NCBI RefSeq assembly: GCF_015767245.1
Contig: NZ_JADOTV010000015.1
Coordinates: 44,130-108,129, forward strand
Direction of reading: 5' to 3'
From: Aureivirga sp. CE67
GTDB taxonomy: Bacteria; Bacteroidota; Bacteroidia; Flavobacteriales; Flavobacteriaceae
DNA length: 64,000 nt
A program made the translations under genes and the position numbers. Positions 1 through 64,000 of this stretch are shown one piece after another. The stretch's first letter is position 1; the number at the start of each line of letters is the position of its first letter. The notes beneath the pieces were generated by a model. The model was not told the origin of the DNA. It saw only the letters and a list, made by a program, of their open reading frames with translations, and did not search any database.

Positions 1-650
1 AAAACAATATTAATACTTCCATTATTATTTGTAGCACTATTTTTGGCAGAACCTGTAGTTTTTACTTCAATTCGTTCAATATTTTTTGAATCTAAGTTGT
101 TTAAATAATTTGTAAGATCATCTCCTGATAGTCTTAACTCTACACCATTTACATAAACAATCGGTGTTCCATTTGGTAATTTAACACTACCATCAATATC
201 TACTAAAACTTGTGGTGTAATTCTTAAAATTTCGGTAGTTTCATATCCACTTTTGAAAGGACTATTTTTAACATCAAAAATAATTTTCCCTTTCTCTCTT
301 TTTATTACTTTTTTATAAGCAGAAATCTCCACTTGCCCTAAAGATTCACTTTCTTCTTCTAATTGAATTTTACCTAAATCTTTATTCCCACTTATATTGA
401 TGTTTCTTTCAATAGTTTTATAACCAACGAAACTAATTTTTAATATAAATTTTCCATTTTCTGAAGTCAATTCGAAATATCCATTATCATCTGAAGTCGT
501 ATGAGAGGTAATTTTCCCTTCAGTATTTTCTAACAAAATATTTGCGTAAGGTATACTCCCTACATCATTCTGAAGAGTACCAAACACTTTACTTTGAGCA
601 AAAGTTAAAATTGGAATTAAGAATAAAATTAGTAATAAGCCTCTTTTCAT
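1..650 (-). CDS. TonB-linked outer-membrane receptor, N-terminal part
   Basis: Open reading frame running off the left edge, so only about the first 216 residues are present. It starts with a signal peptide (MKRGLLLILFLIPILTFAQ), followed by a carboxypeptidase-regulatory-like beta-sandwich (about residues 20-100; features such as NGYFELTS and FVGYKTIERNI). A plug-like domain follows, with a TPQVLVDIDG segment, YVNGVELRLSGDDL and an IERIEVKTTGSAK segment, which is typical of Bacteroidota 'outer membrane beta-barrel family' receptors. The barrel lies outside the window. Family role: TonB-dependent or TonB-like transport across the outer membrane; the substrate cannot be inferred. Its start at 650 is the only plausible one. 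Confidence 0.85.
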   Translation of the reverse strand, partial: MKRGLLLILFLIPILTFAQSKVFGTLQNDVGSIPYANILLENTEGKITSHTTSDDNGYFELTSENGKFILKISFVGYKTIERNINISGNKDLGKIQLEEESESLGQVEISAYKKVIKREKGKIIFDVKNSPFKSGYETTEILRITPQVLVDIDGSVKLPNGTPIVYVNGVELRLSGDDLTNYLNNLDSKNIERIEVKTTGSAKNSATNNNGSINIV

Positions 651-826
651 AGATTAAAATGTGAAATTCAATAAAGAATTTCAATTAATAATTTTTCATA
701 ATTTTTGAATATTCATCTTAGTACTGATGTTAATTTAATACTAAAACAATCATAACTCTACAATATTATTACATTTTAATCAAATACACAAAGTTTTTAC
801 CGTAATATTATAAGTGAAAATCAAGA

Positions 827-1597
827 TTATTTTTCATTTTCATCAATATTATTCGACTTTTTATATAAATACTTTACTTGATATTTTGGTTTTTGAATTT
901 CAATCAATTCCCTTTTAGGATTATTTTCATTTAAATCATCCTCTTCTTCGTCATTCTCTTCTTCAATTGGTGGAGAAAAATTCCCATCTTGATCAAACCA
1001 TGTATCAAACTCTGTTTTTGAAAAAGTAAACTCTTTGGGTTTTGGACCTTTCTTTCTATAAATAACTGCGAATAACAATCCAATAATTAAACCTGAAAGA
1101 TGCCCCTCCCATGATATTTTATCTTCAATTGGGAAAATATACCAAAACATACTACCGTATAAGAAAATAACCATTAGAGAAATAGCTGTCAATCGAAAAT
1201 GTTTTCGAATAATTCCGCTAAAAAAGACAAAACCAAAAAGCATGTAAACAATTCCACTTGCTCCAATATGATAATTATCTTGCGCTAAAAGCCATGTTAG
1301 AATTCCAGTCAGAAAAAAGCCATAGAAAAATACTTTGTTCGCAATTTTTCTGTAGAAAAAGAATAAAATCGTAGTTAAAACTAAAATAGGAACGGTATTA
1401 TTAAATAAATGATTTATATCTCCATGTAAAAAAGGAGAAAATAAAACACCTCTAAGACCGTAGAATTTTTCCGGATAAATTCCAAAGTTGTTGAAATTAC
1501 GATTTAGTGCAATTTCTATGATATATACTACCCACATCGGAATCACAAAAAGAAGTGCTTTGTGAAGTTGTGGTATCAATTTTACATTTGTATCCAT
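827..1597 (-). CDS. Rhomboid-family intramembrane serine protease
   Basis: A 256-residue polytopic membrane protein. The rhomboid hallmarks are visible: HLFNN around residues 63-67 (oxyanion side), GASG with nucleophile Ser114, and EGHLSG with catalytic His166. Six hydrophobic segments precede a cytoplasm-like acidic tail (about residues 183-256, with EEENDEEEDD), which is longer than the core fold needs. The family cleaves transmembrane substrates within the bilayer; the substrate here is unknown. It is divergent from the PagL-like gene at 1747. The shared 149-bp intergenic space holds an inverted repeat (TTGACA at 1656, TGTCAA ending 1676). Confidence 0.88.
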   Translation of the reverse strand: MDTNVKLIPQLHKALLFVIPMWVVYIIEIALNRNFNNFGIYPEKFYGLRGVLFSPFLHGDINHLFNNTVPILVLTTILFFFYRKIANKVFFYGFFLTGILTWLLAQDNYHIGASGIVYMLFGFVFFSGIIRKHFRLTAISLMVIFLYGSMFWYIFPIEDKISWEGHLSGLIIGLLFAVIYRKKGPKPKEFTFSKTEFDTWFDQDGNFSPPIEEENDEEEDDLNENNPKRELIEIQKPKYQVKYLYKKSNNIDENEK

Positions 1598-1722
1598 TTT
1601 TCTTATTTTTAAAAACTGACAACAAAAACACTTCCAAAGCTCAAAAATCTACATTTTGACATGTTAAAACTGTCAATTTCACACTATTTTATGCAATTAT
1701 TTCATATAAATTCACAAAATTC

Positions 1723-1730
1723 TATATTTG
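1723..1730 (+). promoter_or_regulatory. Bacteroidota -7 promoter element
   Basis: TATATTTG matches the Bacteroidota primary-sigma -7 consensus TAnnTTTG and lies 16 bases before the ATG at 1747. This implies a short leader. No clear TTG -33 box is seen at the usual spacing. Confidence 0.55.
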
Positions 1731-1746
1731 CGTTTTCAAAATTTCT

Positions 1747-2862
1747 ATGAAAAATTTATTTAAAATTATAATTTACCTCAACACTTTTCTATTATTTTCA
1801 CAAAATAATACAGAAGAAAATCCAATATACACAACGGATTTCTCCCCCTATTTTGGCTCCATACTTCGACATAAACCTGGAATTAGTCATTTGATCACAG
1901 AACACCCTACTGGGTTTTTATTGAGTTTTGAAAAAAAGACTTCTGGAAGAAAAGAATGGGAAAGAATTTATAATCATCCAACAATTGGATTTACTTTCTA
2001 TCATCAAAATTATCATAATGCTATTCTTGGGAAACTCTATTCTATAAATGCTCATTGTGCTTTTAACCTTAGAGATTATCAAACAAAAAATCAATTTATT
2101 CTAAAAATTGGTACAGGTTTATCCTACGTTACAAATCCTTATGATAAAATTGAAAACCCGAAAAATAATGCTTTTGGTTCTCATATAAATGCTAGTATTC
2201 TACTTAATCTTTATTACCAAAGATTACAAATTTTAGACAATTTTGGTTTAAAAACAGGAATTACACTTTTACATAATTCTAATGGCGGAACAAAATCCCC
2301 AAACTCTGGGACCAATGTTTTTGCAGCCATGCTTGGTGTGAATTATGCTTTTGAAGGGAAAAAGAAAGAAAATATAGACGATAAGGTTAATGAAATTCCA
2401 ATACCAGAAAAAGAAAGAGTAAAATTCAATTTTACTTTTGCTTCTGGAAAAAATGAAACAGATTTAATCGGAAGTGGGAAATTTCCCTTTTACAATTTCT
2501 CTATTTATGCAGACAAACGTATTTCTAAAAAATCTGCCTTCCAACTAGGTTTCGAGTATTTCAACTCAAAATTCTTGAAAGAATATATTTATTATAAATC
2601 TTTAGATCAAAATAGCGATGAAGAACTTCCAGATTATAAAAGAGCTTCTGTAATTTTTGGTCATGAGTTATTTATTAGCAAACTTTCTGCTTATGTTCAG
2701 TTAGGATTTTACATCTACTCTCCATTTACTTACGAAGGAAATTTTTATGAAAACATCGGTATGAAATATTATATCTCGAAAAATATTTTTGGTCAAATAA
2801 ACTTAAAAGCACATGCAGCAAAAGCCGAATCTTTCAGTTTTGGTATTGGATGCAGAATTTAA
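1747..2862 (+). CDS. PagL-like lipid A deacylase / acyloxyacyl hydrolase family protein
   Basis: A 371-residue outer-membrane barrel with an N-terminal signal peptide (ends near residue 19, LLFSQ). Around residues 176-189 it has HNSNGGTKSPNSG, matching the catalytic His-x-Ser motif of PagL-type lipid A 3-O-deacylases (His176, Ser178). The rest alternates short beta-strands. Family knowledge suggests removal of an acyl chain from lipid A in the outer membrane. It is longer than PagL itself (about 170-190 residues) but of the length usual for the Bacteroidota members. It is followed after 2 bp by the head-GIN lipoprotein, so the two are probably co-transcribed. Confidence 0.75.
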   Translation: MKNLFKIIIYLNTFLLFSQNNTEENPIYTTDFSPYFGSILRHKPGISHLITEHPTGFLLSFEKKTSGRKEWERIYNHPTIGFTFYHQNYHNAILGKLYSINAHCAFNLRDYQTKNQFILKIGTGLSYVTNPYDKIENPKNNAFGSHINASILLNLYYQRLQILDNFGLKTGITLLHNSNGGTKSPNSGTNVFAAMLGVNYAFEGKKKENIDDKVNEIPIPEKERVKFNFTFASGKNETDLIGSGKFPFYNFSIYADKRISKKSAFQLGFEYFNSKFLKEYIYYKSLDQNSDEELPDYKRASVIFGHELFISKLSAYVQLGFYIYSPFTYEGNFYENIGMKYYISKNIFGQINLKAHAAKAESFSFGIGCRI

Positions 2863-2864
2863 CT

Positions 2865-3608
2865 ATGAAAAAAATAGCTTACTTCCTTTTTATTGTATTA
2901 ATTTCTTGCAATGTTGAAGAATTTGAAGAATGTTTTGTAGAAGATAGTTCTATTAGAACTTTTGAGTTTACAGATCTGGATAGTTTTGAAAATTTAGTAG
3001 TAAATGAAAATATTTTATTAGAAATAAAAGTTGGAGAAGAATCTAAAATTGAAATAGAAACCACAGAAAGTCTTATTGATCATTTTTCGTTTGAAATCAT
3101 AAACAATGTTTTGACTTTAAATTTTGAGCCAACTTGCACTATTATCAAAAATAATAAGGTTACAAAAATTATACTTACAACTAATAATTTAAAAAAAATA
3201 GAAAACAATACACAGTTTAAAATTTATTCTGAAGAAACTTTAAATTTTCCAGAAATAATAATTTCTACAACTAGTAAAGAATCTTCAGATTTAGCTATTG
3301 GCGATTTTGATTTAAAACTAAATTCTAAATCTGTTTCTATAATTGGTGTTGAATTTGCTGGATTTAAAATTAGTGGAAGTACTATTAATCTTAGTATTGC
3401 TTTCTTTTCTGGAGCACCTTTTTTAGATGCAAAAAATTTTATTGCTGATCAAGTTTATGTACATCAACAAAGTACAAATGATGTTCATATTTATCCAAAA
3501 AAACAATTAACTGGTACTATATATTCCAATGGAAACGTAATATCTTATAACACTCCTGAAATATTGAATGTAGAAGAATTGTACCATGGAAAATTAATTT
3601 TAAAATAA
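2865..3608 (+). CDS. Head-GIN (DUF2807-type) lipoprotein
   Basis: Secreted lipoprotein of about 247 residues. I chose the ATG at 2865 (MKKIAYFLFIVLISC), because it gives a clean lipobox with Cys15; an upstream in-frame ATG at 2850 overlaps the previous stop. The body is a regular series of beta-strands with the pattern of the putative auto-transporter adhesin head GIN domain: LLEIKVGEESKIEIE, then ISTTSKESSDLAIGDFDLKL, then SNGNVISYNTPEIL. Such domains form right-handed beta-helix-like surface proteins; the ligand is unknown. It probably belongs to the operon with the PagL-like gene, endonuclease V and possibly moaA. Confidence 0.7.
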   Translation: MKKIAYFLFIVLISCNVEEFEECFVEDSSIRTFEFTDLDSFENLVVNENILLEIKVGEESKIEIETTESLIDHFSFEIINNVLTLNFEPTCTIIKNNKVTKIILTTNNLKKIENNTQFKIYSEETLNFPEIIISTTSKESSDLAIGDFDLKLNSKSVSIIGVEFAGFKISGSTINLSIAFFSGAPFLDAKNFIADQVYVHQQSTNDVHIYPKKQLTGTIYSNGNVISYNTPEILNVEELYHGKLILK

Positions 3609-3620
3609 AAAAACTGAAAA

Positions 3621-4127
3621 ATGATATACGCTTTTGACACTTATTATTTTGCTGATAATGCTAAAACAGTTTGTGTAAAATTTAAAGATTGGAACTCTGA
3701 AGAACCTGAAATGGTTTTTGAAGAAATCATCAAGACTCCTGAAAATTATGAAAGTGGAGCTTTTTATAAAAGAGAGCTTCCTTGTCTTTTAAGTTTATTA
3801 GAAAAAATTGACTTGGAAGAAGATGCTATTATAATCGTAGATGGATATGTTACGCTAAATAGTACTAAAGATGGACTTGGAGGTTATTTATTTCATGAGT
3901 TAAATGAAAAATATCCTATTGTTGGCGTTGCTAAGAATAACTTCTCGGATGAAGATTCAAATAAACGTGCTGTTTTAAGAGGAGAAAGTAAAAAACCTTT
4001 ATATGTTACTGCAAAAGGAATTGATGTAGATTTTGTAAAAAAACAACTAGAAAATATGCATGGAGAGTACAGAATGCCAACTCTTTTGAAAAAATTAGAT
4101 CAATTGACTCGAGAGGACCTAAGTTAG
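3621..4127 (+). CDS. nfi: Endonuclease V family protein
   Basis: A 168-residue protein of the endonuclease V fold (RNase H-like), which nicks DNA or RNA 3' of deoxyinosine/inosine. The three metal-binding acids are present: Asp6 (YAFDTYYF), Glu52 (YKRELP) and Asp74 (IIIVDGY). GVAKN near residue 115 and the terminal YRMPTLLKKLDQL region also match the family. It is shorter than the E. coli enzyme (about 223 residues), lacking N-terminal residues before the first catalytic Asp and some loops; the short form may be lineage-typical. It lies 12 bp after the head-GIN gene. Confidence 0.8.
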   Translation: MIYAFDTYYFADNAKTVCVKFKDWNSEEPEMVFEEIIKTPENYESGAFYKRELPCLLSLLEKIDLEEDAIIIVDGYVTLNSTKDGLGGYLFHELNEKYPIVGVAKNNFSDEDSNKRAVLRGESKKPLYVTAKGIDVDFVKKQLENMHGEYRMPTLLKKLDQLTREDLS

Positions 4128-4192
4128 TATTTTTTTGAGTAAATTTGCTGTCAAGAATAGGAAGTGTAGAAACTTCTGGGTAATTTTATAGA

Positions 4193-5188
4193 ATGGAAAA
4201 GCTGATTGATAAATATGGAAGGCAAATTACCTATTTAAGACTTGCTGTTACAGATAGATGTAATTTGAGATGCCAGTATTGTATGCCAGCCGAAGGTATC
4301 AAAATTGTTCCGCGAAATGAACTTTTGAGTTATAAAGAAATTTATAGAATCACTAGAGCACTTACGGAACTTGGTGTAGACAAAATCAGACTTACTGGAG
4401 GAGAACCTTTTGTGAGGAAAGATTTTATGCAACTTCTAGAGATGCTTTCTTATAACGACCTTCTAAATAAAATAAACATTACTACCAACGGAGCTTTAGT
4501 AAAACGTCATATTTCTGAGCTTGAAAAAATGAAAATTAATACTATAAATCTTAGTATTGATAGTTTAAAACCAGAACGTTTTTTTGAAATAACTCGAAGA
4601 AATAATTTTAATGATGTTTGGGAAGCTTTAGAATTATTAGAAAAAAGTAGTATTAATCTAAAATTAAATATTGTTGTTCAACCTGGAGTTAATACAGATG
4701 AAATAGTTGATTTTGTAGCACTTTCAAAAGATCGAAATCTTTCTGTTCGTTTTATTGAAGAAATGCCTTTTAATGGAACTGGAAAACGTTCTATGGAAGA
4801 AATTTGGGATTATAGACGAATATTAAAAGAAATTCGAAAAGGTTTCCCAGAGTTTGAAACTTTAACTAATGAAAAATCTTCTACCTCTAAAAACTTCAAA
4901 CTTTACGATTCGGTAGGGAATTTCGGAATTATTCCTGCATATACAAGAACTATTTGCCATGATTGTAATCGAGTTCGAATTACTGCTACAGGAATGATTA
5001 AGAATTGTCTTTTTGACGATGGTGTTTTCAACTTAAAAGAAGCATTGAAAAAAGATATTAGTAATGAAGAATTGAAAGCTTTATTTTTAAAAATAATACC
5101 TCAAAAACCTAAAAACGGATTTGTAGCAGAAGAAAACAGAAAAAGAAATCCGAATGTTTCTGAGAGTATGTCTACGATTGGAGGATAA
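4193..5188 (+). CDS. moaA: GTP 3',8-cyclase MoaA (molybdenum cofactor biosynthesis)
   Basis: A radical-SAM enzyme converting GTP to 3',8-cH2GTP, the first step of molybdopterin synthesis. The N-terminal [4Fe-4S] motif is CNLRCQYC (Cys23, Cys27, Cys30); TGGEPFVR follows. The C-terminal cluster ligands are Cys255, Cys258 and Cys272, and the protein ends in the MoaA-characteristic Gly-Gly tail (STIGG). At 331 residues it is full length. No other moa/moe genes lie nearby. A strong bidirectional hairpin terminator begins at its stop codon. Confidence 0.95.
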   Translation: MEKLIDKYGRQITYLRLAVTDRCNLRCQYCMPAEGIKIVPRNELLSYKEIYRITRALTELGVDKIRLTGGEPFVRKDFMQLLEMLSYNDLLNKINITTNGALVKRHISELEKMKINTINLSIDSLKPERFFEITRRNNFNDVWEALELLEKSSINLKLNIVVQPGVNTDEIVDFVALSKDRNLSVRFIEEMPFNGTGKRSMEEIWDYRRILKEIRKGFPEFETLTNEKSSTSKNFKLYDSVGNFGIIPAYTRTICHDCNRVRITATGMIKNCLFDDGVFNLKEALKKDISNEELKALFLKIIPQKPKNGFVAEENRKRNPNVSESMSTIGG

Positions 5189-5222
5189 TTGAAATTATCA
5201 AAAATGATAATTTCAATTTCTA
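5187..5222. terminator. Bidirectional intrinsic terminator
   Basis: A perfect 14-bp stem (AATTGAAATTATCA, loop AAAA, TGATAATTTCAATT) lies between the convergent moaA and cupin genes. T-rich sequence on the right and A-rich sequence on the left allow use in both directions. Confidence 0.75.
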
Positions 5223-5224
5223 TT

Positions 5225-6067
5225 TTATTGTAGAGCTTTACTGTTTTTATAGTGTAGCCATTTTTCTCCTTTTAACTTTCGCATTAGGTTGTCATAGTTT
5301 CTCATATAAACTAAATTATACAGTGCGATTCCAAGACTTTTGATATTTCTTGGATAAGCTCTCAACGTCATCGAAAATCCTGGTGTTTTATAATACATAT
5401 GGTGCCAATATCCTTCTGGAATATAAACAGCTTCTCCGTGCTTTAAATGTACTTTAAACCCTGTTGCTTTGGCTAATTTTGGCCACTTCTCAAAATTTGG
5501 ATTATTAAAATCAATATCTTCCCTACTTATCAATGAATAAGGAATTTTATACAAATATTTTGTTTCGCTTGGTGGAAATAAAATACATTCTTTTTCTCCA
5601 TGAAAATGAAAATGGATTAAGTTACTATAATCAATATCATAATGCATAAATACTCTGGAATCTTCTCCTCCAAAAAAAAGCATCGGCATTTGCTTGATAA
5701 AAGGCATTCCAATTTCTGGAAATTTAAAATCATTTCTTAATTCTGGAACTTCTTTTAAAATATTAAATAAAAATATTCTTAATTCGGTGGGTCCTTTTTG
5801 TAGCAATTCGATATAGTCTTTAAAAGACATTTCAGCAGCTGGTTCATTAAACTTTTTAGAATAATCTACTGGACTATTATCGTATAAAGGAACTATTTTA
5901 TCTCCTACTTTTTCTGTAAAATAATCAAAACTCCAATCTTTATTTGCTTTCCAATCTGAAGTTAGATTTTCAATAATTACTGGAGTTTGTGTTTTATAAT
6001 ATTTTTTTAAAAATACTTCTTTGGTAATAGACGATACACGGTCTACTTCTTGTAAATTTAACTGCAT
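5225..6067 (-). CDS. Cupin-like (JmjC/Cupin_8) Fe(II)/2-oxoglutarate oxygenase family protein
   Basis: A 280-residue protein with the JmjC-type cupin core. The metal ligands H142-Y-D144 and H222 (in PEGYWHHMYYKTPG) are conserved, with a hydrophobic LIHFHFHGEKECILFPP strand pair between them. The N-terminal helix-rich part (VIIENLTSDWKANKDWS) matches the 'cupin-like domain' family of bacterial protein hydroxylases. The substrate is unknown. It is soluble, with no signal peptide. It is convergent with moaA, and the lipoprotein gene upstream is 65 bp away. Confidence 0.8.
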   Translation of the reverse strand: MQLNLQEVDRVSSITKEVFLKKYYKTQTPVIIENLTSDWKANKDWSFDYFTEKVGDKIVPLYDNSPVDYSKKFNEPAAEMSFKDYIELLQKGPTELRIFLFNILKEVPELRNDFKFPEIGMPFIKQMPMLFFGGEDSRVFMHYDIDYSNLIHFHFHGEKECILFPPSETKYLYKIPYSLISREDIDFNNPNFEKWPKLAKATGFKVHLKHGEAVYIPEGYWHHMYYKTPGFSMTLRAYPRNIKSLGIALYNLVYMRNYDNLMRKLKGEKWLHYKNSKALQ

Positions 6068-6132
6068 ATAGTATCGGTTTTTGAAATATTCTAACCTTTA
6101 AGATACGCAACAAAATTTAGTATTCCTTTTTT

Positions 6133-6813
6133 TTATTTACTTTTTTGATTCGGCTTCAATAGTTTACGTCCAATATTTGGACTAATCAAAGGAGAGTTTT
6201 TTGTCTTTAAAGTATCGTTTGTTCTTTTTTGCTTACGAATAACTTCTGTAGAATCTTTTAAGCTTTTTAAGTCCTTTAAGAAAAGAGAATCCATTTTAGT
6301 CAAATTCGGATTAGACCTCAACTCATCTAAACGATAGACAGCATTAATTCGATCATTTACATTAGAGAAAGCTATTACAATTTTGTAGATTTCACTATGT
6401 GCAAGACTATCTAAATTCACATCTTCAATCGTCGAAATATCTTTTAGCCTTAAAGCCTCATTATTTAAAAGATTTAATCGAACTCTTACGGCTGGTATAT
6501 CTAATTGTTTTATTGCAATCGAATCTTTCACCACTTTTGTAAGATAGCTTAATTCGGAAGCATTACTATAAGCTTCTGGAATAGACATATCTTTTAACCT
6601 AGAAACCATTTCATCTAATTGTTCATAGTTTTTCCAATCCTGAAGCTCTTCTTTTGCTTTTTGGTTTAAAGTAATAATTTGTGGAGCTCCGTTTGCTTCA
6701 AAATTATTCTCAGTAATTTGCGCTTCTTTTTTTTCTTGTATCTCCTCCTTTTTATCAGAAGAACAAGAAATGATTGAAAAAGTAATGGCAGCTATATAGA
6801 TTATTCTTTTCAT
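6133..6813 (-). CDS. Hypothetical lipoprotein
   Basis: About 226 residues starting MKRIIYIAAITFSIISC, a lipoprotein signal with the lipid-attachment Cys at position 17. A second ATG three codons upstream (6822) is also possible. The mature part is helical and highly charged (many Lys/Glu/Asp), with no Cys or catalytic motif that I recognise. The final 40 residues are Lys/Asn/Arg-rich. Predicted to sit in the periplasm or at the inner face of the outer membrane. Function unknown. Confidence 0.7.
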   Translation of the reverse strand: MKRIIYIAAITFSIISCSSDKKEEIQEKKEAQITENNFEANGAPQIITLNQKAKEELQDWKNYEQLDEMVSRLKDMSIPEAYSNASELSYLTKVVKDSIAIKQLDIPAVRVRLNLLNNEALRLKDISTIEDVNLDSLAHSEIYKIVIAFSNVNDRINAVYRLDELRSNPNLTKMDSLFLKDLKSLKDSTEVIRKQKRTNDTLKTKNSPLISPNIGRKLLKPNQKSK

Positions 6814-6922
6814 TGTATTCAACTTAAATAAAGAAACATGGTTTCAATTATTTTTCAAAAATAGGAAAATCTTAGGTATCTATATTTTCGAATTGAAGAA
6901 AAGCTAAAAAAATATTGTTTAT

Positions 6923-6960
6923 AAAAAGAAAAGAGGCCATTTACAGCCTCTTTTCTTTTT
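6923..6960 (-). terminator. Intrinsic terminator of the sprCDBF-like operon
   Basis: A perfect 15-bp stem (arms 6923-6937 and 6946-6960; GAGGC...GCCTC core) with an 8-nt loop and T-rich tails on both strands, 18 bp past the stop of the SprF-like gene. It is symmetric enough to work in both directions. Confidence 0.8.
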
Positions 6961-6978
6961 TAATATGTTATGTATCTA

Positions 6979-7923
6979 TTAGTACCAGAAAGTACATAGA
7001 TCCGAGTTTTTATTACATAAGAAACTATATCCTAATGTTAGGAAATGAGAACCAGTATTTGTTTTTTGGATTTTTGTTAAACTTAACTGATAACCATAAG
7101 CAAAGTAAAATTGGTCATATCGCATTCCAAACATTGGAGAAATTGATATTGGTTTTGGACTTTGCTCAGCAGCCATTCTATAGGTAGCTCCTAACCAGTA
7201 ATAGTTTTCATCTCTGTTATTTTTTAAAAACTTCATATTGATATCCATCTCTTGCCTTCCATCACCAAAATAATGGTGATAAAGTAAAGATGGTTCAAAA
7301 TATAAATCATCTCCAGCTTCAAATTTATAACCTGTATACAAATAAGCACTTCGGATATTCTCTGGTTCAGATTCCGCAAATGCTTTTGTTTCTTTATTCA
7401 ACAAATTAGTTGCAGTTAAATTGATATAAAATCTTTTATATCTATACAAAGCTGCAATATCAAAATTTGCTTGTGTGAATGATCTATTATTTTCTACTCC
7501 TGGATCTTCATGAGCATCAATAAACTTTGAAATATCAATTTTTGAGTGTGCTAATTTTGCACTAATACCAAAAGATAAATATTTCTCTGAATAATAATCT
7601 AAAACTACGTGATAAGCATAGGAAGCCGCAAAATTTGTTTGCGACGTATTCCCATTTTTATCATTTGTTAATATTGCTCCAACTCCCATTTGTTTCCCAA
7701 CAGTTCCATCTATTGATAAAACTTGTGTTCTTGGAGCATCTTTTAGACCAATCCATTGTGCAACTCCACCTAATCTGATTTTGAAACAATCTCCAATTCC
7801 AGCCCAAGCAGGAGAAATCTCGTATGGATTATCCGATAAGTATTGATTCTGTCTTGGTATTTCTTGCGCTTTTAAACTAATAACCGACAGAAGTGTGGTA
7901 ACTAAAAATATGTATTTTTTCAT
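6979..7923 (-). CDS. sprF: PorP/SprF-family T9SS outer-membrane protein (SprF-like)
   Basis: A 314-residue outer-membrane beta-barrel with signal peptide (MKKYIFLVTTLLSVISLKAQ). It begins with the family-typical QNQYLSDNPYEISPAWAG segment and contains repeated barrel strands such as GVGAILTNDKNG, ISAKLAHSKI and FYINLTATNLLN. Proteins of this family pair with a large T9SS type B substrate; in Flavobacterium johnsoniae, SprF is needed for SprB secretion and attachment. It lies 18 bp downstream of the SprB-like gene as the last gene of the operon, and is followed by a strong terminator. The SprF name rests on family plus gene order. Confidence 0.85.
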   Translation of the reverse strand: MKKYIFLVTTLLSVISLKAQEIPRQNQYLSDNPYEISPAWAGIGDCFKIRLGGVAQWIGLKDAPRTQVLSIDGTVGKQMGVGAILTNDKNGNTSQTNFAASYAYHVVLDYYSEKYLSFGISAKLAHSKIDISKFIDAHEDPGVENNRSFTQANFDIAALYRYKRFYINLTATNLLNKETKAFAESEPENIRSAYLYTGYKFEAGDDLYFEPSLLYHHYFGDGRQEMDINMKFLKNNRDENYYWLGATYRMAAEQSPKPISISPMFGMRYDQFYFAYGYQLSLTKIQKTNTGSHFLTLGYSFLCNKNSDLCTFWY

Positions 7924-7941
7924 TTTCTTTTCTCGTGTGTA

Positions 7942-10900
7942 TTATCTATAAAGTGTGAAATTACCTTTAAAAGTTTGGTTTTCTTCATCTTCTAAATCAA
8001 GTGTAAACCAATAATCATCTGATGGTAAAGCTTTTCCTTTATAATCTCCATTCCATCCTTCTGAATTCCCTTTATAGAAACCTAATCTTCTACCATATCT
8101 ATCGAAAATAGTCACTTTCGCATTTGGATAATATTCTAATCCTTCTGGATACCAGTAATCTTTAATACTATCTCCATTTGGTGTAAAGAAGTTTGGAATA
8201 GAAATATCAATATATTCAAACTCCACCTCTTTTGTAACAGAACATCCATTTGCATCTGTAACCGTAACTTGATATACTCCAGACTCTGAAACTTCATAAG
8301 TATTTGTAGAAACTTCTGTCATGTATTCTTCTGGACTAATCGTGTATGTTAATGGAGCAATACCTCCACTACCTGAGAATGTTAATTCATTGATGAAAGT
8401 TCTCTCTACAGATAAGCTTAATTCTTCAATACTTTCTATTTCGATATTTTCAATAATATAATTACATCCTTTTTCGATATGAATAATTTCTAACTGATGA
8501 ACTCCTTCAGTTAAATCCGTAATATGGTTTGTATCATAGTAAATTTGACCATCAATTATGTATGTATAATCTGTTGGCTCTCCTGTTGATACATTTACGA
8601 TAATATCATTTTGAGAATAACAATTACTATAATCCATATCATAAGTTGCTTCAAAATCAAATGCTTCCTCTAATACTACTTCTACGAAAGACTCACAGTT
8701 ATTAGAATCTTTGATATAAACATAGAATCCTTGACCTCCACTTAGATTATCGAAAATAAATTGTCCTTCAACATAATTTCCGTCATATTCTAAACTAGTG
8801 TAATATGGTGGCTGTCCTCCTTCCACACTTATTTCAAATGCTGCATTCATATCTCCTTCACAAATTTCTTGTTGAAGAATTTCTACTGAAGAAACCATAG
8901 CGTCTTTAGCAATAATTTCTATTTCATCTGTAACAATGCTACATCCATTTTCATCAGAAATTTCAAATTGATAGAATCCAGGTTCTAAATAATCGAATAC
9001 ATTATCATTAGTAAAATTCAATGTTCCATCTATAAGATCGTAATTATAAGGTGGATTTCCTCCTGTTACATTTATAGTTAAACTTCCTAAAAGATTTTCA
9101 CAGTTATCGATATGTACTATATCAGAGAATGTATACTCTAATGGTTCTGGATCTTCAATTGTAAATTCTTCACTGAATACATAACAATCATCATTACTTA
9201 CAACTTTAATTTTATAAGTTCCTTCTCCTAAATTATCAAAGTAATAATTCGTTGTTGGTCCTTCAATAATTTCATTTCCTTCATATAAGAAGTACTCTAA
9301 ATCTCCTTGACCTGGACTAGTTGTAAACGTAACAAAAGCATTTTCTTCTTCTGGACAATTAATCACTGCATTTGTTAGAATTAAATTAATTGATAATTCT
9401 GGTACAGGGTCAATTGTAATTGTAATTGGTAAAGAAGCACAACCTGTATCTAAATCTTGTACATAGAAAGTATAATCTCCTGCTTCTGTGATTAAGAAAA
9501 TTGGGTTTGGATTAAATGATAATCCATTATTACTATAATAATAGTTCCCAGATCCGTTTAATCCTGTTACTTCTACTTGCCCTGGAACATCACAACCTAA
9601 TTGTTCATGAATAGTCACTGCAGCCATTAAAGGTTCTGGACTTCCTAACTGAACTGTATTTGTTGTGAAAGTACATCCATATTGATCTTGAATTTCAACA
9701 TAGTATTCACCAGTAGTTAAGTTATCAAAAAGTGTTTGGTATTCTGTAATTAAGAATTGACCATCTTTATAAATAGTGTAAGATAAAAGACCTTCACCTC
9801 CAGTTAAGTTAACAACTTCTATAATTCCTGAACTATCTCCACTACAAATAATATCTTGATTTAATACTAAATCAGCATTAATATCTTCATAAGGAGAAAT
9901 TGTAAATGGTACTGTAAATTCACATCCTAAATCATCCGTAATTTGAACTTCATAATTATTTGGATCTAAGTTTGAGAAAATTCCAACATCATTTGTTGCA
10001 ATTTCAGTTCCTCCTAATAGAAGAACATAAGAATAATTACCCCATCCTCCTTCTGCAATTGCTTTAATCGATGCAGTTGTAGAACATGTAAATGGCGTTG
10101 TAATAATTATTCCTCCATTTAAAACAGCTTCTGGTCCTCCAACTGTAAATACATCAGAAATAATAACACAATTTGGATTATTATCTTGAGTAACGTGAAT
10201 TTGGTAATTTCCATTTGGAATAGAATTCACTGCAAAAGTTGCAATATCAGGATTCGTTCCTGTTACTACTGGAACTGAAGTTCCAATTGGAATAATTTCA
10301 TAATTAATACTTCCTGTATAAGCTCCTTGGATTTCTACATTAATCTCTCCATCATTTCCTCCAAAACAAGTTACTGGAGCAACTACTTGAACATTAATAT
10401 CAAATATATTTGGATCTTCTACTAAATAGTTTGTAGCAAAAGTACATCCTGTTGTTAAATCAGTAATTTGGAATAAATGTGTTCCTATTTCTAAGTCAAA
10501 TAATCCAGTATTATTAGCTGGAATAGTTGATCCTACTAATTCATATTGATATAATCCTGAACCTCCATTAACTGTTAATTGTACAGTTTCTGGGTTGATA
10601 CAAGACACTTCTGTAATCGTAGCAAAAGTTACATCAGAAATTTCTTGGAATACTTCAATAAAGATTGCTGTACTAGTTTGTGTACATCCATTTGCATCTT
10701 TAACATTAACAATATAATTTCCTGAATCCGCAATGACTAATTGTGAATCTGTATTATATCCTATATAAACTGAGTTATCAGCAGCATTTACTAATTCATA
10801 CTCATAAGGCAATGTTCCTCCTTGAGCTGTTACTTGGATATTTGCAGAAATTGGTAAGTTATCTGTATTGCAGCTGAATCCTGTAACATCAGTTGTAAAT

Positions 10901-13900
10901 GTTAATTCATTTGGTTCTAAAATTTCAATTGTTTGATCTACTTTACAGTCTTTAGAAGATCTAACAAATACTGTATAAGTTCCAGCAGTTAAGTTTTCAA
11001 AAACATTACTTGTTTGATAAATAACATCATTTAAACTATACTCATAAGGAATATCTCCATTATTAGTTATTTCAACAATTAATTTACCATCATTTCCTCC
11101 ATTACAAGAAACATCTTCTTTAATAATGTTTTCTATAACAACTGGGTTTGGATTATCAAAATGAACTGTAATTTCTTTCTCACATCCATTTAAATTATCT
11201 ACAACTTTGAAAATATAATCTCCAGCACTAGTAATATCAGTAGTAAAGTTAGAAACTGTACCATTATCAAATTCAGTTCCACTAGGATCTGTCATGATAT
11301 ATGTAAAGTTTGAAGTTCCTCCTGTTGCATTAATCGAAATAGCAGCACTTGGATTTAAAGAACAATCTATTTGTTTAACGATTGTATAATCAATAGTAAT
11401 CTCTGGATGAATTTCAATATCTTCAGATACAATACATCCGTTTGAATCAATAATTTCAACTGTATAAGTTCCTGCTGCACCTACTTCAAATTGGTAAGAA
11501 GTTGGGTTTAAGATTGGGAATACCCAAGCTCCACCATTTATTCTTAATAAGAATGGTGCTGAACCTCCAACATCTGTAATATCTGCATCAATTGTGAAAA
11601 TTCCATCCGTTGTACAGTTATTTTTAGTTAAAGCTAAAGTTGGTTCTGGTATTTTTATTACTTGTTTCGTTCCTACTAAAACATCACAACCTGCGTCATC
11701 TTTAATATAGAAATCATAGAATCCTTCTGCTCCAATAGTCTTCACTGGGTTATTAGAATAATCAGCATCTACTGGTGTTCCTCCTTGAGTTACATAAGCA
11801 TATTGATATGGAGCAAATCCTCCAGTAGCAGACATAATTAGTGTAGCATCTTGATTACATTTTAATCCTGTTGGATCTGTAACATTTCCAGCTAAATCAA
11901 ACTCTGGATCGAAAATATCAAAGTCAGGTGTACCTCCTAAACAGAAGTTAGGACCTTGCTCGTATACTTCAATTCTATAAATTCCTTCTGGAATTCCTGT
12001 AAATGAATAAGGGTTATTATTTGCTGGTGCAATAAATGTATCTACATAAGTTTGCGTTTCAATATTGAATAATTTCGCTTCAATTTGTGTATCTACTGTA
12101 TTATTTACTGTAAATTCTACCTCTCCATTTGTATCTCCAAAACAAGTATTTTTAGTATCAGTAACATCTACGTGAACTGCAAAAGTATTATCTATTGTAT
12201 AAGGTTCATGTAAATATTTACATCCTGCCTTATCTTGCACACCAAAGTAATAAGTTACTCCAGGAACTAGACCTGTATAAGTATAATCTTCTTCTAACTG
12301 AGGAGCTGTCCAAGTTAAACCTCCATCTAATGTAAATTGATATTCTGGATTTCCTGATGCTGGTGGTGGTGCATTTAATACAGTTAATTTAACTGTTGCT
12401 CCACTACTACAAGTTGGTTCTGTTACATCTGTTACATCTAAACTAATCTCTGTTGGCGGAGAATAGATATAAACCGAATCAAAAGAGATAATACATCCGT
12501 TTGCATCTTGGATTTCTGGATAATAAATAAATCCAGCTGGTAAATCCGTATAACTCATAATTGTGATTCCTACATAATCAATAGACCATGTTTCATATGC
12601 ATTCGTTGTAGAATCATCATTATCTAAAACTCTAAATTTATATGGTGGTGTTCCTCCAGAAATATTTAAGAAGTGAATTTGACCTTTTGATTCTCCTGCC
12701 ACACAAGATAATTCCTCAATTGATTCAACACTTGCATCTAGAACGGTAGGTTCTGTAATAGTATATGTTTCTGAAACCTGACAGTTTTTACTATCTCTTA
12801 CAACTACTTGATAAGTTCCTGCAGTTAATCCTGAGAATAAATTACTCGATTGCCAAGTTAAACCTCCATTGATAGAATATTCATATGGGAAAGTTCCATC
12901 CGTAGCATTAATTTCTATATAAGTAATATCTCCATTACATAAAATTGGATCTGGTTGTACAATTGTCATTGAAGGTGGAATGTTTGGTGTCACTACCACT
13001 TCGTTTGTTTCAATAGTACACCCATTAGCATCTTTTACAATAAAAGTATAAGTTCCTCCAAAGTTTACTTCGTGAATATTATTTGCAGTTGTTGGTGTTA
13101 CTCCATCTGATAAATAATATTCATAAGGAGTTTTACCTCCTGTTACATGAATTTGCATTTCAGCATTTTCAAAACAAACTAAATCTTCTTCTAAAGTTGC
13201 ATTAACATCTAATTGAGGATAAATAGTCAAAGTATTAGAAGTAGAAATACATCCATAAGCATCTTTTACTTGTACTGTATAATCTCCATCCGTTAGTGAG
13301 TTAAATGTATTTGATGCTTGCCAAACTCCTCCATTTAAACTGTATTCATAAGGAGCAATTCCTCCTGTAGCTGTTGCAATAACTTCTCCATTATTTCCTC
13401 CATCATAACAAAGTGTTGGAGTTGTAATCGTAACTGTTGGAACTTCTGCACTGCTAATTTCAAAAGAACTTGAAGTAACAGTACATCCATTTGCGTCTTT
13501 TACTTCAACAAAATATGTATTAGGTGTTAATCCTGTAATAATATTTGAATCTTGGAAGTCAACAACTGTATTATTTGCAAAATCTAATAATTTATATTCA
13601 TAATCAAGAGTTCCTCCATTAGCTGTAACTTGAATTTGTGCTTCAGGAGTATCACATGTACTTGGCACAATTACATCTACAGAAACTGTAATTTCAGCTG
13701 GTTCTGTAATTTCAATATCATTTGTTGTTACCTCACATAATGGATTTGCAATATTTTGTACAATTACATTATAAGTCCCATCTGCTAAGTTTTCAATCTC
13801 AACTTCATCTGAATTCGCATTTGTAAAAGTAACTCCTCCATCAATTGAATATTGGTATTCTGAATAATAATTTGAAACTACTAATTTCACTTTACCATCA

Positions 13901-16746
13901 TCACTATCTTTACAAGTATTATTTTGAACAAATAATAATTCTGCTCCTAACTGATTTCCATTTTCAATTTGAAAAGTATAATCTGTAATACAGTTTGAAC
14001 CATAATCTATTTCAACTGTATAATTTCCTGGAGCTAAATCTGCAAAAGTATTTGAGTTTTGCCAAGCTGTTACTGTTGGAGATGTAATTCTATAAGAATA
14101 AGTACCTGCTGGATTTGTTGTTAATTCAACTTCTCCATTTCCAGTACAATCATAAGTAATTGTAGAAGTAATTGTTGGTTCGGTTGGTAAATCTTCAATT
14201 AAAATTTCATTAAGTTTCTTTACACAACCATTCGCATCTTTAATATAAATTTGGTCAAAATTACCAGCTGTCAATCCTGTAAACTGGATTGCTGTTTGAT
14301 AATTCACACCATCAATTGAATATTCATATGGAGCACTTCCTCCTGTGATATTCTGAATCTCAATAATTCCTTCTGTTGTACAAGTATAATCTTGAACTAA
14401 TGTTGCTATAGCATTTGCTCCATCTGCTGGTTCTTCAATCTCAACAACCATTGATTCTGTACAATCATATTTATCTTTAACGGTCACAGTATATGTTCCA
14501 GAAGATAAGTTTGTAAATGTAGAAACAGATGAATAGTCAATATTCACTGACCCTGCAATTTTATACTCTAATGGAGCAGCTCCACTTGTTGCATTTACTG
14601 TAATCTGTCCGTTTGTATCTCCAAAACATAAAACATCTGTTTTATCAATATCGAACTCTATTTCTACAGGATTATTAATTGTAAATTCTGGACTTGTAAT
14701 TGGACAAGCAAATGTTGCATCATAAACTAGTACAGTGTAAGTTCCTGGTGCAGTCACAGTAAATTGTGGATTATCAAATTGGAAAGCTCCATTGAAGATA
14801 TAATAGTAAGGAGCAACCCCACCATCAACAACAACATTGATTAATGCTGGACCACAGTTCAAGTCTTCTAAAACTTCTACATGAACAGTAATTTCAGCAT
14901 CATTTTCTATTTCTTCTACTACTACAACTTCTTCACATCCGTAAAAATCTGTAATTGTAATCGTATAACTTCCGTCATTTGGTAAGTTCGGAATCTGAAC
15001 AAAGTTTTCAGTATGTCCTCCAGTTTCTCCACTATAAAGTAAACCTTCAACTTTTATTGAATAAGGAATTGCAACATTCGAAACTTGTAAATTAATATTA
15101 ACTGGCGCTCCCGGACATGTACTTGCTAGCTCTGATGTAGCATCTACTACAATATCTCCTGGTTCTAAAATAGTAATTGCTGCTGTGAATATACATTCCT
15201 CTTCAAGAGTAACTCCTGATTTCACATAAATCTCATAATATCCTCCTGTCGAGAACTCAAATACACTTTCATCTTGCCATGTAACCTGATCTAATGAAAA
15301 TAAATAATTTGAAGGAACATTATTTATTTTCACTACTGCATTTTGGTCATTACATGTAAGTGGACTAATTAGAGTTGCAATAGGATTAATATAATTTCTC
15401 TCAACATTAAAATAAAATATTTCAAAACATGTTGCATTATTAAACTCTAAAGAATAAAACCCTTCCGCTTCATTACCTGTTAAAAGGTAGTTATAATCTG
15501 TTGATTTTAACTCAGAAGTCCCATCATCCAAAATCTTAGTCCATACTACATTTGATGGAGTACCAAAATTTGGTTCTAACAAAACATCGTCTACTAAACC
15601 ACATAACATAATATTTACAATCTCATTTCCAGTACTTGGATCAATTGTAATTTCTCCGTATTCAGCTAAAGGATGTTCTGTAACTTCTGGCTCTTCAATT
15701 ACTGTAAAAGTATGTGTAATAACTCCACAAATATTTTCTTTTACAATAGTATATACATCTGGAGTATTTACTTCAAATACATTAGGAATAGCTGGGTTTT
15801 GAGGATCAATAACATTCCCTGAACTATCTGTACAAACATAACTATTATAACCTTCTCCCGCATCTAGTAAAGTTGCAAGACCAACTCCTTCACATAAATA
15901 AACCTCTTCTTCTAGTGTATCATCATAAGAATCTAAAGTTATTTTTACATTTTTAATCGAGTGATTATCTGAATATGCACCAGTAGAAGCTGTAAACCCT
16001 AAGTACCCACTATAATTATAATTATATTGTAATGGTGTTGGACCTAAAATTTCTTGAAGTGTACCATTTTGATTTAAATCAATATAAACAGTAATATTTC
16101 CATTAACATACTCAATTCTTGCACTCCTATAAGAATTAGATCTAATAATATATTTATCAACATTAACATTTCCAGTTCCTAATTTAATTGTCGTTGGAGA
16201 ATCTTCAAATGGTTGTAAACCTACCCATTCTTTATAACTTACACCACCATCTACATTTACCTCTCTTAATTGAATCTCTGGGTTGTCATGATAAGCTCCA
16301 GCTCCCGTAGACTCATTATTATATGTATCAAATCCTATTACAAGTCCTTTGGTTCCAGAATTGTTCGGAACACCTAATCCAGCTCCTGACACAAAACCTG
16401 AAGGAATTTCTTCTAAAAAACTAAATGCAAAACCATCCGCAGGTTGATAATTATAACTATCATAAATTCTAAAATCGAAATCTACTGTCCATTTAGAACA
16501 AGCTGTAAGATTTAAAGGTTCTTTATAATATACATATCCTCGTTTACCTGATTGGTTTGGACACAACAAAAGTTCGTCATGTATACCATTTCCATCGAAG
16601 TTAACGCTTGCATCTGCAGAAGCATTACCTCCTACCTCCCAATCTGCAGCATTTACAGGAAAGGTAAGATTCACTTCTGTTTGCGCTTGTAAAATACTAT
16701 TGTAGAATAGCATTACAAAGAGCATCCAAAATAATTTTGTTCTCAT
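7942..16746 (-). CDS. sprB: SprB-like giant gliding adhesin with lectin-like head
   Basis: A 2934-residue secreted protein. Signal peptide (residues 1-22, ends LQAQ). Residues about 25-270 resemble an L-type (legume-type) lectin fold: DFDFRIYDSY, GFAFSFLEEIPSG, GLVIGFDTYNN, YLGFTASTG. Then come about 28 SprB-type repeats of about 75-80 residues by my count, each with a Cys near the start (CFGDTNG-like), a GG..PYEYS strand, GTYTV and a closing D.NGC. The last 87 residues (2848-2934, IPNFFTPNGDSIKDYW ... FTLYR) are a CHU_C gliding-motility-associated / T9SS type B sorting domain. F. johnsoniae SprB is about 6500 residues, so this is a shorter homologue. It is predicted to move along the cell surface during gliding. 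The exact repeat number needs alignment. Confidence 0.88.
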   Translation of the reverse strand: MRTKLFWMLFVMLFYNSILQAQTEVNLTFPVNAADWEVGGNASADASVNFDGNGIHDELLLCPNQSGKRGYVYYKEPLNLTACSKWTVDFDFRIYDSYNYQPADGFAFSFLEEIPSGFVSGAGLGVPNNSGTKGLVIGFDTYNNESTGAGAYHDNPEIQLREVNVDGGVSYKEWVGLQPFEDSPTTIKLGTGNVNVDKYIIRSNSYRSARIEYVNGNITVYIDLNQNGTLQEILGPTPLQYNYNYSGYLGFTASTGAYSDNHSIKNVKITLDSYDDTLEEEVYLCEGVGLATLLDAGEGYNSYVCTDSSGNVIDPQNPAIPNVFEVNTPDVYTIVKENICGVITHTFTVIEEPEVTEHPLAEYGEITIDPSTGNEIVNIMLCGLVDDVLLEPNFGTPSNVVWTKILDDGTSELKSTDYNYLLTGNEAEGFYSLEFNNATCFEIFYFNVERNYINPIATLISPLTCNDQNAVVKINNVPSNYLFSLDQVTWQDESVFEFSTGGYYEIYVKSGVTLEEECIFTAAITILEPGDIVVDATSELASTCPGAPVNINLQVSNVAIPYSIKVEGLLYSGETGGHTENFVQIPNLPNDGSYTITITDFYGCEEVVVVEEIENDAEITVHVEVLEDLNCGPALINVVVDGGVAPYYYIFNGAFQFDNPQFTVTAPGTYTVLVYDATFACPITSPEFTINNPVEIEFDIDKTDVLCFGDTNGQITVNATSGAAPLEYKIAGSVNIDYSSVSTFTNLSSGTYTVTVKDKYDCTESMVVEIEEPADGANAIATLVQDYTCTTEGIIEIQNITGGSAPYEYSIDGVNYQTAIQFTGLTAGNFDQIYIKDANGCVKKLNEILIEDLPTEPTITSTITYDCTGNGEVELTTNPAGTYSYRITSPTVTAWQNSNTFADLAPGNYTVEIDYGSNCITDYTFQIENGNQLGAELLFVQNNTCKDSDDGKVKLVVSNYYSEYQYSIDGGVTFTNANSDEVEIENLADGTYNVIVQNIANPLCEVTTNDIEITEPAEITVSVDVIVPSTCDTPEAQIQVTANGGTLDYEYKLLDFANNTVVDFQDSNIITGLTPNTYFVEVKDANGCTVTSSSFEISSAEVPTVTITTPTLCYDGGNNGEVIATATGGIAPYEYSLNGGVWQASNTFNSLTDGDYTVQVKDAYGCISTSNTLTIYPQLDVNATLEEDLVCFENAEMQIHVTGGKTPYEYYLSDGVTPTTANNIHEVNFGGTYTFIVKDANGCTIETNEVVVTPNIPPSMTIVQPDPILCNGDITYIEINATDGTFPYEYSINGGLTWQSSNLFSGLTAGTYQVVVRDSKNCQVSETYTITEPTVLDASVESIEELSCVAGESKGQIHFLNISGGTPPYKFRVLDNDDSTTNAYETWSIDYVGITIMSYTDLPAGFIYYPEIQDANGCIISFDSVYIYSPPTEISLDVTDVTEPTCSSGATVKLTVLNAPPPASGNPEYQFTLDGGLTWTAPQLEEDYTYTGLVPGVTYYFGVQDKAGCKYLHEPYTIDNTFAVHVDVTDTKNTCFGDTNGEVEFTVNNTVDTQIEAKLFNIETQTYVDTFIAPANNNPYSFTGIPEGIYRIEVYEQGPNFCLGGTPDFDIFDPEFDLAGNVTDPTGLKCNQDATLIMSATGGFAPYQYAYVTQGGTPVDADYSNNPVKTIGAEGFYDFYIKDDAGCDVLVGTKQVIKIPEPTLALTKNNCTTDGIFTIDADITDVGGSAPFLLRINGGAWVFPILNPTSYQFEVGAAGTYTVEIIDSNGCIVSEDIEIHPEITIDYTIVKQIDCSLNPSAAISINATGGTSNFTYIMTDPSGTEFDNGTVSNFTTDITSAGDYIFKVVDNLNGCEKEITVHFDNPNPVVIENIIKEDVSCNGGNDGKLIVEITNNGDIPYEYSLNDVIYQTSNVFENLTAGTYTVFVRSSKDCKVDQTIEILEPNELTFTTDVTGFSCNTDNLPISANIQVTAQGGTLPYEYELVNAADNSVYIGYNTDSQLVIADSGNYIVNVKDANGCTQTSTAIFIEVFQEISDVTFATITEVSCINPETVQLTVNGGSGLYQYELVGSTIPANNTGLFDLEIGTHLFQITDLTTGCTFATNYLVEDPNIFDINVQVVAPVTCFGGNDGEINVEIQGAYTGSINYEIIPIGTSVPVVTGTNPDIATFAVNSIPNGNYQIHVTQDNNPNCVIISDVFTVGGPEAVLNGGIIITTPFTCSTTASIKAIAEGGWGNYSYVLLLGGTEIATNDVGIFSNLDPNNYEVQITDDLGCEFTVPFTISPYEDINADLVLNQDIICSGDSSGIIEVVNLTGGEGLLSYTIYKDGQFLITEYQTLFDNLTTGEYYVEIQDQYGCTFTTNTVQLGSPEPLMAAVTIHEQLGCDVPGQVEVTGLNGSGNYYYSNNGLSFNPNPIFLITEAGDYTFYVQDLDTGCASLPITITIDPVPELSINLILTNAVINCPEEENAFVTFTTSPGQGDLEYFLYEGNEIIEGPTTNYYFDNLGEGTYKIKVVSNDDCYVFSEEFTIEDPEPLEYTFSDIVHIDNCENLLGSLTINVTGGNPPYNYDLIDGTLNFTNDNVFDYLEPGFYQFEISDENGCSIVTDEIEIIAKDAMVSSVEILQQEICEGDMNAAFEISVEGGQPPYYTSLEYDGNYVEGQFIFDNLSGGQGFYVYIKDSNNCESFVEVVLEEAFDFEATYDMDYSNCYSQNDIIVNVSTGEPTDYTYIIDGQIYYDTNHITDLTEGVHQLEIIHIEKGCNYIIENIEIESIEELSLSVERTFINELTFSGSGGIAPLTYTISPEEYMTEVSTNTYEVSESGVYQVTVTDANGCSVTKEVEFEYIDISIPNFFTPNGDSIKDYWYPEGLEYYPNAKVTIFDRYGRRLGFYKGNSEGWNGDYKGKALPSDDYWFTLDLEDEENQTFKGNFTLYR

Positions 16747-16819
16747 ATTGTTACGGGGGGTATAAATTTTACTTAATTACTATTAAAATATTTGGTATTT
16801 ATTTTCAAAAATGTAATTG

Positions 16820-18658
16820 TTACTTAACAACCAAAATCCATATTTCATTAGTATAACTTCCATCAACTTTTGAATGATAAGTTTTTAAAGCTTCCTGCTT
16901 GGTATCCAACCTTTTTAAGTAAACATAATAATAGTTATTCAGCGGTCTTATGAAATAATCTGCTTCCAAATTACTTCTTTGTAAACTGTTCATAAACTGT
17001 ATAGCATTCTTTCTATTTGAGAATACATTCGCTATTATGTAATACCCTGGTTTTATATCATGCGTTCTATTAATTTGAACTTTGATTATTTCTTCTTCTG
17101 TTTTGATATTTTGATTATCTGTAACTGATGTAGGCTCTGTTTCTTCTTCTATAATCTCAGTTTCAGTTTCTTCTTCTTGATCTTCATTATCATTTGAGTC
17201 ATTGTATCTAAGAACCGATGATGGATCTACTTTTGTTCCGTCATTAATAACTCTTAAAATCCAAATATCATCCGCATTTTTTTTATCAACTAAACTATAA
17301 TATTGTTTAATCGCTGCATTTTTTGACTTATATACATTCAAATAACTGTAGTACTTATTTGCCTCTGCATTATAAACTATTCTACTTCCTGAAGTAAAGT
17401 TTTTATCATTTACTTTATCTGAAAAACTTAAAGCATCTTCTTCAAAATCTGATTCGAAAGCAATTAAATAATATCCTGAAACTTCTTCTTGTGAAATTAA
17501 AGATTCTATTCTTGGAGCAAATTTATCCTTTTCTAGTTCGTACTCTTTATCTTTTTCTATTGAATTATTTATATTAGCAAGAGCTTCTTCTAATTGATCA
17601 ATTCTTGCATTCAATTCATTTTCTCTTTCTTCTGCTTCTTGTGCTAATTGCTCAAATTTATCCTCTTCAGAATCACTATCTGTCGTTTTTGGCAACTTCG
17701 CTTTGTTTGAATGTAAGAAGTTATAACTTAAGTAAAGATCATGTGTTGCTCCAAAATACTGAAGTTCATTAGTAAGTCCTTTTTCAATAGTATATCCTAA
17801 AGAAAGAGACCCTTCAGCGAAATTAACTCCAATTCCTGCAGAAGCTCCATAAAAACTATTATATCCTGCATTAATCCATAAACGAGGAATTTCTAAAATA
17901 AAATTCCCACCATAACTGATATCTCCTTGACCTTCTTTTTCTCCTAAGGCCATCACACTTAATCTTCCTCCATTTAATAATTTACCAGAATCAAATCTTT
18001 TGGTATACATCAAATGTCCAGAAAAAGTTTTATCACTAAATGCAGTTAATTCTTTTTTTGTTCTAAAATTATAATCTACTAGATTATTTGAATAGACTCC
18101 AACATCAAAGCTTCCTAATGTTAAGTTAAGACCTGGAGCAAAAGTAACAAGAGATTCATTTCCGATCTCTTCTAATAATGGGTCGTAAACACCTGAAGTT
18201 TGAATATCGGCTATATTAAGACCACTTTTGAAGTAATTAAGATTAAAACCTAATGAAAGCATTATTTTTTCAGAAAGTTTTATTCCGTAAGCGTAGTTTG
18301 CTAATCCACCAAAGTTTTTAATAACTCCAGTAGTATGCTGGTAAATTCCTAACCCAAGACCACTTTTTTCATTTATAGCTCCTGCATAATCCATCATTAG
18401 AATTTCAGGAGAATTTTCAAAGTCCACCCACTGAGTTCTACTATAAAGTGTAAAAGCTCTGTTCTTTTGAACTATAAATGAAAAAGTTGGATTCAATAAA
18501 AAACTATTATATTTCACAAAGTTATGTGTTGGTATATTTATCGAAACTCCTATTCTCGTCTTATCATCAACTTCATCATCTTGAGCATAGGCTTGTTGAA
18601 CATTAAATATACCTACAAATACAATTATCGTTAATATAATAGTTTTTATATTCAGCAT
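16820..18658 (-). CDS. sprD: PorP/SprF-like barrel fused to coiled coil and SPOR-like domains (SprD-like)
   Basis: A 612-residue protein. Signal peptide (1-26, QQAYAQ). Residues about 30-310 are a PorP/SprF-type barrel (NPTFSFIVQKNRAFTLYSRTQW, YGGNFILEIPRLWINAGYNSFYG). Residues about 330-375 are a Glu-rich coiled coil (QLAQEAEERENELNARIDQL). Two SPOR-like modules follow, about 385-480 and 535-612 (SGYYLIAFESDFEE; PGYYIIANVFSNRKNA), both ending in an IWILxV strand and separated by a Glu/Thr linker. SPOR domains bind denuded peptidoglycan glycan, so this may tie the adhesin exporter to the wall. Position 2 of the locus fits sprD of the F. johnsoniae sprC-sprD-sprB-sprF operon. The gap to the SprB-like gene is 73 bp. 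Confidence 0.75.
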   Translation of the reverse strand: MLNIKTIILTIIVFVGIFNVQQAYAQDDEVDDKTRIGVSINIPTHNFVKYNSFLLNPTFSFIVQKNRAFTLYSRTQWVDFENSPEILMMDYAGAINEKSGLGLGIYQHTTGVIKNFGGLANYAYGIKLSEKIMLSLGFNLNYFKSGLNIADIQTSGVYDPLLEEIGNESLVTFAPGLNLTLGSFDVGVYSNNLVDYNFRTKKELTAFSDKTFSGHLMYTKRFDSGKLLNGGRLSVMALGEKEGQGDISYGGNFILEIPRLWINAGYNSFYGASAGIGVNFAEGSLSLGYTIEKGLTNELQYFGATHDLYLSYNFLHSNKAKLPKTTDSDSEEDKFEQLAQEAEERENELNARIDQLEEALANINNSIEKDKEYELEKDKFAPRIESLISQEEVSGYYLIAFESDFEEDALSFSDKVNDKNFTSGSRIVYNAEANKYYSYLNVYKSKNAAIKQYYSLVDKKNADDIWILRVINDGTKVDPSSVLRYNDSNDNEDQEEETETEIIEEETEPTSVTDNQNIKTEEEIIKVQINRTHDIKPGYYIIANVFSNRKNAIQFMNSLQRSNLEADYFIRPLNNYYYVYLKRLDTKQEALKTYHSKVDGSYTNEIWILVVK

Positions 18659-18684
18659 GCTTGGGGGCTATTTTTAATCGTATT

Positions 18685-20919
18685 TTATCTAATAATAGTA
18701 ATCGTTCCTTTCGCTTTAATAGAATTGTTTGATTTAATTATATAATAAAATACTGGTGTGTTTCTTGAGTTTTTTGCTGCATTTAAATCACCTTGAGTAG
18801 GCCAATTATTTTTATAATTAACTGTTGAGAATATTCTCTTTCCTCTAGTGTCTAAAATTTCAACATTTGTTTCGTCATTTGTATACATTGATGGTAAGAT
18901 CCACTTATCATTATATCCATCGTTATTTGGTGTAACAACATTTGGAATCTCCTCTTTTTCAGCATCATTTATTTCTACAGTAATTTCATTGATTACCTCA
19001 CATTCATTAGAAATTGCTTTAACAGTAAATACTCCAGCTTCATTTACAGAATAAATTGGTGAACTTGATAATAAAGTTCCTGCCTCATTATACCATTCAT
19101 AAAACTCAGCTCCTTCTACAATAATATCTTGGAATTCTCCTCTATTAATAACAATATTAGTTGATGGAGAAATTGTGATACTTGAAGCATCAAATGTTTC
19201 TATTTCAATAGAATCACTTTCAATTGTACATCCATTATAATCTACAGCAACATAATATGTCCCTTCTTCACTTGCCGTAATTGAAAATGAATTTGAATTT
19301 TCAATTGGTGAATTATCTTTGTACCATGTATATGTTAAATTGTCATTTTGGTATGTAGATAAATTAACTTCACTTCCCTCACATAATTTATCATGACTAG
19401 CTATAATTTCGAATGTAGGTAAAACTATCGCAGCATAAGAATTCGATAAAGTTTCAAAACCTTTATAAGATGCATTTACTCTATAGTTTCCGTTTTCGTC
19501 CTCAGAATCAACAACGAACTCATTAACTGATGAATCTATAGATTGATTATCTTTAAACCATTCTAAATCTATATTATAAATTTCATCTGAAGCTATTATT
19601 TCTCTTTCCCCATTAGTTAAAATAAATTTAGCTTCTGTAACGGCCATTCTAAGCTCGTTATTTTCACAAGGATTTGAAGAATTTTCTTCTTCTGCTAAAT
19701 CTTCTCCAATTTGAACCTCTATCCCCTCAGCACCAATTGCAGTTTTTTCTTCAGACATAATTGATTCATTACAGTTTTGTGCCGAAGTAACCTCTACCTT
19801 ATACACTCCTAACTCTGAAACTGTTAAAGTTGAATCTGTTTCACCATCTAAAATCTCCCCATCCTTATACCATTGAAAAGTAGCATCTGTAGTATTTGCA
19901 ATTACAGTTAAATGCTCCGTTTCATTTTCTAATAAAACAAAGTAGTCAGATTGTATACTTACAAAGTCAACTTCTAATTCACCATAAACAACTGTAACTT
20001 CTTGTGAAACTGATTCACAAAGAGAACTTTTTGCTTCAAAATAATAAACTCCTTCTTGTTCTTGTCCATTAGGAACTGTAAGACTATATAATTCATGTCC
20101 TTCAGAGATTAACTCTCCATCTTTATACCATCTATAAATATAACCTGGATCTTGTTCTGTAGCATTTAAAACTAAATCACTTCCCTCACAAACTTCCACA
20201 ACATCTTCAGAATTTGCTTCAATAACAGCATTTAATTGAGGGGAAATTTGTAACTGAACTTTAATTGTTCTTGGAATATTTGTATTGTTTTCAGAACAAA
20301 TACCATAATTTAATTCTGCATAGTACTCTCCTGGATCAAAAGTCGTGAAAGCCGTTGAAGTTTGAGTCATTAACTCATCATTTTTATACCAGTTTATTGC
20401 ACAAGCATTTAAATCTTCTTCACTGTTTGAAAGAGCTAAAGATAATTCTCCAGAAGCACAAACAAATGATGTTGTACCCATCATAGGTTGACCATTAATT
20501 AATAAAACTAAATTGGAATCAATAATTTTATAAGCTCCAAAAGAATCTGATGGTTCTCCTTCAATCATCGGAGATGAAGAAACAACCTTAACTCTATAAT
20601 TTTCTCCATGTGTATTTTCTGGCAATTTAAAAGTTATATTTAAATAAGCTCCTAATTGTGAAATCTGTACATCACTATCAGCAAGAATAACTCCATTATC
20701 GAAATTACCGTCAAGATCTGATAGTTTTACTTTAAAACCTGGATTAGATCCAAAGCCTGAAGAAATGTGAACTTTCATCTCGAAATCAGTATGATTTGCA
20801 GATGAACATGCATTATCAAACATCAGCTGAGGAGCTGAAATACTTTGAGAATGAACTACATAAGTGCTAATGAAAAATATTAACACAAATACTTTTAGAA
20901 ATAATTTTTGTGGGGACAT
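18685..20919 (-). CDS. sprC: Secreted Ig-like-repeat protein with T9SS type B C-terminus (SprC-like)
   Basis: A 744-residue secreted protein, first gene of the operon. Signal peptide (residues 1-25, ending VVHSQ). The body holds about six Ig/PKD-like beta-sandwich modules with the recurring pattern C...L.....Y.WYKDG ... G.Y.V (YRWYKDGELISEGH, FQWYKDGEILDG, YTWYKDNSPIENS). The last about 90 residues (IPNVVTPNNDGYNDKWILP to TITIIR) form a CHU_C / gliding-motility-associated C-terminal domain, the type B signal for T9SS export. Gene order suggests SprC. Upstream, TAAAAATA (20963-20970; minus-strand TATTTTTA) with a TTG 16 bp away is a near-consensus promoter. Confidence 0.72.
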   Translation of the reverse strand: MSPQKLFLKVFVLIFFISTYVVHSQSISAPQLMFDNACSSANHTDFEMKVHISSGFGSNPGFKVKLSDLDGNFDNGVILADSDVQISQLGAYLNITFKLPENTHGENYRVKVVSSSPMIEGEPSDSFGAYKIIDSNLVLLINGQPMMGTTSFVCASGELSLALSNSEEDLNACAINWYKNDELMTQTSTAFTTFDPGEYYAELNYGICSENNTNIPRTIKVQLQISPQLNAVIEANSEDVVEVCEGSDLVLNATEQDPGYIYRWYKDGELISEGHELYSLTVPNGQEQEGVYYFEAKSSLCESVSQEVTVVYGELEVDFVSIQSDYFVLLENETEHLTVIANTTDATFQWYKDGEILDGETDSTLTVSELGVYKVEVTSAQNCNESIMSEEKTAIGAEGIEVQIGEDLAEEENSSNPCENNELRMAVTEAKFILTNGEREIIASDEIYNIDLEWFKDNQSIDSSVNEFVVDSEDENGNYRVNASYKGFETLSNSYAAIVLPTFEIIASHDKLCEGSEVNLSTYQNDNLTYTWYKDNSPIENSNSFSITASEEGTYYVAVDYNGCTIESDSIEIETFDASSITISPSTNIVINRGEFQDIIVEGAEFYEWYNEAGTLLSSSPIYSVNEAGVFTVKAISNECEVINEITVEINDAEKEEIPNVVTPNNDGYNDKWILPSMYTNDETNVEILDTRGKRIFSTVNYKNNWPTQGDLNAAKNSRNTPVFYYIIKSNNSIKAKGTITIIR

Positions 20920-21004
20920 AATTAATAATTATTTAAAAAATTAATATAATTTTTCAACTTGTTAAAAATACACATTTTTTTTTTATCAATCCAAAAAATA
21001 TCAT

Positions 21005-21039
21005 AAAAAAAAAACCTGCCATTTAAATGACAGGTTTTT
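21005..21039 (-). terminator. Intrinsic terminator of the RNase G/E gene
   Basis: Hairpin with arms CCTGCCATTT / AAATGACAGG (one C-A mismatch) flanked by A and T runs. On the minus strand it is followed by a T-tract. It lies 30 bp past the ribonuclease stop codon. Confidence 0.7.
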
Positions 21040-21068
21040 AAGTCGATATTGTATAGCTTTACCTTACA

Positions 21069-22598
21069 TTAATTCGTCTTAAAAAAACGATATTGTAAAT
21101 ATTGATAAGCATCTCTTGGTAATATTTTAATCCACTTTTTATACTTCAAAAACCATTTTACCTGAATAGATAAAAATCCTTGTTTTAAGTATGCAGCTAC
21201 AAATGGATGAACATTTAAAGTGATTTTCTTATAATTATTATCTGTAATTATTTTCTCCAATGTTCCTTCAATCTTGTCTATTACAACAATTGGAGCATCA
21301 ACTTCACCTTCGCCATTTGGGTTTGGCTCTTTGGTTTTGATATTCATCTCTGGTCTAACGCGTTGACGTGTAATCTGCACTAAACCAAACTTACTTGGAG
21401 GTAAAATTTTATGTTTTGTTCTATCGAATTGCATTTCATTTCTCAAATGCTCAAATAATTTCTGCCTATGTTCTGCAGAATGCATATCGATAAAATCAAT
21501 TACGATAATTCCTCCCATATCACGTAATTGCAATTGTCTTGCAATTTCTGTTGCTGCAATTAAATTTACTTCTAAGGCAGTATCTGCTTGTGATTCAGAT
21601 TTATTGGATCTGTTTCCACTATTCACATCTATCACATGCAAAGCTTCTGTGTGCTCTATCACAAGATAAGCACCTTTGCTCATCGAAACTGTCTTTCCAA
21701 AAGATGTTTTTATTTGTCTTTCTATTCCGTATTTTTCAAAAATAGGAACATTAGATTGGTGAAGTTTAACAATAGATTCTTTCCCTGGTGCAATTTCCTT
21801 TAGATATTCTACAATTTCCTGATTTAAAACCACATCATCTGTGATAATATTTGTAAAGGAATCATTGAAAACATCTCTTAAAATTGAGGAAGCTCTATTT
21901 AACTCACTTAATATTTTTGTTGGGGTCTGTGTGCTTCTACTAATTCTTTCACACATTTTCACCCACCTTTCTAAAGAATTTTGTAAATCTTTGTCTAATT
22001 CTGCTACTTTCTTATTCTTAGCAACAGTTCTTATGATTACTCCAAAACCTTTAGGTTTAATACTTTTTACTAGTCTCTTTAATCTTTCTTTCTCGGCATT
22101 ATTCCCGATTTTTTGTGATACTGAGACTCTGTTTGAAAAAGGCACCAAAACTAGATACCTTCCTGCAATGGATAACTCTGAACTGATACGAGGGCCTTTT
22201 GTAGAAATTGGTTCTTTTACAATTTGAACCAAAATATTTTGTCCAGGTTTTAAAACTTCGGTGATTCCTCCGTTTTTATCAATATCTTTTTCAGGTTGAA
22301 AATTTTTAAGTGTAAAATCTTTTTCTTTTCCTGAAATTACTCCCTTAAGGAATTTATTTAATGATAATAATTGTGCTCCTAAATCATGATAATGTAAAAA
22401 TCCATCTTTCTGATATCCAACATCAACAAATGAGGCATTTAATCCTTTTAAAACTTTTCCAGTTTTGGCTAAAAATATATCACCTACTGAAAATTTGTTA
22501 TCATTTGTTTCTTTATTTAGCTCAATTAATTTACCATCTTTTAGTAAAGCAAAGTCAATATCAGAGGAACTTGATCTAATTATTAATTCTGTTTTCAC
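21069..22598 (-). CDS. rng: Ribonuclease G/E family endoribonuclease
   Basis: A 509-residue cytoplasmic RNase. The N-terminal S1 RNA-binding domain spans about residues 35-130 (GDIFLAKTGKVLKGLNASFVDVG, then KDGFLHYHDLG). The RNase E/G catalytic core includes EHTEALHVIDVNSGN (DNase I-like subdomain), GGIIVIDFIDM with two metal-binding acids, and LVQITRQRVRP. Length matches RNase G (about 490 residues); there is no E. coli RNase E-type scaffold tail. It processes rRNA and degrades mRNA. It is downstream of HU and the 29-residue protein, with a hairpin in between, so it is probably expressed partly by read-through. Confidence 0.93.
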   Translation of the reverse strand: MKTELIIRSSSSDIDFALLKDGKLIELNKETNDNKFSVGDIFLAKTGKVLKGLNASFVDVGYQKDGFLHYHDLGAQLLSLNKFLKGVISGKEKDFTLKNFQPEKDIDKNGGITEVLKPGQNILVQIVKEPISTKGPRISSELSIAGRYLVLVPFSNRVSVSQKIGNNAEKERLKRLVKSIKPKGFGVIIRTVAKNKKVAELDKDLQNSLERWVKMCERISRSTQTPTKILSELNRASSILRDVFNDSFTNIITDDVVLNQEIVEYLKEIAPGKESIVKLHQSNVPIFEKYGIERQIKTSFGKTVSMSKGAYLVIEHTEALHVIDVNSGNRSNKSESQADTALEVNLIAATEIARQLQLRDMGGIIVIDFIDMHSAEHRQKLFEHLRNEMQFDRTKHKILPPSKFGLVQITRQRVRPEMNIKTKEPNPNGEGEVDAPIVVIDKIEGTLEKIITDNNYKKITLNVHPFVAAYLKQGFLSIQVKWFLKYKKWIKILPRDAYQYLQYRFFKTN

Positions 22599-22693
22599 TC
22601 TGAATTGTTTTTAAAATCTATAAAATAATAGATTTGGTTAAAGTAAATAATATCTTGTCTATAATATTTCAAAGAACTCTTTTCAATAAGAAA

Positions 22694-22713
22694 AAGTAAG
22701 CATATGCTTACTT
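22694..22713 (-). terminator. Palindromic terminator overlapping the stop codon of the small ORF
   Basis: The perfect 20-bp palindrome AAGTAAGCATATGCTTACTT contains the TAA stop (22708-22710) of the 29-residue gene. On the minus strand it is followed directly by a short T-run (TTTC). It probably works as a partial terminator or processing hairpin before the RNase G/E gene. Confidence 0.6.
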
Positions 22714-22797
22714 CTTCTTGTGTCTATTTTGTCTAGATCTTTTCTTACGTTTGTGCGTAGAGATTTTACTTCTCTTTCTTTTCTTACCACTTGGCAT
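22708..22797 (-). CDS. 29-residue AURKAIP1/COX24-domain protein (bS22/mS38-like)
   Basis: A very short, extremely basic protein: MPSGKKRKRSKISTHKRKKR, then nine more residues ending HKKK. The pattern K-(I/M)-x-x-H-K-x-K-K-R-x-R is that of the AURKAIP1/COX24 domain, which includes mitochondrial mS38 and actinobacterial bS22. Proteins of this kind bind the small ribosomal subunit, so a ribosome-associated role is likely but inferred. It sits between HU (40 bp upstream) and RNase G/E. Its stop codon lies inside a palindromic terminator. It is easily missed by length-filtered gene calling. Confidence 0.8.
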   Translation of the reverse strand: MPSGKKRKRSKISTHKRKKRSRQNRHKKK

Positions 22798-22837
22798 AAT
22801 ATTGAATATTTTAAGTTAATAAATTTATTTGAACTTT

Positions 22838-23134
22838 TTAGTCTTCTACAACTTCTACTTTAGTTTTTACTCCTTCAATGAATACTTTCGCAGGTTTGAA
22901 AGCTGGGATATTGTGAGCAGGTATTTTTATCGTTGTGTTTTTTGATATATTTCTTCCAGTTTTTTCAGCTCTTTTCTTGATGATAAAAGATCCAAATCCA
23001 CGTAAATATACGTTGTTACCGTTTTCAAGAGACTCTTTTACTTCTGCCATGAAAGCCTCAACAGTTGCCAATACATCAGCCTTTTCAATTCCAGATTTTT
23101 CTGAAATATTCGATACGATATCTGCTTTAGTCAT
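22838..23134 (-). CDS. HU-family DNA-binding protein
   Basis: 98 residues from the ATG at 23134 (MTKADIVSNISEKSG). Upstream in-frame codons back to 23197 are excluded because they run into the promoter. HU/IHF hallmarks: the helical N-terminal dimerisation part, then GNNVYLRGFGSFIIKKRAEKTGRN, the DNA-binding arm around IPAHNIPAFKPAK, and an acidic tail (VEVVED). It is a nucleoid-associated protein that bends DNA. A consensus Bacteroidota promoter lies 43 bp upstream of the start. It is divergent from mutY. Confidence 0.93.
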   Translation of the reverse strand: MTKADIVSNISEKSGIEKADVLATVEAFMAEVKESLENGNNVYLRGFGSFIIKKRAEKTGRNISKNTTIKIPAHNIPAFKPAKVFIEGVKTKVEVVED

Positions 23135-23169
23135 TTTTGTATGTATTTTTATAATAAAATTAAAGGCTG

Positions 23170-23197
23170 CAAATATAAGCTTTTTAAATAACTTCAA
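23170..23197 (-). promoter_or_regulatory. Consensus Bacteroidota promoter for HU
   Basis: On the minus strand a TTG (23197-23195) is followed after exactly 17 bp by TATATTTG (23177-23170), the full TTG-N17-TAnnTTTG pattern. The expected start of transcription is about 30 bases before the HU ATG. This also supports the shorter HU start. Confidence 0.75.
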
Positions 23198-23264
23198 AAA
23201 GCTAATTGATTAAAATTTAACGATATAAAAGTATTAATATTGCAAATTCAAAATCTAGAACTAT

Positions 23265-24329
23265 ATGTTTCATAATACACTGTTAAAGTGGTACTTAGAA
23301 AATAAAAGAAATTTACCTTGGAGAAATTCTTCCGATCCTTATCATATATGGATTTCAGAAATCATACTTCAACAAACAAAAATAGAGCAAGGATTACCAT
23401 ATTATGAGAAATTTATAAATAATTTTCCAAAAGTGGAAAATCTTGCAAATGCAGACGAAGAAGCTATCCTTAAAATGTGGCAAGGACTAGGGTATTATTC
23501 TCGTGCAAGAAATCTTCATTTTTCTGCAAAATATATTTTGAATGAATTAAATGGAGAATTTCCGAATACTTATAAAGAGCTTTTAAAATTAAAAGGTGTT
23601 GGTGATTATACTGCTTCCGCTGTTGCTTCTATTTGTTTTGATGAAAAAACTGCTGTTGTAGATGGGAACGTATATAGAGTTTTGGCTAGATATTTTGGAA
23701 TTAACACTCCTATTAATTCTACAAAAGGGATTAAAGAATTTAAAGCTTTGGCTCAAAGTTTAATTTCTGAAGAAAAACCTGGAGAATACAATCAAGCAAT
23801 TATGGATTTTGGCGCAACGCAATGTAAACCTCAAAATCCTCTTTGTGATTCTTGCCCTTTTAATGAAAGTTGTATTGCTTTGGCTAAAAATGAAATTTCA
23901 AACTTACCTGTCAAAGAAAAGAAAACTAAAATTTCTAAAAAGCATTTCAATTTCATCATACCTATAAATAGTAACAACAAAACTATTTTAGAAAAAAGAA
24001 CTTCAAAAGGTATTTGGTTAAATTTATATCAATTTCCACTTTTTGAAACAAAATCTGAACTTACTGAAGAAAATTTTGAGATAGAAAATATAGTTGAAAA
24101 ATATAATTTTGATATCAATACTATTAAATTATTTAACAATGAACCTATAATTCATAAATTATCACATCAACATATTCACACAAAGTTTTGGATTATTAAC
24201 ACATTTTCTGATAACGAAAATTTTATGGATTGGGATGAAATCCATCAATTTCCAGTTCCTATTTTAATTCATAATTTTATAAAAGAATTCGAACAAAAAA
24301 GAATTTTTAGTACATTTGATACTGAATAA
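23265..24329 (+). CDS. mutY: A/G-specific adenine glycosylase
   Basis: A 354-residue base-excision-repair enzyme that removes adenine opposite 8-oxoguanine. HhH-GPD fold: LPWRNSSDPYHIWISEIILQQT near the start with the catalytic Glu, LKGVGDYTASAVASI (helix-hairpin-helix) and VVDGNVYRVLAR (catalytic Asp). The [4Fe-4S] motif C-x6-C-x2-C-x5-C lies at Cys187, 194, 197 and 203. A NUDIX-like C-terminal domain (about residues 225-350) recognises 8-oxoG. It is the first gene of the conserved flavobacterial order mutY-ssb-gldE-gldD; the ssb start is 13 bp after its stop. Confidence 0.95.
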   Translation: MFHNTLLKWYLENKRNLPWRNSSDPYHIWISEIILQQTKIEQGLPYYEKFINNFPKVENLANADEEAILKMWQGLGYYSRARNLHFSAKYILNELNGEFPNTYKELLKLKGVGDYTASAVASICFDEKTAVVDGNVYRVLARYFGINTPINSTKGIKEFKALAQSLISEEKPGEYNQAIMDFGATQCKPQNPLCDSCPFNESCIALAKNEISNLPVKEKKTKISKKHFNFIIPINSNNKTILEKRTSKGIWLNLYQFPLFETKSELTEENFEIENIVEKYNFDINTIKLFNNEPIIHKLSHQHIHTKFWIINTFSDNENFMDWDEIHQFPVPILIHNFIKEFEQKRIFSTFDTE

Positions 24330-24342
24330 AAACTCAAAAGCT

Positions 24343-24783
24343 ATGGCTGGAACTCTTAACAAAGTAATGCTAATTGGTCATCTTGGAGATAATGTGAAAA
24401 TGCATTATTTTGAAGAAGGAAATTCTATCGGAAGATTTCCTCTTGCAACCAATGAGACTTTTATCAACAAAAAAACAGGAGAAAGAATTACAAATACGGA
24501 ATGGCATAATATTGTAGTTCGAAATAAACTTGCTGAAATTTGTGAAAAATATCTTACAAAAGGCGACAAAGTATATTGTGAGGGTAGAATCAAATCTAGA
24601 CAATGGGAACAAGATGGTGTAACAAAATATACTACGGAAATTCAAGTTACAGATATGACCTTCTTGACTACTAAAAAAGATTTGAATCAAGCCAAAGAAG
24701 GAGGAAATCAAAATCAGATAAAAGAAGATAATTCTGTTTTGAAACCTTCTCCAAAAAATGAAGAAGAAGATTTACCATTTTAA
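24343..24783 (+). CDS. ssb: Single-stranded DNA-binding protein
   Basis: 146 residues from the ATG at 24343 (MAGTLNKVMLIGHLGDN); an in-frame ATG at 24316 lies inside mutY and is unlikely. OB-fold features: VMLIGHLG, the ERITNTEWHNIVVRNKLAEI strand-helix segment and KVYCEGRIKSRQW. It ends in the acidic protein-interaction tip EEEDLPF. It coats ssDNA in replication and repair and recruits partners through that tail. It lies between mutY and gldE on the same strand. Confidence 0.95.
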   Translation: MAGTLNKVMLIGHLGDNVKMHYFEEGNSIGRFPLATNETFINKKTGERITNTEWHNIVVRNKLAEICEKYLTKGDKVYCEGRIKSRQWEQDGVTKYTTEIQVTDMTFLTTKKDLNQAKEGGNQNQIKEDNSVLKPSPKNEEEDLPF

Positions 24784-24803
24784 TAACCTTAAATTTTAAT
24801 TAA

Positions 24804-26162
24804 TTGGACTCAGGACCCGCCAGTATTATTACATTATTTTTTCAATTCGATTGGATTGTACTAGTTGATACAATCATATTATTAGTATTACTAATTCTTT
24901 CCGCAATGGTTTCTGGTGCAGAAGTTGCTTTTTTCTCCCTAACTAGAGAAGATATTGACGAAGCGCAGAACTCAAACTCTGCACAGCAACAACTTGTTGT
25001 AAAACTACTAGAAAAACCAAAAAAATTATTAGGAACCATTCTGATTTTTAATAATTTCATCAATATTTTAATTGTACTATTACTTACTGTTATTAGTACG
25101 GAGATATTTAAAGGTATCGAAAAAACAATTGTAATTCCTTTTATTGATTTTAATACAGGAATCAGCAACAAAACTTTTTTTGATATTGTTATTGCTACTT
25201 TCTTAATCTTACTTTTTGGTGAAGTTCTTCCAAAGGTTTATGCAAACAGAAATTCACTGAAATTTGCTACATTAATGGTAATTCCTCTAAAATACCTTAA
25301 TATTTTACTTTCTTTTTTAACAAGTATTTTATTAGCAATTACAAATCTTATTGAAAGAGGACTTCAGAAAAATAAATCAGATATTTCTGTAGAAAGATTA
25401 TCCGAAGCTTTAGAACTTACTTCAAACACTGCCACAACAGAAGATGAACAAAGAATTTTAGAAGGAATTGTAACTTTTGGAAATACAGATACTAGTCAAA
25501 TTATGACTCCAAGAATTGATATCTGTGCTATTTCGGATGAAGAAACTTTTGAAAATGTGGTGGAATCTATTACTAAAAATGGTTATTCTAGAAATCCTGT
25601 TTTCCATGAAAATATAGATGAAATCGTTGGAGTTCTTTATGCAAAAGATTTAATTCCACATTTAAATAAAGAAGATTTTGATTGGAAAACATTAATTCGT
25701 TCGCCATATTTTATTCCTGAAAATAAAAAACTGGACGATCTTTTAAGTGATTTTCAAGAAATGAAAAACCACCTAGCAATTGTGGTAGATGAATATGGAG
25801 GTACTTCTGGAATTATTTCCTTAGAAGATGTAATCGAAGAAATTGTAGGAGATATTACTGACGAGTTTGATGATGACAATTTATCTTATTCAAAACTGGA
25901 CAATAATAATTATGTTTTTGAAGGAAAAATAACACTTAAAGATTTTTGTAAAGTTTTAGAGGTTGATGATGCTATTTTTGAAGAAGCAAAAGGAGAAGCA
26001 GAAACTTTAGCTGGATTAATTTTAGAAATTTCTTCAAGATTTCCGAAAAAGAACGAAAAAATAATTTTTGAGAACTTTACGTTTATTATTGAAAGTGTAG
26101 ACAAAACTCGTATTAAACAAATCAAAGTAACAACCCAAGATGAACAAAAAACAACTAACTAA
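24804..26162 (+). CDS. gldE: Gliding motility-associated protein GldE (CNNM/CorC-like)
   Basis: A 452-residue membrane protein. Residues about 12-195 form a CNNM/DUF21 transmembrane domain (MVSGAEVAFFSLTREDID, ILLFGEVLPKVYANRN). Two CBS domains follow (MTPRIDICAISDEETF; ENKKLDDLLSDFQEMKNHL) and then a CorC/HlyC-like C-terminal domain (about 365-445). The only suitable start is TTG at 24804; the next ATG would remove the first membrane segment. Known GldE proteins are needed with GldD for gliding and T9SS function in F. johnsoniae. The end overlaps gldD by 23 bp, indicating translational coupling. Confidence 0.92.
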   Translation: MDSGPASIITLFFQFDWIVLVDTIILLVLLILSAMVSGAEVAFFSLTREDIDEAQNSNSAQQQLVVKLLEKPKKLLGTILIFNNFINILIVLLLTVISTEIFKGIEKTIVIPFIDFNTGISNKTFFDIVIATFLILLFGEVLPKVYANRNSLKFATLMVIPLKYLNILLSFLTSILLAITNLIERGLQKNKSDISVERLSEALELTSNTATTEDEQRILEGIVTFGNTDTSQIMTPRIDICAISDEETFENVVESITKNGYSRNPVFHENIDEIVGVLYAKDLIPHLNKEDFDWKTLIRSPYFIPENKKLDDLLSDFQEMKNHLAIVVDEYGGTSGIISLEDVIEEIVGDITDEFDDDNLSYSKLDNNNYVFEGKITLKDFCKVLEVDDAIFEEAKGEAETLAGLILEISSRFPKKNEKIIFENFTFIIESVDKTRIKQIKVTTQDEQKTTN

Positions 26163-26721
26163 TACATTAATCTTTTTATCTTTTTTATCTATATTTTCTT
26201 TCTTCAGTTGTTCTGATGAAGATGTGATTCCAAAACCAAATGGTTTTTTAAGATTAAAATATCCTGAGGCAAAATATATTTCTTTTAAAGAAGATTGTCC
26301 TTATGTTTTAGAATATTCAGATCAAGCAACTTTTTCTATCAACCAAAGATGTTGGGGAGAAATTAGATATCCAAAACTTAAAGCGACTTTACATTTGACT
26401 TATCGTCCAATTAACGGAAATTTAGATGATGTTTTAAGAGATGTAGAAAAATTAACTTGGGAGCACACACAAAAGGCAGACGCTATCAACGCTCCAAAAG
26501 TTTATGAAAATGCAAAAGATAATGTGTATGGTAGTTTAATGAAAATTGATGGAAATGTAGCTTCTAATATTCAATTTCATGTTACAGATAGTACCAAAAA
26601 CCTTTTATCTGGAGCTTTATATTTTGAAGTAAAACCAAATTATGACTCTATCGTTCCAGCTATTGAATACATTCAAAAAGATGTGCAACATTTAATGGAA
26701 TCTGTTCGTTGGAAAAACTAA
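26140..26721 (+). CDS. gldD: Gliding motility lipoprotein GldD
   Basis: A 193-residue lipoprotein with signal peptide and lipobox (IFSFFSC, Cys24). GldD features follow: PKPNGFLRLKYPEAKYISF, QRCWGEIRYPKLKATLHLTY and QFHVTDSTKNLLSGALYFE. It is required for gliding and T9SS function in F. johnsoniae; the exact biochemical role is not known. It overlaps the gldE 3' end by 23 bp and is followed by a bidirectional terminator. Confidence 0.93.
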   Translation: MNKKQLTNTLIFLSFLSIFSFFSCSDEDVIPKPNGFLRLKYPEAKYISFKEDCPYVLEYSDQATFSINQRCWGEIRYPKLKATLHLTYRPINGNLDDVLRDVEKLTWEHTQKADAINAPKVYENAKDNVYGSLMKIDGNVASNIQFHVTDSTKNLLSGALYFEVKPNYDSIVPAIEYIQKDVQHLMESVRWKN

Positions 26722-26742
26722 AAGACAAAACATATTATAAAT

Positions 26743-26771
26743 AAAAAAGGAACTTTCTCAGTTCCTTTTTT
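26743..26771. terminator. Bidirectional intrinsic terminator
   Basis: Stem AAAAAAGGAACT / AGTTCCTTTTTT with loop TTCTC, between the convergent gldD (+) and lipoprotein (-) genes, with T-tracts on both strands. Confidence 0.8.
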
Positions 26772-26776
26772 TTATG

Positions 26777-27409
26777 TTATTTTTTCAAACCTAAAATAGT
26801 TGCGACCAATTTTTGTGCAAAATCTTCTGAAACTGACGAAATAGAACCTGGATCTGTAATTTCTGAAGTTGTAACGGAGATTAATTGTTTATCTTCTGGT
26901 AAAGTTAAATTATAAACTACCGTTTCCAAGGTATAGGTTTTAGAAACTGTATTATACCCTGGATGATGTACAACAAAGGCATTTGTACCCCAATAATATC
27001 CAAATCGATTGTAAACATTATAATAATTTGCAGTGGTATATCCTGGAACATGATTTCTCATTTTTTCAAAATCTACTACACGAGTAATTACAACATTATC
27101 AAAACCTTTTTGTACAATTTGTTTTTTAAATCGTTCAATTTGTTTTGTTTTCATTTTTTTAGAAAGTTGCAAATCAGGAAAAACTAAATAACTCTGTTCT
27201 GCATCTACTCCATGTTTCTGAAAATCTTTTGTAACTCTATCCTCTGAGATTGTTCTGACTTGCAGTCTATCTGACACATTCACTACAAGTGTTTTTCCTT
27301 CACGTATCGTTCCTACATCTGCGGATTTCCAAGCATCGGTAATCCTGACAGCGGAACAACTTCCTAACATAGCTGCTAAGACCACTAATAAAACTATTCT
27401 TACTTTCAT
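26777..27409 (-). CDS. Hypothetical lipoprotein (DUF4136-like)
   Basis: About 210 residues from MKVRIVLLVVLAAMLGSC (lipid-attachment Cys18); an ATG four codons upstream (27421) is an alternative. The mature part has a strand-helix pattern seen in small periplasmic lipoproteins: TDAWKSADVGTIREGKTLVVNV, a central KKQIVQKGFDNVVITRVVDFEK segment, and a Tyr/Asn-rich stretch (TTANYYNVYNRFGYYWG) ahead of TYTLETVVYNL. It resembles DUF4136-type lipoproteins only loosely. Convergent with gldD; no operon partner. Function unknown. Confidence 0.65.
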   Translation of the reverse strand: MKVRIVLLVVLAAMLGSCSAVRITDAWKSADVGTIREGKTLVVNVSDRLQVRTISEDRVTKDFQKHGVDAEQSYLVFPDLQLSKKMKTKQIERFKKQIVQKGFDNVVITRVVDFEKMRNHVPGYTTANYYNVYNRFGYYWGTNAFVVHHPGYNTVSKTYTLETVVYNLTLPEDKQLISVTTSEITDPGSISSVSEDFAQKLVATILGLKK

Positions 27410-27483
27410 CACCATATTCATTTAAAGTTTAAAATAAATATAGCCAAAAAACTTATTAATAGCTTGTTAAAAATAAAAGAGGA

Positions 27484-28218
27484 TTATTTTTTCATCTGCT
27501 TTCTAAAAGCATAATATGCACGTTTTGAGGCAATTTCTTCTGCTTTTTTCTTTGAAGTAGCTCTACCTTTTGAAACCAATTTATCATCTACATATAATTT
27601 AACACTGAAATGTTTTAATTTATCATTTCCAGTATCTTCATATACATCAAATTTAAATTGCTTTTTTTGTTTCTGACACCACTCAATCAGAAGACTTTTA
27701 TAACTCGTAATTTTTCCTTCTAACTTTGGTATATCTACATGTGGTTTAATTACTCTTTTACTGATGAATTTATGGCAATATTTATAACCTCTATCTAAGT
27801 AAATAGCTCCAATTAAAGCCTCAAAAATATTTCCGTGTACATTTTCACCAAATTTGGTAGAAGAAACATTACTTTCAATAAATTGAAGTAAGTCTAACTC
27901 TTTTCCTAGCTCATTTAAATGCTCTCTACTAACAACTTTAGAGCGCATTTGTGTCAAATAACCTTCATTTCCTGAAGGTACTTTCTTATATAAGTAAGAT
28001 GCTATGACTGCTCCCAGCATAGCATCTCCTAAAAATTCAAGTCTTTCGTAATTTATTGGATTCCCCTTTTCATCTACTTTCTTTGCAGAACGATGTGTAA
28101 AGGCAACTTGATAATACTCTAAACTTTTTGGCTTAAAACCAATAATATTTTTTAACTCATTGTAAAACTTATCATCTTTTTTAGAATTAAAGCTTACTAA
28201 TTTTTGAATGAATTTCAT
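27484..28218 (-). CDS. rnc: Ribonuclease III
   Basis: A 244-residue double-stranded-RNA endonuclease. The RNase III signature is NYERLEFLGDAML (residues 56-68; Glu61 and Asp65 metal ligands), with the second catalytic segment GNIFEALIGAIYLDRG. The C-terminal dsRNA-binding domain spans about 167-242 (KSLLIEWCQKQKKQFKFDVY ... GRATSKKKAEEIASKRAYYAF). It processes rRNA precursors and structured mRNAs. It is the last gene of the conserved acpP-fabF-rnc operon, 25 bp after fabF. Confidence 0.95.
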   Translation of the reverse strand: MKFIQKLVSFNSKKDDKFYNELKNIIGFKPKSLEYYQVAFTHRSAKKVDEKGNPINYERLEFLGDAMLGAVIASYLYKKVPSGNEGYLTQMRSKVVSREHLNELGKELDLLQFIESNVSSTKFGENVHGNIFEALIGAIYLDRGYKYCHKFISKRVIKPHVDIPKLEGKITSYKSLLIEWCQKQKKQFKFDVYEDTGNDKLKHFSVKLYVDDKLVSKGRATSKKKAEEIASKRAYYAFRKQMKK

Positions 28219-28243
28219 TCCTTTTTAGTTGAAATAAAAAATA

Positions 28244-29494
28244 TTAGTCTAATTTCTTAAATAAAACACAAGCATTGTGTCCTCCGAAACCAAAAGTATT
28301 ACTCATTGCGATTTTTACATCACGTTTTTGCGCTTCATTGAAAGTAAAATTCAATTTCGAATCAATATTTTCATCATCTGTGAAATGATTGATTGTTGGA
28401 GGTACAATTCCCTTCTCAATTGCCATTACAGAAGCAATAGCTTCAATAGCTCCAGCAGCACCTAATAAGTGTCCTGTCATTGATTTTGTAGAATTGATGT
28501 TTAAGTTATAAGCATGCTCACCGAAAACGTCTTTAATCGCTTTAGATTCTGCAATATCTCCAAGTGGTGTTGATGTACCGTGCATGTTGATAGCATCTAC
28601 ATCCTCTGGCTTTACTTCAGCATCTTTTAAACAATTTAACATTACGTTTCTTGCTCCTAATCCTTCTGGATGTGGTGCAGTAATGTGGTGTGCATCTGCA
28701 GATAATCCTCCTCCTGCAATTTCAGCATAAATCTTAGCTCCTCTTGCTACAGCGTGTTCATATTCTTCAAGGATTAAAGCTCCTGCTCCTTCTCCTAATA
28801 CGAATCCTTCTCTGTCTGCATCAAAAGGTCTAGATGCTGTCTTTGGATCATCATTTCTTGTTGATAATGCATGCATTGCATTGAAACCTCCCATACCTGC
28901 TGCAGTAACTGCTGCTTCAGATCCTCCTGTTACGATCACATCAGCATATCCTAAACGGATGTAGTTTAATGAATCGATTAATGCATTTGCAGAAGATGCA
29001 CATGCAGAAACAGTAGTAAAGTTAGGTCCTCTGAATCCATGCTTGATTGAGATATACCCTGGAGCAATATCAGCAATCATTTTTGGAATAAAGAAAGGGT
29101 TGAATTTTGGAGTTCCATCACCTTTTACAAAGTTTTCAACTTCGTTTTGGAAAGTTTCCAATCCACCTATTCCGGCTCCCCAAATAACGCCCACTCGATC
29201 TTTGTCTAAAGACGCAACATCTAATTGGGCGTTATTGATAGCCTCATCAGCAGCAACCATTGCGTACTGAGTAAATTTATCCATTCTACGAGCTTCTTTT
29301 CTGTCGATAAAGTCAGTCACTTTAAAGTCCTTAAGCTCGCAGGCAAAACGAGTTTTAAACTTTGATGCATCAAAATGAGTAATAGGGCCAGCTCCGCTAA
29401 CTCCATTTACTAATCCATTCCAATATTCTTCTAAATTATTTCCTATTGGTGTCAATGCACCAAGTCCTGTTACAACAACTCGTCTTAATTTCAT
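28244..29494 (-). CDS. fabF: 3-oxoacyl-[acyl-carrier-protein] synthase II
   Basis: A 416-residue condensing enzyme of type II fatty-acid synthesis; it elongates acyl-ACP with malonyl-ACP. The thiolase fold has nucleophile Cys165 (VSACASSANAL), a first His in NMHGTSTPLGD and a second His in KSMTGHLLGAAGA. GFVLGEGAGALILEE and the C-terminal NTFGFGGHNACVLF also match. Full length. It starts 7 bp after the acpP stop, so the two are co-transcribed and co-translated. Confidence 0.96.
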   Translation of the reverse strand: MKLRRVVVTGLGALTPIGNNLEEYWNGLVNGVSGAGPITHFDASKFKTRFACELKDFKVTDFIDRKEARRMDKFTQYAMVAADEAINNAQLDVASLDKDRVGVIWGAGIGGLETFQNEVENFVKGDGTPKFNPFFIPKMIADIAPGYISIKHGFRGPNFTTVSACASSANALIDSLNYIRLGYADVIVTGGSEAAVTAAGMGGFNAMHALSTRNDDPKTASRPFDADREGFVLGEGAGALILEEYEHAVARGAKIYAEIAGGGLSADAHHITAPHPEGLGARNVMLNCLKDAEVKPEDVDAINMHGTSTPLGDIAESKAIKDVFGEHAYNLNINSTKSMTGHLLGAAGAIEAIASVMAIEKGIVPPTINHFTDDENIDSKLNFTFNEAQKRDVKIAMSNTFGFGGHNACVLFKKLD

Positions 29495-29501
29495 ATAATT
29501 C

Positions 29502-29738
29502 TTATTTTTGTGCTTCTTCGATATAGCTAATTGCTTGACCTACAGTTCCAATGTTTTCTGCTTGATCATCTGGGATTTGAATATCAAATTCTTTTTCAAA
29601 TTCCATAATTAACTCAACAGTATCTAATGAATCAGCTCCTAAATCGTTTGTGAAGCTAGCTTCTGCTGTTACTTCGTTCTCGTCAACTCCTAATTTATCA
29701 ACGATAATAGCTTTTACTCTTGATGCAATGTCTGACAT
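29502..29738 (-). CDS. acpP: Acyl carrier protein
   Basis: A 78-residue acidic four-helix carrier. Ser37 in the DSL motif ([19 protein letters not shown]) is the 4'-phosphopantetheine attachment site. It carries growing acyl chains for FabF and the other Fab enzymes. It is first in the acpP-fabF-rnc operon and divergent from purN. A consensus TTG-N17-TAnnTTTG promoter lies just upstream. Confidence 0.97.
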
Positions 29739-29769
29739 AATTTTTATTTTTTAAAATTTAATTACTCGG

Positions 29770-29797
29770 CAAAAATATAAAACTTTCTTTAATTCAA
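29770..29797 (-). promoter_or_regulatory. Consensus Bacteroidota promoter of acpP-fabF-rnc
   Basis: The minus strand reads TTG (29797-29795), 17 bp, then TATTTTTG (29777-29770), matching TTG-N17-TAnnTTTG, 31 bp before the acpP ATG. A second TATTTTTG-like minus-strand box lies further upstream, near 29845-29852, and may be a tandem promoter. Confidence 0.7.
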
Positions 29798-29929
29798 AAT
29801 TTAATTTCTAATTTATTGACTTAAAAACGTTTTAATTATATGCGGCAAAAATAATAAAGATTTTTTATTTAAAACTCCGAAAGTTACTAATAATTTGTTT
29901 AATTATGCAATATTATTAAATCAAAGACA

Positions 29930-30496
29930 ATGAAACGAGTTGTTATTTTAGCCTCAGGATCAGGCAGTAACGCTGAAAATATCGCTAATTATTTTAAAGA
30001 TAATACAGAGGTAAAAGTAAGCTATATTATTACAAATAAAGCGAAAGCAAAAGTACTTGAAAGAGCTGAAAGACTTCAAATCCCATCAAAAATTTTCACA
30101 AAACAAGAGTTTTTAGATGGAAAAAATGTAGTAAATTTTCTTAAAAAAGAAGCAGATTTAATCATTTTAGCTGGATTTTTACTTAAAATCTCTCCTGAAA
30201 TTGTTCAAAATTTCCCAAATAAAATCATCAATATTCACCCAGCTCTTTTACCAAAATATGGTGGAAAAGGAATGTATGGAATGAATGTTCATAATGCTGT
30301 AGTAGAAAATAAAGAGAAAGAAACTGGAATTACAATTCATTTTGTAAATGAAAATTATGATGAAGGTGCTATTATTTTTCAAAAATCAGTAGAAGTAACT
30401 TCGGAAGACACACCTGAAAATGTGGCACAAAAAGTACATCAATTGGAATATGCACACTTCCCGAAAGTAATTGAAGAAATCATTAATAATCTGTAA
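29930..30496 (+). CDS. purN: Phosphoribosylglycinamide formyltransferase
   Basis: A 188-residue enzyme of purine synthesis that transfers a formyl group from 10-formyl-THF to GAR. It has the phosphate-binding start ASGSGSNAENI, the catalytic Asn-His pair in INIHPALLPKYGGKGMYG, the signature GITIHFVNENYDEG with the third catalytic residue Asp, and LEYAHFPKVIEEI at the end. Length is typical. Divergent from acpP, an arrangement common in Bacteroidota. Confidence 0.95.
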   Translation: MKRVVILASGSGSNAENIANYFKDNTEVKVSYIITNKAKAKVLERAERLQIPSKIFTKQEFLDGKNVVNFLKKEADLIILAGFLLKISPEIVQNFPNKIINIHPALLPKYGGKGMYGMNVHNAVVENKEKETGITIHFVNENYDEGAIIFQKSVEVTSEDTPENVAQKVHQLEYAHFPKVIEEIINNL

Positions 30497-30521
30497 ATTG
30501 TAAGAAAAAGCTTCTGAAACT

Positions 30522-31133
30522 ATGGCTAAATCAAAATTTTATGTTGTTTGGAAAGGAAAAAAAACTGGCGTTTTCACAAATTGGAACGACTGTAAAGCTC
30601 AGATTGATGGTGTAAAAGGTGCACAATATAAATCGTTTGAAAATTACGAGTCGGCTAAAGAAGCTTTTTCTATAGGTTATGCAAATTTTAAAGCAAAATC
30701 TTCTACCACTCCCAAAAATGTAGGAAAACCAATTATTCCTTCGCTTTCTGTAGATGCTGCTTGTAGCGGAAATCCTGGAAGAATGGAATATCGTGGTGTA
30801 GATACAAAAACAAAAAAACAAATTTTTATTCAAGGACCTTTTGAAGACGGAACCAATAATGTTGGTGAATTTTTGGCTCTCGTTCACGGATTAGCTTTTT
30901 TAAAATCTAAAAACAGTAAACTCCCCTTATATACAGATTCTAAAATTGCGATGGGTTGGATTAAAACAAAACATTGCAAGACAACTCTTAAAAGAACAGC
31001 AAGAAACATTCATCTTTTTGAATTGATCGAAAGAGCTGAAAATTGGCTAAAAAACAACACATTTTCCACACAAATAATTAAATGGGAAACGAAAGTTTGG
31101 GGTGAAATTCCAGCGGATTTTGGAAGGAAATAA
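30522..31133 (+). CDS. rnhA: Ribonuclease H1-type protein with viroplasmin-like N-terminus
   Basis: 203 residues. The N-terminal viroplasmin/RNase H1 hybrid-binding domain spans about 3-48 (KFYVVWKGKKTGVFTNWNDC, then QYKSFENYESAKEAF). A linker leads to the RNase H fold from about 70: SVDAACSGNPG with the first catalytic Asp, GEFLALVHGL with the Glu and LPLYTDSKIAMGWI with the second Asp. It cleaves the RNA strand of RNA-DNA hybrids. It follows purN by 25 bp and is probably co-transcribed. Confidence 0.9.
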   Translation: MAKSKFYVVWKGKKTGVFTNWNDCKAQIDGVKGAQYKSFENYESAKEAFSIGYANFKAKSSTTPKNVGKPIIPSLSVDAACSGNPGRMEYRGVDTKTKKQIFIQGPFEDGTNNVGEFLALVHGLAFLKSKNSKLPLYTDSKIAMGWIKTKHCKTTLKRTARNIHLFELIERAENWLKNNTFSTQIIKWETKVWGEIPADFGRK

Positions 31134-31140
31134 AAGAATC

Positions 31141-31563
31141 CTATATATGTTTTCGAATAATATACATCAAATCATCTACTATTTGCTTTATTAGCGAAGG
31201 AGGCGTTCCATCATCAAACTTAGAGGAAGTATATTCAAATTCACCTTCATCTACCGTTAAAGTTGCTGTAAGCGCTCCGCCATAAGCTCTACGATTTGTT
31301 GGAGATTTTAAATTGGAAATATCTGAAAGATTGATTTTTCGAACATCTCTATTTATTTTTTTCCAAAGTATCTGATCTGTATCAAAAGTTTGACTTACAC
31401 CATTTTTTTCAAAAGTGGTTTTACTTGGTGTCATATGAACTTTTATTGATGCAGAAGCTCCTCCTGTTGTCTTTGCTACATATGTTACACTCTCAATTTC
31501 TTTTGACTGAGAAAACCCTAAAAAAGTAACAAATAATAAAGCGAAAAATATCTTTAGTTTCAT
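31141..31563 (-). CDS. Hypothetical secreted protein
   Basis: 140 residues with a signal peptide (MKLKIFFALLFVTFLGFSQ, cleaved near residue 19). The mature part is a compact beta-rich domain (IESVTYVAKTTGGASASIKV; GGALTATLTVDEGEFEYTSS) with a C-terminal amphipathic helix (SLIKQIVDDLMYIIRKH). No Cys and no catalytic motif. It is convergent with the RNase H gene (7 bp between stops). Function unknown; likely a small flavobacterial periplasmic protein. Confidence 0.65.
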   Translation of the reverse strand: MKLKIFFALLFVTFLGFSQSKEIESVTYVAKTTGGASASIKVHMTPSKTTFEKNGVSQTFDTDQILWKKINRDVRKINLSDISNLKSPTNRRAYGGALTATLTVDEGEFEYTSSKFDDGTPPSLIKQIVDDLMYIIRKHI

Positions 31564-31662
31564 AATTTCATTCTTTAGTAAATTAAAATTATAAAATTCA
31601 GGAAGTAGTTTTAGTTAAGAAAAAGAAAAAAGGGCTTTCATTTAAGAAACATTTAAATAATA

Positions 31663-31829
31663 GTTTTTTTGCGAAAGGGATTGTAGCGGTTAGCTTTTCT
31701 TTTTTTCAAAAATTTGTTTTTTCTTAGAAAACGGAGGCGACCTAAGAAGCCCACGTATTTCTTTAGAAAAACTTTTTTGGAAAAAGAAAACTAGTAGCGC
31801 AAAGCCCGACCCGAAGGGAACGCCCAAAT
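31663..31829 (-). repeat. Dispersed structured intergenic repeat, copy 1
   Basis: Copy on the minus strand of a four-copy family (others at 46284, 53928 and 63342). Conserved blocks in element orientation: GGGCG, then GTCGGGCTTT, CGTGGGCTTC, GTCGCCTCCG and CGCTACAATCCC. The first hairpin here is the short CCC-TTC-GGG. From GGTCGGGC to the end it is identical to the 53928 copy except for one base over about 145 bp. It fills most of the 330-bp gap between the secreted-protein gene and mfd; the rest (31564-31662) holds nothing I recognise. Confidence 0.85.
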
Positions 31830-31862
31830 TTGAGTTAATAAGATATTTAAACTTTAAAAAAT

Positions 31863-31892
31863 AAAAAAGACTACTAAACAGTAGCCTTTTCT
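31863..31892 (-). terminator. Intrinsic terminator of mfd
   Basis: Minus-strand stem GGCTACT / AGTAGTC (one G-T pair) with loop GTTT followed by a T-run, immediately after the mfd stop. Confidence 0.75.
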
Positions 31893-31893
31893 T

Positions 31894-34800
31894 TTATCCT
31901 TGAACTTGTTTTATGCTTTTCAAAGCTTTGTCTACATTAGTGATATTATCAAAAGTTAGAAGTAAGCGTAAACCTTGTTTAGTTTGTTTTTCTTTCATTT
32001 TACAAGCTGTTGGATTCATTTGTACAAATTGTAAAATCTTGGTAAAAGTTTCAGATTGGTAATAATCCGATTGTTGGTCTGAGACAAAATATCCAATTAA
32101 CTTTCCTTTTTTCATGATGATTTTCTCGAAACCTAAATCTTTTGCAATCCATTTGATACGAACCATGTTTAATAAATCTTCTGCTTGTGATGGTAAATCT
32201 CCAAATCGATCTTCTAGCCTTTTTGCATAAGCTACTAATTCTTCTTCGTTTTGAAGTGCATCTAATTCATTATACAAACGCAGTCTTTCTGCAATTACAT
32301 TGATATAATCATCAGGGAAAAGCATTTCGAAATCCGTATCAATTTGAATTTCTCTTACATAAACTTTCTCTGTTTCTTCGGAAACATATAAGTCTTTAAA
32401 CTCGTTTTCTTTTAGTTCTAAAATAGCTTCATTTAAAATCTTTTGATAGGTATCAAAACCAATATCATTGATAAATCCGCTTTGTTCTCCACCAAGTAAA
32501 TCTCCAGCTCCACGAATTTCTAAATCTTTCATGGCGATTTTGATTCCACTTCCTAAATCAGAGAACATTTCCAGTGCTTCAATACGTTTTCTTGCATCTT
32601 CCGTCATCATATGATAAGGAGGTGTGATGAAATAACTGAACGCTTTTTTATTCGAACGACCAACTCTTCCTCGCATTTGGTGTAAATCTGAGAGCCCGAA
32701 ATTGTTGGCATTATTAATTAGAATTGTATTGGCATTTGGAACATCCAATCCACTTTCAATAATTGTGGTAGAAACTAAAACATCAAATTCATTATTCATG
32801 AAAGAAAGCATTAGTTCTTCCAGTTTTTTCCCTTCCATTTGCCCGTGACCAATTCCGATTTTTGCATCCGGAACTAATCTTTGTAGCATTCCAGCAACTT
32901 CTTTGATATTTTCAATTCTATTATGAATAAAGAAAACTTGTCCACCTCTAGAAATCTCGTATTGTAGTGCATCTCGAATGATTTCTTCATTGAAACGAAT
33001 TGTTTGTGTTTCTATCGGATGTCTGTTTGGTGGAGGCGTTGAAATTACAGATAAATCTCTTGCTGCCATTAATGAAAACTGTAGAGTTCTTGGAATTGGC
33101 GTTGCAGTCAATGTTAAAGTATCTACGTTTTCTTTTACGGTTTTTAATTTGTCTTTTACAGCAACTCCAAACTTCTGTTCTTCATCAATAATCAATAAAC
33201 CTAAATCTTTAAAAGAAACATTTTTTCCAACCAACTGATGTGTTCCAATCACAATATCAATAGCTCCTTCAGAAAGTTCTTTTAAAACCTGATTTTTTTG
33301 TTTTGCTGTTCTAAAACGATTCAAATAATCAATTCGAACAGGAAAATCTTTCAGTCTTTCTGAGAAAGTTTTGAAATGTTGGAAAGCCAAAACAGTTGTC
33401 GGAACCAAAATAGCAACTTGTTTTCCGTTGTCTACAGCTTTAAATGCCGCACGAATTGCAACTTCTGTTTTTCCGAAACCAACATCCCCACAAACCAAGC
33501 GATCCATCGGACTCTGTTTTTCCATATCTGCTTTTACGGCTTGCGTTGCGCTGTATTGATCTGGTGTATCTTCAAACATAAAGCTTGCTTCCAACTCATG
33601 TTGCATAAATGTATCTGGCTGGAATTGGAAACCTTTTTGCAATCTTCTTTTTGCATATAATTGAATCAAATTATACGCAATATGCTTGATTTTCGATTTC
33701 GTTTTTTGTTTTACTTTCTTCCAAGCTCCAGAACCAAGTTTATAAACTTTTGGTGGTTTTCCATCTTTTCCGTTGAACTTTGAAATTTTATGTAACGAAT
33801 GGATACTGATGTACAAAATATCTCTATCACCATAAATCAGCTTAATTGCTTCTTGTTTTTTTCCTTCGACATCGATTTTTTGAAGTCCACCAAACTTTCC
33901 AATTCCGTGATCAATATGCGTTACATAATCTCCAATCTCCAGCGTATTCAACTCTTTTAATGTGATAGATTGCTTTTTTTGCGCACTATTTTTAAGCTGA
34001 AATTTATGGTAACGTTCAAAAATCTGATGATCGGTATAACAAGCAATTTTATTATCTAAATCCACAAAACCTTGATAAAGCGGAAAAACAATCGTTTCAT
34101 AAGAAACTTCTTCCTCCATATCTTCAAAAATATCATGGAAACGTTGTGCTTGTTTTTCGTTTGTACAGAAAAGATAATTTTTGATTCCTTCAGAAGTATT
34201 TTTCTGTAAATTTTCAATCAATAAATTAAAATGTTTATTGAAAGAAGGTTGTGGTTTTATATTGAATTTTGCTGAAAAATGTGTTTTTTCATTCGTTTTT
34301 TGAGTGAAAACAGTTTTAAAATCTGCAAATTGATTTAAAATCATTTCACCATTACAGAAAAGTTCTTTTGGTTTTCCATGATTGATTTCTTTGGAAAGTT
34401 TTTCGAAAGCTTCTTCTGCTTTTTTGAATAAATTATCTAAACGATTTGCGATTAAATCTGCATTTTTATAAAACAAAATCGTTTTTGGAGAAATGTAAGA
34501 AAGAAAACTACTTCTTTTTTCTTGAAGTGTTTTGTTTTCTACATTTGGCATAATCAAAATCTTTGAAACTTTTTCTGTAGAAAGCTGAGTTTCGATATCA
34601 AAAACACGAATACTTTCAATTTCATCATCAAAAAATTCAATTCGATATGGATCTTCGTTAGAAAAAGAATAAACATCTATAATTCCTCCACGAACAGAGA
34701 ATTCACCAGGTTCTGTAACAAAATCGACTCTTTTAAAATTATATTCAAAAAGAACTTCATTTACAAAATCAAGAGTTACTTTTTCGTTTACGCTTAATTT

Positions 34801-35229
34801 TAATGTATTATTTTCTAATTCTTTTTTGGTAACAACTTGCTCGAAAATTGCATCTGGATAAGTAACAATAATACTCGGTTTTTTCCTAGAATTGATTCGA
34901 TTCAAAACTTCTGCACGAAGTAAAATATTAGCATTATCAACTTCTTCAATCTGATAAGGTCTGCGGTAAGAACCTGGATAGAACAACACATCTTTTGGAT
35001 TGATTAATTGTTCCAAATCATTCAGATAATAAGCAGCTTCTTCTTTGTCATTAAAAATTAAAAGAAACGGGTTTTCAGTCTTTTTAAAAAGTTGCTCAAT
35101 AACATAGGAAAGTGAAGAACCAACAGTATTCTCTATTTCTATCTTTGATTTCTCTTCAAGCAAAATCGGAACAATCTCTTTTAATTGCTGCGATTTTTCA
35201 TAAACGGATGAAATGGTTGTTTTATTCAA
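31894..35229 (-). CDS. mfd: Transcription-repair coupling factor Mfd
   Basis: About 1111 residues. It removes RNA polymerase stalled at DNA lesions and recruits UvrA. It has an N-terminal UvrB-like module, the RNAP-interacting domain (LEIGDYVTHIDHGIGKFGGL), and RecG-type SF2 translocase motifs: CGDVGFGKTEVAIRAAF (Walker A), LLIIDEEQKFG (DEEQ), LTATPIPRTLQFSL and QMRGRVGRSNKKAF. The C-terminal TRCF domain closes it. I prefer the TTG at 35229 (codes for MNKTTISSVYEKS): a perfect -7 box (TATCTTTG) covers codons 2-4 of the longer ORF that starts at ATG 35256. The longer start cannot be excluded. Confidence 0.93.
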   Translation of the reverse strand: MNKTTISSVYEKSQQLKEIVPILLEEKSKIEIENTVGSSLSYVIEQLFKKTENPFLLIFNDKEEAAYYLNDLEQLINPKDVLFYPGSYRRPYQIEEVDNANILLRAEVLNRINSRKKPSIIVTYPDAIFEQVVTKKELENNTLKLSVNEKVTLDFVNEVLFEYNFKRVDFVTEPGEFSVRGGIIDVYSFSNEDPYRIEFFDDEIESIRVFDIETQLSTEKVSKILIMPNVENKTLQEKRSSFLSYISPKTILFYKNADLIANRLDNLFKKAEEAFEKLSKEINHGKPKELFCNGEMILNQFADFKTVFTQKTNEKTHFSAKFNIKPQPSFNKHFNLLIENLQKNTSEGIKNYLFCTNEKQAQRFHDIFEDMEEEVSYETIVFPLYQGFVDLDNKIACYTDHQIFERYHKFQLKNSAQKKQSITLKELNTLEIGDYVTHIDHGIGKFGGLQKIDVEGKKQEAIKLIYGDRDILYISIHSLHKISKFNGKDGKPPKVYKLGSGAWKKVKQKTKSKIKHIAYNLIQLYAKRRLQKGFQFQPDTFMQHELEASFMFEDTPDQYSATQAVKADMEKQSPMDRLVCGDVGFGKTEVAIRAAFKAVDNGKQVAILVPTTVLAFQHFKTFSERLKDFPVRIDYLNRFRTAKQKNQVLKELSEGAIDIVIGTHQLVGKNVSFKDLGLLIIDEEQKFGVAVKDKLKTVKENVDTLTLTATPIPRTLQFSLMAARDLSVISTPPPNRHPIETQTIRFNEEIIRDALQYEISRGGQVFFIHNRIENIKEVAGMLQRLVPDAKIGIGHGQMEGKKLEELMLSFMNNEFDVLVSTTIIESGLDVPNANTILINNANNFGLSDLHQMRGRVGRSNKKAFSYFITPPYHMMTEDARKRIEALEMFSDLGSGIKIAMKDLEIRGAGDLLGGEQSGFINDIGFDTYQKILNEAILELKENEFKDLYVSEETEKVYVREIQIDTDFEMLFPDDYINVIAERLRLYNELDALQNEEELVAYAKRLEDRFGDLPSQAEDLLNMVRIKWIAKDLGFEKIIMKKGKLIGYFVSDQQSDYYQSETFTKILQFVQMNPTACKMKEKQTKQGLRLLLTFDNITNVDKALKSIKQVQG

Positions 35230-35245
35230 AAGATTCGCTTTTTCA

Positions 35246-35253
35246 CAAAGATA
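35246..35253 (-). promoter_or_regulatory. Likely -7 promoter element of mfd
   Basis: Minus-strand TATCTTTG fits TAnnTTTG exactly. It lies inside the longest mfd reading frame (codons 2-4) and 16 bases before the alternative TTG start at 35229. No good -33 TTG is visible. Confidence 0.45.
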
Positions 35254-35297
35254 CATTTCTTTGAAAAAAAAGTAAAAATTTTATTACACACCCTTAG

Positions 35298-35478
35298 CCC
35301 CTCTCAAGATGCAGGGCTGTCAAGTTCTAGTCTGATTTATTAATTTTATATAATCGCTGGTGCGAGTTTGTAACTCGTGACCACACAAATACTAGAAACA
35401 ATGGGCACACTTTACAAAAGTGCACCAGGTTTTCAATTTAAAAAATGGAGGACCTGACAGCCCTGCTCTCAAGAGGGG
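35298..35478. repeat. 181-bp element with terminal inverted repeats and REP-like hairpins
   Basis: Termini CCCCTCTCAAGATGCAGGGC... and ...GCCCTGCTCTCAAGAGGGG are inverted repeats of about 25 bp with a short mismatched segment. Inside are two imperfect hairpins: GCGAGTT-TGT-AACTCG (35354-35391, shared with 63604-63641) and a GGGCACACTTT / AAAGTGCACC pair at 35403-35429. No ORF. This looks like a non-autonomous mobile element or REP-type palindrome cluster. It fills the gap between mfd and the BioF-like gene. Confidence 0.7.
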
Positions 35479-35491
35479 AACTTAATTTGAT

Positions 35492-36667
35492 TTAATGAAC
35501 AGTTTCTAAACTTTCTAAGATCATTTCTGGTTGGAATTCTTGAATAGCTTGTTTTAAAATCGAACAAACTTCTTGAATCTCTTCTATTGAATTATAACTA
35601 TGAATGCAAAAACGTAAACGCTCAGCTCCTTTTGGAACAGTTGGAGAAAGAATTGGTTTTATGTTGATACTATTTTCTTGTAATTTTTTTGCAATATTTT
35701 TTACAAAATCATTTCCACTTAAAACACAACATTGAATTGGACTTTCGCTCTCGATGAATTTTTTATCTAAGTCTAATTCTTTAATAGTTTCTTTAAAAAA
35801 TTGAATTTTAGATTTCAATTCTTCGATAGCATTGGTTGTCTTTAATTCCTCAAAACTTTCTTTTATGGTTAAAAGTGAATGAACTGGCATTGCAGTTGTA
35901 TAAATAAAAGAACGTGAAAAATTAACTAGATAGTCACAAAGATTTTTAGTTCCTAAAACAACAGCTCCATGACATCCGATTGCTTTTCCGAAAGTGTGGA
36001 TTCTTGCAAAAACGATATCATTTAAACCTAGAAAATCTACAAAACCTTTTCCATTTTCACTATAAATCCCAGTAGAATGTGCTTCGTCAACGATTAGATA
36101 GCAATTATTTTCTTGACAAAAATCTGCGATTTCTTTCAAATTTGCAGCATCTCCATCCATAGAATAAATAGATTCTACAACTATATAAACATCTCCTTTT
36201 GCTCTTTGAAATTTCAATTTTAAACTTTCAAGATCATTGTGTTTAAAACCGAAAGCATTTGCATTGGAAAGACGAATTCCATCTCGAATCGAAGCATGAA
36301 CTAATTCATCATATAATATAGTGTCACCTCGTTGCGGAATCGAAGAGAAAAAACCAACATTTGCATCGTATCCAGAATTAAAAAGAAGTGCGCTTTCAGT
36401 TTGATGAAAATTTGCTAAAAACTGCTCAATTTCTTGATACAAAGAACTATTTCCAGAAATAAGTCTAGAACCAGTGCTTCCATTTACATTTTGAAAACTG
36501 TGTACTTTTTCTAAAACTCTCTCTGAAATATGTTTGTTTTTTGAAAAACCGATATAATCATTTGAAGAAAAATCGATGCAAAAAGAATTCGTCGAAAGCG
36601 TTCTAAATGCATTGTTTTCTTTTCTCTTCTCCAGCTTTTCAGTTAATTTTTGTGAAATTTCTCTCAT
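35492..36667 (-). CDS. bioF: 8-amino-7-oxononanoate synthase-like PLP enzyme
   Basis: A 391-residue alpha-oxoamine synthase family member (PLP fold type I). Features: SSNDYIGFSKN, NGSTGSRLISGNSSLYQEIE, DELVHASIRDGIRLS, VVESIYSMDGD, LIVDEAHSTGIY (PLP-contacting Asp-x-x-His) and HTFGKAIGCHGA with the Schiff-base Lys. It most probably condenses a pimeloyl thioester with L-alanine in biotin synthesis. Related enzymes acting on Gly or Ser cannot be excluded by sequence alone. No other bio genes are nearby. Monocistronic on the minus strand. Confidence 0.82.
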   Translation of the reverse strand: MREISQKLTEKLEKRKENNAFRTLSTNSFCIDFSSNDYIGFSKNKHISERVLEKVHSFQNVNGSTGSRLISGNSSLYQEIEQFLANFHQTESALLFNSGYDANVGFFSSIPQRGDTILYDELVHASIRDGIRLSNANAFGFKHNDLESLKLKFQRAKGDVYIVVESIYSMDGDAANLKEIADFCQENNCYLIVDEAHSTGIYSENGKGFVDFLGLNDIVFARIHTFGKAIGCHGAVVLGTKNLCDYLVNFSRSFIYTTAMPVHSLLTIKESFEELKTTNAIEELKSKIQFFKETIKELDLDKKFIESESPIQCCVLSGNDFVKNIAKKLQENSINIKPILSPTVPKGAERLRFCIHSYNSIEEIQEVCSILKQAIQEFQPEMILESLETVH

Positions 36668-36823
36668 GTGGCAAAAATACTGAATTCATTTGTTTTAAGC
36701 ACAAATTCTACTTTTTCTAATATTATTTTAAAAAAGCTGATAATTTTCATTTAAAAAACAAAATTCAAAACTTATTATTGAAGAGTTTATTTTTTGGTGT
36801 TTTAATTAATGTTTAACAAGGAA

Positions 36824-36840
36824 TTGGCATAAATATTGGA
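36824..36840 (+). promoter_or_regulatory. Candidate sigma-54 promoter
   Basis: TTGGCATAAATATTGGA matches the -24/-12 pattern TGGCA-N6-TTGCA with one mismatch (GC to GG at -12). The correct spacing is kept. It lies 33 bases before the ATG at 36874, a normal distance. No TAnnTTTG box is present in this gap. Confidence 0.45.
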
Positions 36841-36873
36841 TTAATAAAAAAGAATTTAACCTAAATTTATATT

Positions 36874-37272
36874 ATGAAAACTCTACCAATCATAGCGCTA
36901 TTTTTTAGTTCGTTTTTGTTTGCACAACAAAACAGCGAATCTTTGGATTATGACCAAAATCCAAATTATAAAATAAGTCAAGAAAAATATATGAAGGAAG
37001 GTCAGCAATATGTGGCTTTAGAAGGAACTACACTTCAGCAAACTTATAAAGCTATTGATCCGATGGAAGAAAAAAGAGAATTGAAAGCTCTTAAGAAAAA
37101 ATATCGTGCACAACGTTTGAAATGGAGACATGAAGAACGTATGGAAAAATATAAAAATGGATATGTAGAATATTATGAAGTACCTAGATCATCTATCAAT
37201 TTTGGTTGGGGATGGAACAACTGGGGAAGATATTACAATCCGTTTTCATTCAATTATGGATTATATTTTTAA
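36874..37272 (+). CDS. Hypothetical secreted protein, basic, Tyr/Trp-rich C-terminus
   Basis: 132 residues with signal peptide (MKTLPIIALFFSSFLFAQ). The middle is helical and strongly charged (MEEKRELKALKKKYRAQRLK, then WRHEERMEKYKNG). The end is aromatic and Gly/Asn-rich (NFGWGWNNWGRYYNPF, then FNYGLYF), a pattern often seen in cell-envelope proteins. It heads a + strand set with LpoB-like and COG3014-like lipoproteins, so a cell-wall-related role is possible but unproven. Candidate sigma-54 promoter upstream. Confidence 0.65.
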   Translation: MKTLPIIALFFSSFLFAQQNSESLDYDQNPNYKISQEKYMKEGQQYVALEGTTLQQTYKAIDPMEEKRELKALKKKYRAQRLKWRHEERMEKYKNGYVEYYEVPRSSINFGWGWNNWGRYYNPFSFNYGLYF

Positions 37273-37318
37273 TCGAAAATAAACAAGTATATATATCAAA
37301 ATTAACGAATAGGTAAGT

Positions 37319-37906
37319 ATGAAAAAAGTCATTTTACTAGCTACATTAAGCTTTATTTTAGTATTCTCTTTAGACTCTTGTTCAAGAAAAATACAACGTG
37401 TAAGTCCGGATCAAACAATTGATATTAGCGGAAGATGGAATGATACTGACTCAAGAGAGGTTTCAGAGGCTATGATTCAACAAGTTTTATCAGGAGCTTG
37501 GTTGGATAGGTATAAAACAAAATTTGGAAAAGAACCTGTAGTAATTGTAGGTTTAGTTCGAAACAAATCTCATGAGCATATTGATGCAGAAACTTTTATA
37601 AAAGATATCGAGCAATCATTTATTCGTAGTGGAAGAGTTCGTTTGGTAAAAGGAGGAGCTTTCCGTGAGGAATTGAGAGCAGAAAGAGCAGATCAACAAA
37701 ATAACTCTTCGCTATCTACTGTAAAGAAATTTGGAAAAGAACTTGGAGCTGACTTCATGTTACAAGGAACAATCAATTCTATTGTAGATGCGCATAAAAA
37801 AGAAAAAGTTGTTTATTACCAAATCAATTTAGAATTGACAAATATTGAAACAAACGAAACTGTTTGGATTGGTGATAAGAAAATCAAGAAGTTTATTGAA
37901 AACTAA
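37319..37906 (+). CDS. LpoB-like lipoprotein (penicillin-binding protein activator family)
   Basis: 195 residues; lipoprotein signal with lipobox LDSC (Cys21). The PBP-activator LpoB fold follows: IDISGRWNDTDSREVSEAMI, VVIVGLVRNKSHEHIDAETF, DIEQSFIRSGRVRLV, KELGADFMLQGTINSIVD and LTNIETNETVWIGDKKIKK. In E. coli, LpoB is an outer-membrane lipoprotein that activates PBP1b; a similar role here is inference. It is 46 bp after the preceding gene and followed by a hairpin terminator. Confidence 0.82.
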   Translation: MKKVILLATLSFILVFSLDSCSRKIQRVSPDQTIDISGRWNDTDSREVSEAMIQQVLSGAWLDRYKTKFGKEPVVIVGLVRNKSHEHIDAETFIKDIEQSFIRSGRVRLVKGGAFREELRAERADQQNNSSLSTVKKFGKELGADFMLQGTINSIVDAHKKEKVVYYQINLELTNIETNETVWIGDKKIKKFIEN

Positions 37907-37957
37907 ACCTTTCTTAAACAAAAAAATAATAACAGTTCTTAATTATAATTTATCTGA

Positions 37958-37988
37958 AATGCTCTCTTTCCCTAGAGAGCATTTTTTA
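37958..37988 (+). terminator. Intrinsic terminator after the LpoB-like gene
   Basis: Stem AATGCTCTC / GAGAGCATT with an 8-nt loop and a T6 run. It ends only 16 bases before the ATG of the next lipoprotein gene, so that gene may depend on read-through or on a promoter within the hairpin region. Confidence 0.7.
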
Positions 37989-38004
37989 AAAAGTGTGTTG
38001 TCTG

Positions 38005-39411
38005 ATGAAATATTTATATTATAGTTTTCTTGGTTGTTTCTTGTTTTTGGTAAGCTGTGCTTCTTATCATGAAAAAAGTGCTTCTTATCAGAGCGCTTTA
38101 AACAATGGACAATATGAATTGGCTAACAAAGAAATAGACAAAAATAAATTCTTGAAGAAAAAAAGAAATTTGCTTTTGTATTATATGGAAAAAGGAACTG
38201 TTGCTCATGACTTACATCAGTATAAAGAAAGTAATGAGTTTTTCAACAAAGCAGATTATGCTATTGAAGATTATCAAAAAAATATTGGAGAAGAAGCATT
38301 AGCACTACTTACAAATCCCGAAACGAAAGATTTTGCTCCTGAAGATTTTGAAAAAGTAATGATTCATTATTATAAAGCTTTAAATTATACTTTTTTAAAT
38401 CAGCCAGATGAAGCTATTGTGGAGTTAAAAAGATTGAATTTGCAATTGCAACAAATCAATGATAAATATCCGGCAGGAAAGAAAAATAGATATACTACAG
38501 ATGCTTTTGCATTGAATTTTCAGGGAATGTTATACGAATCTACTGGAAATGTAAATGATGCTTTTATTTCTTATCGAAATGCTGTGGATCTTTATGAAAA
38601 AAATGGCGGAACTTATTTTGGTGTAAATCTTCCATTACAATTAAAAAAAGATCTAATTCGTACAGCACATATTTTAGGTTTTACGGATGAAGCTTTGAAG
38701 TATGAAAGAAAATTTAATTTACGATATGAAAAACCTCAAAACACAGGAGGAGAATTAATAATTTTTTGGGATAATGGTTTAGTTCCATATAAAGATCAAA
38801 CATTTATTAATTTTTCATTTGTAAAAGGTCAAGGAGGAGTTGTTTCTATTGTGAATGAAGATTTTGATTTAATACTTCCAGTACCTTTACCAAGTAATAG
38901 CAGATCTACAAGGTTTTCTGATTTTGAAACATTCAATATGGCAATTCCAAAATATGTGGATAGAAAGCCCGTTTACACAAGTGGAAACGCAGAGGAAGGT
39001 TTGAATTCTTATAAGTTTGAAAAAGCAGAAGATTTTAAGGTTATTGCTTTTGAAACTTTAAAAGATAGAATGCTTCGAGAGATAGGAAAAGCTGCATTGC
39101 GTTTGGCTGTCAAAAAAACTACTGAATATACGGTGAGAAATCAAAATCAGGATATAGGTGCAGTACTTGGAATCTTCAATGCATTGACTGAAAAAGCTGA
39201 TACGAGAAACTGGCAATCTTTACCAAATTCTATTTATTATGTTCGAATTCCACTACATCAAGGGATGAATTCAATAAAAGTAAATATTCGAGGAAGAAAT
39301 GGTGAGAATAAAACACAAACGTATCAGATAGATGGAAATAAAAGAGTACAATTTTTGGACTTTACAACATCGAAAAGTTATCCTTCGCAACAGCAGTGGT
39401 ATTCATATTAA
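38005..39411 (+). CDS. COG3014-like tetratricopeptide lipoprotein
   Basis: 468 residues from the ATG at 38005 (MKYLYYSFLGCFLFLVSC, Cys18 lipobox); a GTG at 37993 is less likely. Helical TPR-like repeats occupy about 30-230 (MEKGTVAHDLHQYKESNEFF, HYYKALNYTFLNQPDEAIVE, SYRNAVDLYEKNG). A beta-rich C-terminal part follows (LIIFWDNGLVPYKDQ, SIKVNIRGRNGENKTQTYQI). The combination with an upstream LpoB-like lipoprotein is a recurrent gene pair, suggesting a shared envelope function. A terminator follows. Confidence 0.75.
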   Translation: MKYLYYSFLGCFLFLVSCASYHEKSASYQSALNNGQYELANKEIDKNKFLKKKRNLLLYYMEKGTVAHDLHQYKESNEFFNKADYAIEDYQKNIGEEALALLTNPETKDFAPEDFEKVMIHYYKALNYTFLNQPDEAIVELKRLNLQLQQINDKYPAGKKNRYTTDAFALNFQGMLYESTGNVNDAFISYRNAVDLYEKNGGTYFGVNLPLQLKKDLIRTAHILGFTDEALKYERKFNLRYEKPQNTGGELIIFWDNGLVPYKDQTFINFSFVKGQGGVVSIVNEDFDLILPVPLPSNSRSTRFSDFETFNMAIPKYVDRKPVYTSGNAEEGLNSYKFEKAEDFKVIAFETLKDRMLREIGKAALRLAVKKTTEYTVRNQNQDIGAVLGIFNALTEKADTRNWQSLPNSIYYVRIPLHQGMNSIKVNIRGRNGENKTQTYQIDGNKRVQFLDFTTSKSYPSQQQWYSY

Positions 39412-39450
39412 TGATTAAAAAAAGAATTTTTACAAACCTCTATAAAAAGA

Positions 39451-39490
39451 AACAGAAGATGAAAAGAAACCAATCATCTTCTGTTTTTTT
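39451..39490. terminator. Bidirectional intrinsic terminator
   Basis: Perfect stem AACAGAAGATGA / TCATCTTCTGTT with a T8 run on the plus strand and a T-rich stretch on the minus strand, between the convergent COG3014-like and alpha-2-macroglobulin genes. Confidence 0.8.
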
Positions 39491-39506
39491 TATTATTTAT
39501 AAGGTT

Positions 39507-42500
39507 TTATTTTACAACCTCAACCCACTGACCATCTTTGTGTATGAAATATTCATTGTCATACATAGCTTCTGCTTGAATTCCTGGTAAATAATATTTT
39601 CCAAGATAAGTGGCGTTCAACAAGATTTTGAAAGTTTTTGTCTCATTTTTGTTTAAGCTAAAATAGAAATTCACTTTAGCATCACGGATATCAATATGAT
39701 CCGTTTTGCTACTTTCTGGATTTTCATAATCTGTAAAACGAGTATTTACAATTTCCCATCCTGAAGGAATAATTTCTGTAAGTGCAATATCATTTACATA
39801 TTCATCTGTCAAGTTTTCGATTGTTAATGTAGCAGTAAATTCAGTTCCTTGCGAAAGTTTAGAAATATTTACTTCTGTTCCGTCCATATTTCCGTAATAT
39901 ACATTTACGTTTAAGTTTCTTTGTTCTACTAACTCTTTTCCAAGTGGAAGTTTTCCTGAAGAAACTAATTGGATATAAACTTTATTTCCTTTCAAATCTT
40001 TTACTTTTAAAGAATTTGTTCCAAGTTTAAAATCAAGACTTCTTTCTGCTAAAGCTTTATCAGATTTCAGTTTCTCTGTATTCCCATTGATTATATATTC
40101 GATATCCATTGATTTTCCACCATTTTTCTCTACCATTTTTGCTATTGCCAATAAACAATAAGCTGTAGTTTGTGTACTCATCCATCTTTTAGAATTCAAA
40201 TCTTTTGCAATTCGCTCTGATAATTTTCTCTGACCTTTCGAACCTAAAATTACTTCTGTTTCTAAAGCCATTGCTCTATTTCGATCTCTAGAACCATAAG
40301 TGTAATAATCTCTATAATTATCTGTTTCAAAATCTACATTTGCAGTACTCGCAATTTGATTTGCAGCATCTTTTTGTCCTGCTAAAGCATAAGCAGCTGC
40401 CAAACGCCATTTTGCATTGTTCGAAATTTCTTTAAACTCACGTAGTCTATTCATCGCTCCTAAATCTGGATAACCAGCTAGTGCTAGTGTGTACAAACGA
40501 TAAGCTTGTATAAAATCTCCATTAGACCTATTATAAGAAGGTCTCCATTCTTGTGCTTTTTTCTTTTGGAAACGTAGCCAACTACTCAAGAATGAAATAG
40601 GTAAACTATATCCTCTCTTTTCAGCCTCAATCATGAAATGTCCAGCATAGTTTGTTCCCCACTCATTTACAGAAGTACCACCTTGCCAATAACTCAATCC
40701 TCCGTTTGCTAATTGGAAGTTTCCTAAACGAATAATTCCATTTTGAATGTTTTCGTTGATCTTATCTTTTGTCTGATCATTTAAATCAAAAATAGCATCC
40801 ATAAATAATTGTGGAAAAACACTCGAAGTAGTTTGCTCTACACAACCATGAGGATAACGAATTAAATATTCCATTCTTCCTGAAAAATCAATTGCAGGAA
40901 TCGTAGAGAATTGCACTTTTACTTCATTACTTCCTTCAATACCAAATGGTGTAAAATCTATCGAAGTAGTTTGACTATTTTCTACATCATAAGTTTCGAT
41001 TTTGGTAGTAATAGGATTTGGATTGTAAATAGAAATAGGAGTTTCATAGCTAGCTTTCTTTCCTGCTGAAGAAGCTAATACTTCTATATTACCCATCCCT
41101 TCTTTTTCTAAAACCTGTACATCAAAATAAACTACTTTTTCATCTGGCTTGCTAAAAGTTATTTGTTTTGTTTTATCTCCAATTACTTTTAATCCATCAC
41201 TTAAATTCAGAGAAACATTCACATTTTTGATGTTTTTCTCCATAGCAAAAACAGTTACTGGAAGTTTCATATTTTCTCCAGGACTTAATTTTCTAGGAAT
41301 CGAAGCCAAGACCATTAAAGGTTTCTTTACAGGTGTTGTTTCTTCTGCTTTTCCATAAGCTCCTTTCGAAGGATCTCCTGCAACAACCATTGTTCTAACC
41401 GAACCAATATAATTTGGCATTTTTATTTTATGACTTGCCGTTTCTCCAGCTTTTAGCACAAAAGGACCTAGAACAATAGAAACTGGTTTGAATCTATTAT
41501 TGTCTTTTGAATTTTTATTCTTGTTTAAAGAACCATCTCCTCCTACAGAGAAAATTTGATCTACACTTCCGTTATAAGCTCCCATTACATTATCATAAAT
41601 ATCCCAAGTTTTCACTCCTAGTGCTTCTCTTTTGTAGAATTCATCCCAAGGATTTGGCGTTTTGAAATTCGTTAAATCCAATAAACCTTCATCTACAACT
41701 GCAATTGTATAAGTCATTCTTTTTCCAGATTTTTCTTTCACTTTTATAGTAAAATCTTTTTCTGGCATAATAGATTTTGGCATTTCAATTTCTGGATATA
41801 TATGTGTTTTCGGATTTTCAACCGTAATCGGAATTACTCCATACAATCGCATTGGAAGATCGTTTCCTGTTACCGCATGAGGTTGAATTAAAGAAATATT
41901 GATAAACACATTTGGTGTCATTTCTTCTGTTATATCAAAAGAAGTAGTAGTTGTTCCTTTTTTAGTTTTCACCCATTTTGTACTGATTACTTTCGAACCA
42001 TTCTCTATACTTATTAAAGCTCGACCTTCCGAACTTGAAGGGAAAGTAACTGTTGCAGTTTCTCCTACATTATAAGCTTTTTTGTCTGTAGAGAAAACTA
42101 ACATTTTTGCAGATTCTGGATTTGCTCCTGAAGGAGTTCTCCACCAGTGTTCATAGAAATAAACTTTTGTTCCTGTAGCATGTTCTGACTCTGTGTCTGA
42201 AACTCGAATGAAATATCTTCCACCTTTTGCATCAGGAATATTGACATCAAATTTTCCTTTTCCTTGTCCATTTGTAGAAATTTCGAAAGATTTAAAAGGT
42301 TGGTGATAATCACTTCCAACATAATTTGACAAGTTTTCTTCGCTAGAATTCCACCACCAACGCCAATTGATTTTATAAATATCTACTTTTAATTTTCGAT
42401 TCGCTTTTGGTTTTCCATCTTTAGAAACACTTACTACATCAAACTGGTAAGGTTTGTCTGTTTCATAAGATCCATATTGATTTGGTTCAGGATTTTTTAA

Positions 42501-45092
42501 ACCAACAAAAGATTCATAAGGTGCAAAATTTTTCGAAGTAACATTAATTGAAAAATCTCCACCTTTCTCATATGCTTTTGTCAAGAAAGAAGCTTGAAGC
42601 ATTCCTGGAGCTTGCTGTTCTAAATCAATATCTCTAGAAAAATCTGCAAAACCTTCGGCATTTACTTCTCCTTCGAAGAAATTCATTTCTCTAGTTTCAA
42701 AACTTCTTGCTAAATCATAGAAAGTATATTTTTTATAATCTTTGAAAGCACTTTTGATTGGTCTTAGTTTTAAAGAAATATTTGTTTTTAAGTTCTTAGC
42801 AATTGCTCCATGTAACCAGTGTAATTGAATTTTTCCAGAAATAGGTTCATTCACTGAAAGAATTTCTTCATCAAAATCTAAATCAATTTTTAAACGATTT
42901 GGTTTGATCGTTTCAATTTTGATTGTTTTTTCAAAACTAGCTCCACCAACATTTACCGTTGCTAACCAATTTCCAGTTTCATCTGTAGTATTTGTTGGAA
43001 TATCAAATTTGTAAAATCCATTTGTTCCATGAGATTGTACTTTTTTATAAGTAATCTTTCCATGCGGATCTTGTAATTGCATTTGCACCGGATGATTTGA
43101 AGGAAGCGGATTTAATTTATCATCCAAAATAAAATTCAAATGTAAAGTATCTCCTGGTCTCCAAACTCCTCTTTCTCCATAAACAAAACCTTTGATTCCT
43201 TTCTTTATTTTCTTTCCAGAAACATCAAAATTACTCAGCGAAAGCGAATTTCCATCTTTCATTCTGATATAACTGATGCTATTTCCTTTCTGAACTGTCG
43301 CAAAATATCCGTAAGCTTTTGGTTTTAAAACTGAAAAACCTTCTTGATTTGTATTTGCTTTTGCAATTTCTTGTTGTTGGTAATTATACATCGTAATCGA
43401 TGCATTTTCGATAGGATTTGTAGTCATTAAATCTGTTACAATAAAATGACACGTATTGTCTTCTCCTTTTTTTACAACAATTCCGATATCAGAAGCAAGT
43501 AAGTTTGTAACGATACCTTTGTTATTATAATTATTATCATAATAAGCCGCTTTACAAGGATCTTTTCTATCTTCCCAACGATAAGATTTATACCTTTTAT
43601 AATTATAAATTAAATTGTCCCAGTATTTTTCTTCTCTTTCATCTGCATCCAATTCTTCTTGATTATTCTCATACTCTTCATATTCATCTTCGTAATATTC
43701 ATCATCATAATATTCACTTTCTTCTTTATTGTCAATTCCTCCAGCACATTTATAAAGCGAATATTCTTTTTTGAAATTTATTTCGATTTGATAAATAGCT
43801 CCAATTTCAGTTTGCATTAATTCTGATAAATCAATTGCATATGTTTTCCATTTTCCATCGTTTTCAATTGGACTTTTAATCAACTCAATTTTCTTCTTCA
43901 AAATTTTTCTTCCAACTCTTCGAATGTTATAAGAATCCTGATCTGCAATACTATGATTTTGTAAAAACTGAAGTACATTGTTTTGATAAATTTTTACCAC
44001 ACGAATATCTACAGCACTCAAGTTTACTGCCTGAAAATTATATTTTAAATTTTTAGAATCAGGAAGAATTACGCCATTTGTAACTGTTCTGATTTGTGGT
44101 TTAATTTGCTGAAAAGCGATATTTTTTGTGATAGTCTCTTTTAGTTTAAAACCAGTCGTAGATTTTATTCCTTGAAAAATATCTACATTTAATGTTCCTG
44201 CAAGACGATTTGGCGTATAAACTTTCAATATATTTCCTTCTACAGAAAATTTTAAATTATTTGTGTTTTCAATAGAAACTAAACCTTTAAAATTTTGACT
44301 TTTTTGAAGTGGATCCGAAAAATTGATTTCCACATACTGTTGTGGAGTTTGAACAACATTTACTTTTAAAACTGAAAAATTATTTTTTCCAGGAATCGTA
44401 ATTTCATCTTCTCCTTTTTTATCACTATCAATAGCTTCTCCATTCCAAGTAACTATTACTTTCGTATCATCATCTTTTCTTTGAATACTATCAATTTTAA
44501 AATTGAAAAAATCATTTTGTTTGTCAAAATCTTCCCATTTTATAGAAAGATCTTTTCCAAACTGAGATGCTTTAACTAATTGTTTTGCTTTTTCTATAGA
44601 AACAATATCCGAAGTTTTGATAGTTCCATTCAAATATTGCCAATCCGTATCATAAGATTGAATCGAAGTTGTGTTAATCGCAAAATCAGGTTCGATTGTT
44701 TTAAACTGAAAAGTATACGTTTTAAATTCCGAAGGAACATTCGTATATAATTTATCCAACGCAACCTTAATTGTATATTCTGTATCTGGTTTTAAACTTT
44801 CCTCAGGTAGAAAAACCAATCGTTGACTATTTTCTAAAGATAATTTACCTTTCACATTCGGAGAAATCTTTAGGATATCTTGTGGTATCTCCGAATTTAC
44901 CTCGAAGGTGGAGACGGGATTTGTAAGCTCAACACGTATTGGTTTTACAACAGAAGTAATCCCAGTAGTCGTGTACTGAATGTAGTTTTTGAACTTGAAC
45001 AGATTGTCATTATCTGTTGCTTCTGTATTTTTTCCACATTGCGCCAAAAATACTAAAACGCATACCCAAAAGATTTTTTTAAGGACTCTCAT
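39507..45092 (-). CDS. Bacterial alpha-2-macroglobulin family lipoprotein
   Basis: 1861 residues. Lipoprotein signal (VCVLVFLAQC, Cys19). Successive macroglobulin beta-sandwich domains include an MG2-type segment (GFVYGERGVWRPGDTLHLNF) and the bait/A2M region (YTIAVVDEGLLDLTNFKTPN). The thioester motif GCVEQ is intact (Cys1417 with the Gln three residues on), followed by an alpha/alpha-toroid complement-like domain. An unusual acidic/Tyr-rich insert sits near residues 450-490. Bacterial A2Ms trap attacking proteases in the periplasm, often beside PBP1C. No pbpC is adjacent here. Confidence 0.9.
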   Translation of the reverse strand: MRVLKKIFWVCVLVFLAQCGKNTEATDNDNLFKFKNYIQYTTTGITSVVKPIRVELTNPVSTFEVNSEIPQDILKISPNVKGKLSLENSQRLVFLPEESLKPDTEYTIKVALDKLYTNVPSEFKTYTFQFKTIEPDFAINTTSIQSYDTDWQYLNGTIKTSDIVSIEKAKQLVKASQFGKDLSIKWEDFDKQNDFFNFKIDSIQRKDDDTKVIVTWNGEAIDSDKKGEDEITIPGKNNFSVLKVNVVQTPQQYVEINFSDPLQKSQNFKGLVSIENTNNLKFSVEGNILKVYTPNRLAGTLNVDIFQGIKSTTGFKLKETITKNIAFQQIKPQIRTVTNGVILPDSKNLKYNFQAVNLSAVDIRVVKIYQNNVLQFLQNHSIADQDSYNIRRVGRKILKKKIELIKSPIENDGKWKTYAIDLSELMQTEIGAIYQIEINFKKEYSLYKCAGGIDNKEESEYYDDEYYEDEYEEYENNQEELDADEREEKYWDNLIYNYKRYKSYRWEDRKDPCKAAYYDNNYNNKGIVTNLLASDIGIVVKKGEDNTCHFIVTDLMTTNPIENASITMYNYQQQEIAKANTNQEGFSVLKPKAYGYFATVQKGNSISYIRMKDGNSLSLSNFDVSGKKIKKGIKGFVYGERGVWRPGDTLHLNFILDDKLNPLPSNHPVQMQLQDPHGKITYKKVQSHGTNGFYKFDIPTNTTDETGNWLATVNVGGASFEKTIKIETIKPNRLKIDLDFDEEILSVNEPISGKIQLHWLHGAIAKNLKTNISLKLRPIKSAFKDYKKYTFYDLARSFETREMNFFEGEVNAEGFADFSRDIDLEQQAPGMLQASFLTKAYEKGGDFSINVTSKNFAPYESFVGLKNPEPNQYGSYETDKPYQFDVVSVSKDGKPKANRKLKVDIYKINWRWWWNSSEENLSNYVGSDYHQPFKSFEISTNGQGKGKFDVNIPDAKGGRYFIRVSDTESEHATGTKVYFYEHWWRTPSGANPESAKMLVFSTDKKAYNVGETATVTFPSSSEGRALISIENGSKVISTKWVKTKKGTTTTSFDITEEMTPNVFINISLIQPHAVTGNDLPMRLYGVIPITVENPKTHIYPEIEMPKSIMPEKDFTIKVKEKSGKRMTYTIAVVDEGLLDLTNFKTPNPWDEFYKREALGVKTWDIYDNVMGAYNGSVDQIFSVGGDGSLNKNKNSKDNNRFKPVSIVLGPFVLKAGETASHKIKMPNYIGSVRTMVVAGDPSKGAYGKAEETTPVKKPLMVLASIPRKLSPGENMKLPVTVFAMEKNIKNVNVSLNLSDGLKVIGDKTKQITFSKPDEKVVYFDVQVLEKEGMGNIEVLASSAGKKASYETPISIYNPNPITTKIETYDVENSQTTSIDFTPFGIEGSNEVKVQFSTIPAIDFSGRMEYLIRYPHGCVEQTTSSVFPQLFMDAIFDLNDQTKDKINENIQNGIIRLGNFQLANGGLSYWQGGTSVNEWGTNYAGHFMIEAEKRGYSLPISFLSSWLRFQKKKAQEWRPSYNRSNGDFIQAYRLYTLALAGYPDLGAMNRLREFKEISNNAKWRLAAAYALAGQKDAANQIASTANVDFETDNYRDYYTYGSRDRNRAMALETEVILGSKGQRKLSERIAKDLNSKRWMSTQTTAYCLLAIAKMVEKNGGKSMDIEYIINGNTEKLKSDKALAERSLDFKLGTNSLKVKDLKGNKVYIQLVSSGKLPLGKELVEQRNLNVNVYYGNMDGTEVNISKLSQGTEFTATLTIENLTDEYVNDIALTEIIPSGWEIVNTRFTDYENPESSKTDHIDIRDAKVNFYFSLNKNETKTFKILLNATYLGKYYLPGIQAEAMYDNEYFIHKDGQWVEVVK

Positions 45093-45125
45093 AAATGATT
45101 GATAGGTAGCAATTTAAAAATTTAT

Positions 45126-45133
45126 CAAATTTA
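45126..45133 (-). promoter_or_regulatory. -7 promoter element of the alpha-2-macroglobulin gene
   Basis: Minus-strand TAAATTTG matches TAnnTTTG, 33 bases before the ATG. No TTG -33 box at normal spacing. Confidence 0.4.
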
Positions 45134-45233
45134 GTAAATTATAACACTTTTATTTTGATTTCTTTCATTAATTTTGGATTAATAATGCACTTTTTTATTA
45201 AAAATGCACATAAAAAGTAATTATACATTTAAA

Positions 45234-45239
45234 AGGAGG
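45234..45239 (+). promoter_or_regulatory. Strong Shine-Dalgarno sequence of the 3-HAO gene
   Basis: AAAAGGAGGA directly precedes the ATG at 45244 (AGGAGG core, 4-base spacer). This is exceptional here: the other genes in this window lack such a motif, as expected in Bacteroidota, where the anti-SD is sequestered on the ribosome. It fixes the start codon. Confidence 0.75.
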
Positions 45240-45243
45240 AATT

Positions 45244-45771
45244 ATGAAGTTTGCTAAGCCATTTAATCTTCAAAAATGGATTGAAGAAAACAGAGATTTG
45301 CTAAAACCACCTGTGGCAAATAAAAACTTATACAAAGAATCTGGAGACTACATTGTGATGATTGTTGGTGGACCAAATGTAAGAAAAGATTATCATTATA
45401 ATGACACAGAAGAAATTTTCTATCAGTTGGAAGGAGATATCAAAGTAATTGCTCAAGTTGATGGAGAAAAACAAGAAATCGAAATCAAAGAAGGAGAAAT
45501 GTTTTTACTTCCTGCAAAAATTCCACATTCGCCAATCAGACCAGAAAACACCATTGGTTTAGTGATTGAAAAAAAGAGAAATGATGTGAATATTGATGGT
45601 TTGATTTGGTATTGCGATAGTTGTAATCACAAACTTTTCGAAGAATATTTTCCACTAACAAATATTGAAAAAGACTTTATTCCAGTTTTCAGAAAGTTTT
45701 ATACCAACCAAAATTTGAGAACTTGTGATAATTGTGGAACAGAAATGAAAGTAGATGAAAGATTTATATAA
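45244..45771 (+). CDS. nbaC: 3-hydroxyanthranilate 3,4-dioxygenase
   Basis: A 175-residue cupin dioxygenase that opens 3-hydroxyanthranilate, giving the precursor of quinolinate (kynurenine route to NAD). Fe(II) ligands are His51, Glu57 and His95 (DYHYNDTEEIFYQLEGD; LPAKIPHSPIRP). The bacterial-type C-terminal rubredoxin-like metal site is intact: CDSC (Cys124, Cys127) and CDNC (Cys161, Cys164). Full length. No other kynurenine-pathway genes are in the window. Its end overlaps the next lipoprotein gene by 17 bp. Confidence 0.94.
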   Translation: MKFAKPFNLQKWIEENRDLLKPPVANKNLYKESGDYIVMIVGGPNVRKDYHYNDTEEIFYQLEGDIKVIAQVDGEKQEIEIKEGEMFLLPAKIPHSPIRPENTIGLVIEKKRNDVNIDGLIWYCDSCNHKLFEEYFPLTNIEKDFIPVFRKFYTNQNLRTCDNCGTEMKVDERFI

Positions 45772-46273
45772 TAGGTACACATTTTTGAAAAAAATAATAG
45801 TATTGGCAGTTTTGATTTCATTCGTAAGCTGCTCGAAAAACGATGTAAGTTGGAATCCTTTTGAGCCAAATAAAAAATTAGGAGCTGAAATTTTATTAGA
45901 AAATGGATTAAAACCAAAAATAGAAGTAACACAAGAGTGTTGGTATTCTATGTTTAAAGAAAATATGCAGCTGAATCTGATTTATCATACAAACGATGAT
46001 TGTCAATTTTCAACAGGGCAGGAATTTATAATTACGATTCCAAAAAGCGATTCAGACAGAAAACAAAACACGATGGCAACAGATAGTTTAGAAATCAATA
46101 AAATGTTGCAAAAATTTGATGCGAAGATTATTTCTCCAATCAAGTCGGAAAAAGATAAATTTCAGCAAATAAAATATGTGTTTAAAGCAGAAAATAAATC
46201 AGGTATCAAAATCGACTGGGAAATGTTCGATCGAATCAATGATTTAGAACTTCATTCGAATTTTAAAGAATAA
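45755..46273 (+). CDS. Hypothetical lipoprotein
   Basis: 172 residues from ATG 45755, which overlaps the 3-HAO gene. An in-frame TTG at 45785 would give a shorter signal beginning LKKIIVLAVLISFVSC and is equally possible. The lipobox Cys is followed by SKNDVSWNPF. The mature domain is mixed alpha/beta with two Cys (ECWYSM, DDCQF) and motifs LNLIYHTND and FIITIPKSDSD. Not recognised. Overlap suggests co-translation with the dioxygenase. Repeat and IS110 sequence follow. Confidence 0.65.
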   Translation: MKDLYNRYTFLKKIIVLAVLISFVSCSKNDVSWNPFEPNKKLGAEILLENGLKPKIEVTQECWYSMFKENMQLNLIYHTNDDCQFSTGQEFIITIPKSDSDRKQNTMATDSLEINKMLQKFDAKIISPIKSEKDKFQQIKYVFKAENKSGIKIDWEMFDRINDLELHSNFKE

Positions 46274-46283
46274 AATATTTAGA

Positions 46284-46403
46284 GCGCTCCCTTTTCCTTC
46301 CGTAAAAACTACAGGAAAAGGTCAGGCTTTCCGTTCCAAGTTTTGTATTAAAAAAAAGAACTTCTAAACAATCCGTGGGCTTCCGTTGGTCGCCTCCGTA
46401 TTC
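46284..46403 (+). repeat. Dispersed structured repeat, copy 3 (5' part), split by IS110
   Basis: Contains GCGCTCCC, a first hairpin CCTTTTCCT (46290-46298) / AGGAAAAGG (46313-46321), GGTCAGGCTTTCCG, CGTGGGCTTCC and GGTCGCCTCCGTATTCTA. These are the same blocks, in the same order, as the 53928 copy. It stops at TTCTA (46402-46406), and the expected 3' block (CTACAATCC) is found only at 47731, on the far side of the IS110-family element. Confidence 0.78.
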
Positions 46404-46435
46404 TATGATCTACACAAGTAAAAAATGTTAAAATT

Positions 46436-47431
46436 TTAAGCGGCAAATTTCATTGTATCTACGTATGGAGTTTTCCGTTTTATAATAGCAAACATTCTAG
46501 AAATTAATTTATTTCTAATAATATTTATGGTACTCATTTTGTTTTTTCCTTTTTTGATTCTTCGTTCATAAAAAGCTTTTATTTCTGGGTTATATTGAAT
46601 GGCGTTTATCGCACACATATTCAATATAGATTTTATACTTTTATTTACTAAATGTGATACTTTATTTTTACCTCGTACAGAACTTCCAGAGATATTAGGA
46701 AACGGAGCTATTCCGCAATAACTTGCAAACTTTCTTGAAGACTCAAATTTGGTAAAATTATCTGTAAAAATTAGCATTGTAATTGCTGTTTTTTCACCAA
46801 CACCTTTTATGGAATTTAATAAATAAAAATTCAATTTTAACTGTTTATTTTTAAGAATTATTTCTCGCATTTCTTTTTCAAGTTTTTAGATTTGTTTGTT
46901 AAATTCTCGAATGACTTTTTCTTGAATTTCAAAAATTAATTTATATTGTTTTTTAGAATAAACCCTTTTCTGTTCTTTTAAAGTAGCTTTATAACCAGCT
47001 CTTTGTTTTACTAGCTTCTTACGCAAAGAAAGCATGGGTTTTAATTGTTTTAAATCGTCAGTTAAAATCTTAGAAACCACTAATTCCTCTCTTAAACGAA
47101 ATGCATAAAGTGCAATTCTTTTTGCATCTATCTTATCCTCTTTATCTCTAGTAATCCCAAGTGATCTTTTGATTTCTAAACCTGGAATAATACTGAAGTT
47201 TAATTTTTTTTTATTTAGATAATCTGCTAAAGAATCTGAATACATTCCTGTATGTTCGAATACAAAAAAGGTCTCTTTTAATGAGAAAATATTATTTTTA
47301 GAGCCCCATTCTAGAAGTTTTCTGAATCCAGAATTGTTATTATCAAACTGCTCTATTTTTTTTTGAGTGTGAATACAAACATCTATCACTTTTTTACTAA
47401 CATCGATTCCAATTATTTCTTTGATTTGCAT
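46436..47431 (-). pseudogene. IS110-family transposase interrupted by an in-frame TAA
   Basis: The first part (47431-46886, 181 residues) has the DEDD RuvC-like domain: Asp10 (IGIDVSKK), Glu59 (FVFEHTGMY), Asp99 and Asp102 (DKEDKIDAKRIAL). A TAA at 46888-46886 ends it. The frame then continues unchanged through AAACTTGAAAAAGAA to ATG 46870 and the second part (46870-46436, 144 residues). That part carries the Transposase_20 domain: IKGVGEKTAITML helix-hairpin-helix, FASYCGIAPFPNISGSSVRG with the candidate catalytic Ser, and a C-terminal helix bundle. Joined length of about 331 residues is normal. A single nonsense mutation explains the split; no frameshift is present. Confidence 0.85.
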
Positions 47432-47451
47432 AATTTTTGTAATTTAGAAAT

Positions 47452-47585
47452 GGTTACATAAACTAAGACCTTTAATAAGAACTGAACTAAAATTCTATAT
47501 GGTTCTAGGTAACCGATAAAGGATGAAGACTAATACGGAGGATAGCTCTAGAAACTAGTTCGCTAACAAGTTCACTTCATCCTTT
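47452..47585 (-). ncRNA. Candidate IS110 bridge RNA
   Basis: Two hairpins just upstream of the transposase, on its strand. Hairpin 1: an 11-bp stem (47575-47585 with 47518-47528, AAAGGATGAAG / CTTCATCCTTT). It encloses an internal loop capped by a small apical stem (TAGC..CTAG / CTAG..GCTA), the layout of a target-binding loop. Its 3' side contains CCTCCGTATT (complement of 47532-47541), which can pair with the right target flank at 46394-46403. Hairpin 2: GGTTAC / GTAACC (47509-47514 with 47452-47457) closes a large loop, as a donor-binding loop would; it contains ATAGAA, also found at the element's right-hand junction. No left-target guide match is evident. RNA ends are not determined. Confidence 0.55.
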
Positions 47586-47703
47586 TTAATTTATACTTTC
47601 AATTTAATCAATATCTCACTTAAACTCAAATTACACTTTTTCAATTAGCCGATTTTTAACATTTAAGAAACTTATATAAATCTAAAGGTTTGTCAAGAAG
47701 TTC

Positions 47704-47748
47704 TATTTTTTTTAAAGACAAAAGCTTTCCACTACAATCCTTAGCGAA
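47704..47748 (+). repeat. Dispersed structured repeat, copy 3 (3' part)
   Basis: Runs from TTCTA through AAAGC and CCACTACAATCC to TTAGCG, equivalent to the 3' end of the other copies (AAAGCTAACCGCTACAATCC). It completes copy 3, whose 5' part ends at 46403. Confidence 0.7.
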
Positions 47749-48153
47749 CATGCATTTGATTTATGTTACTTACTAATATTTAATTCTTACCCTTTTTAGA
47801 GACAAAACGGTAAAACTCATACAAACGAACATTATAAATGAATGCATTTTCCTTCCTAAAGCCTTTATTTATAATGATTTTAAATAAAATTATATAAAAA
47901 ATTGAAAGAAAAAGTAAATATCAAATTTTCAAGGAAATTTTACTGTATTTATATTAATCTAAAAAATTAGAACAAACTTTATTTTTATGTAACTCAAAAT
48001 GAGATTCTTATATTTTATTTTCATTTTCTTAATTTAATCTATTAATAATTGAGAATATCGAAAAATTAACTTCTAAAAATTCCATGATTTTTGTCATATT
48101 TTTAAAAAAGAGTAAAAGGTATTTTTACATCGTAAATTAAAAATCAGAAATAT
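47749..48153. other. AT-rich intergenic region upstream of the Nrf module
   Basis: 405 bp with no ORF, tRNA or hairpin terminator that I can support. The only structured signal is the dyad at 48084-48097 close to the porin start. Confidence 0.6.
48084..48097. promoter_or_regulatory. Possible Crp/Fnr-family operator
   Basis: ATGATTTTTGTCAT is an ATGA-N6-TCAT dyad with the half-site spacing of Crp/Fnr sites, 57 bases before the first gene of the nitrite-reduction module. Short dyads arise by chance in AT-rich DNA, so this is only a candidate. Confidence 0.35.
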
Positions 48154-49413
48154 ATGAGGTTTGTGAAGGAAATCATTTTTGCAGTTGTTTTGCTCTTAGG
48201 ATTAAGTGCTACTGCACAGTTTAAAGTAGACGCAGAAATTCGTCCACGATTTGAATACAGACACGGATTTAAAACATTATTTCCAAATGATACAGATCCA
48301 GCGGCATTTGTATCACAAAGAACTCGATTAAAATTTGATTATAAAAATGAATACTTAGAAGCTTTCGTAAGCTTACAAGATGTTCGAGTTTGGGGAGACG
48401 TAAAACAATTGAATACAGCAGACAAAAATGGTCTTTCAATTCACCAAGCTTGGGTAAACCTGATTTTAGACCCTAGCTTCTCAGTAAAACTAGGTCGTCA
48501 AGAAATTGTTTATGACGATGCTAGAATCTTCGGAAACGTAGATTGGGCTACGCAAGGAAGAAGTCACGATATCGCTGTTTTTAAATACAAAAAGAATAAG
48601 TTCAGAACAGATTTAGGTTTCGCTTTTAATCAAGATGCTGAAAACGTAACAGGAACAACTTATACGGTTCCAAACAATTATAAAGTAATGCAATATGCTT
48701 GGTTACACAATGATTGGGATAATCTTGGAGCTAGTTTCTTATTCTTAAATAACGGATTACAATACATCGATGAAGCAGATTCAAAAAATGATGAAGTTCG
48801 CTACAGTCAAACAGTTGGAACACACTTAAAATATAATAAAAATGGATTTTCTTTGGTAGGAAACGCTTATTATCAGTTTGGTAAAGATAAAATGAATAAT
48901 GATCTAAGCGCTTACCTACTTGGTTTGGAGACTAATTATAAATGGACGCAAAAGGTAAAAACAGGACTTGGTGTTGAGTTACAGAGTGGTAATGACAATG
49001 GAGCACCTTCTAATGGTGAAAACAAAGCATTTACTCCTTTCTATGGTACGAATCACAAGTTTAATGGTTTGATGGATTACTTCTATGTTGGAAACCACGC
49101 AAACAATGTTGGATTATTAGATCTTTACTTCAAAGCTAATTTCAAACTTAACACTAAGTCTAATTTACTAGTTGCTTATCATAATTTCTCAGCTGCTGCC
49201 GACCTTCAAGACTATGACAAAAAAGGTCTTGGAAACGAAATCGATTTAGTCTACGCATATAAATTTAAGAAAGACGTAACATTCAAAGTTGGATATTCTC
49301 AATTGTTTGCTTCAGAAGGAATGGAAGTATTGAAAAACAACTTTGATGATAACACAAATAATTGGGGATGGGTAATGGTTGTAATCAAACCTACTCTTTT
49401 CACAAGTAAATAA
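48154..49413 (+). CDS. Alginate-export-family outer-membrane porin
   Basis: 419 residues, signal peptide ending ATAQ (residue 21). Barrel of the alginate-export/porin type: VDAEIRPRFEYRHGFKTL, FVSQRTRLKFDYKNEYLEAF, VWGDVKQLN, HQAWVNLILDPSFSVKLGRQ and WATQGRSHDIAVFKYK. It probably forms a channel in the outer membrane. Being first in front of nrfH and nrfA with the same orientation suggests nitrite or anion uptake; this is inferred from context only. An 8-bp hairpin lies in the 79-bp gap to nrfH. Confidence 0.75.
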   Translation: MRFVKEIIFAVVLLLGLSATAQFKVDAEIRPRFEYRHGFKTLFPNDTDPAAFVSQRTRLKFDYKNEYLEAFVSLQDVRVWGDVKQLNTADKNGLSIHQAWVNLILDPSFSVKLGRQEIVYDDARIFGNVDWATQGRSHDIAVFKYKKNKFRTDLGFAFNQDAENVTGTTYTVPNNYKVMQYAWLHNDWDNLGASFLFLNNGLQYIDEADSKNDEVRYSQTVGTHLKYNKNGFSLVGNAYYQFGKDKMNNDLSAYLLGLETNYKWTQKVKTGLGVELQSGNDNGAPSNGENKAFTPFYGTNHKFNGLMDYFYVGNHANNVGLLDLYFKANFKLNTKSNLLVAYHNFSAAADLQDYDKKGLGNEIDLVYAYKFKKDVTFKVGYSQLFASEGMEVLKNNFDDNTNNWGWVMVVIKPTLFTSK

Positions 49414-49429
49414 GAATTCTACAAAACTG

Positions 49430-49455
49430 AACCTATCAAAAGGTAGGTTTGGTTT
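49430..49455 (+). terminator. Weak hairpin between porin and nrfH
   Basis: AACCTATC / GGTAGGTT stem (one T-G pair), loop AAAA, followed by GGTTTTC. The T-tail is poor, so this is more likely an attenuator or a processing/stability hairpin than a full stop. Confidence 0.4.
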
Positions 49456-49492
49456 TCAAAATAAAGTTTTAAACAAATAAACATTAAAAGAC

Positions 49493-50104
49493 ATGAAAAG
49501 GTTACTAAAATTTTTGAAGCCACCAAAGCAATGGCGAGTACCTGCCTTCATTCTTTTAGGTGCTTTTTGTGGACTTTCTCTTTATGCAGTAATTGAGTCC
49601 AAAGCGGTTTCTTATCTATCGGACGATCCGAAAACTTGTGCAAACTGCCATGTAATGACACCTCAATATACAACTTGGACAAATAGCTCGCATAGAGAAT
49701 GGGCAACTTGTAATGATTGCCACGTACCACAAGATAACGTTCTGAAAAAATATGCTTTCAAAGCTAAAGATGGATTTGGACATGCAAGCGCATTTCTTCT
49801 TAGAAACGAACCTGAAGTTATCAGAATGAAAGAAGCTGGAAATGAAGTTGTGCAAGATAACTGTATCCGTTGCCACCAAGACCAAGTTACTGATGCAAAA
49901 ATGAGTACTTGGGTAGAGAGTCACAATGATAGCAGAAAAGACAGACAATGTTGGGAATGTCATAAAGAAGTTCCTCACGGAAAAATACACAGTCTTTCTT
50001 CTACAAAGTATTACGGAAAGATTCCGATGGAACATCAAGAAACATTACCTGATTGGTTGAAAAAACTAGTCGAAGAAAATAAAGAAGAAAATAATAAAGA
50101 ATAA
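49493..50104 (+). CDS. nrfH: Cytochrome c nitrite reductase membrane subunit NrfH
   Basis: 203 residues; tetraheme quinol dehydrogenase of the NapC/NirT family. N-terminal membrane anchor (about 16-38) and four CxxCH heme sites: CANCH 49-53, CNDCH 73-77, CIRCH 124-128 and CWECH 153-157. It passes electrons from menaquinol to NrfA in the periplasm for nitrite reduction to ammonia. nrfA begins 14 bp after its stop, so they form an operon. The tail beyond the last heme is about 45 residues and charged. Confidence 0.93.
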   Translation: MKRLLKFLKPPKQWRVPAFILLGAFCGLSLYAVIESKAVSYLSDDPKTCANCHVMTPQYTTWTNSSHREWATCNDCHVPQDNVLKKYAFKAKDGFGHASAFLLRNEPEVIRMKEAGNEVVQDNCIRCHQDQVTDAKMSTWVESHNDSRKDRQCWECHKEVPHGKIHSLSSTKYYGKIPMEHQETLPDWLKKLVEENKEENNKE

Positions 50105-50118
50105 AAAAACCGAAGACA

Positions 50119-51612
50119 ATGAGCAATAAGAGAAAACCCTGGATAAATTGGATGCTATTCCTAGGATCCTTAGTGATAGTATTCTTACTTGGATTGTTGA
50201 TTTCTTCAATCTCTGAGCGTAAAATGGAAGCAAAATTTGCTTATACGCCGATGACTGAAATTAATGATTTAGAACCTAGAAATGAAGAATGGGGAAAAAA
50301 TTTCCCAAGAGAATTTCAATCATACTACAAAACTGCAGATAGTTCATACCGTTCAAAATATAATGGAGGTGCAATGATCGATATGTTGGAAGTAGATCCT
50401 AGATTAGTTGTACTATGGGCTGGATATGGATTCTCAAAAGATTATAACCAAGGTAGAGGACACTACTATGCTGTTGAAGATATTCACAACTCTCTAAGAA
50501 CTGGTGGACCAACTGGAGAAGATGATGGACCAATGCCATCTACTTGTTGGACATGTAAATCTCCTGATGTACCAAGAGTAATGAATGAAGATGGAGTTGA
50601 AGAATTTTATAAAGGAAAATGGGCAAGATTAGGTGATGAAATCGTAAATCCAATCGGATGTGCTGACTGTCACGATGCAAAGACGATGAACTTAAAAATT
50701 ACGCGTCCTGCACTTATCGAAGCTTTCGAACGTCAAGGAAAAGATATCAACAAGGCTTCTCATAATGAAATGCGTTCTTTAGTTTGTGCACAATGTCACG
50801 TTGAGTACTACTTTGATAAAAATATTCCTGGTAAAGAAAAAACACCTTATTTAACTTTCCCATGGGATAAAGGACAAACAGTTGAAGATATGGAAGAATA
50901 CTACGATAGTATTCAACACGTAGACTGGGTACACAAATTAAGTAAAGCTCCTATGTTAAAGGCGCAACACCCAGGATATGAAGTTCACCAAATGGGTATC
51001 CATGGTAAAAGAGGAGTTTCTTGTGCGGATTGTCACATGCCTTATAAAACAGAAGGAGGACAAAAATTCACAGATCACCATATTCAATCTCCTTTAAATA
51101 ATGTGGCTAATTCTTGTCAAGTTTGTCACAGAGAAGAAGAGAAAGAACTTATTGCTAATGCTTTCTCAAACCAAGATAAGATCATTGAAAATAGAGATAA
51201 ATTAGAAGAATTATTAGTGCAAGCTCACGTAGAGGCTAAACAATGTTGGGATCTAGGAGCTACTGAAGAGCAAATGAAAGATATCTTACAAGATATTCGT
51301 CACGGACAATGGCGTTGGGATTATGCTGCTGCTTCACACGGAGGTTCTTTCCACGCACCTGTTGAGTTAGGACGTGTAATCTCTAAAGGTATCGATGTAA
51401 CACAAGAAGCTCGTATCAAATTATCGAGATTATTAATCAAACTTGGATACGAAGGAGAAGTTCCTTATCCAGATATTGAAACAAAAGAAAAAGCTCAAAA
51501 ATTCATTGGATTACCAATGGAAAAATTAAGAGCTGAGAAACAAAAATTCAAAGAAGAATTACTTCCAAAATGGAAGGAAGAAGCTGAGAAACGTGAGGCT
51601 ACATATAAATAA
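50119..51612 (+). CDS. nrfA: Ammonia-forming cytochrome c552 nitrite reductase NrfA
   Basis: 497 residues; pentaheme enzyme reducing nitrite to ammonium. The catalytic heme has the diagnostic CxxCK site (CWTCK 143-147). Four CxxCH hemes follow: CADCH 181-185, CAQCH 223-227, then CADCHMPY and CQVCH in the 310-345 region. An N-terminal hydrophobic segment (about 10-30) serves as signal or anchor. QMGIHGKRGVSC and the helical C-terminal part match known NrfA. It works with NrfH upstream; the ResB and CcsA genes that follow supply heme attachment. Confidence 0.96.
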   Translation: MSNKRKPWINWMLFLGSLVIVFLLGLLISSISERKMEAKFAYTPMTEINDLEPRNEEWGKNFPREFQSYYKTADSSYRSKYNGGAMIDMLEVDPRLVVLWAGYGFSKDYNQGRGHYYAVEDIHNSLRTGGPTGEDDGPMPSTCWTCKSPDVPRVMNEDGVEEFYKGKWARLGDEIVNPIGCADCHDAKTMNLKITRPALIEAFERQGKDINKASHNEMRSLVCAQCHVEYYFDKNIPGKEKTPYLTFPWDKGQTVEDMEEYYDSIQHVDWVHKLSKAPMLKAQHPGYEVHQMGIHGKRGVSCADCHMPYKTEGGQKFTDHHIQSPLNNVANSCQVCHREEEKELIANAFSNQDKIIENRDKLEELLVQAHVEAKQCWDLGATEEQMKDILQDIRHGQWRWDYAAASHGGSFHAPVELGRVISKGIDVTQEARIKLSRLLIKLGYEGEVPYPDIETKEKAQKFIGLPMEKLRAEKQKFKEELLPKWKEEAEKREATYK

Positions 51613-51640
51613 TAATTTATTTTAAATTATGCATTTAGTT

Positions 51641-51671
51641 ATTGAGCTTGTTTTTATCAAGCAAGCTCAAT
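51641..51671 (+). terminator. Hairpin after nrfA
   Basis: Perfect 10-bp stem ATTGAGCTTG / CAAGCTCAAT in the 157-bp gap between nrfA and resB. It is followed by TTCTC rather than a clear T-run, so partial termination or mRNA 3'-end protection is likely. Confidence 0.5.
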
Positions 51672-51769
51672 TTCTCAAATGTTTCTTTTAAACAAGAAAA
51701 ACTAACTAACTACTGGATCAAACCAAACTGTTTAAAAGATTTATTAACTACTACTAAAAAACATAAGGT

Positions 51770-53014
51770 ATGAAACCCGAAAGAGAAAAGCGAATGTTGT
51801 GGGAGAATCCATGGGGCTATACCGAATCCTTCATTATTGGAATAGGTTTATTACTAACCGGATTCGCTCTTGAAATGTTCGTTGGAAAGCAAAGCGCGTT
51901 TGAGCTTGTTTTCCCATATAACTTATACATTTTTATATTATTCAACCTTATTTTGGTTGTCTTATACAAATGGTTTTCTAAAAACCAAATTGTACGATGG
52001 TTATTAAAAGTTCCTGCATCTATTACTAGTATTTCATTAGTAACTTTTATGGTTCTTTTAATGGGGATTTTTCCTCAAGTTAACTCTACAAATGCACTTG
52101 TAAATACATTAGGACTAAACCACATTACAACGCATTGGGCTTTCTTACTAATTATCATTTTCTTTTTGACTTGTCTAGGTTTAGTGACAATCAAAAGGAT
52201 AGCGCAGATGAAGTGGAAAAACTTCGGTTTTGTACTAAATCATTTAGGACTTTATCTAGCACTTTTTGCCGGAATCATCGGTTCTGGAGACTTACAAAGA
52301 CTTTCACTAAACACTTATGAAGGTTCTCCGAGTATTCATGCTTTAGATATGAATAATCAAAAAGTAGAACTTCCGTTTGCAATTTATCTGAAAGATTTCA
52401 AAATAGAAGAATACAACCCTAAATTAGCTCTTGTAGATAATGAAAAAGGGGAATTAGTACACAATGACGGAAAGAATCTTTATTTGATTGATAGCGGAAA
52501 AGTGTACAATTTTGAAGAATATCATGTTCGCATTTTAAAATTCTTACAATCATCTGGTAGAATAGAAAATGGATATGCTTTTGTAAACGAACAAGGTTCG
52601 CCACCTTCGGCAGAAATTGAAGTTATTAATACAAAAACAAAGGATACTGTAAAAGGTTGGATTTCTAGTGGAAGTTTCCGTCATCCTTACGAATCTTTGA
52701 AAATTGATGATAAATTTTCTATGGTGATGACTATTCCAGAAGCCAAAAAGTTTAGCTCGGATATTTCGATTTTAAACATAGATGGTTCCAAAATAGAAAC
52801 AACATTAGAAGTTAATAAACCTTACAGTTATAAAGGATATAAATTATACCAATTAAGTTATGACGATGCCATGGGAAAATGGTCAACTCTTAGTGTGATA
52901 GAGTTAGTTCGAGATCCTTGGTTACCTGTAATCTATACAGGAGTTTTTATGATGATTGCAGGAGCATTCTATATGTTTTGGATGGGTAATAAATTTAAAA
53001 AAGAAACAAAATGA
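51770..53014 (+). CDS. resB: Cytochrome c biogenesis protein ResB
   Basis: 414 residues of the ResB/Ccs1 family. Membrane helices lie near the N-terminus (FIIGIGLLLTGFALEMFVG, LYIFILFNLILVVLYKW, LLIIIFFLTCLGLVTI, VLNHLGLYLALFAGIIGSGD). A large periplasmic domain spans about 185-385, with a last helix (about 387-405, VIYTGVFMMIAGAFYMFW). With CcsA it carries and attaches heme to apocytochrome c (system II). Its stop overlaps the ccsA start (ATGA). Confidence 0.88.
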   Translation: MKPEREKRMLWENPWGYTESFIIGIGLLLTGFALEMFVGKQSAFELVFPYNLYIFILFNLILVVLYKWFSKNQIVRWLLKVPASITSISLVTFMVLLMGIFPQVNSTNALVNTLGLNHITTHWAFLLIIIFFLTCLGLVTIKRIAQMKWKNFGFVLNHLGLYLALFAGIIGSGDLQRLSLNTYEGSPSIHALDMNNQKVELPFAIYLKDFKIEEYNPKLALVDNEKGELVHNDGKNLYLIDSGKVYNFEEYHVRILKFLQSSGRIENGYAFVNEQGSPPSAEIEVINTKTKDTVKGWISSGSFRHPYESLKIDDKFSMVMTIPEAKKFSSDISILNIDGSKIETTLEVNKPYSYKGYKLYQLSYDDAMGKWSTLSVIELVRDPWLPVIYTGVFMMIAGAFYMFWMGNKFKKETK

Positions 53015-53814
53015 CTTGGTTGGACTTCCCAATGTTTTCTATGAGTATCATAGGACTTTGGATAATCGGATTTATATTCTTAGGAATATCATATAAAAAA
53101 GAACAATTTATAAAAATATGTTTCGCATTCTTTACGATCGGATGGCTTGTCTTAATCTATTTCATCAAAGATTTATGGATAGAACTAGACAGACCTCCAA
53201 TGCGAACACTAGGTGAGACTAGACTGTGGTATGCCACATTTTTACCACTAGTTGGTTTTCTTACTTATTTTCGTTGGAAATTCAAATGGTTCTTGGCATA
53301 CAGCATCGGGATGGCTGGAATGTTTCTAGTGATTAATTATTTAAACCCAGAAACCTATTCCAAAACCCTAATGCCAGCATTGCAAAGTCCATGGTTTATT
53401 CCACATGTTTTGGTTTATTTATTTTCATACGCTGTGTTAGCAGCATCAAGTTTTGTTGCAATCAAAGGTTTTATAGGTCTTCGAAAACAAAAATTTGACA
53501 TTGCAACAATACAACTAGCAGATAACTTAGTTTATATAGGATTTGCATTTTTGACGCTTGGACTTCTTTTCGGAGCCCTTTGGGCAAAGGAAGCATGGGG
53601 ACATTATTGGACATGGGATCCAAAAGAAGTTTGGGCTTTCTTAACGTGGATGGGATATCTGATCTATATACATTATAGATATTTTCACCCACAAAAAAAT
53701 AAACAAGCATTAACAATACTTGCTTTAGCTTTCGTGGTATTAATTGTGTGTTGGTTTGGTGTAAATTACTTACCAGTAGCGCAAGCAAGTGTTCACACAT
53801 ATACACAAACGTAA
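53011..53814 (+). CDS. ccsA: Cytochrome c biogenesis protein CcsA
   Basis: 267 residues, about eight membrane helices. The tryptophan-rich heme-handling motif is WGHYWTWDPKEVWAFLTWMGY (about 203-223; first 20 residues conserved with the WWD family). Likely axial His ligands include the one in PHVLVYLFSYAVLAASS and the one in PVAQASVHTY at the C-terminus. It forms the system II cytochrome c synthase with ResB, serving NrfH and NrfA. It overlaps resB by 4 bp. A terminator follows. Confidence 0.9.
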   Translation: MTWLDFPMFSMSIIGLWIIGFIFLGISYKKEQFIKICFAFFTIGWLVLIYFIKDLWIELDRPPMRTLGETRLWYATFLPLVGFLTYFRWKFKWFLAYSIGMAGMFLVINYLNPETYSKTLMPALQSPWFIPHVLVYLFSYAVLAASSFVAIKGFIGLRKQKFDIATIQLADNLVYIGFAFLTLGLLFGALWAKEAWGHYWTWDPKEVWAFLTWMGYLIYIHYRYFHPQKNKQALTILALAFVVLIVCWFGVNYLPVAQASVHTYTQT

Positions 53815-53870
53815 TATTTATATATCTTTTTAGTTATAGTTTTAGTTTAGATAGGTAGATTATTTTAGAA

Positions 53871-53907
53871 AAAAAACCACAGAAATCCCAGTTTCTGTGG
53901 TTTTTTA
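53871..53907 (+). terminator. Intrinsic terminator of the Nrf module
   Basis: Stem ACCACAGAAA / TTTCTGTGGT with a 6-nt loop and a T-run. It closes the + strand porin-nrfHA-resB-ccsA run. Confidence 0.82.
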
Positions 53908-53927
53908 TTTTATTCGTTTTTATCATT

Positions 53928-54116
53928 TTGGGCGAAACCTTTTTTCGTTTCAAAAACTCCAAAAAAGGTCGGGCTTTACGCTACTAGTTTTCTTTTTCCA
54001 AAAAAGTTTTTCTAAAGAAATACGTGGGCTTCTTAGGTCGCCTCCGTTTTCTAAGAAAAAACAAATTTTTGAAAAAAAGAAAAGCTAACCGCTACAATCC
54101 CTTTCGCAAAAAAACT
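53928..54116 (+). repeat. Dispersed structured intergenic repeat, copy 2
   Basis: Plus-strand copy occupying most of the 309-bp gap between ccsA and the gene at 54124. From GGTCGGGC onward it matches copy 1 (31663-31829, opposite strand) with one difference over about 145 bp. The first hairpin differs completely: ACCTTTTTT / AAAAAAGGT replaces CCC-TTC-GGG at the same place. The end of the element lies 8 bp from the neighbouring stop codon. Confidence 0.85.
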
Positions 54117-54123
54117 TCTAATC

Positions 54124-54471
54124 TTAAATATACTCTTGAGCTTCAAAGTACATGACAACTGCTTCTTTCATCAAAACAGATTGCTCTCCAGGTTTCAAAA
54201 AAGGTAAAGCTTCTTTTTCTTTATAATGTGGCCAACCATCATCATCAATAAAATCAAACTCATAATATCCAAAAGGCTCCAAAACCTTGCAAATAGCAAT
54301 ATGCATCAGGTTGATTTTTTCATCCTTTTTGAATCTTCTTTGCCCCTGACCTAATTCTTGAACTCCGATTAAATATATAATAGCATCTAAATTAAGCGTC
54401 TCGCCATCACCAAAATCTTCGGAAAGTTTCTTCACAACGATGTCCCATTTTTCTTTTAAACTTAAAGACAT
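54124..54471 (-). CDS. Conserved hypothetical protein
   Basis: 115 residues, soluble, acidic, no signal peptide: LKEKWDIVVKKLSEDFG, then LDAIIYLIGVQELGQGQRRF, KINLMHIAICKVLEPFGYYE and LPFLKPGEQSVLMKEAVVMY. Mostly helical. I recognise it only as the kind of short cytoplasmic protein conserved in Flavobacteriia. It stands alone, 69 bp downstream of alr on the same strand. No function can be assigned. Confidence 0.7.
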   Translation of the reverse strand: MSLSLKEKWDIVVKKLSEDFGDGETLNLDAIIYLIGVQELGQGQRRFKKDEKINLMHIAICKVLEPFGYYEFDFIDDDGWPHYKEKEALPFLKPGEQSVLMKEAVVMYFEAQEYI

Positions 54472-54540
54472 ATTTTTATTTTTTTAATTCAACAAAAAAA
54501 GTGAAATCCGAATTTTTAATATTTTCGAAATAACCAATAA

Positions 54541-55662
54541 TTATTCGCTCTCAGGAATCATTACTCTTTCGACTCTCTGAGAGATAGCCGTCAAAATCTC
54601 ATAAGGAATTGTACCTATTTCTCTAGCAAAATATTCGATTGTCTCTTGCGAATCAAAGATGATTACTTCTTCTCCAACTTCACAATCGATTCCAGTAACA
54701 TTTACCATAATCATATCCATACAAACATTTCCAATAATTGGAGCCATTTGCCCAAGAATCTTCACAAAACCTTTTCCGTTTTTCAACTGTCTACTAATTC
54801 CGTCCGCATGACCAACAGGAATTGTAGCATATTTTGTTTTTTCAGAAGTAGTAAAAGCTCTGTTATACCCAATTGATTTTCCTTCTTCTACATAAGAAAT
54901 TTGAGAAATAACAGATTTTAATGAATTTACATTTTGTAGCTTTTTAGTTTCTTCCGCAGCATTTCCAAAACCGTGAAGTCCAATTCCTAAACGAACCATA
55001 CCAAATTGTGCTTCTTCTGCATAATTAATAATACCAGAAGTATTTAAAATATGATAAAAAGGTTTTTCTTCTAATTGGTTTGAAAGAAAATCGGCATCTT
55101 TCTGAAACTTTTGAATTTGTCTTAATGTAAATTCTCTTTCTGCATAATCTTCACTTGCAGCAAGATGAGAAAAAATAGAAGTAACTTTTAGATACGGATT
55201 TCTACACAATCTTTTATTTAAAGCATAAATATCATGATGAGAAAAACCTAATCTATTCAATCCTGTATTAATTTTTATGTGTACAGGATAGTTTTCAATT
55301 TTCTGTTCAGAAGCTATTTTTTCAAAAGCTTCCAAAACAGTAAAATTGTAAATTGTTGGTTCTAAATTATAGTGAATGATAGATTCGAAATTGAATATCT
55401 GTGGGTGTAGAACTAAAATCTTTGTTTTAATTCCAGCCTCACGAAGCGCAATTCCTTCTTTAGCATAAGCTACCGCAAAATAATCGACGTTTTTAGTCTC
55501 TAAAAATTTGGCAATAGCTATCGCATCCGAACCATATCCGAATGCTTTAATAACAACCGCTAAGCGAGTGTTCTCATTTAATTTTGATTTAAAATATGCT
55601 AAATTATGTGCAATCGCATTGCAATCAATTTCTAAAACAGTAACATGACTATTTTTCATCAT
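54541..55662 (-). CDS. alr: Alanine racemase
   Basis: 373 residues; PLP enzyme interconverting L- and D-alanine for peptidoglycan. PLP-binding Lys39 lies in [11 protein letters not shown], a variant of the usual VKANAYGHG. The second catalytic residue, the Tyr of SIGYNRAF, is present. [24 protein letters not shown] (GYADG in most homologues) and [13 protein letters not shown] also match. Either of two adjacent ATGs (55662, 55659) can start it. It overlaps the tdk 3' end by 14 bp, giving coupled expression. Confidence 0.93.
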
Positions 55663-56266
55663 TCTTTATCTCCTCTTCTTTATTGTCGTGTTCGTGCATC
55701 GCTTTGTAGTAAGCAGCTCTACTCAATGGTTCATACTCTTGTGTTTCTCCAAGTAAAACCAAATCATCGCTTTGTGCTTTTCTATAGCTATAGTTTGCTA
55801 AGTTTCCTGTTCTGGTACATACAGCATGAACTTTCGTTACATATTCTGCTGTTGCCATCAGTGCAGGCATAGGTCCGAAAGGATTTCCTTTAAAATCCAT
55901 ATCCAAACCTGCAACAATTACACGCACACCTCTATTTGCTAATTCGTTACAAACTGCAACAATTCCATCATCGAAAAATTGTGCTTCGTCTATCCCTACA
56001 ACATCCATGCCTTCCGCTAAAATTAATATATTTGAAGAAGAAGGAACTGGAGTAGAATGAATTTCATTAGAATTATGAGATACTACTTTTTCATCATCAT
56101 ATCTTGTATCGATTGATGGTTTAAAAATTTCTACTTTTTGTTTGGCAAATTGTGCTCGTTTTAATCTACGGATTAGTTCTTCTGTTTTACCAGAGAACAT
56201 AGATCCACAAATTACTTCGATCCATCCAAATTGTTCTGTATGATTTACTGTATTTTCAAGAAACAT
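55649..56266 (-). CDS. tdk: Thymidine kinase
   Basis: 205 residues, type II (TK1-like) thymidine kinase of nucleoside salvage. P-loop [15 protein letters not shown], Walker B-like [12 protein letters not shown], and the lasso/substrate region [20 protein letters not shown]. Most homologues have two Cys pairs for Zn in the lasso domain. Here the first pair is reduced to C-x-x-T and the second position reads [10 protein letters not shown] without Cys, so no zinc site is expected. First gene of the tdk-alr pair. Confidence 0.92.
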
Positions 56267-56371
56267 TTTGTAATTTTCGGGCTTGAAAGGTTATCTAATA
56301 TCTTTAGTTTTCGGAAACCGTACAAATTTATTAAAAATAAGCACTAAACATTCAATTAAAGTCATCAACTT

Positions 56372-57787
56372 ATGCAAAAAAAATTAGAAGCTGAATTAAT
56401 GAGCATCGCACATGGGATTTTACAAATGAAAAACCGCGATGATGTAAAGGCTCTTCATGAAAAAGCACAGGCCTTATACGAGAAATTATCTGTTCTAAAA
56501 TTTTTGGATTATTACCAACAAACCACACCAAATGCAACAGAATCTAAGGAAGAATTACTAGAATATTTTGCAAAAGCGACTGAAAATAAGGAGAGTTTAG
56601 ACAAAGCTGCGGAGGAAGAAAAGATTCTTTCAGGCGTAAAAGAAGTTCTTACAGAGGAAATTAGAAAAATTAATCTTCAACAAAAAACAGAAGAAAAAAA
56701 GGAAGATATTGTTGATAAACAAAAACTTGTCTCTACTGTTCAAGAAGTAATCAAAGAAGAAATTCCGAGACAAGAAGCTGTAAAAGTTGTAGAAGTTGAA
56801 AAGGAAATTGCACCTGAAGTTGTTGAGGAAAAAGTAGTAGAAGAAAAAGTGGTAATCAGTCAAGATGAGCCAACTTTAATTGTAAAAGAAGTAGTAGGAA
56901 CTCTAGAAGAAATCGAAGACGAAGGTGATGTTTTTTCTAAACCAATTTCTAACTTAAATACTGCGAAAGAAAATAAAACTACAAATGCTCCTGTAGAAGA
57001 AAAGAAAGAAGAAGTTGTTGCGGAAGAAAAGCCGAAGCCTATGACAGAAGCAGAAAGAGTACGAGAGCAAATTGCAGCAATCAAAAGGCAGGCTGAAAAG
57101 CAAAGAGAAGACTTTGAGCATGGACAAAATAATCCAATAACTCATGAAGAGGAGCAGGAAAGATTAAGATTAGCAAGAATCGAAGAAGAAAAAAGACAAC
57201 AACAATTAGAGCTTCAAAGACAAGAAGAATATAGAAGACAAGAAGAATTAAAACTTCAAGAAGAGGAAGCTGAAATAAGAAGACTTCAAGAGTTAAAACA
57301 AAAACAATTAGAGCTTCAAAAACAAGAAGAACTAAGAAAGGCACAAGAATTAAAACTTCAACAAGAAGAAGCACAAAGAAAAGCGCAACTAGAACAACAA
57401 GTTGTTGAAGATTATACTTTAGAAGAAGAGTTAAGAAATACACCTTCGGTAGATGAGACTTCTGAAATGTTTAATGACCCAAGCAAAATTCCTACAGGAA
57501 ACTCGATAAACGACCGTTTTACTGGAAATACTGGAGGAGCTACAGTAAATGCTTTAAACAATAAAGTAATCACTGTTGGGTTAAATGATAGAATAGCTTT
57601 TGTTAAACATTTGTTTGAAAATAGTCAGGAAGATTTTAATAGAGTACTTTCGCAATTGAATACGCTTAAATCGGAAAGAGAAGCGAAATATTTTATTACA
57701 AAAATGGTTAAGCCTGATTATAATTGGACAGACAAAGAAGATTATGAAGAGCGCTTAATGAAATTAATTGAAAGAAGATTTGTTTAA
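56372..57787 (+). CDS. Coiled-coil protein with conserved C-terminal domain
   Basis: 471 residues, no signal peptide. Short helical N-terminal domain (1-60), a low-complexity Lys/Glu/Val segment (about 90-230), then a long Gln/Glu/Arg-rich coiled coil (about 230-350; ELQRQEEYRRQEELKLQEEE-type heptads). A compact C-terminal domain follows (about 370-471): NSINDRFTGNTGG, VGLNDRIAFVKHLFENSQED, FNRVLSQLNTLKSEREAKYF and ERLMKLIERRF. This last domain is widely conserved in Bacteroidota, but its function is unknown to me. It is 18 bp before the DUF4254 gene; probably a scaffold or cytoplasmic partner. Confidence 0.75.
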   Translation: MQKKLEAELMSIAHGILQMKNRDDVKALHEKAQALYEKLSVLKFLDYYQQTTPNATESKEELLEYFAKATENKESLDKAAEEEKILSGVKEVLTEEIRKINLQQKTEEKKEDIVDKQKLVSTVQEVIKEEIPRQEAVKVVEVEKEIAPEVVEEKVVEEKVVISQDEPTLIVKEVVGTLEEIEDEGDVFSKPISNLNTAKENKTTNAPVEEKKEEVVAEEKPKPMTEAERVREQIAAIKRQAEKQREDFEHGQNNPITHEEEQERLRLARIEEEKRQQQLELQRQEEYRRQEELKLQEEEAEIRRLQELKQKQLELQKQEELRKAQELKLQQEEAQRKAQLEQQVVEDYTLEEELRNTPSVDETSEMFNDPSKIPTGNSINDRFTGNTGGATVNALNNKVITVGLNDRIAFVKHLFENSQEDFNRVLSQLNTLKSEREAKYFITKMVKPDYNWTDKEDYEERLMKLIERRFV

Positions 57788-57805
57788 ATATAATAATCGA
57801 AAAAT

Positions 57806-58408
57806 ATGAAGAGTCAAGATTATAATTCTATTTTTGATAAGGTAATCGAAAAATATCATGTAATTGATAGCGTAGATCAGCCTTTTGAGAATATCTATGA
57901 TAAAAATACTTTAGAGCATTTATTATACAGAAAATGTTGGATTGATACAGTACAATGGCATTATGAAGATATTATTCGTTTGCCAGAAATTGATCCAATT
58001 GAAGCTTTAAGTTTAAAAAGAAAAATTGACGCTTCAAACCAAGATCGTACGGATATGGTAGAGTACATTGATAGTTATTTCTTAAACTTAAACAAAGATG
58101 TTGAAGTAAAAGAAGATGCAACTATCAATACAGAAAGTCCTGCATGGGCAATTGATAGACTTTCTATTCTTGCATTAAAAATTTACCATATGAACGAAGA
58201 AGCAACAAGAGAAACTGCTTCGGATGATCATAGAAAAAAATGTCAAGAGAAATTAGATGTACTTTTAGAACAAAGAAAAGATTTATCTTCTGCTATCGAT
58301 GATTTAATCCAAGATATTTCGGAAGGTAAAAAATACATGAAAGTATACAAACAAATGAAAATGTATAATGACGATGAATTAAATCCAATGTTATACAACA
58401 AAAAATAA
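57806..58408 (+). CDS. DUF4254 protein
   Basis: 200 residues, helical and cytoplasmic. It matches the DUF4254 pattern: YHVIDSVDQPFENIYDKNTL, EHLLYRKCWIDTVQWHYEDI, IDASNQDRTDMVEYIDSYFL, ESPAWAIDRLSILALKIYHM, and a C-terminal helix (LLEQRKDLSSAIDDLIQDIS). The family often occurs near glycosyltransferases or cell-envelope genes; here its only partner is the coiled-coil gene 18 bp upstream. Biochemical role unknown. Confidence 0.82.
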   Translation: MKSQDYNSIFDKVIEKYHVIDSVDQPFENIYDKNTLEHLLYRKCWIDTVQWHYEDIIRLPEIDPIEALSLKRKIDASNQDRTDMVEYIDSYFLNLNKDVEVKEDATINTESPAWAIDRLSILALKIYHMNEEATRETASDDHRKKCQEKLDVLLEQRKDLSSAIDDLIQDISEGKKYMKVYKQMKMYNDDELNPMLYNKK

Positions 58409-58430
58409 TTTTCGAAAGAAAACATAATAA

Positions 58431-58466
58431 AAAAACTCAAAGTAGCATTTTACTTTGAGTTTTTTA
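58431..58466. terminator. Bidirectional intrinsic terminator
   Basis: Stem AAAAACTCAAAGTA / TACTTTGAGTTTTT with loop GCATTT, between the convergent DUF4254 and DUF3570 genes. Confidence 0.82.
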
Positions 58467-58488
58467 TTTGACATATGTTTAATGGTAA

Positions 58489-60017
<1,529 letters not shown>

Positions 60018-60033
<16 letters not shown>

Positions 60034-60230
60034 CCTCCACCTGTTTTTCCTCCATTAGCACCTGAAGCTCCTTCTCTATAGTTTTGAAAGTTTACTTCAA
60101 ACTGTTCTGATGATCTTGATGATAAAGCCATATCATCATCATTTAAATACGTTTTTTGATAAGGTTTTACACTTGAACAAGATGTAAGAATCCCTCCTAG
60201 CAATAGCACAGCTACTGAAAGGCTTTTCAT
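60018..60230 (-). CDS. DUF4266 small lipoprotein with Gly-Cys tail
   Basis: About 70 residues from ATG 60230 (MKSLSVAVLLLGGILTSC; ATG 60242 also possible). Lipobox Cys18 is followed by SSVKPYQKTYLNDDDMAL, a short FEVNFQNYREGASGANGG segment and the C-terminus GGGCGCN. The two Cys in the Gly-rich tail could bind metal, form a disulfide or be modified. DUF4266 is always short like this. Its stop overlaps the DUF3570 start by 16 bp and ApbE is 14-26 bp upstream, so the three are probably made together. No biochemical function known to me. Confidence 0.85.
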
Positions 60231-60256
60231 TTTTAAATTCATTTGTTTTTGATTAA

Positions 60257-61246
60257 TTAATTTTTTTCTTGAAGTTTTAAATCTTTTGATGTGAAAATTT
60301 CTCCTTGATTATCCAAAATCAAACATTCAATTCCTTTTAATTTATTGATCAATTCGATTCCTTTATTTTTTCCCATAACAAAAACAGAAGTAGCTAGCGC
60401 ATCTGCCAATTCTGCATTGGGACAAAAAATGGTAACACTTTGTAAACTCTCTACTGGCCAACCAGTTTTTGGGTCAATAATATGCGAGTATTTTTTTCCA
60501 TCTAAAACAATAAATTTTTCATAATTACCCGAAGTAACTACGGAAGAATTTTCTAGAGGAAACCATCCAAGCGCATTTTCATCATCTTTCGGATTTGCTA
60601 TTGCGATTTGCCATTTTTTATGGACTGGGTGTTTTCCCCAACAAGTCAAATCTCCACTAGCATTGATTAGTCCTGATTTTACACCTAATTTTTGCAATTT
60701 TCTTTTGACAGATTCAGCAGCATACCCTTTTCCGATAGCTCCAAAACCTATTTTCATTCCTTTTTCTTTCAAAAAAACAGTTTGTTTTTCTTCATCCAGA
60801 ATAATATTATGAAAATCAATTTTTGAAACAGATTTTTGAACAGTAATACTATCTGGTATTTCAGTCATTTTTCTATCGAAAAACCAAACTTTATCAAGGG
60901 AAGCAAAAGAAATATCAAAATAACCGTTGGTTAATTTTGAAACCCGAATGCTCCTCTTGATCAAACCAAACAATTCTTTTGAGACAGGAACTGCTTTTAT
61001 TCCTGCCATCTGATTCACTTTACCCGTTTCTGTATCCGATCTCCAAGAAGAAATTACATCTTCAATTCTCTTTACTTCTTCCTGAGCAAAATCTAGATAC
61101 TTTTCCCCTTGTTCTTCATTCTCTGCTTCTACCGAAAAAACAAAAGAAACTCCCATCTGAGTAGTAGCTCTTTTATAGATATTCTGAGAATAAATCTTTT
61201 GAAAAGAAAAGAGAAATACAAATATTAGTGTAAAATTTTTTAGCAT
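60257..61246 (-). CDS. apbE: FAD:protein FMN transferase (ApbE family)
   Basis: 329 residues, signal peptide ending KIYSQ (about residue 20). It attaches FMN from FAD to Thr/Ser of extracytoplasmic flavoproteins. ApbE features: ISSWRSDTETGKVN, KIGFGAIGKGYAAESVKRKL, GLINASGDLTCWG, VVTSGNYEKFI, YSHIIDPKTGWPVE (His and Asp near the metal/FAD) and ADALATSVFVMGKNKG. The exported acceptor is not obvious in the operon; the DUF4266 protein has an SGAN stretch that only partly resembles the SGAT flavinylation motif. 1 bp after the thioredoxin-family gene. Confidence 0.92.
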   Translation of the reverse strand: MLKNFTLIFVFLFSFQKIYSQNIYKRATTQMGVSFVFSVEAENEEQGEKYLDFAQEEVKRIEDVISSWRSDTETGKVNQMAGIKAVPVSKELFGLIKRSIRVSKLTNGYFDISFASLDKVWFFDRKMTEIPDSITVQKSVSKIDFHNIILDEEKQTVFLKEKGMKIGFGAIGKGYAAESVKRKLQKLGVKSGLINASGDLTCWGKHPVHKKWQIAIANPKDDENALGWFPLENSSVVTSGNYEKFIVLDGKKYSHIIDPKTGWPVESLQSVTIFCPNAELADALATSVFVMGKNKGIELINKLKGIECLILDNQGEIFTSKDLKLQEKN

Positions 61247-61247
61247 T

Positions 61248-61682
61248 TTAATTAAAATATTTTTCTAAAAATACTTCTGTAGTCTCTCCTTTATAACCAT
61301 CGATCTTCTTTAAAATATTTAAATTTTTATCGAAAACTACTACATAAGGAAAAGCTCCTTTTGAATTATATTTTTCAGCAATTGACTCATTATATTTGAT
61401 TGTTTCTTTTGAAACTCCTCTTTGATTTCTTTTAAAATCAATGTTTACAAAAATATATTTGTCGTTTGCTTTTTCTATAAATTCTGGAGATTCTAAAACC
61501 TCAGATTTTAACTGAATACAAGGCTTACACCAATCTGACCCAGAAAATACCAAGATTACTTTTTTATCCGTATCTTTCCCTAAAGCCGCTGCTTCTTCCA
61601 AATTAGTATGCCATTTGATTTCTTGGCTAAATCCTAAAACTGTGTTTAAAAAAATAAATAAGAATAGTAATTTTTGTTTCAT
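61248..61682 (-). CDS. Periplasmic thioredoxin-family protein
   Basis: 144 residues; signal peptide ending LGFSQ (residue 20). Thioredoxin fold with active-site motif CKPC in VLVFSGSDWCKPCIQLKSEV. A variable-cis-Pro segment is seen in KGAFPYVVVFD. The motif favours a reducing or isomerase role on Cys proteins in the periplasm, possibly the DUF4266 tail or the Cys-rich acidic lipoprotein encoded divergently. First gene of the thioredoxin-ApbE-DUF4266-DUF3570 operon; -7 box upstream. Confidence 0.87.
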   Translation of the reverse strand: MKQKLLFLFIFLNTVLGFSQEIKWHTNLEEAAALGKDTDKKVILVFSGSDWCKPCIQLKSEVLESPEFIEKANDKYIFVNIDFKRNQRGVSKETIKYNESIAEKYNSKGAFPYVVVFDKNLNILKKIDGYKGETTEVFLEKYFN

Positions 61683-61710
61683 GTATTTAATTATTGAAAT
61701 TTTAACAGTG

Positions 61711-61718
61711 CAAATATA
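61711..61718 (-). promoter_or_regulatory. -7 promoter element of the thioredoxin-ApbE-DUF4266-DUF3570 operon
   Basis: Minus-strand TATATTTG (TAnnTTTG), 28 bases before the ATG. A TTG -33 box is not seen at 17-20 bp. Confidence 0.55.
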
Positions 61719-61974
61719 TACTTTATTTAGACTTAATAAAAATAATATATTAACAGTTTTTAAGATTCTGTTATATTAACTAGCTCATTTTTAGATTTTT
61801 TTTGAATTATTTTTTTGTTTTTAAGATAAAATATAGTCGTAAATTCGGGTAACCAAAAACAACTAAACACTTGTAAAATAACAGATTGCTATAATTTTAA
61901 AGTTTTTTATAAAAAAATGGTAGGGTGAAAGCTTTAATGATTGTTTTATAAGTGTTAACTAAAATCTATCAAAG

Positions 61975-63168
61975 ATGAAATACTTAAAATCAAGTTTAGC
62001 TTTTTTACTATTGACAGTATTTGTATTTACATCATGTAACAATGATGATGATACACAAGTACAACAAATCGAAACTGTTAGTGTGAAAAAGAGTGAAGGA
62101 CTAAGAACTTTTTTAAATGTAATCAAGAATTTAAATCTACAAAATGCAAACGCCAGAACAACTACTGATGACGAATTGTGTTTTGATTTTGTGTATCCAA
62201 TCACTTTAGGATACAATGATGGTTCTACAGTAGAAGTAGAAAGTTTAAATCACCTAATCGAAGTATTAACAGACGAAACTGAAGATTTATATATCGAAGG
62301 AATCAACTTCCCATTTGATATTGTTTTCGCTGCTGATGACAATGTAATGACAGTAGAAAGCGAAGAAGATATTATTTCAGCTTTAGAAAACTGTGAGTAC
62401 ATGGAAGACGAAGAAGATTGTTTTACAATCCAATTCCCAATTAATGTAATTATCGGAAATGAAACTGTAGAGTTTACTTCTATGGAAGATTTATACCAAG
62501 AAATTGAGTACGAAATCGTATTCCCAATTACTGTTATCGATAATGAAACAGGAGAAGAAATCATCGTTGAAAACTATGATCAATTAGATGAATTAGAAGA
62601 AATGTGTGATGAAGACGAAGATGATATGGATATGTGGGATTTTGAATCTTTTGAAGATTGTTTTACATTCAATTACCCATTAACAATGGTAATTCAAGAT
62701 GAAGATGTTACTTTCAATAACGATGAGGAGTTCTATGATTTCTTTGCAGAATTAGATGAAGAAGATTTAGAAATTGAAGATATTACTTTTGTATTCCCAT
62801 TCACAGTTACTTTAAGTGATGATGAAGAAACTCAAGAAACTATGGAAAACATGGATGATTTCATGATGTTAATCGAAGATTGTTTAGAAGCTTGGGAAGA
62901 AGACAACGGAGATTGGGACGAAGAAGATGAAGACGAAGACGAGTCTGATGAAAATGATAACGACGAAGAAGAAGACGAAACTGACGAAAACGATGATGAC
63001 GAAAACGATGAAGACGGAAATGAGTCTGATGAGAATGACAATGACGAAGAAGGAAATGAAACTGACGGAAATGATGAAGACGGAAATGAGTCTGATGAGA
63101 ATGATAACGACCAAGAAGGAAACGATTCTGAAGATTCTGAAGAAAATAACAACGAAGGAGGAAACTAA
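61975..63168 (+). CDS. Acidic lipoprotein with three tandem Cys-bounded modules and Asp/Glu/Asn-rich tail
   Basis: 397 residues. Lipoprotein signal (VFVFTSC, Cys21). Residues 69-303 are three tandem modules (about 69-140, 149-211 and 229-303). Each opens with Cys-Phe and closes with Cys, and each contains two related FxFPxT-type strand units (CFDFVYPITLGYNDGSTVEV; CFTIQFPINVIIGNETVEF; CFTFNYPLTMVIQDEDVTF). The last about 90 residues are almost only Asp, Glu, Asn, Ser and Gly with internally repeated ESDENDND blocks. I do not recognise the family. Divergent from the thioredoxin operon with a 292-bp gap; surface-exposed, cation-binding behaviour is inferred. Confidence 0.8.
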   Translation: MKYLKSSLAFLLLTVFVFTSCNNDDDTQVQQIETVSVKKSEGLRTFLNVIKNLNLQNANARTTTDDELCFDFVYPITLGYNDGSTVEVESLNHLIEVLTDETEDLYIEGINFPFDIVFAADDNVMTVESEEDIISALENCEYMEDEEDCFTIQFPINVIIGNETVEFTSMEDLYQEIEYEIVFPITVIDNETGEEIIVENYDQLDELEEMCDEDEDDMDMWDFESFEDCFTFNYPLTMVIQDEDVTFNNDEEFYDFFAELDEEDLEIEDITFVFPFTVTLSDDEETQETMENMDDFMMLIEDCLEAWEEDNGDWDEEDEDEDESDENDNDEEEDETDENDDDENDEDGNESDENDNDEEGNETDGNDEDGNESDENDNDQEGNDSEDSEENNNEGGN

Positions 63169-63220
63169 TATCTATATAAATAATTACTCTAAAAACACGA
63201 TTGTTTAAGTTGAATTTTTA

Positions 63221-63257
63221 AAACGGATAAAGATTAATTTCTTTATTCGTTTTTTTA
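63221..63257 (+). terminator. Intrinsic terminator of the acidic lipoprotein gene
   Basis: Stem AAACGGATAAAG / CTTTATTCGTTT (one G-T pair) with an 8-nt loop and a T-run. Confidence 0.75.
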
Positions 63258-63276
63258 TAAACAATAACCAAATAAG

Positions 63277-63309
63277 AAGAGATAGGTTTTAGCACTTATC
63301 TCTTTTTTT
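63277..63309 (+). terminator. Second hairpin terminator in tandem
   Basis: Stem AAGAGATA / TATCTCTT, 12-nt loop, then a T-run. It backs up the terminator 20 bp upstream. Confidence 0.65.
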
Positions 63310-63341
63310 ATTAAACTATAATAGAAAATAAATAATAGTAA

Positions 63342-63441
63342 TTTGGGCGTTTCCCTCCGGGTCGGGCTTTCCGTTATATCTTTTTTGCTAAAAGCAACAG
63401 GCTGAAAAAGCAAAAAAGGATGCCACTACAATCCCTAACAC
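63342..63441 (+). repeat. Dispersed structured intergenic repeat, copy 4
   Basis: Short copy: TTTGGGCGTTTCCCTCCGGG (first hairpin CCC-TCC-GGG), GTCGGGCTTTCCG, a second hairpin with arms ATCTTTTTTGCT and AGCAAAAAAGGAT, then CCACTACAATCCCTAACAC. It lacks the middle block with GTCGCCTCCG that the other three copies have. It is part of the gene-free stretch 63169-63920, which also holds two terminators and the repeats listed below. Confidence 0.78.
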
Positions 63442-63603
63442 AAAAACAAACAAAACCCTCACATTTCTACCAAACAACGCTAAAACCGCTAAGACAATCA
63501 AATTAAGCAACTATTACTACATCTCTTTAGATTAAGAACCTTCTCGGTTGATTCTTCGAAGGTAGAATCATCACGTTCTACTACGATTTATCAATTTTAA
63601 TTT

Positions 63604-63641
63604 TCGCTGGCACGAGTTTGTAACTCGTGACCACACAAATA
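63604..63641. repeat. REP-like hairpin, second copy
   Basis: 38 bp differing at only two positions from 35354-35391 (TCGCTGG-CACGAGTT-TGT-AACTCGTG-ACCACACAAATA). The stem CACGAGTT / AACTCGTG is perfect here. Similarity extends weakly upstream (GATTTATCAATTTTA in this copy). It lacks the terminal inverted repeats found around the 35-kb copy. Confidence 0.7.
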
Positions 63642-63742
63642 ACAGAAAAACAGAAACATTCTAAAAAGATTACTAGTAAAACAAAAAGGAAAAGAAATAG
63701 AATGAAAATAAGAAAAAGGAGTAAACCCTAAAAACAAAAAAA

Positions 63743-63852
63743 GTCCCAAAGGGACAATATAAACCAACATAGTGTGCAACACTAGGAATTCTCAAAATCA
63801 AAACAAAAAAGTCCCAACGGGACGACATAAACCAACATAGTGTACAACACTA
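63743..63852. repeat. Two tandem double-hairpin repeats
   Basis: Units 63743-63784 and 63811-63852 share the layout GTCCC-loop-GGGAC, then TAAACCAACA, then TAGTGT-loop-ACACTA, 68 bp apart start to start. Both small stems are kept although loop and linker bases vary. No ORF. They sit just downstream of the rRNA operon. Confidence 0.75.
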
Positions 63853-63854
63853 TG

Positions 63855-63875
63855 AACTTTCCCAAAAGGAAAGTT
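63855..63875. repeat. Short perfect hairpin
   Basis: AACTTTCC-CAAAA-GGAAAGTT, 8-bp perfect stem, three bases after the second tandem unit. Followed by TTTT on the plus strand; may be a third palindrome of the same cluster. Confidence 0.5.
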
Positions 63876-63881
63876 TTAAGC

Positions 63882-63917
63882 AAAAAAAATCCTGATTCAA
63901 AAAAAGAATCAGGATTC
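63882..63917 (-). terminator. Intrinsic terminator of the rRNA operon
   Basis: Minus-strand stem ATCCTGATTC / GAATCAGGAT with a T7 loop, then a T8 run, directly past the 3' end of the 5S rRNA gene. Confidence 0.85.
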
Positions 63918-63920
63918 AAA

Positions 63921-64000
63921 GAAAGGCGATGACATACTCTCCCACCAAAGGCAGTACCATCTGCGCTGGTAGGCTTAACTTCTCTGTTCGGGATGGAAAG
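63921..64000 (-). rRNA. rrf: 5S ribosomal RNA, 3' part (runs off the window)
   Basis: About 80 nt of the 3' end on the minus strand. Conserved 5S blocks are recognisable on the reverse strand: CCGAACAGAGAAGTTAAGCC, then TACCAGCGCAGATGGTACTG, TGGGAGAGTATGTCATCGCC and the terminal TTC. The 5' part (about 30 nt) is beyond 64000, followed presumably by 23S and 16S in the upstream direction. Confidence 0.93.

Follow-up and report, generated by a model that had tools for sequence, protein, structure and literature searches.

A predicted bridge RNA matches the insertion site and the ends of an IS110-group element within a Flavo-1-type repeat

Introduction

What placed an IS110-group insertion sequence inside one copy of a dispersed repeat in the genome of Aureivirga sp. 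CE67? IS110 elements that carry a bridge RNA upstream of their gene and insert into dispersed repeats are established (PMC11208160), and guide-RNA elements of this group have also been established by the seekRNA work (PMC11187229, as far as its available text goes). REP sequences have been described as targets for insertion sequences (PMC1525189, in the portion available). A first-pass annotation of the window, by which we mean the whole 64,000-nucleotide stretch of DNA analysed here, had proposed that an IS110 element here carries a hairpin resembling a bridge RNA, with a guide that matches the element's own insertion site. Guide and flank were found to agree across relatives and between copies, which supports that proposal. 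The features on which the argument is built are collected in Table 1.

Table 1. Features of the element and its surroundings, in positions of the 64,000-nt window unless a locus is named.
Feature	Position	Strand	Basis or remark
IS110-group insertion sequence	46400..47687	-	ends from 38 empty repeat copies and the second copy
Right non-coding end (RE)	46400..46435	-	ends CATAGAAT; 36 nt
Left non-coding end (LE), holding the predicted bridge RNA	47432..47687	-	256 nt
Right core dinucleotide AC	46398..46399	-	overlap of left and right matches to empty sites
Left core dinucleotide AC	47688..47689	-	comparison with empty sites
Recombinase, N-terminal part, DEDD domain	46886..47431	-	PF01548, E 4.3e-20; ends at in-frame TAA 46886-46888
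Recombinase, C-terminal part, Transposase_20	46436..46870	-	PF02371, E 4.3e-22; same frame past the stop
Right part of interrupted Flavo-1-type repeat	46304..46399	-	query 1402-1497 of the genome comparison
Left part of interrupted Flavo-1-type repeat	47688..47743	-	query 58-113; empty-copy alignment
Right target with core, ACGGAGG	46393..46399	-	sequence and guide matching
Left target with core, TTGACAAAC	47688..47696	-	sequence and guide matching
Predicted target-binding loop hairpin	47517..47586	-	outer stem 47575-47585 with 47518-47528
Predicted left target guide TTAGCGAAC	47558..47566	-	flank matching across elements
Predicted right target guide CCTCCGT	47535..47541	-	GT pairs with the core
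ATT, predicted handshake guide	47532..47534	-	pairs with the element's own right end AAT
Predicted donor-binding loop stem, 5' arm GGTTAC	47509..47514	-	fold and relatives
Predicted donor-binding loop stem, 3' arm GTAACC	47452..47457	-	fold and relatives
Predicted left donor guide ATAGAATTT	47490..47498	-	matches RE end ATAGAAT
Predicted right donor guide TAAAGGT	47468..47474	-	complementary to AC-CTTTA at LE start
TTG, upstream half of predicted junction promoter	46415..46417	-	spacing across relatives
TAGATTTA, downstream half of predicted junction promoter	47677..47684	-	spacing across relatives
Tandem target loops, relative L069	L069:1237-1307 and 1346-1415		model R2
Tandem target loops, relative L071	L071:1237-1306 and 1344-1413		model R2
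Tandem target loops, relative L073	L073:2229-2296 and 2107-2176		model R2

Results

Ends and core of the element

The element comprises 1288 bp without its cores. Read in IS orientation (minus strand), it begins with CTTTAGATTT and finishes with CATAGAAT, and AC flanks it on both sides. The occupied copy reads ...CAA-AC/CTTTAG...ATAGAAT/AC-GGAGGCGACC (slashes at the element boundaries), and setting this against the empty copies delimits the element to 46400 to 47687. The 38 aligned empty copies mostly read AA-AC-GGAGG, as opposed to AAT-AC-GGAGG in the occupied ones; by the same comparison, insertion took place at the short core with no further target duplication. The left-end start CTTTAG and the right-end terminus CATAGAAT are common to most relatives.

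All 12 elements whose right end could be delimited have AC as the right core, AC being part of the search pattern: the right end was taken where AC follows, and without that demand AC follows 11 of the 12 CATAG(A/G)AT matches. The sole departure is an upstream match in L073, which is taken for a chance occurrence. The left core reads AC, GC or TC in 13 of the 14 elements as delimited (L053 has AT, or TC with the boundary shifted by one base); agreement between its first base and the left guide was seen in 9 of the 14. Among 22 exact empty-site matches in genome G395, some of them both strands of one palindrome, the core was GC in 15, AC in 4 and TC in 3, and at the four occupied G395 sites the left core is GC and the right core AC. 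Retention of the target core at the left junction and of the donor core at the right would fit this pattern. In IS621, too, conservation is lower at the first core base than at the second (PMC11208158, in the part of that report available).

The left end is long (256 nt), with the RNA locus upstream of the gene, and the right end is short (36 nt). DEDD recombinases are encoded by both the IS110 and the IS1111 groups (PMC11208160), and on that count the element might belong to IS1111, with its guide RNA downstream of the gene. A right end of 36 nt, however, has no room for a guide RNA, and the locus lies upstream. Moreover, the bottom-strand match lies 5' of the top-strand match, which is the order published for IS110 and not for IS1111, whose members have the RNA downstream and the matches in reversed order (PMC11187229, as far as the accessible portion goes). 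Membership in IS1111 is hence barely credible.

The recombinase gene, relatives and a second copy

The DEDD (PF01548) and Transposase_20 (PF02371) domains were both found, in two pieces that were scored separately. A single intact recombinase gene (about 300–460 aa) is absent: the window copy has an in-frame stop, and in the second copy the frame is broken. Owing to this stop, the window copy should make no full recombinase by itself. Broken frames bear on activity and autonomy and not on descent, and many relatives carry an intact recombinase of about 330 codons. To collect these relatives, 397 genomes of the family were searched, 90 of which had a match; a scan of genome contigs with the single protein gave no relative, whereas the family-genome searches did.

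In the genome itself (4.81 Mb, 47 contigs) there is one further close copy, 98% identical over query positions 58–1487, located at the same position of another repeat copy. With neither recombinase gene intact, it is unlikely that the element moved recently by its own means. The two copies occupy members of one repeat family, between which flanks could be exchanged; the element might accordingly have been carried into its repeat copy by homologous recombination between repeat copies, with the guide match a relic of an older insertion. Yet the left flanks of the two copies differ (CTTGACAAAC versus CTTAGAAAAC) with the junctions at the same base, and relatives with intact genes show the same pattern. 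We therefore regard this history as unlikely, though it is the most serious of the alternatives considered here.

The target repeat resembles Flavo-1

The two flanks are the halves of one interrupted repeat, and the element evidently sits at an AC core within a dispersed Flavo-1-type repeat. That the flank is a repeat found elsewhere without the IS, as had been annotated, was borne out by the 38 empty copies: 36 match Flavo-1 (RF01705) at E ≤ 0.01, L010 and L030 being without a match, and 27 score above the gathering score of 42 bits, 9 below it. The right flank of the occupied copy, which is interrupted, reaches 18.8 bits at 46316–46385, under the gathering score. A genome-wide search, in which the best 150 of 2035 candidates were scored, returned at least 75 Flavo-1 matches, at least 74 of them over gathering. 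By a pattern count, with repeat identity not confirmed site by site, 77 sites in the genome differ from AACGGAGGCGACC at no more than one base, and both occupied sites are among them. The commonest reading among the 38 empty copies is TTAGGAA-AC-GGAGG, positions 3–5 being usually A/G, A/G and C/G. Two empty copies of the target site lie inside the window, at 31730–31742 (+) and 54036–54048 (-).

Flavo-1 is filed in Rfam as an sRNA gene and was first published as a candidate structured RNA (PMC2864571); in the F. psychrophilum transcriptome its matches were sense or antisense to transcribed regions, with no clue to function (PMC9723704), both as far as the available text of these papers goes. 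The empty target copies match the Flavo-1 model, but what the present genome shows of Flavo-1 is a DNA repeat in dispersed copies that serves as a landing site. A search of the published literature found, in the text available, no paper connecting Flavo-1 with insertion sequences.

A diverged second IS110 element on contig C17 (L053:2489 to about 3757) is 44% identical over the N-terminal domain. A Flavo-1 match at L053:2421–2487 (39.9 bits, gathering score 42; model positions 12–65) stops where this element begins. Its predicted guides, GCTGCAATC and TTTAGGGT, fit GCTGCAATCCCTAA, the other-strand end of Flavo-1, save for the first core base; 66 sites differ from TTAGGGATTGTAGC at one base at most, 26 of them reading TTAGGGATTGCAGC by manual count. 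A right end was looked for in this element and not found, and the guide fit rests on the left flank and the empty repeats. As delimited, its left guide matches only 3 of 9 positions in the fixed register; with the boundary one base later (core TC) and the guide one base earlier there are 8 Watson-Crick pairs and 1 G.U of 9, a reading made by eye and after the fact. The gene of this element appears to end early, and upstream of it lies another IS110-type recombinase gene (L053:1294–2334, 346 aa).

A conserved hairpin in the left end

A bridge-RNA-like locus is predicted upstream of the recombinase gene. The 11-bp stem that had been annotated, 47518–47528 with 47575–47585, proved exact and, across an alignment of 17 elements, has compensatory changes: pairing holds in 96.3% of stem cells, and 7 of the 11 stem pairs are altered on both sides. 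In 500 shuffles, the observed covariation score was never reached, the number of pairs changed on both sides was reached 4 times and the number of pair types 346 times; sliding the arms lowers every measure. The donor-loop stem occurs in matched variants, GATTAC/GTAATC and GGTCGC/GCGACC among them. In a search that permitted slippage, its 6 bp were found in 16 of the 17 elements, in another register in L068 and not in L075.

The fold energy is unremarkable: 12 of 200 shuffles did as well at 154 nt (z -1.62) and 69 of 200 at 245 nt (z -0.33). An Rfam scan of 46200–48000 at E ≤ 5 gave no bridge-RNA family and, in the flank, Flavo-1 alone. In the same genome we also looked for bridge RNAs that lack a transposase, scoring the best 150 of 4342 candidates, and each of the 3 matches lies beside a recombinase gene. 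In other genomes, L105 and L115 combined a strong RNA match with no strong protein match, and were rejected as transposase-free loci, as each starts a recombinase gene running to the locus end. The follow-up covered these two of a set of matches that also comprised two other G008 copies and the weaker G364:C20, G123:C1:2217946, G285 and G238.

Target guides follow the flanks

The internal loop carries CCTCCGTATT on its 3' side, as had been annotated, and we confirmed it at 47532–47541 (minus). Its matching flank is 46393–46402, one base away from the 46394–46403 first given. This flank had been regarded as target rather than element, paired by a 10-base right guide, and element ends that enclose it had been named as a finding that would count against the claim. 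Seven of the ten bases are indeed target and core, whereas 46400–46402 (AAT) lie inside the element, so that the ends enclose three of the ten. A single 10-nt right guide was thus discarded: the empty sites rule it out and resolve it into a 5-nt right guide, the 2-nt core and 3 nt complementary to the element's own right end. What stands is a right guide of 7 nt with the core, the remaining 3 nt being a handshake-type pairing.

A left guide, of which no clear match had at first been seen, was located as well; against the occupied target it forms 6 Watson-Crick and 2 G.U pairs of 9. The right guide matches the occupied flank at 7/7 positions. Among the 38 empty copies, the right guide matches 7/7 in 30 and 6/7 in 8, and the left guide, with G.U counted, pairs at 9 positions in 2, 8 in 16, 7 in 18 and 6 in 2.

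To compare loops and flanks across elements, 20 nt of each loop side were set against 20 nt of each flank in eight combinations. For the 5' loop side and the left flank a single diagonal stands out (4.13, next 1.03), with identity to the top strand, and for the 3' side and the right flank likewise a single one (3.35, next 1.27), with complementarity to that strand; the best diagonal in the other six combinations was at most 1.45. The two strong diagonals carry the strand polarity of IS621, in agreement with the position and polarity claimed in the first-pass annotation.

Permutations were done on 14 elements from 13 genera, all for the left guide and 12 for the right, L061 and L053 being counted for the left guide only. 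Dropped from this set were the second copy in this genome (the same element), L074 (partial), L076–L088 (more distant, with another right-end motif), and L069, L071 and L073 (right end not delimited, two loops). Left guides matched their own flanks at 6.57 of 9 positions versus 2.69 for the flanks of other elements (n = 14), and right guides at 6.58 versus 3.54 of 7 (n = 12); none of 100,000 permutations reached the observed agreement on either side, and the expectation that loop bases co-vary with the flanking targets of other insertions was thereby upheld. Allowing a one-base slip for all pairs gave 7.14 versus 3.49 for the left guide (0/100,000), the own flank being the single best in 11 of 14. 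The own left flank was unbeaten in 13 of the 14 elements (4 of the 14 tied; L065 was beaten) and the own right flank in 12 of 12 (2 ties). Four of the 14 left guides scored 5 or less of 9 in the fixed register (L065 2, L053 3, L072 4 and L068 5).

Copies within a genome behaved likewise. The same guides were accompanied by the same flank motif in otherwise different surroundings in G395 (4/4), G100 (2/2) and G168 (2/2). Of seven G345 copies, six share the left motif and four have a right end that was found, while L132 has another loop; for 2 G132 copies the right end alone was found. The same loop in unrelated targets, which had been put forward as a refutation, did not occur, as shared guides sit at the same target motif.

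These observations bear on whether the loop–flank match is a product of chance, the hairpin only regulating the transposase mRNA and the protein alone picking the site. The unremarkable fold energy and the three matched bases inside the element would agree with chance; the single strong diagonal per side with IS621 polarity, and guides that vary together with flanks between elements, argue against it and leave it very improbable.

We also scanned the window (127,973 positions, both strands) for sites matching the right target guide at 7/7 and the left at 7/9 or better with G.U allowed. Of the three sites that resulted, one lies in a gene and the others on repeat copies that are empty; the IS splits the occupied site, which is therefore absent. 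The site in question at 40699–40712 (minus) is a full match, with one G.U, to both target guides inside a large gene (39507–45092), and no element is present there. All guide bases can pair at 4 sites in the genome, among which C9:78017 and C13:30870 are aligned repeat copies (L045 and L017) and C13:45818 overlaps a site of the AACGGAGGCGACC type, while the fourth falls in the large gene at 39507–45092 of the window.

A second IS110 clade (L127–L131 and L133–L135; right end TTGGAAT where found) was repeatedly seen at AACGTGTT / ACGTRTATG. This landing site looks like another dispersed repeat, and 3 empty-like sites for it were found in two genomes.

Donor guides, a predicted handshake segment and the proposed circle junction

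Both donor guides are present, the donor loop matching the terminus of the right end and the start of the left end. The donor ends hardly vary, and the matched changes come from L072 and L075 and, by reading, from the C17 element. Departures by one base were seen in L061 (right donor guide TAAAAGT, left end CTTTAG) and in L068 (left end CCTTAG).

The ATT next to the right target guide pairs with the element's own AAT and is therefore not a target guide. In IS621, 'handshake guides' adjoin the stretch of the right guide that pairs with the core, and they pair with the donor once strands have been exchanged (PMC11208158). All 3 positions of the predicted handshake pair in 11 of 12 elements (2/3 in L075), the partners being nearly constant and the anchor bases partly selected: the loop anchor demanded AT(T/C)AGTC, and the omitted L069 and L071 read AGC and ACC. 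L072 has a matched change, GAT with ATC. A handshake pairing was sought on the donor-loop side by reading and gave no signal, with 4 of 12 elements pairing.

When right end, core and left end are joined, TTG lies exactly 20 nt before TAG(A/G/T)TT in 10 of 12 elements, L062 and L064 differing. Flavobacterial promoters are of a type with TTG, a spacing of about 17–23 nt and TAnnTTTG, which the predicted junction promoter resembles. In IS621, a sigma-70-like promoter arises at the circle junction (PMC11208160).

Relatives with two tandem target loops

Two tandem target-loop hairpins were predicted in one left end in three IS110 relatives from three genera, among 36 sources searched. The second loops matched model R2 at E 2e-6 to 1e-4, R2 having been built from 17 elements that include the main loops of these relatives. 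The two left guides are nearly alike (GCGACGGC) and the right guides differ. A conserved stretch, GAGGGGGTCYGGGGGAGACTCATAACT, was noted upstream of the hairpins in the left ends of L069, L070, L071, L072 and L073.

Discussion

The ends, the AC core, the conserved hairpin, the target guides, both donor guides and the agreement of guides with flanks across relatives can all be read from the DNA. Taken together, they point to an IS110-group element within a Flavo-1-type repeat whose left end holds a predicted bridge RNA; its target loop fits both sides of the insertion site and its donor loop fits the element's own ends, and therefore the element was likely placed by RNA-guided recombination, a reading to which we assign a probability of roughly 95%. 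The mechanism is extrapolated from IS621 work: the element would be excised as a circle, the RNA would be transcribed from a promoter made where both ends meet, and the recombinase would bind the predicted bridge RNA. Top-strand exchange might then be aided by the ATT that adjoins the right guide: once the strands had been exchanged, and not before, these bases would pair with the right end of the element itself.

The likeness to IS621 of E. coli (PMC11208160, PMC11208158) extends to a recombinase with DEDD and Transposase_20 domains, an RNA locus in the left end, a target loop followed by a donor loop, a left guide directed to the bottom strand and a right guide that takes in the core and is directed to the top strand, a second core base that is fixed and a first that is less so, predicted handshake bases after the right guide, and a dispersed-repeat target (REP for IS621, Flavo-1 here). 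There are also differences. The core of IS621 is CT with T nearly fixed, whereas here it is AC with C fixed; the right guide here is 7 nt with the core; the predicted handshake has 3 nt on the target-loop side, none being seen on the donor-loop side; the junction pattern is TTG-N20-TAGRTT and not sigma-70; and the recombinase is broken in the window copy. With ISEc21 and other seekRNA-guided elements, the element shares an upstream non-coding region, the IS110-type order of bottom-strand match 5' of top-strand match, and natural reprogramming between relatives (PMC11187229, to the extent of its available text).

The window element adds a member to the known IS110 bridge-RNA elements, and RNA-guided insertion is expected for the family. 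Less expected are the Flavo-1 landing site, the conserved spacing of the TTG-N20-TAGRTT junction and the relatives with two target loops. The balance tips slightly in favor of a broader view, in which Flavo-1 in this lineage would be a dispersed landing pad for two or more diverged IS110 elements (N-terminal domains about 44% identical) that are separately programmed to different points, namely the middle of the long variant for the window copy and the second copy on contig C7, and the conserved end for the C17 copy, and in which the two tandem target loops in one left end of relatives from three genera would form a two-guide bridge RNA.

In the IS110 clade described here, every guide segment is legible in the DNA and can be compared with insertion sites that arose in nature; the first core base varies, and the predicted handshake segment is three bases long. 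The tandem target loops raise the question of whether one element can use two guides, and Flavo-1, an RNA motif without a clear function, would gain a role as an insertion target.
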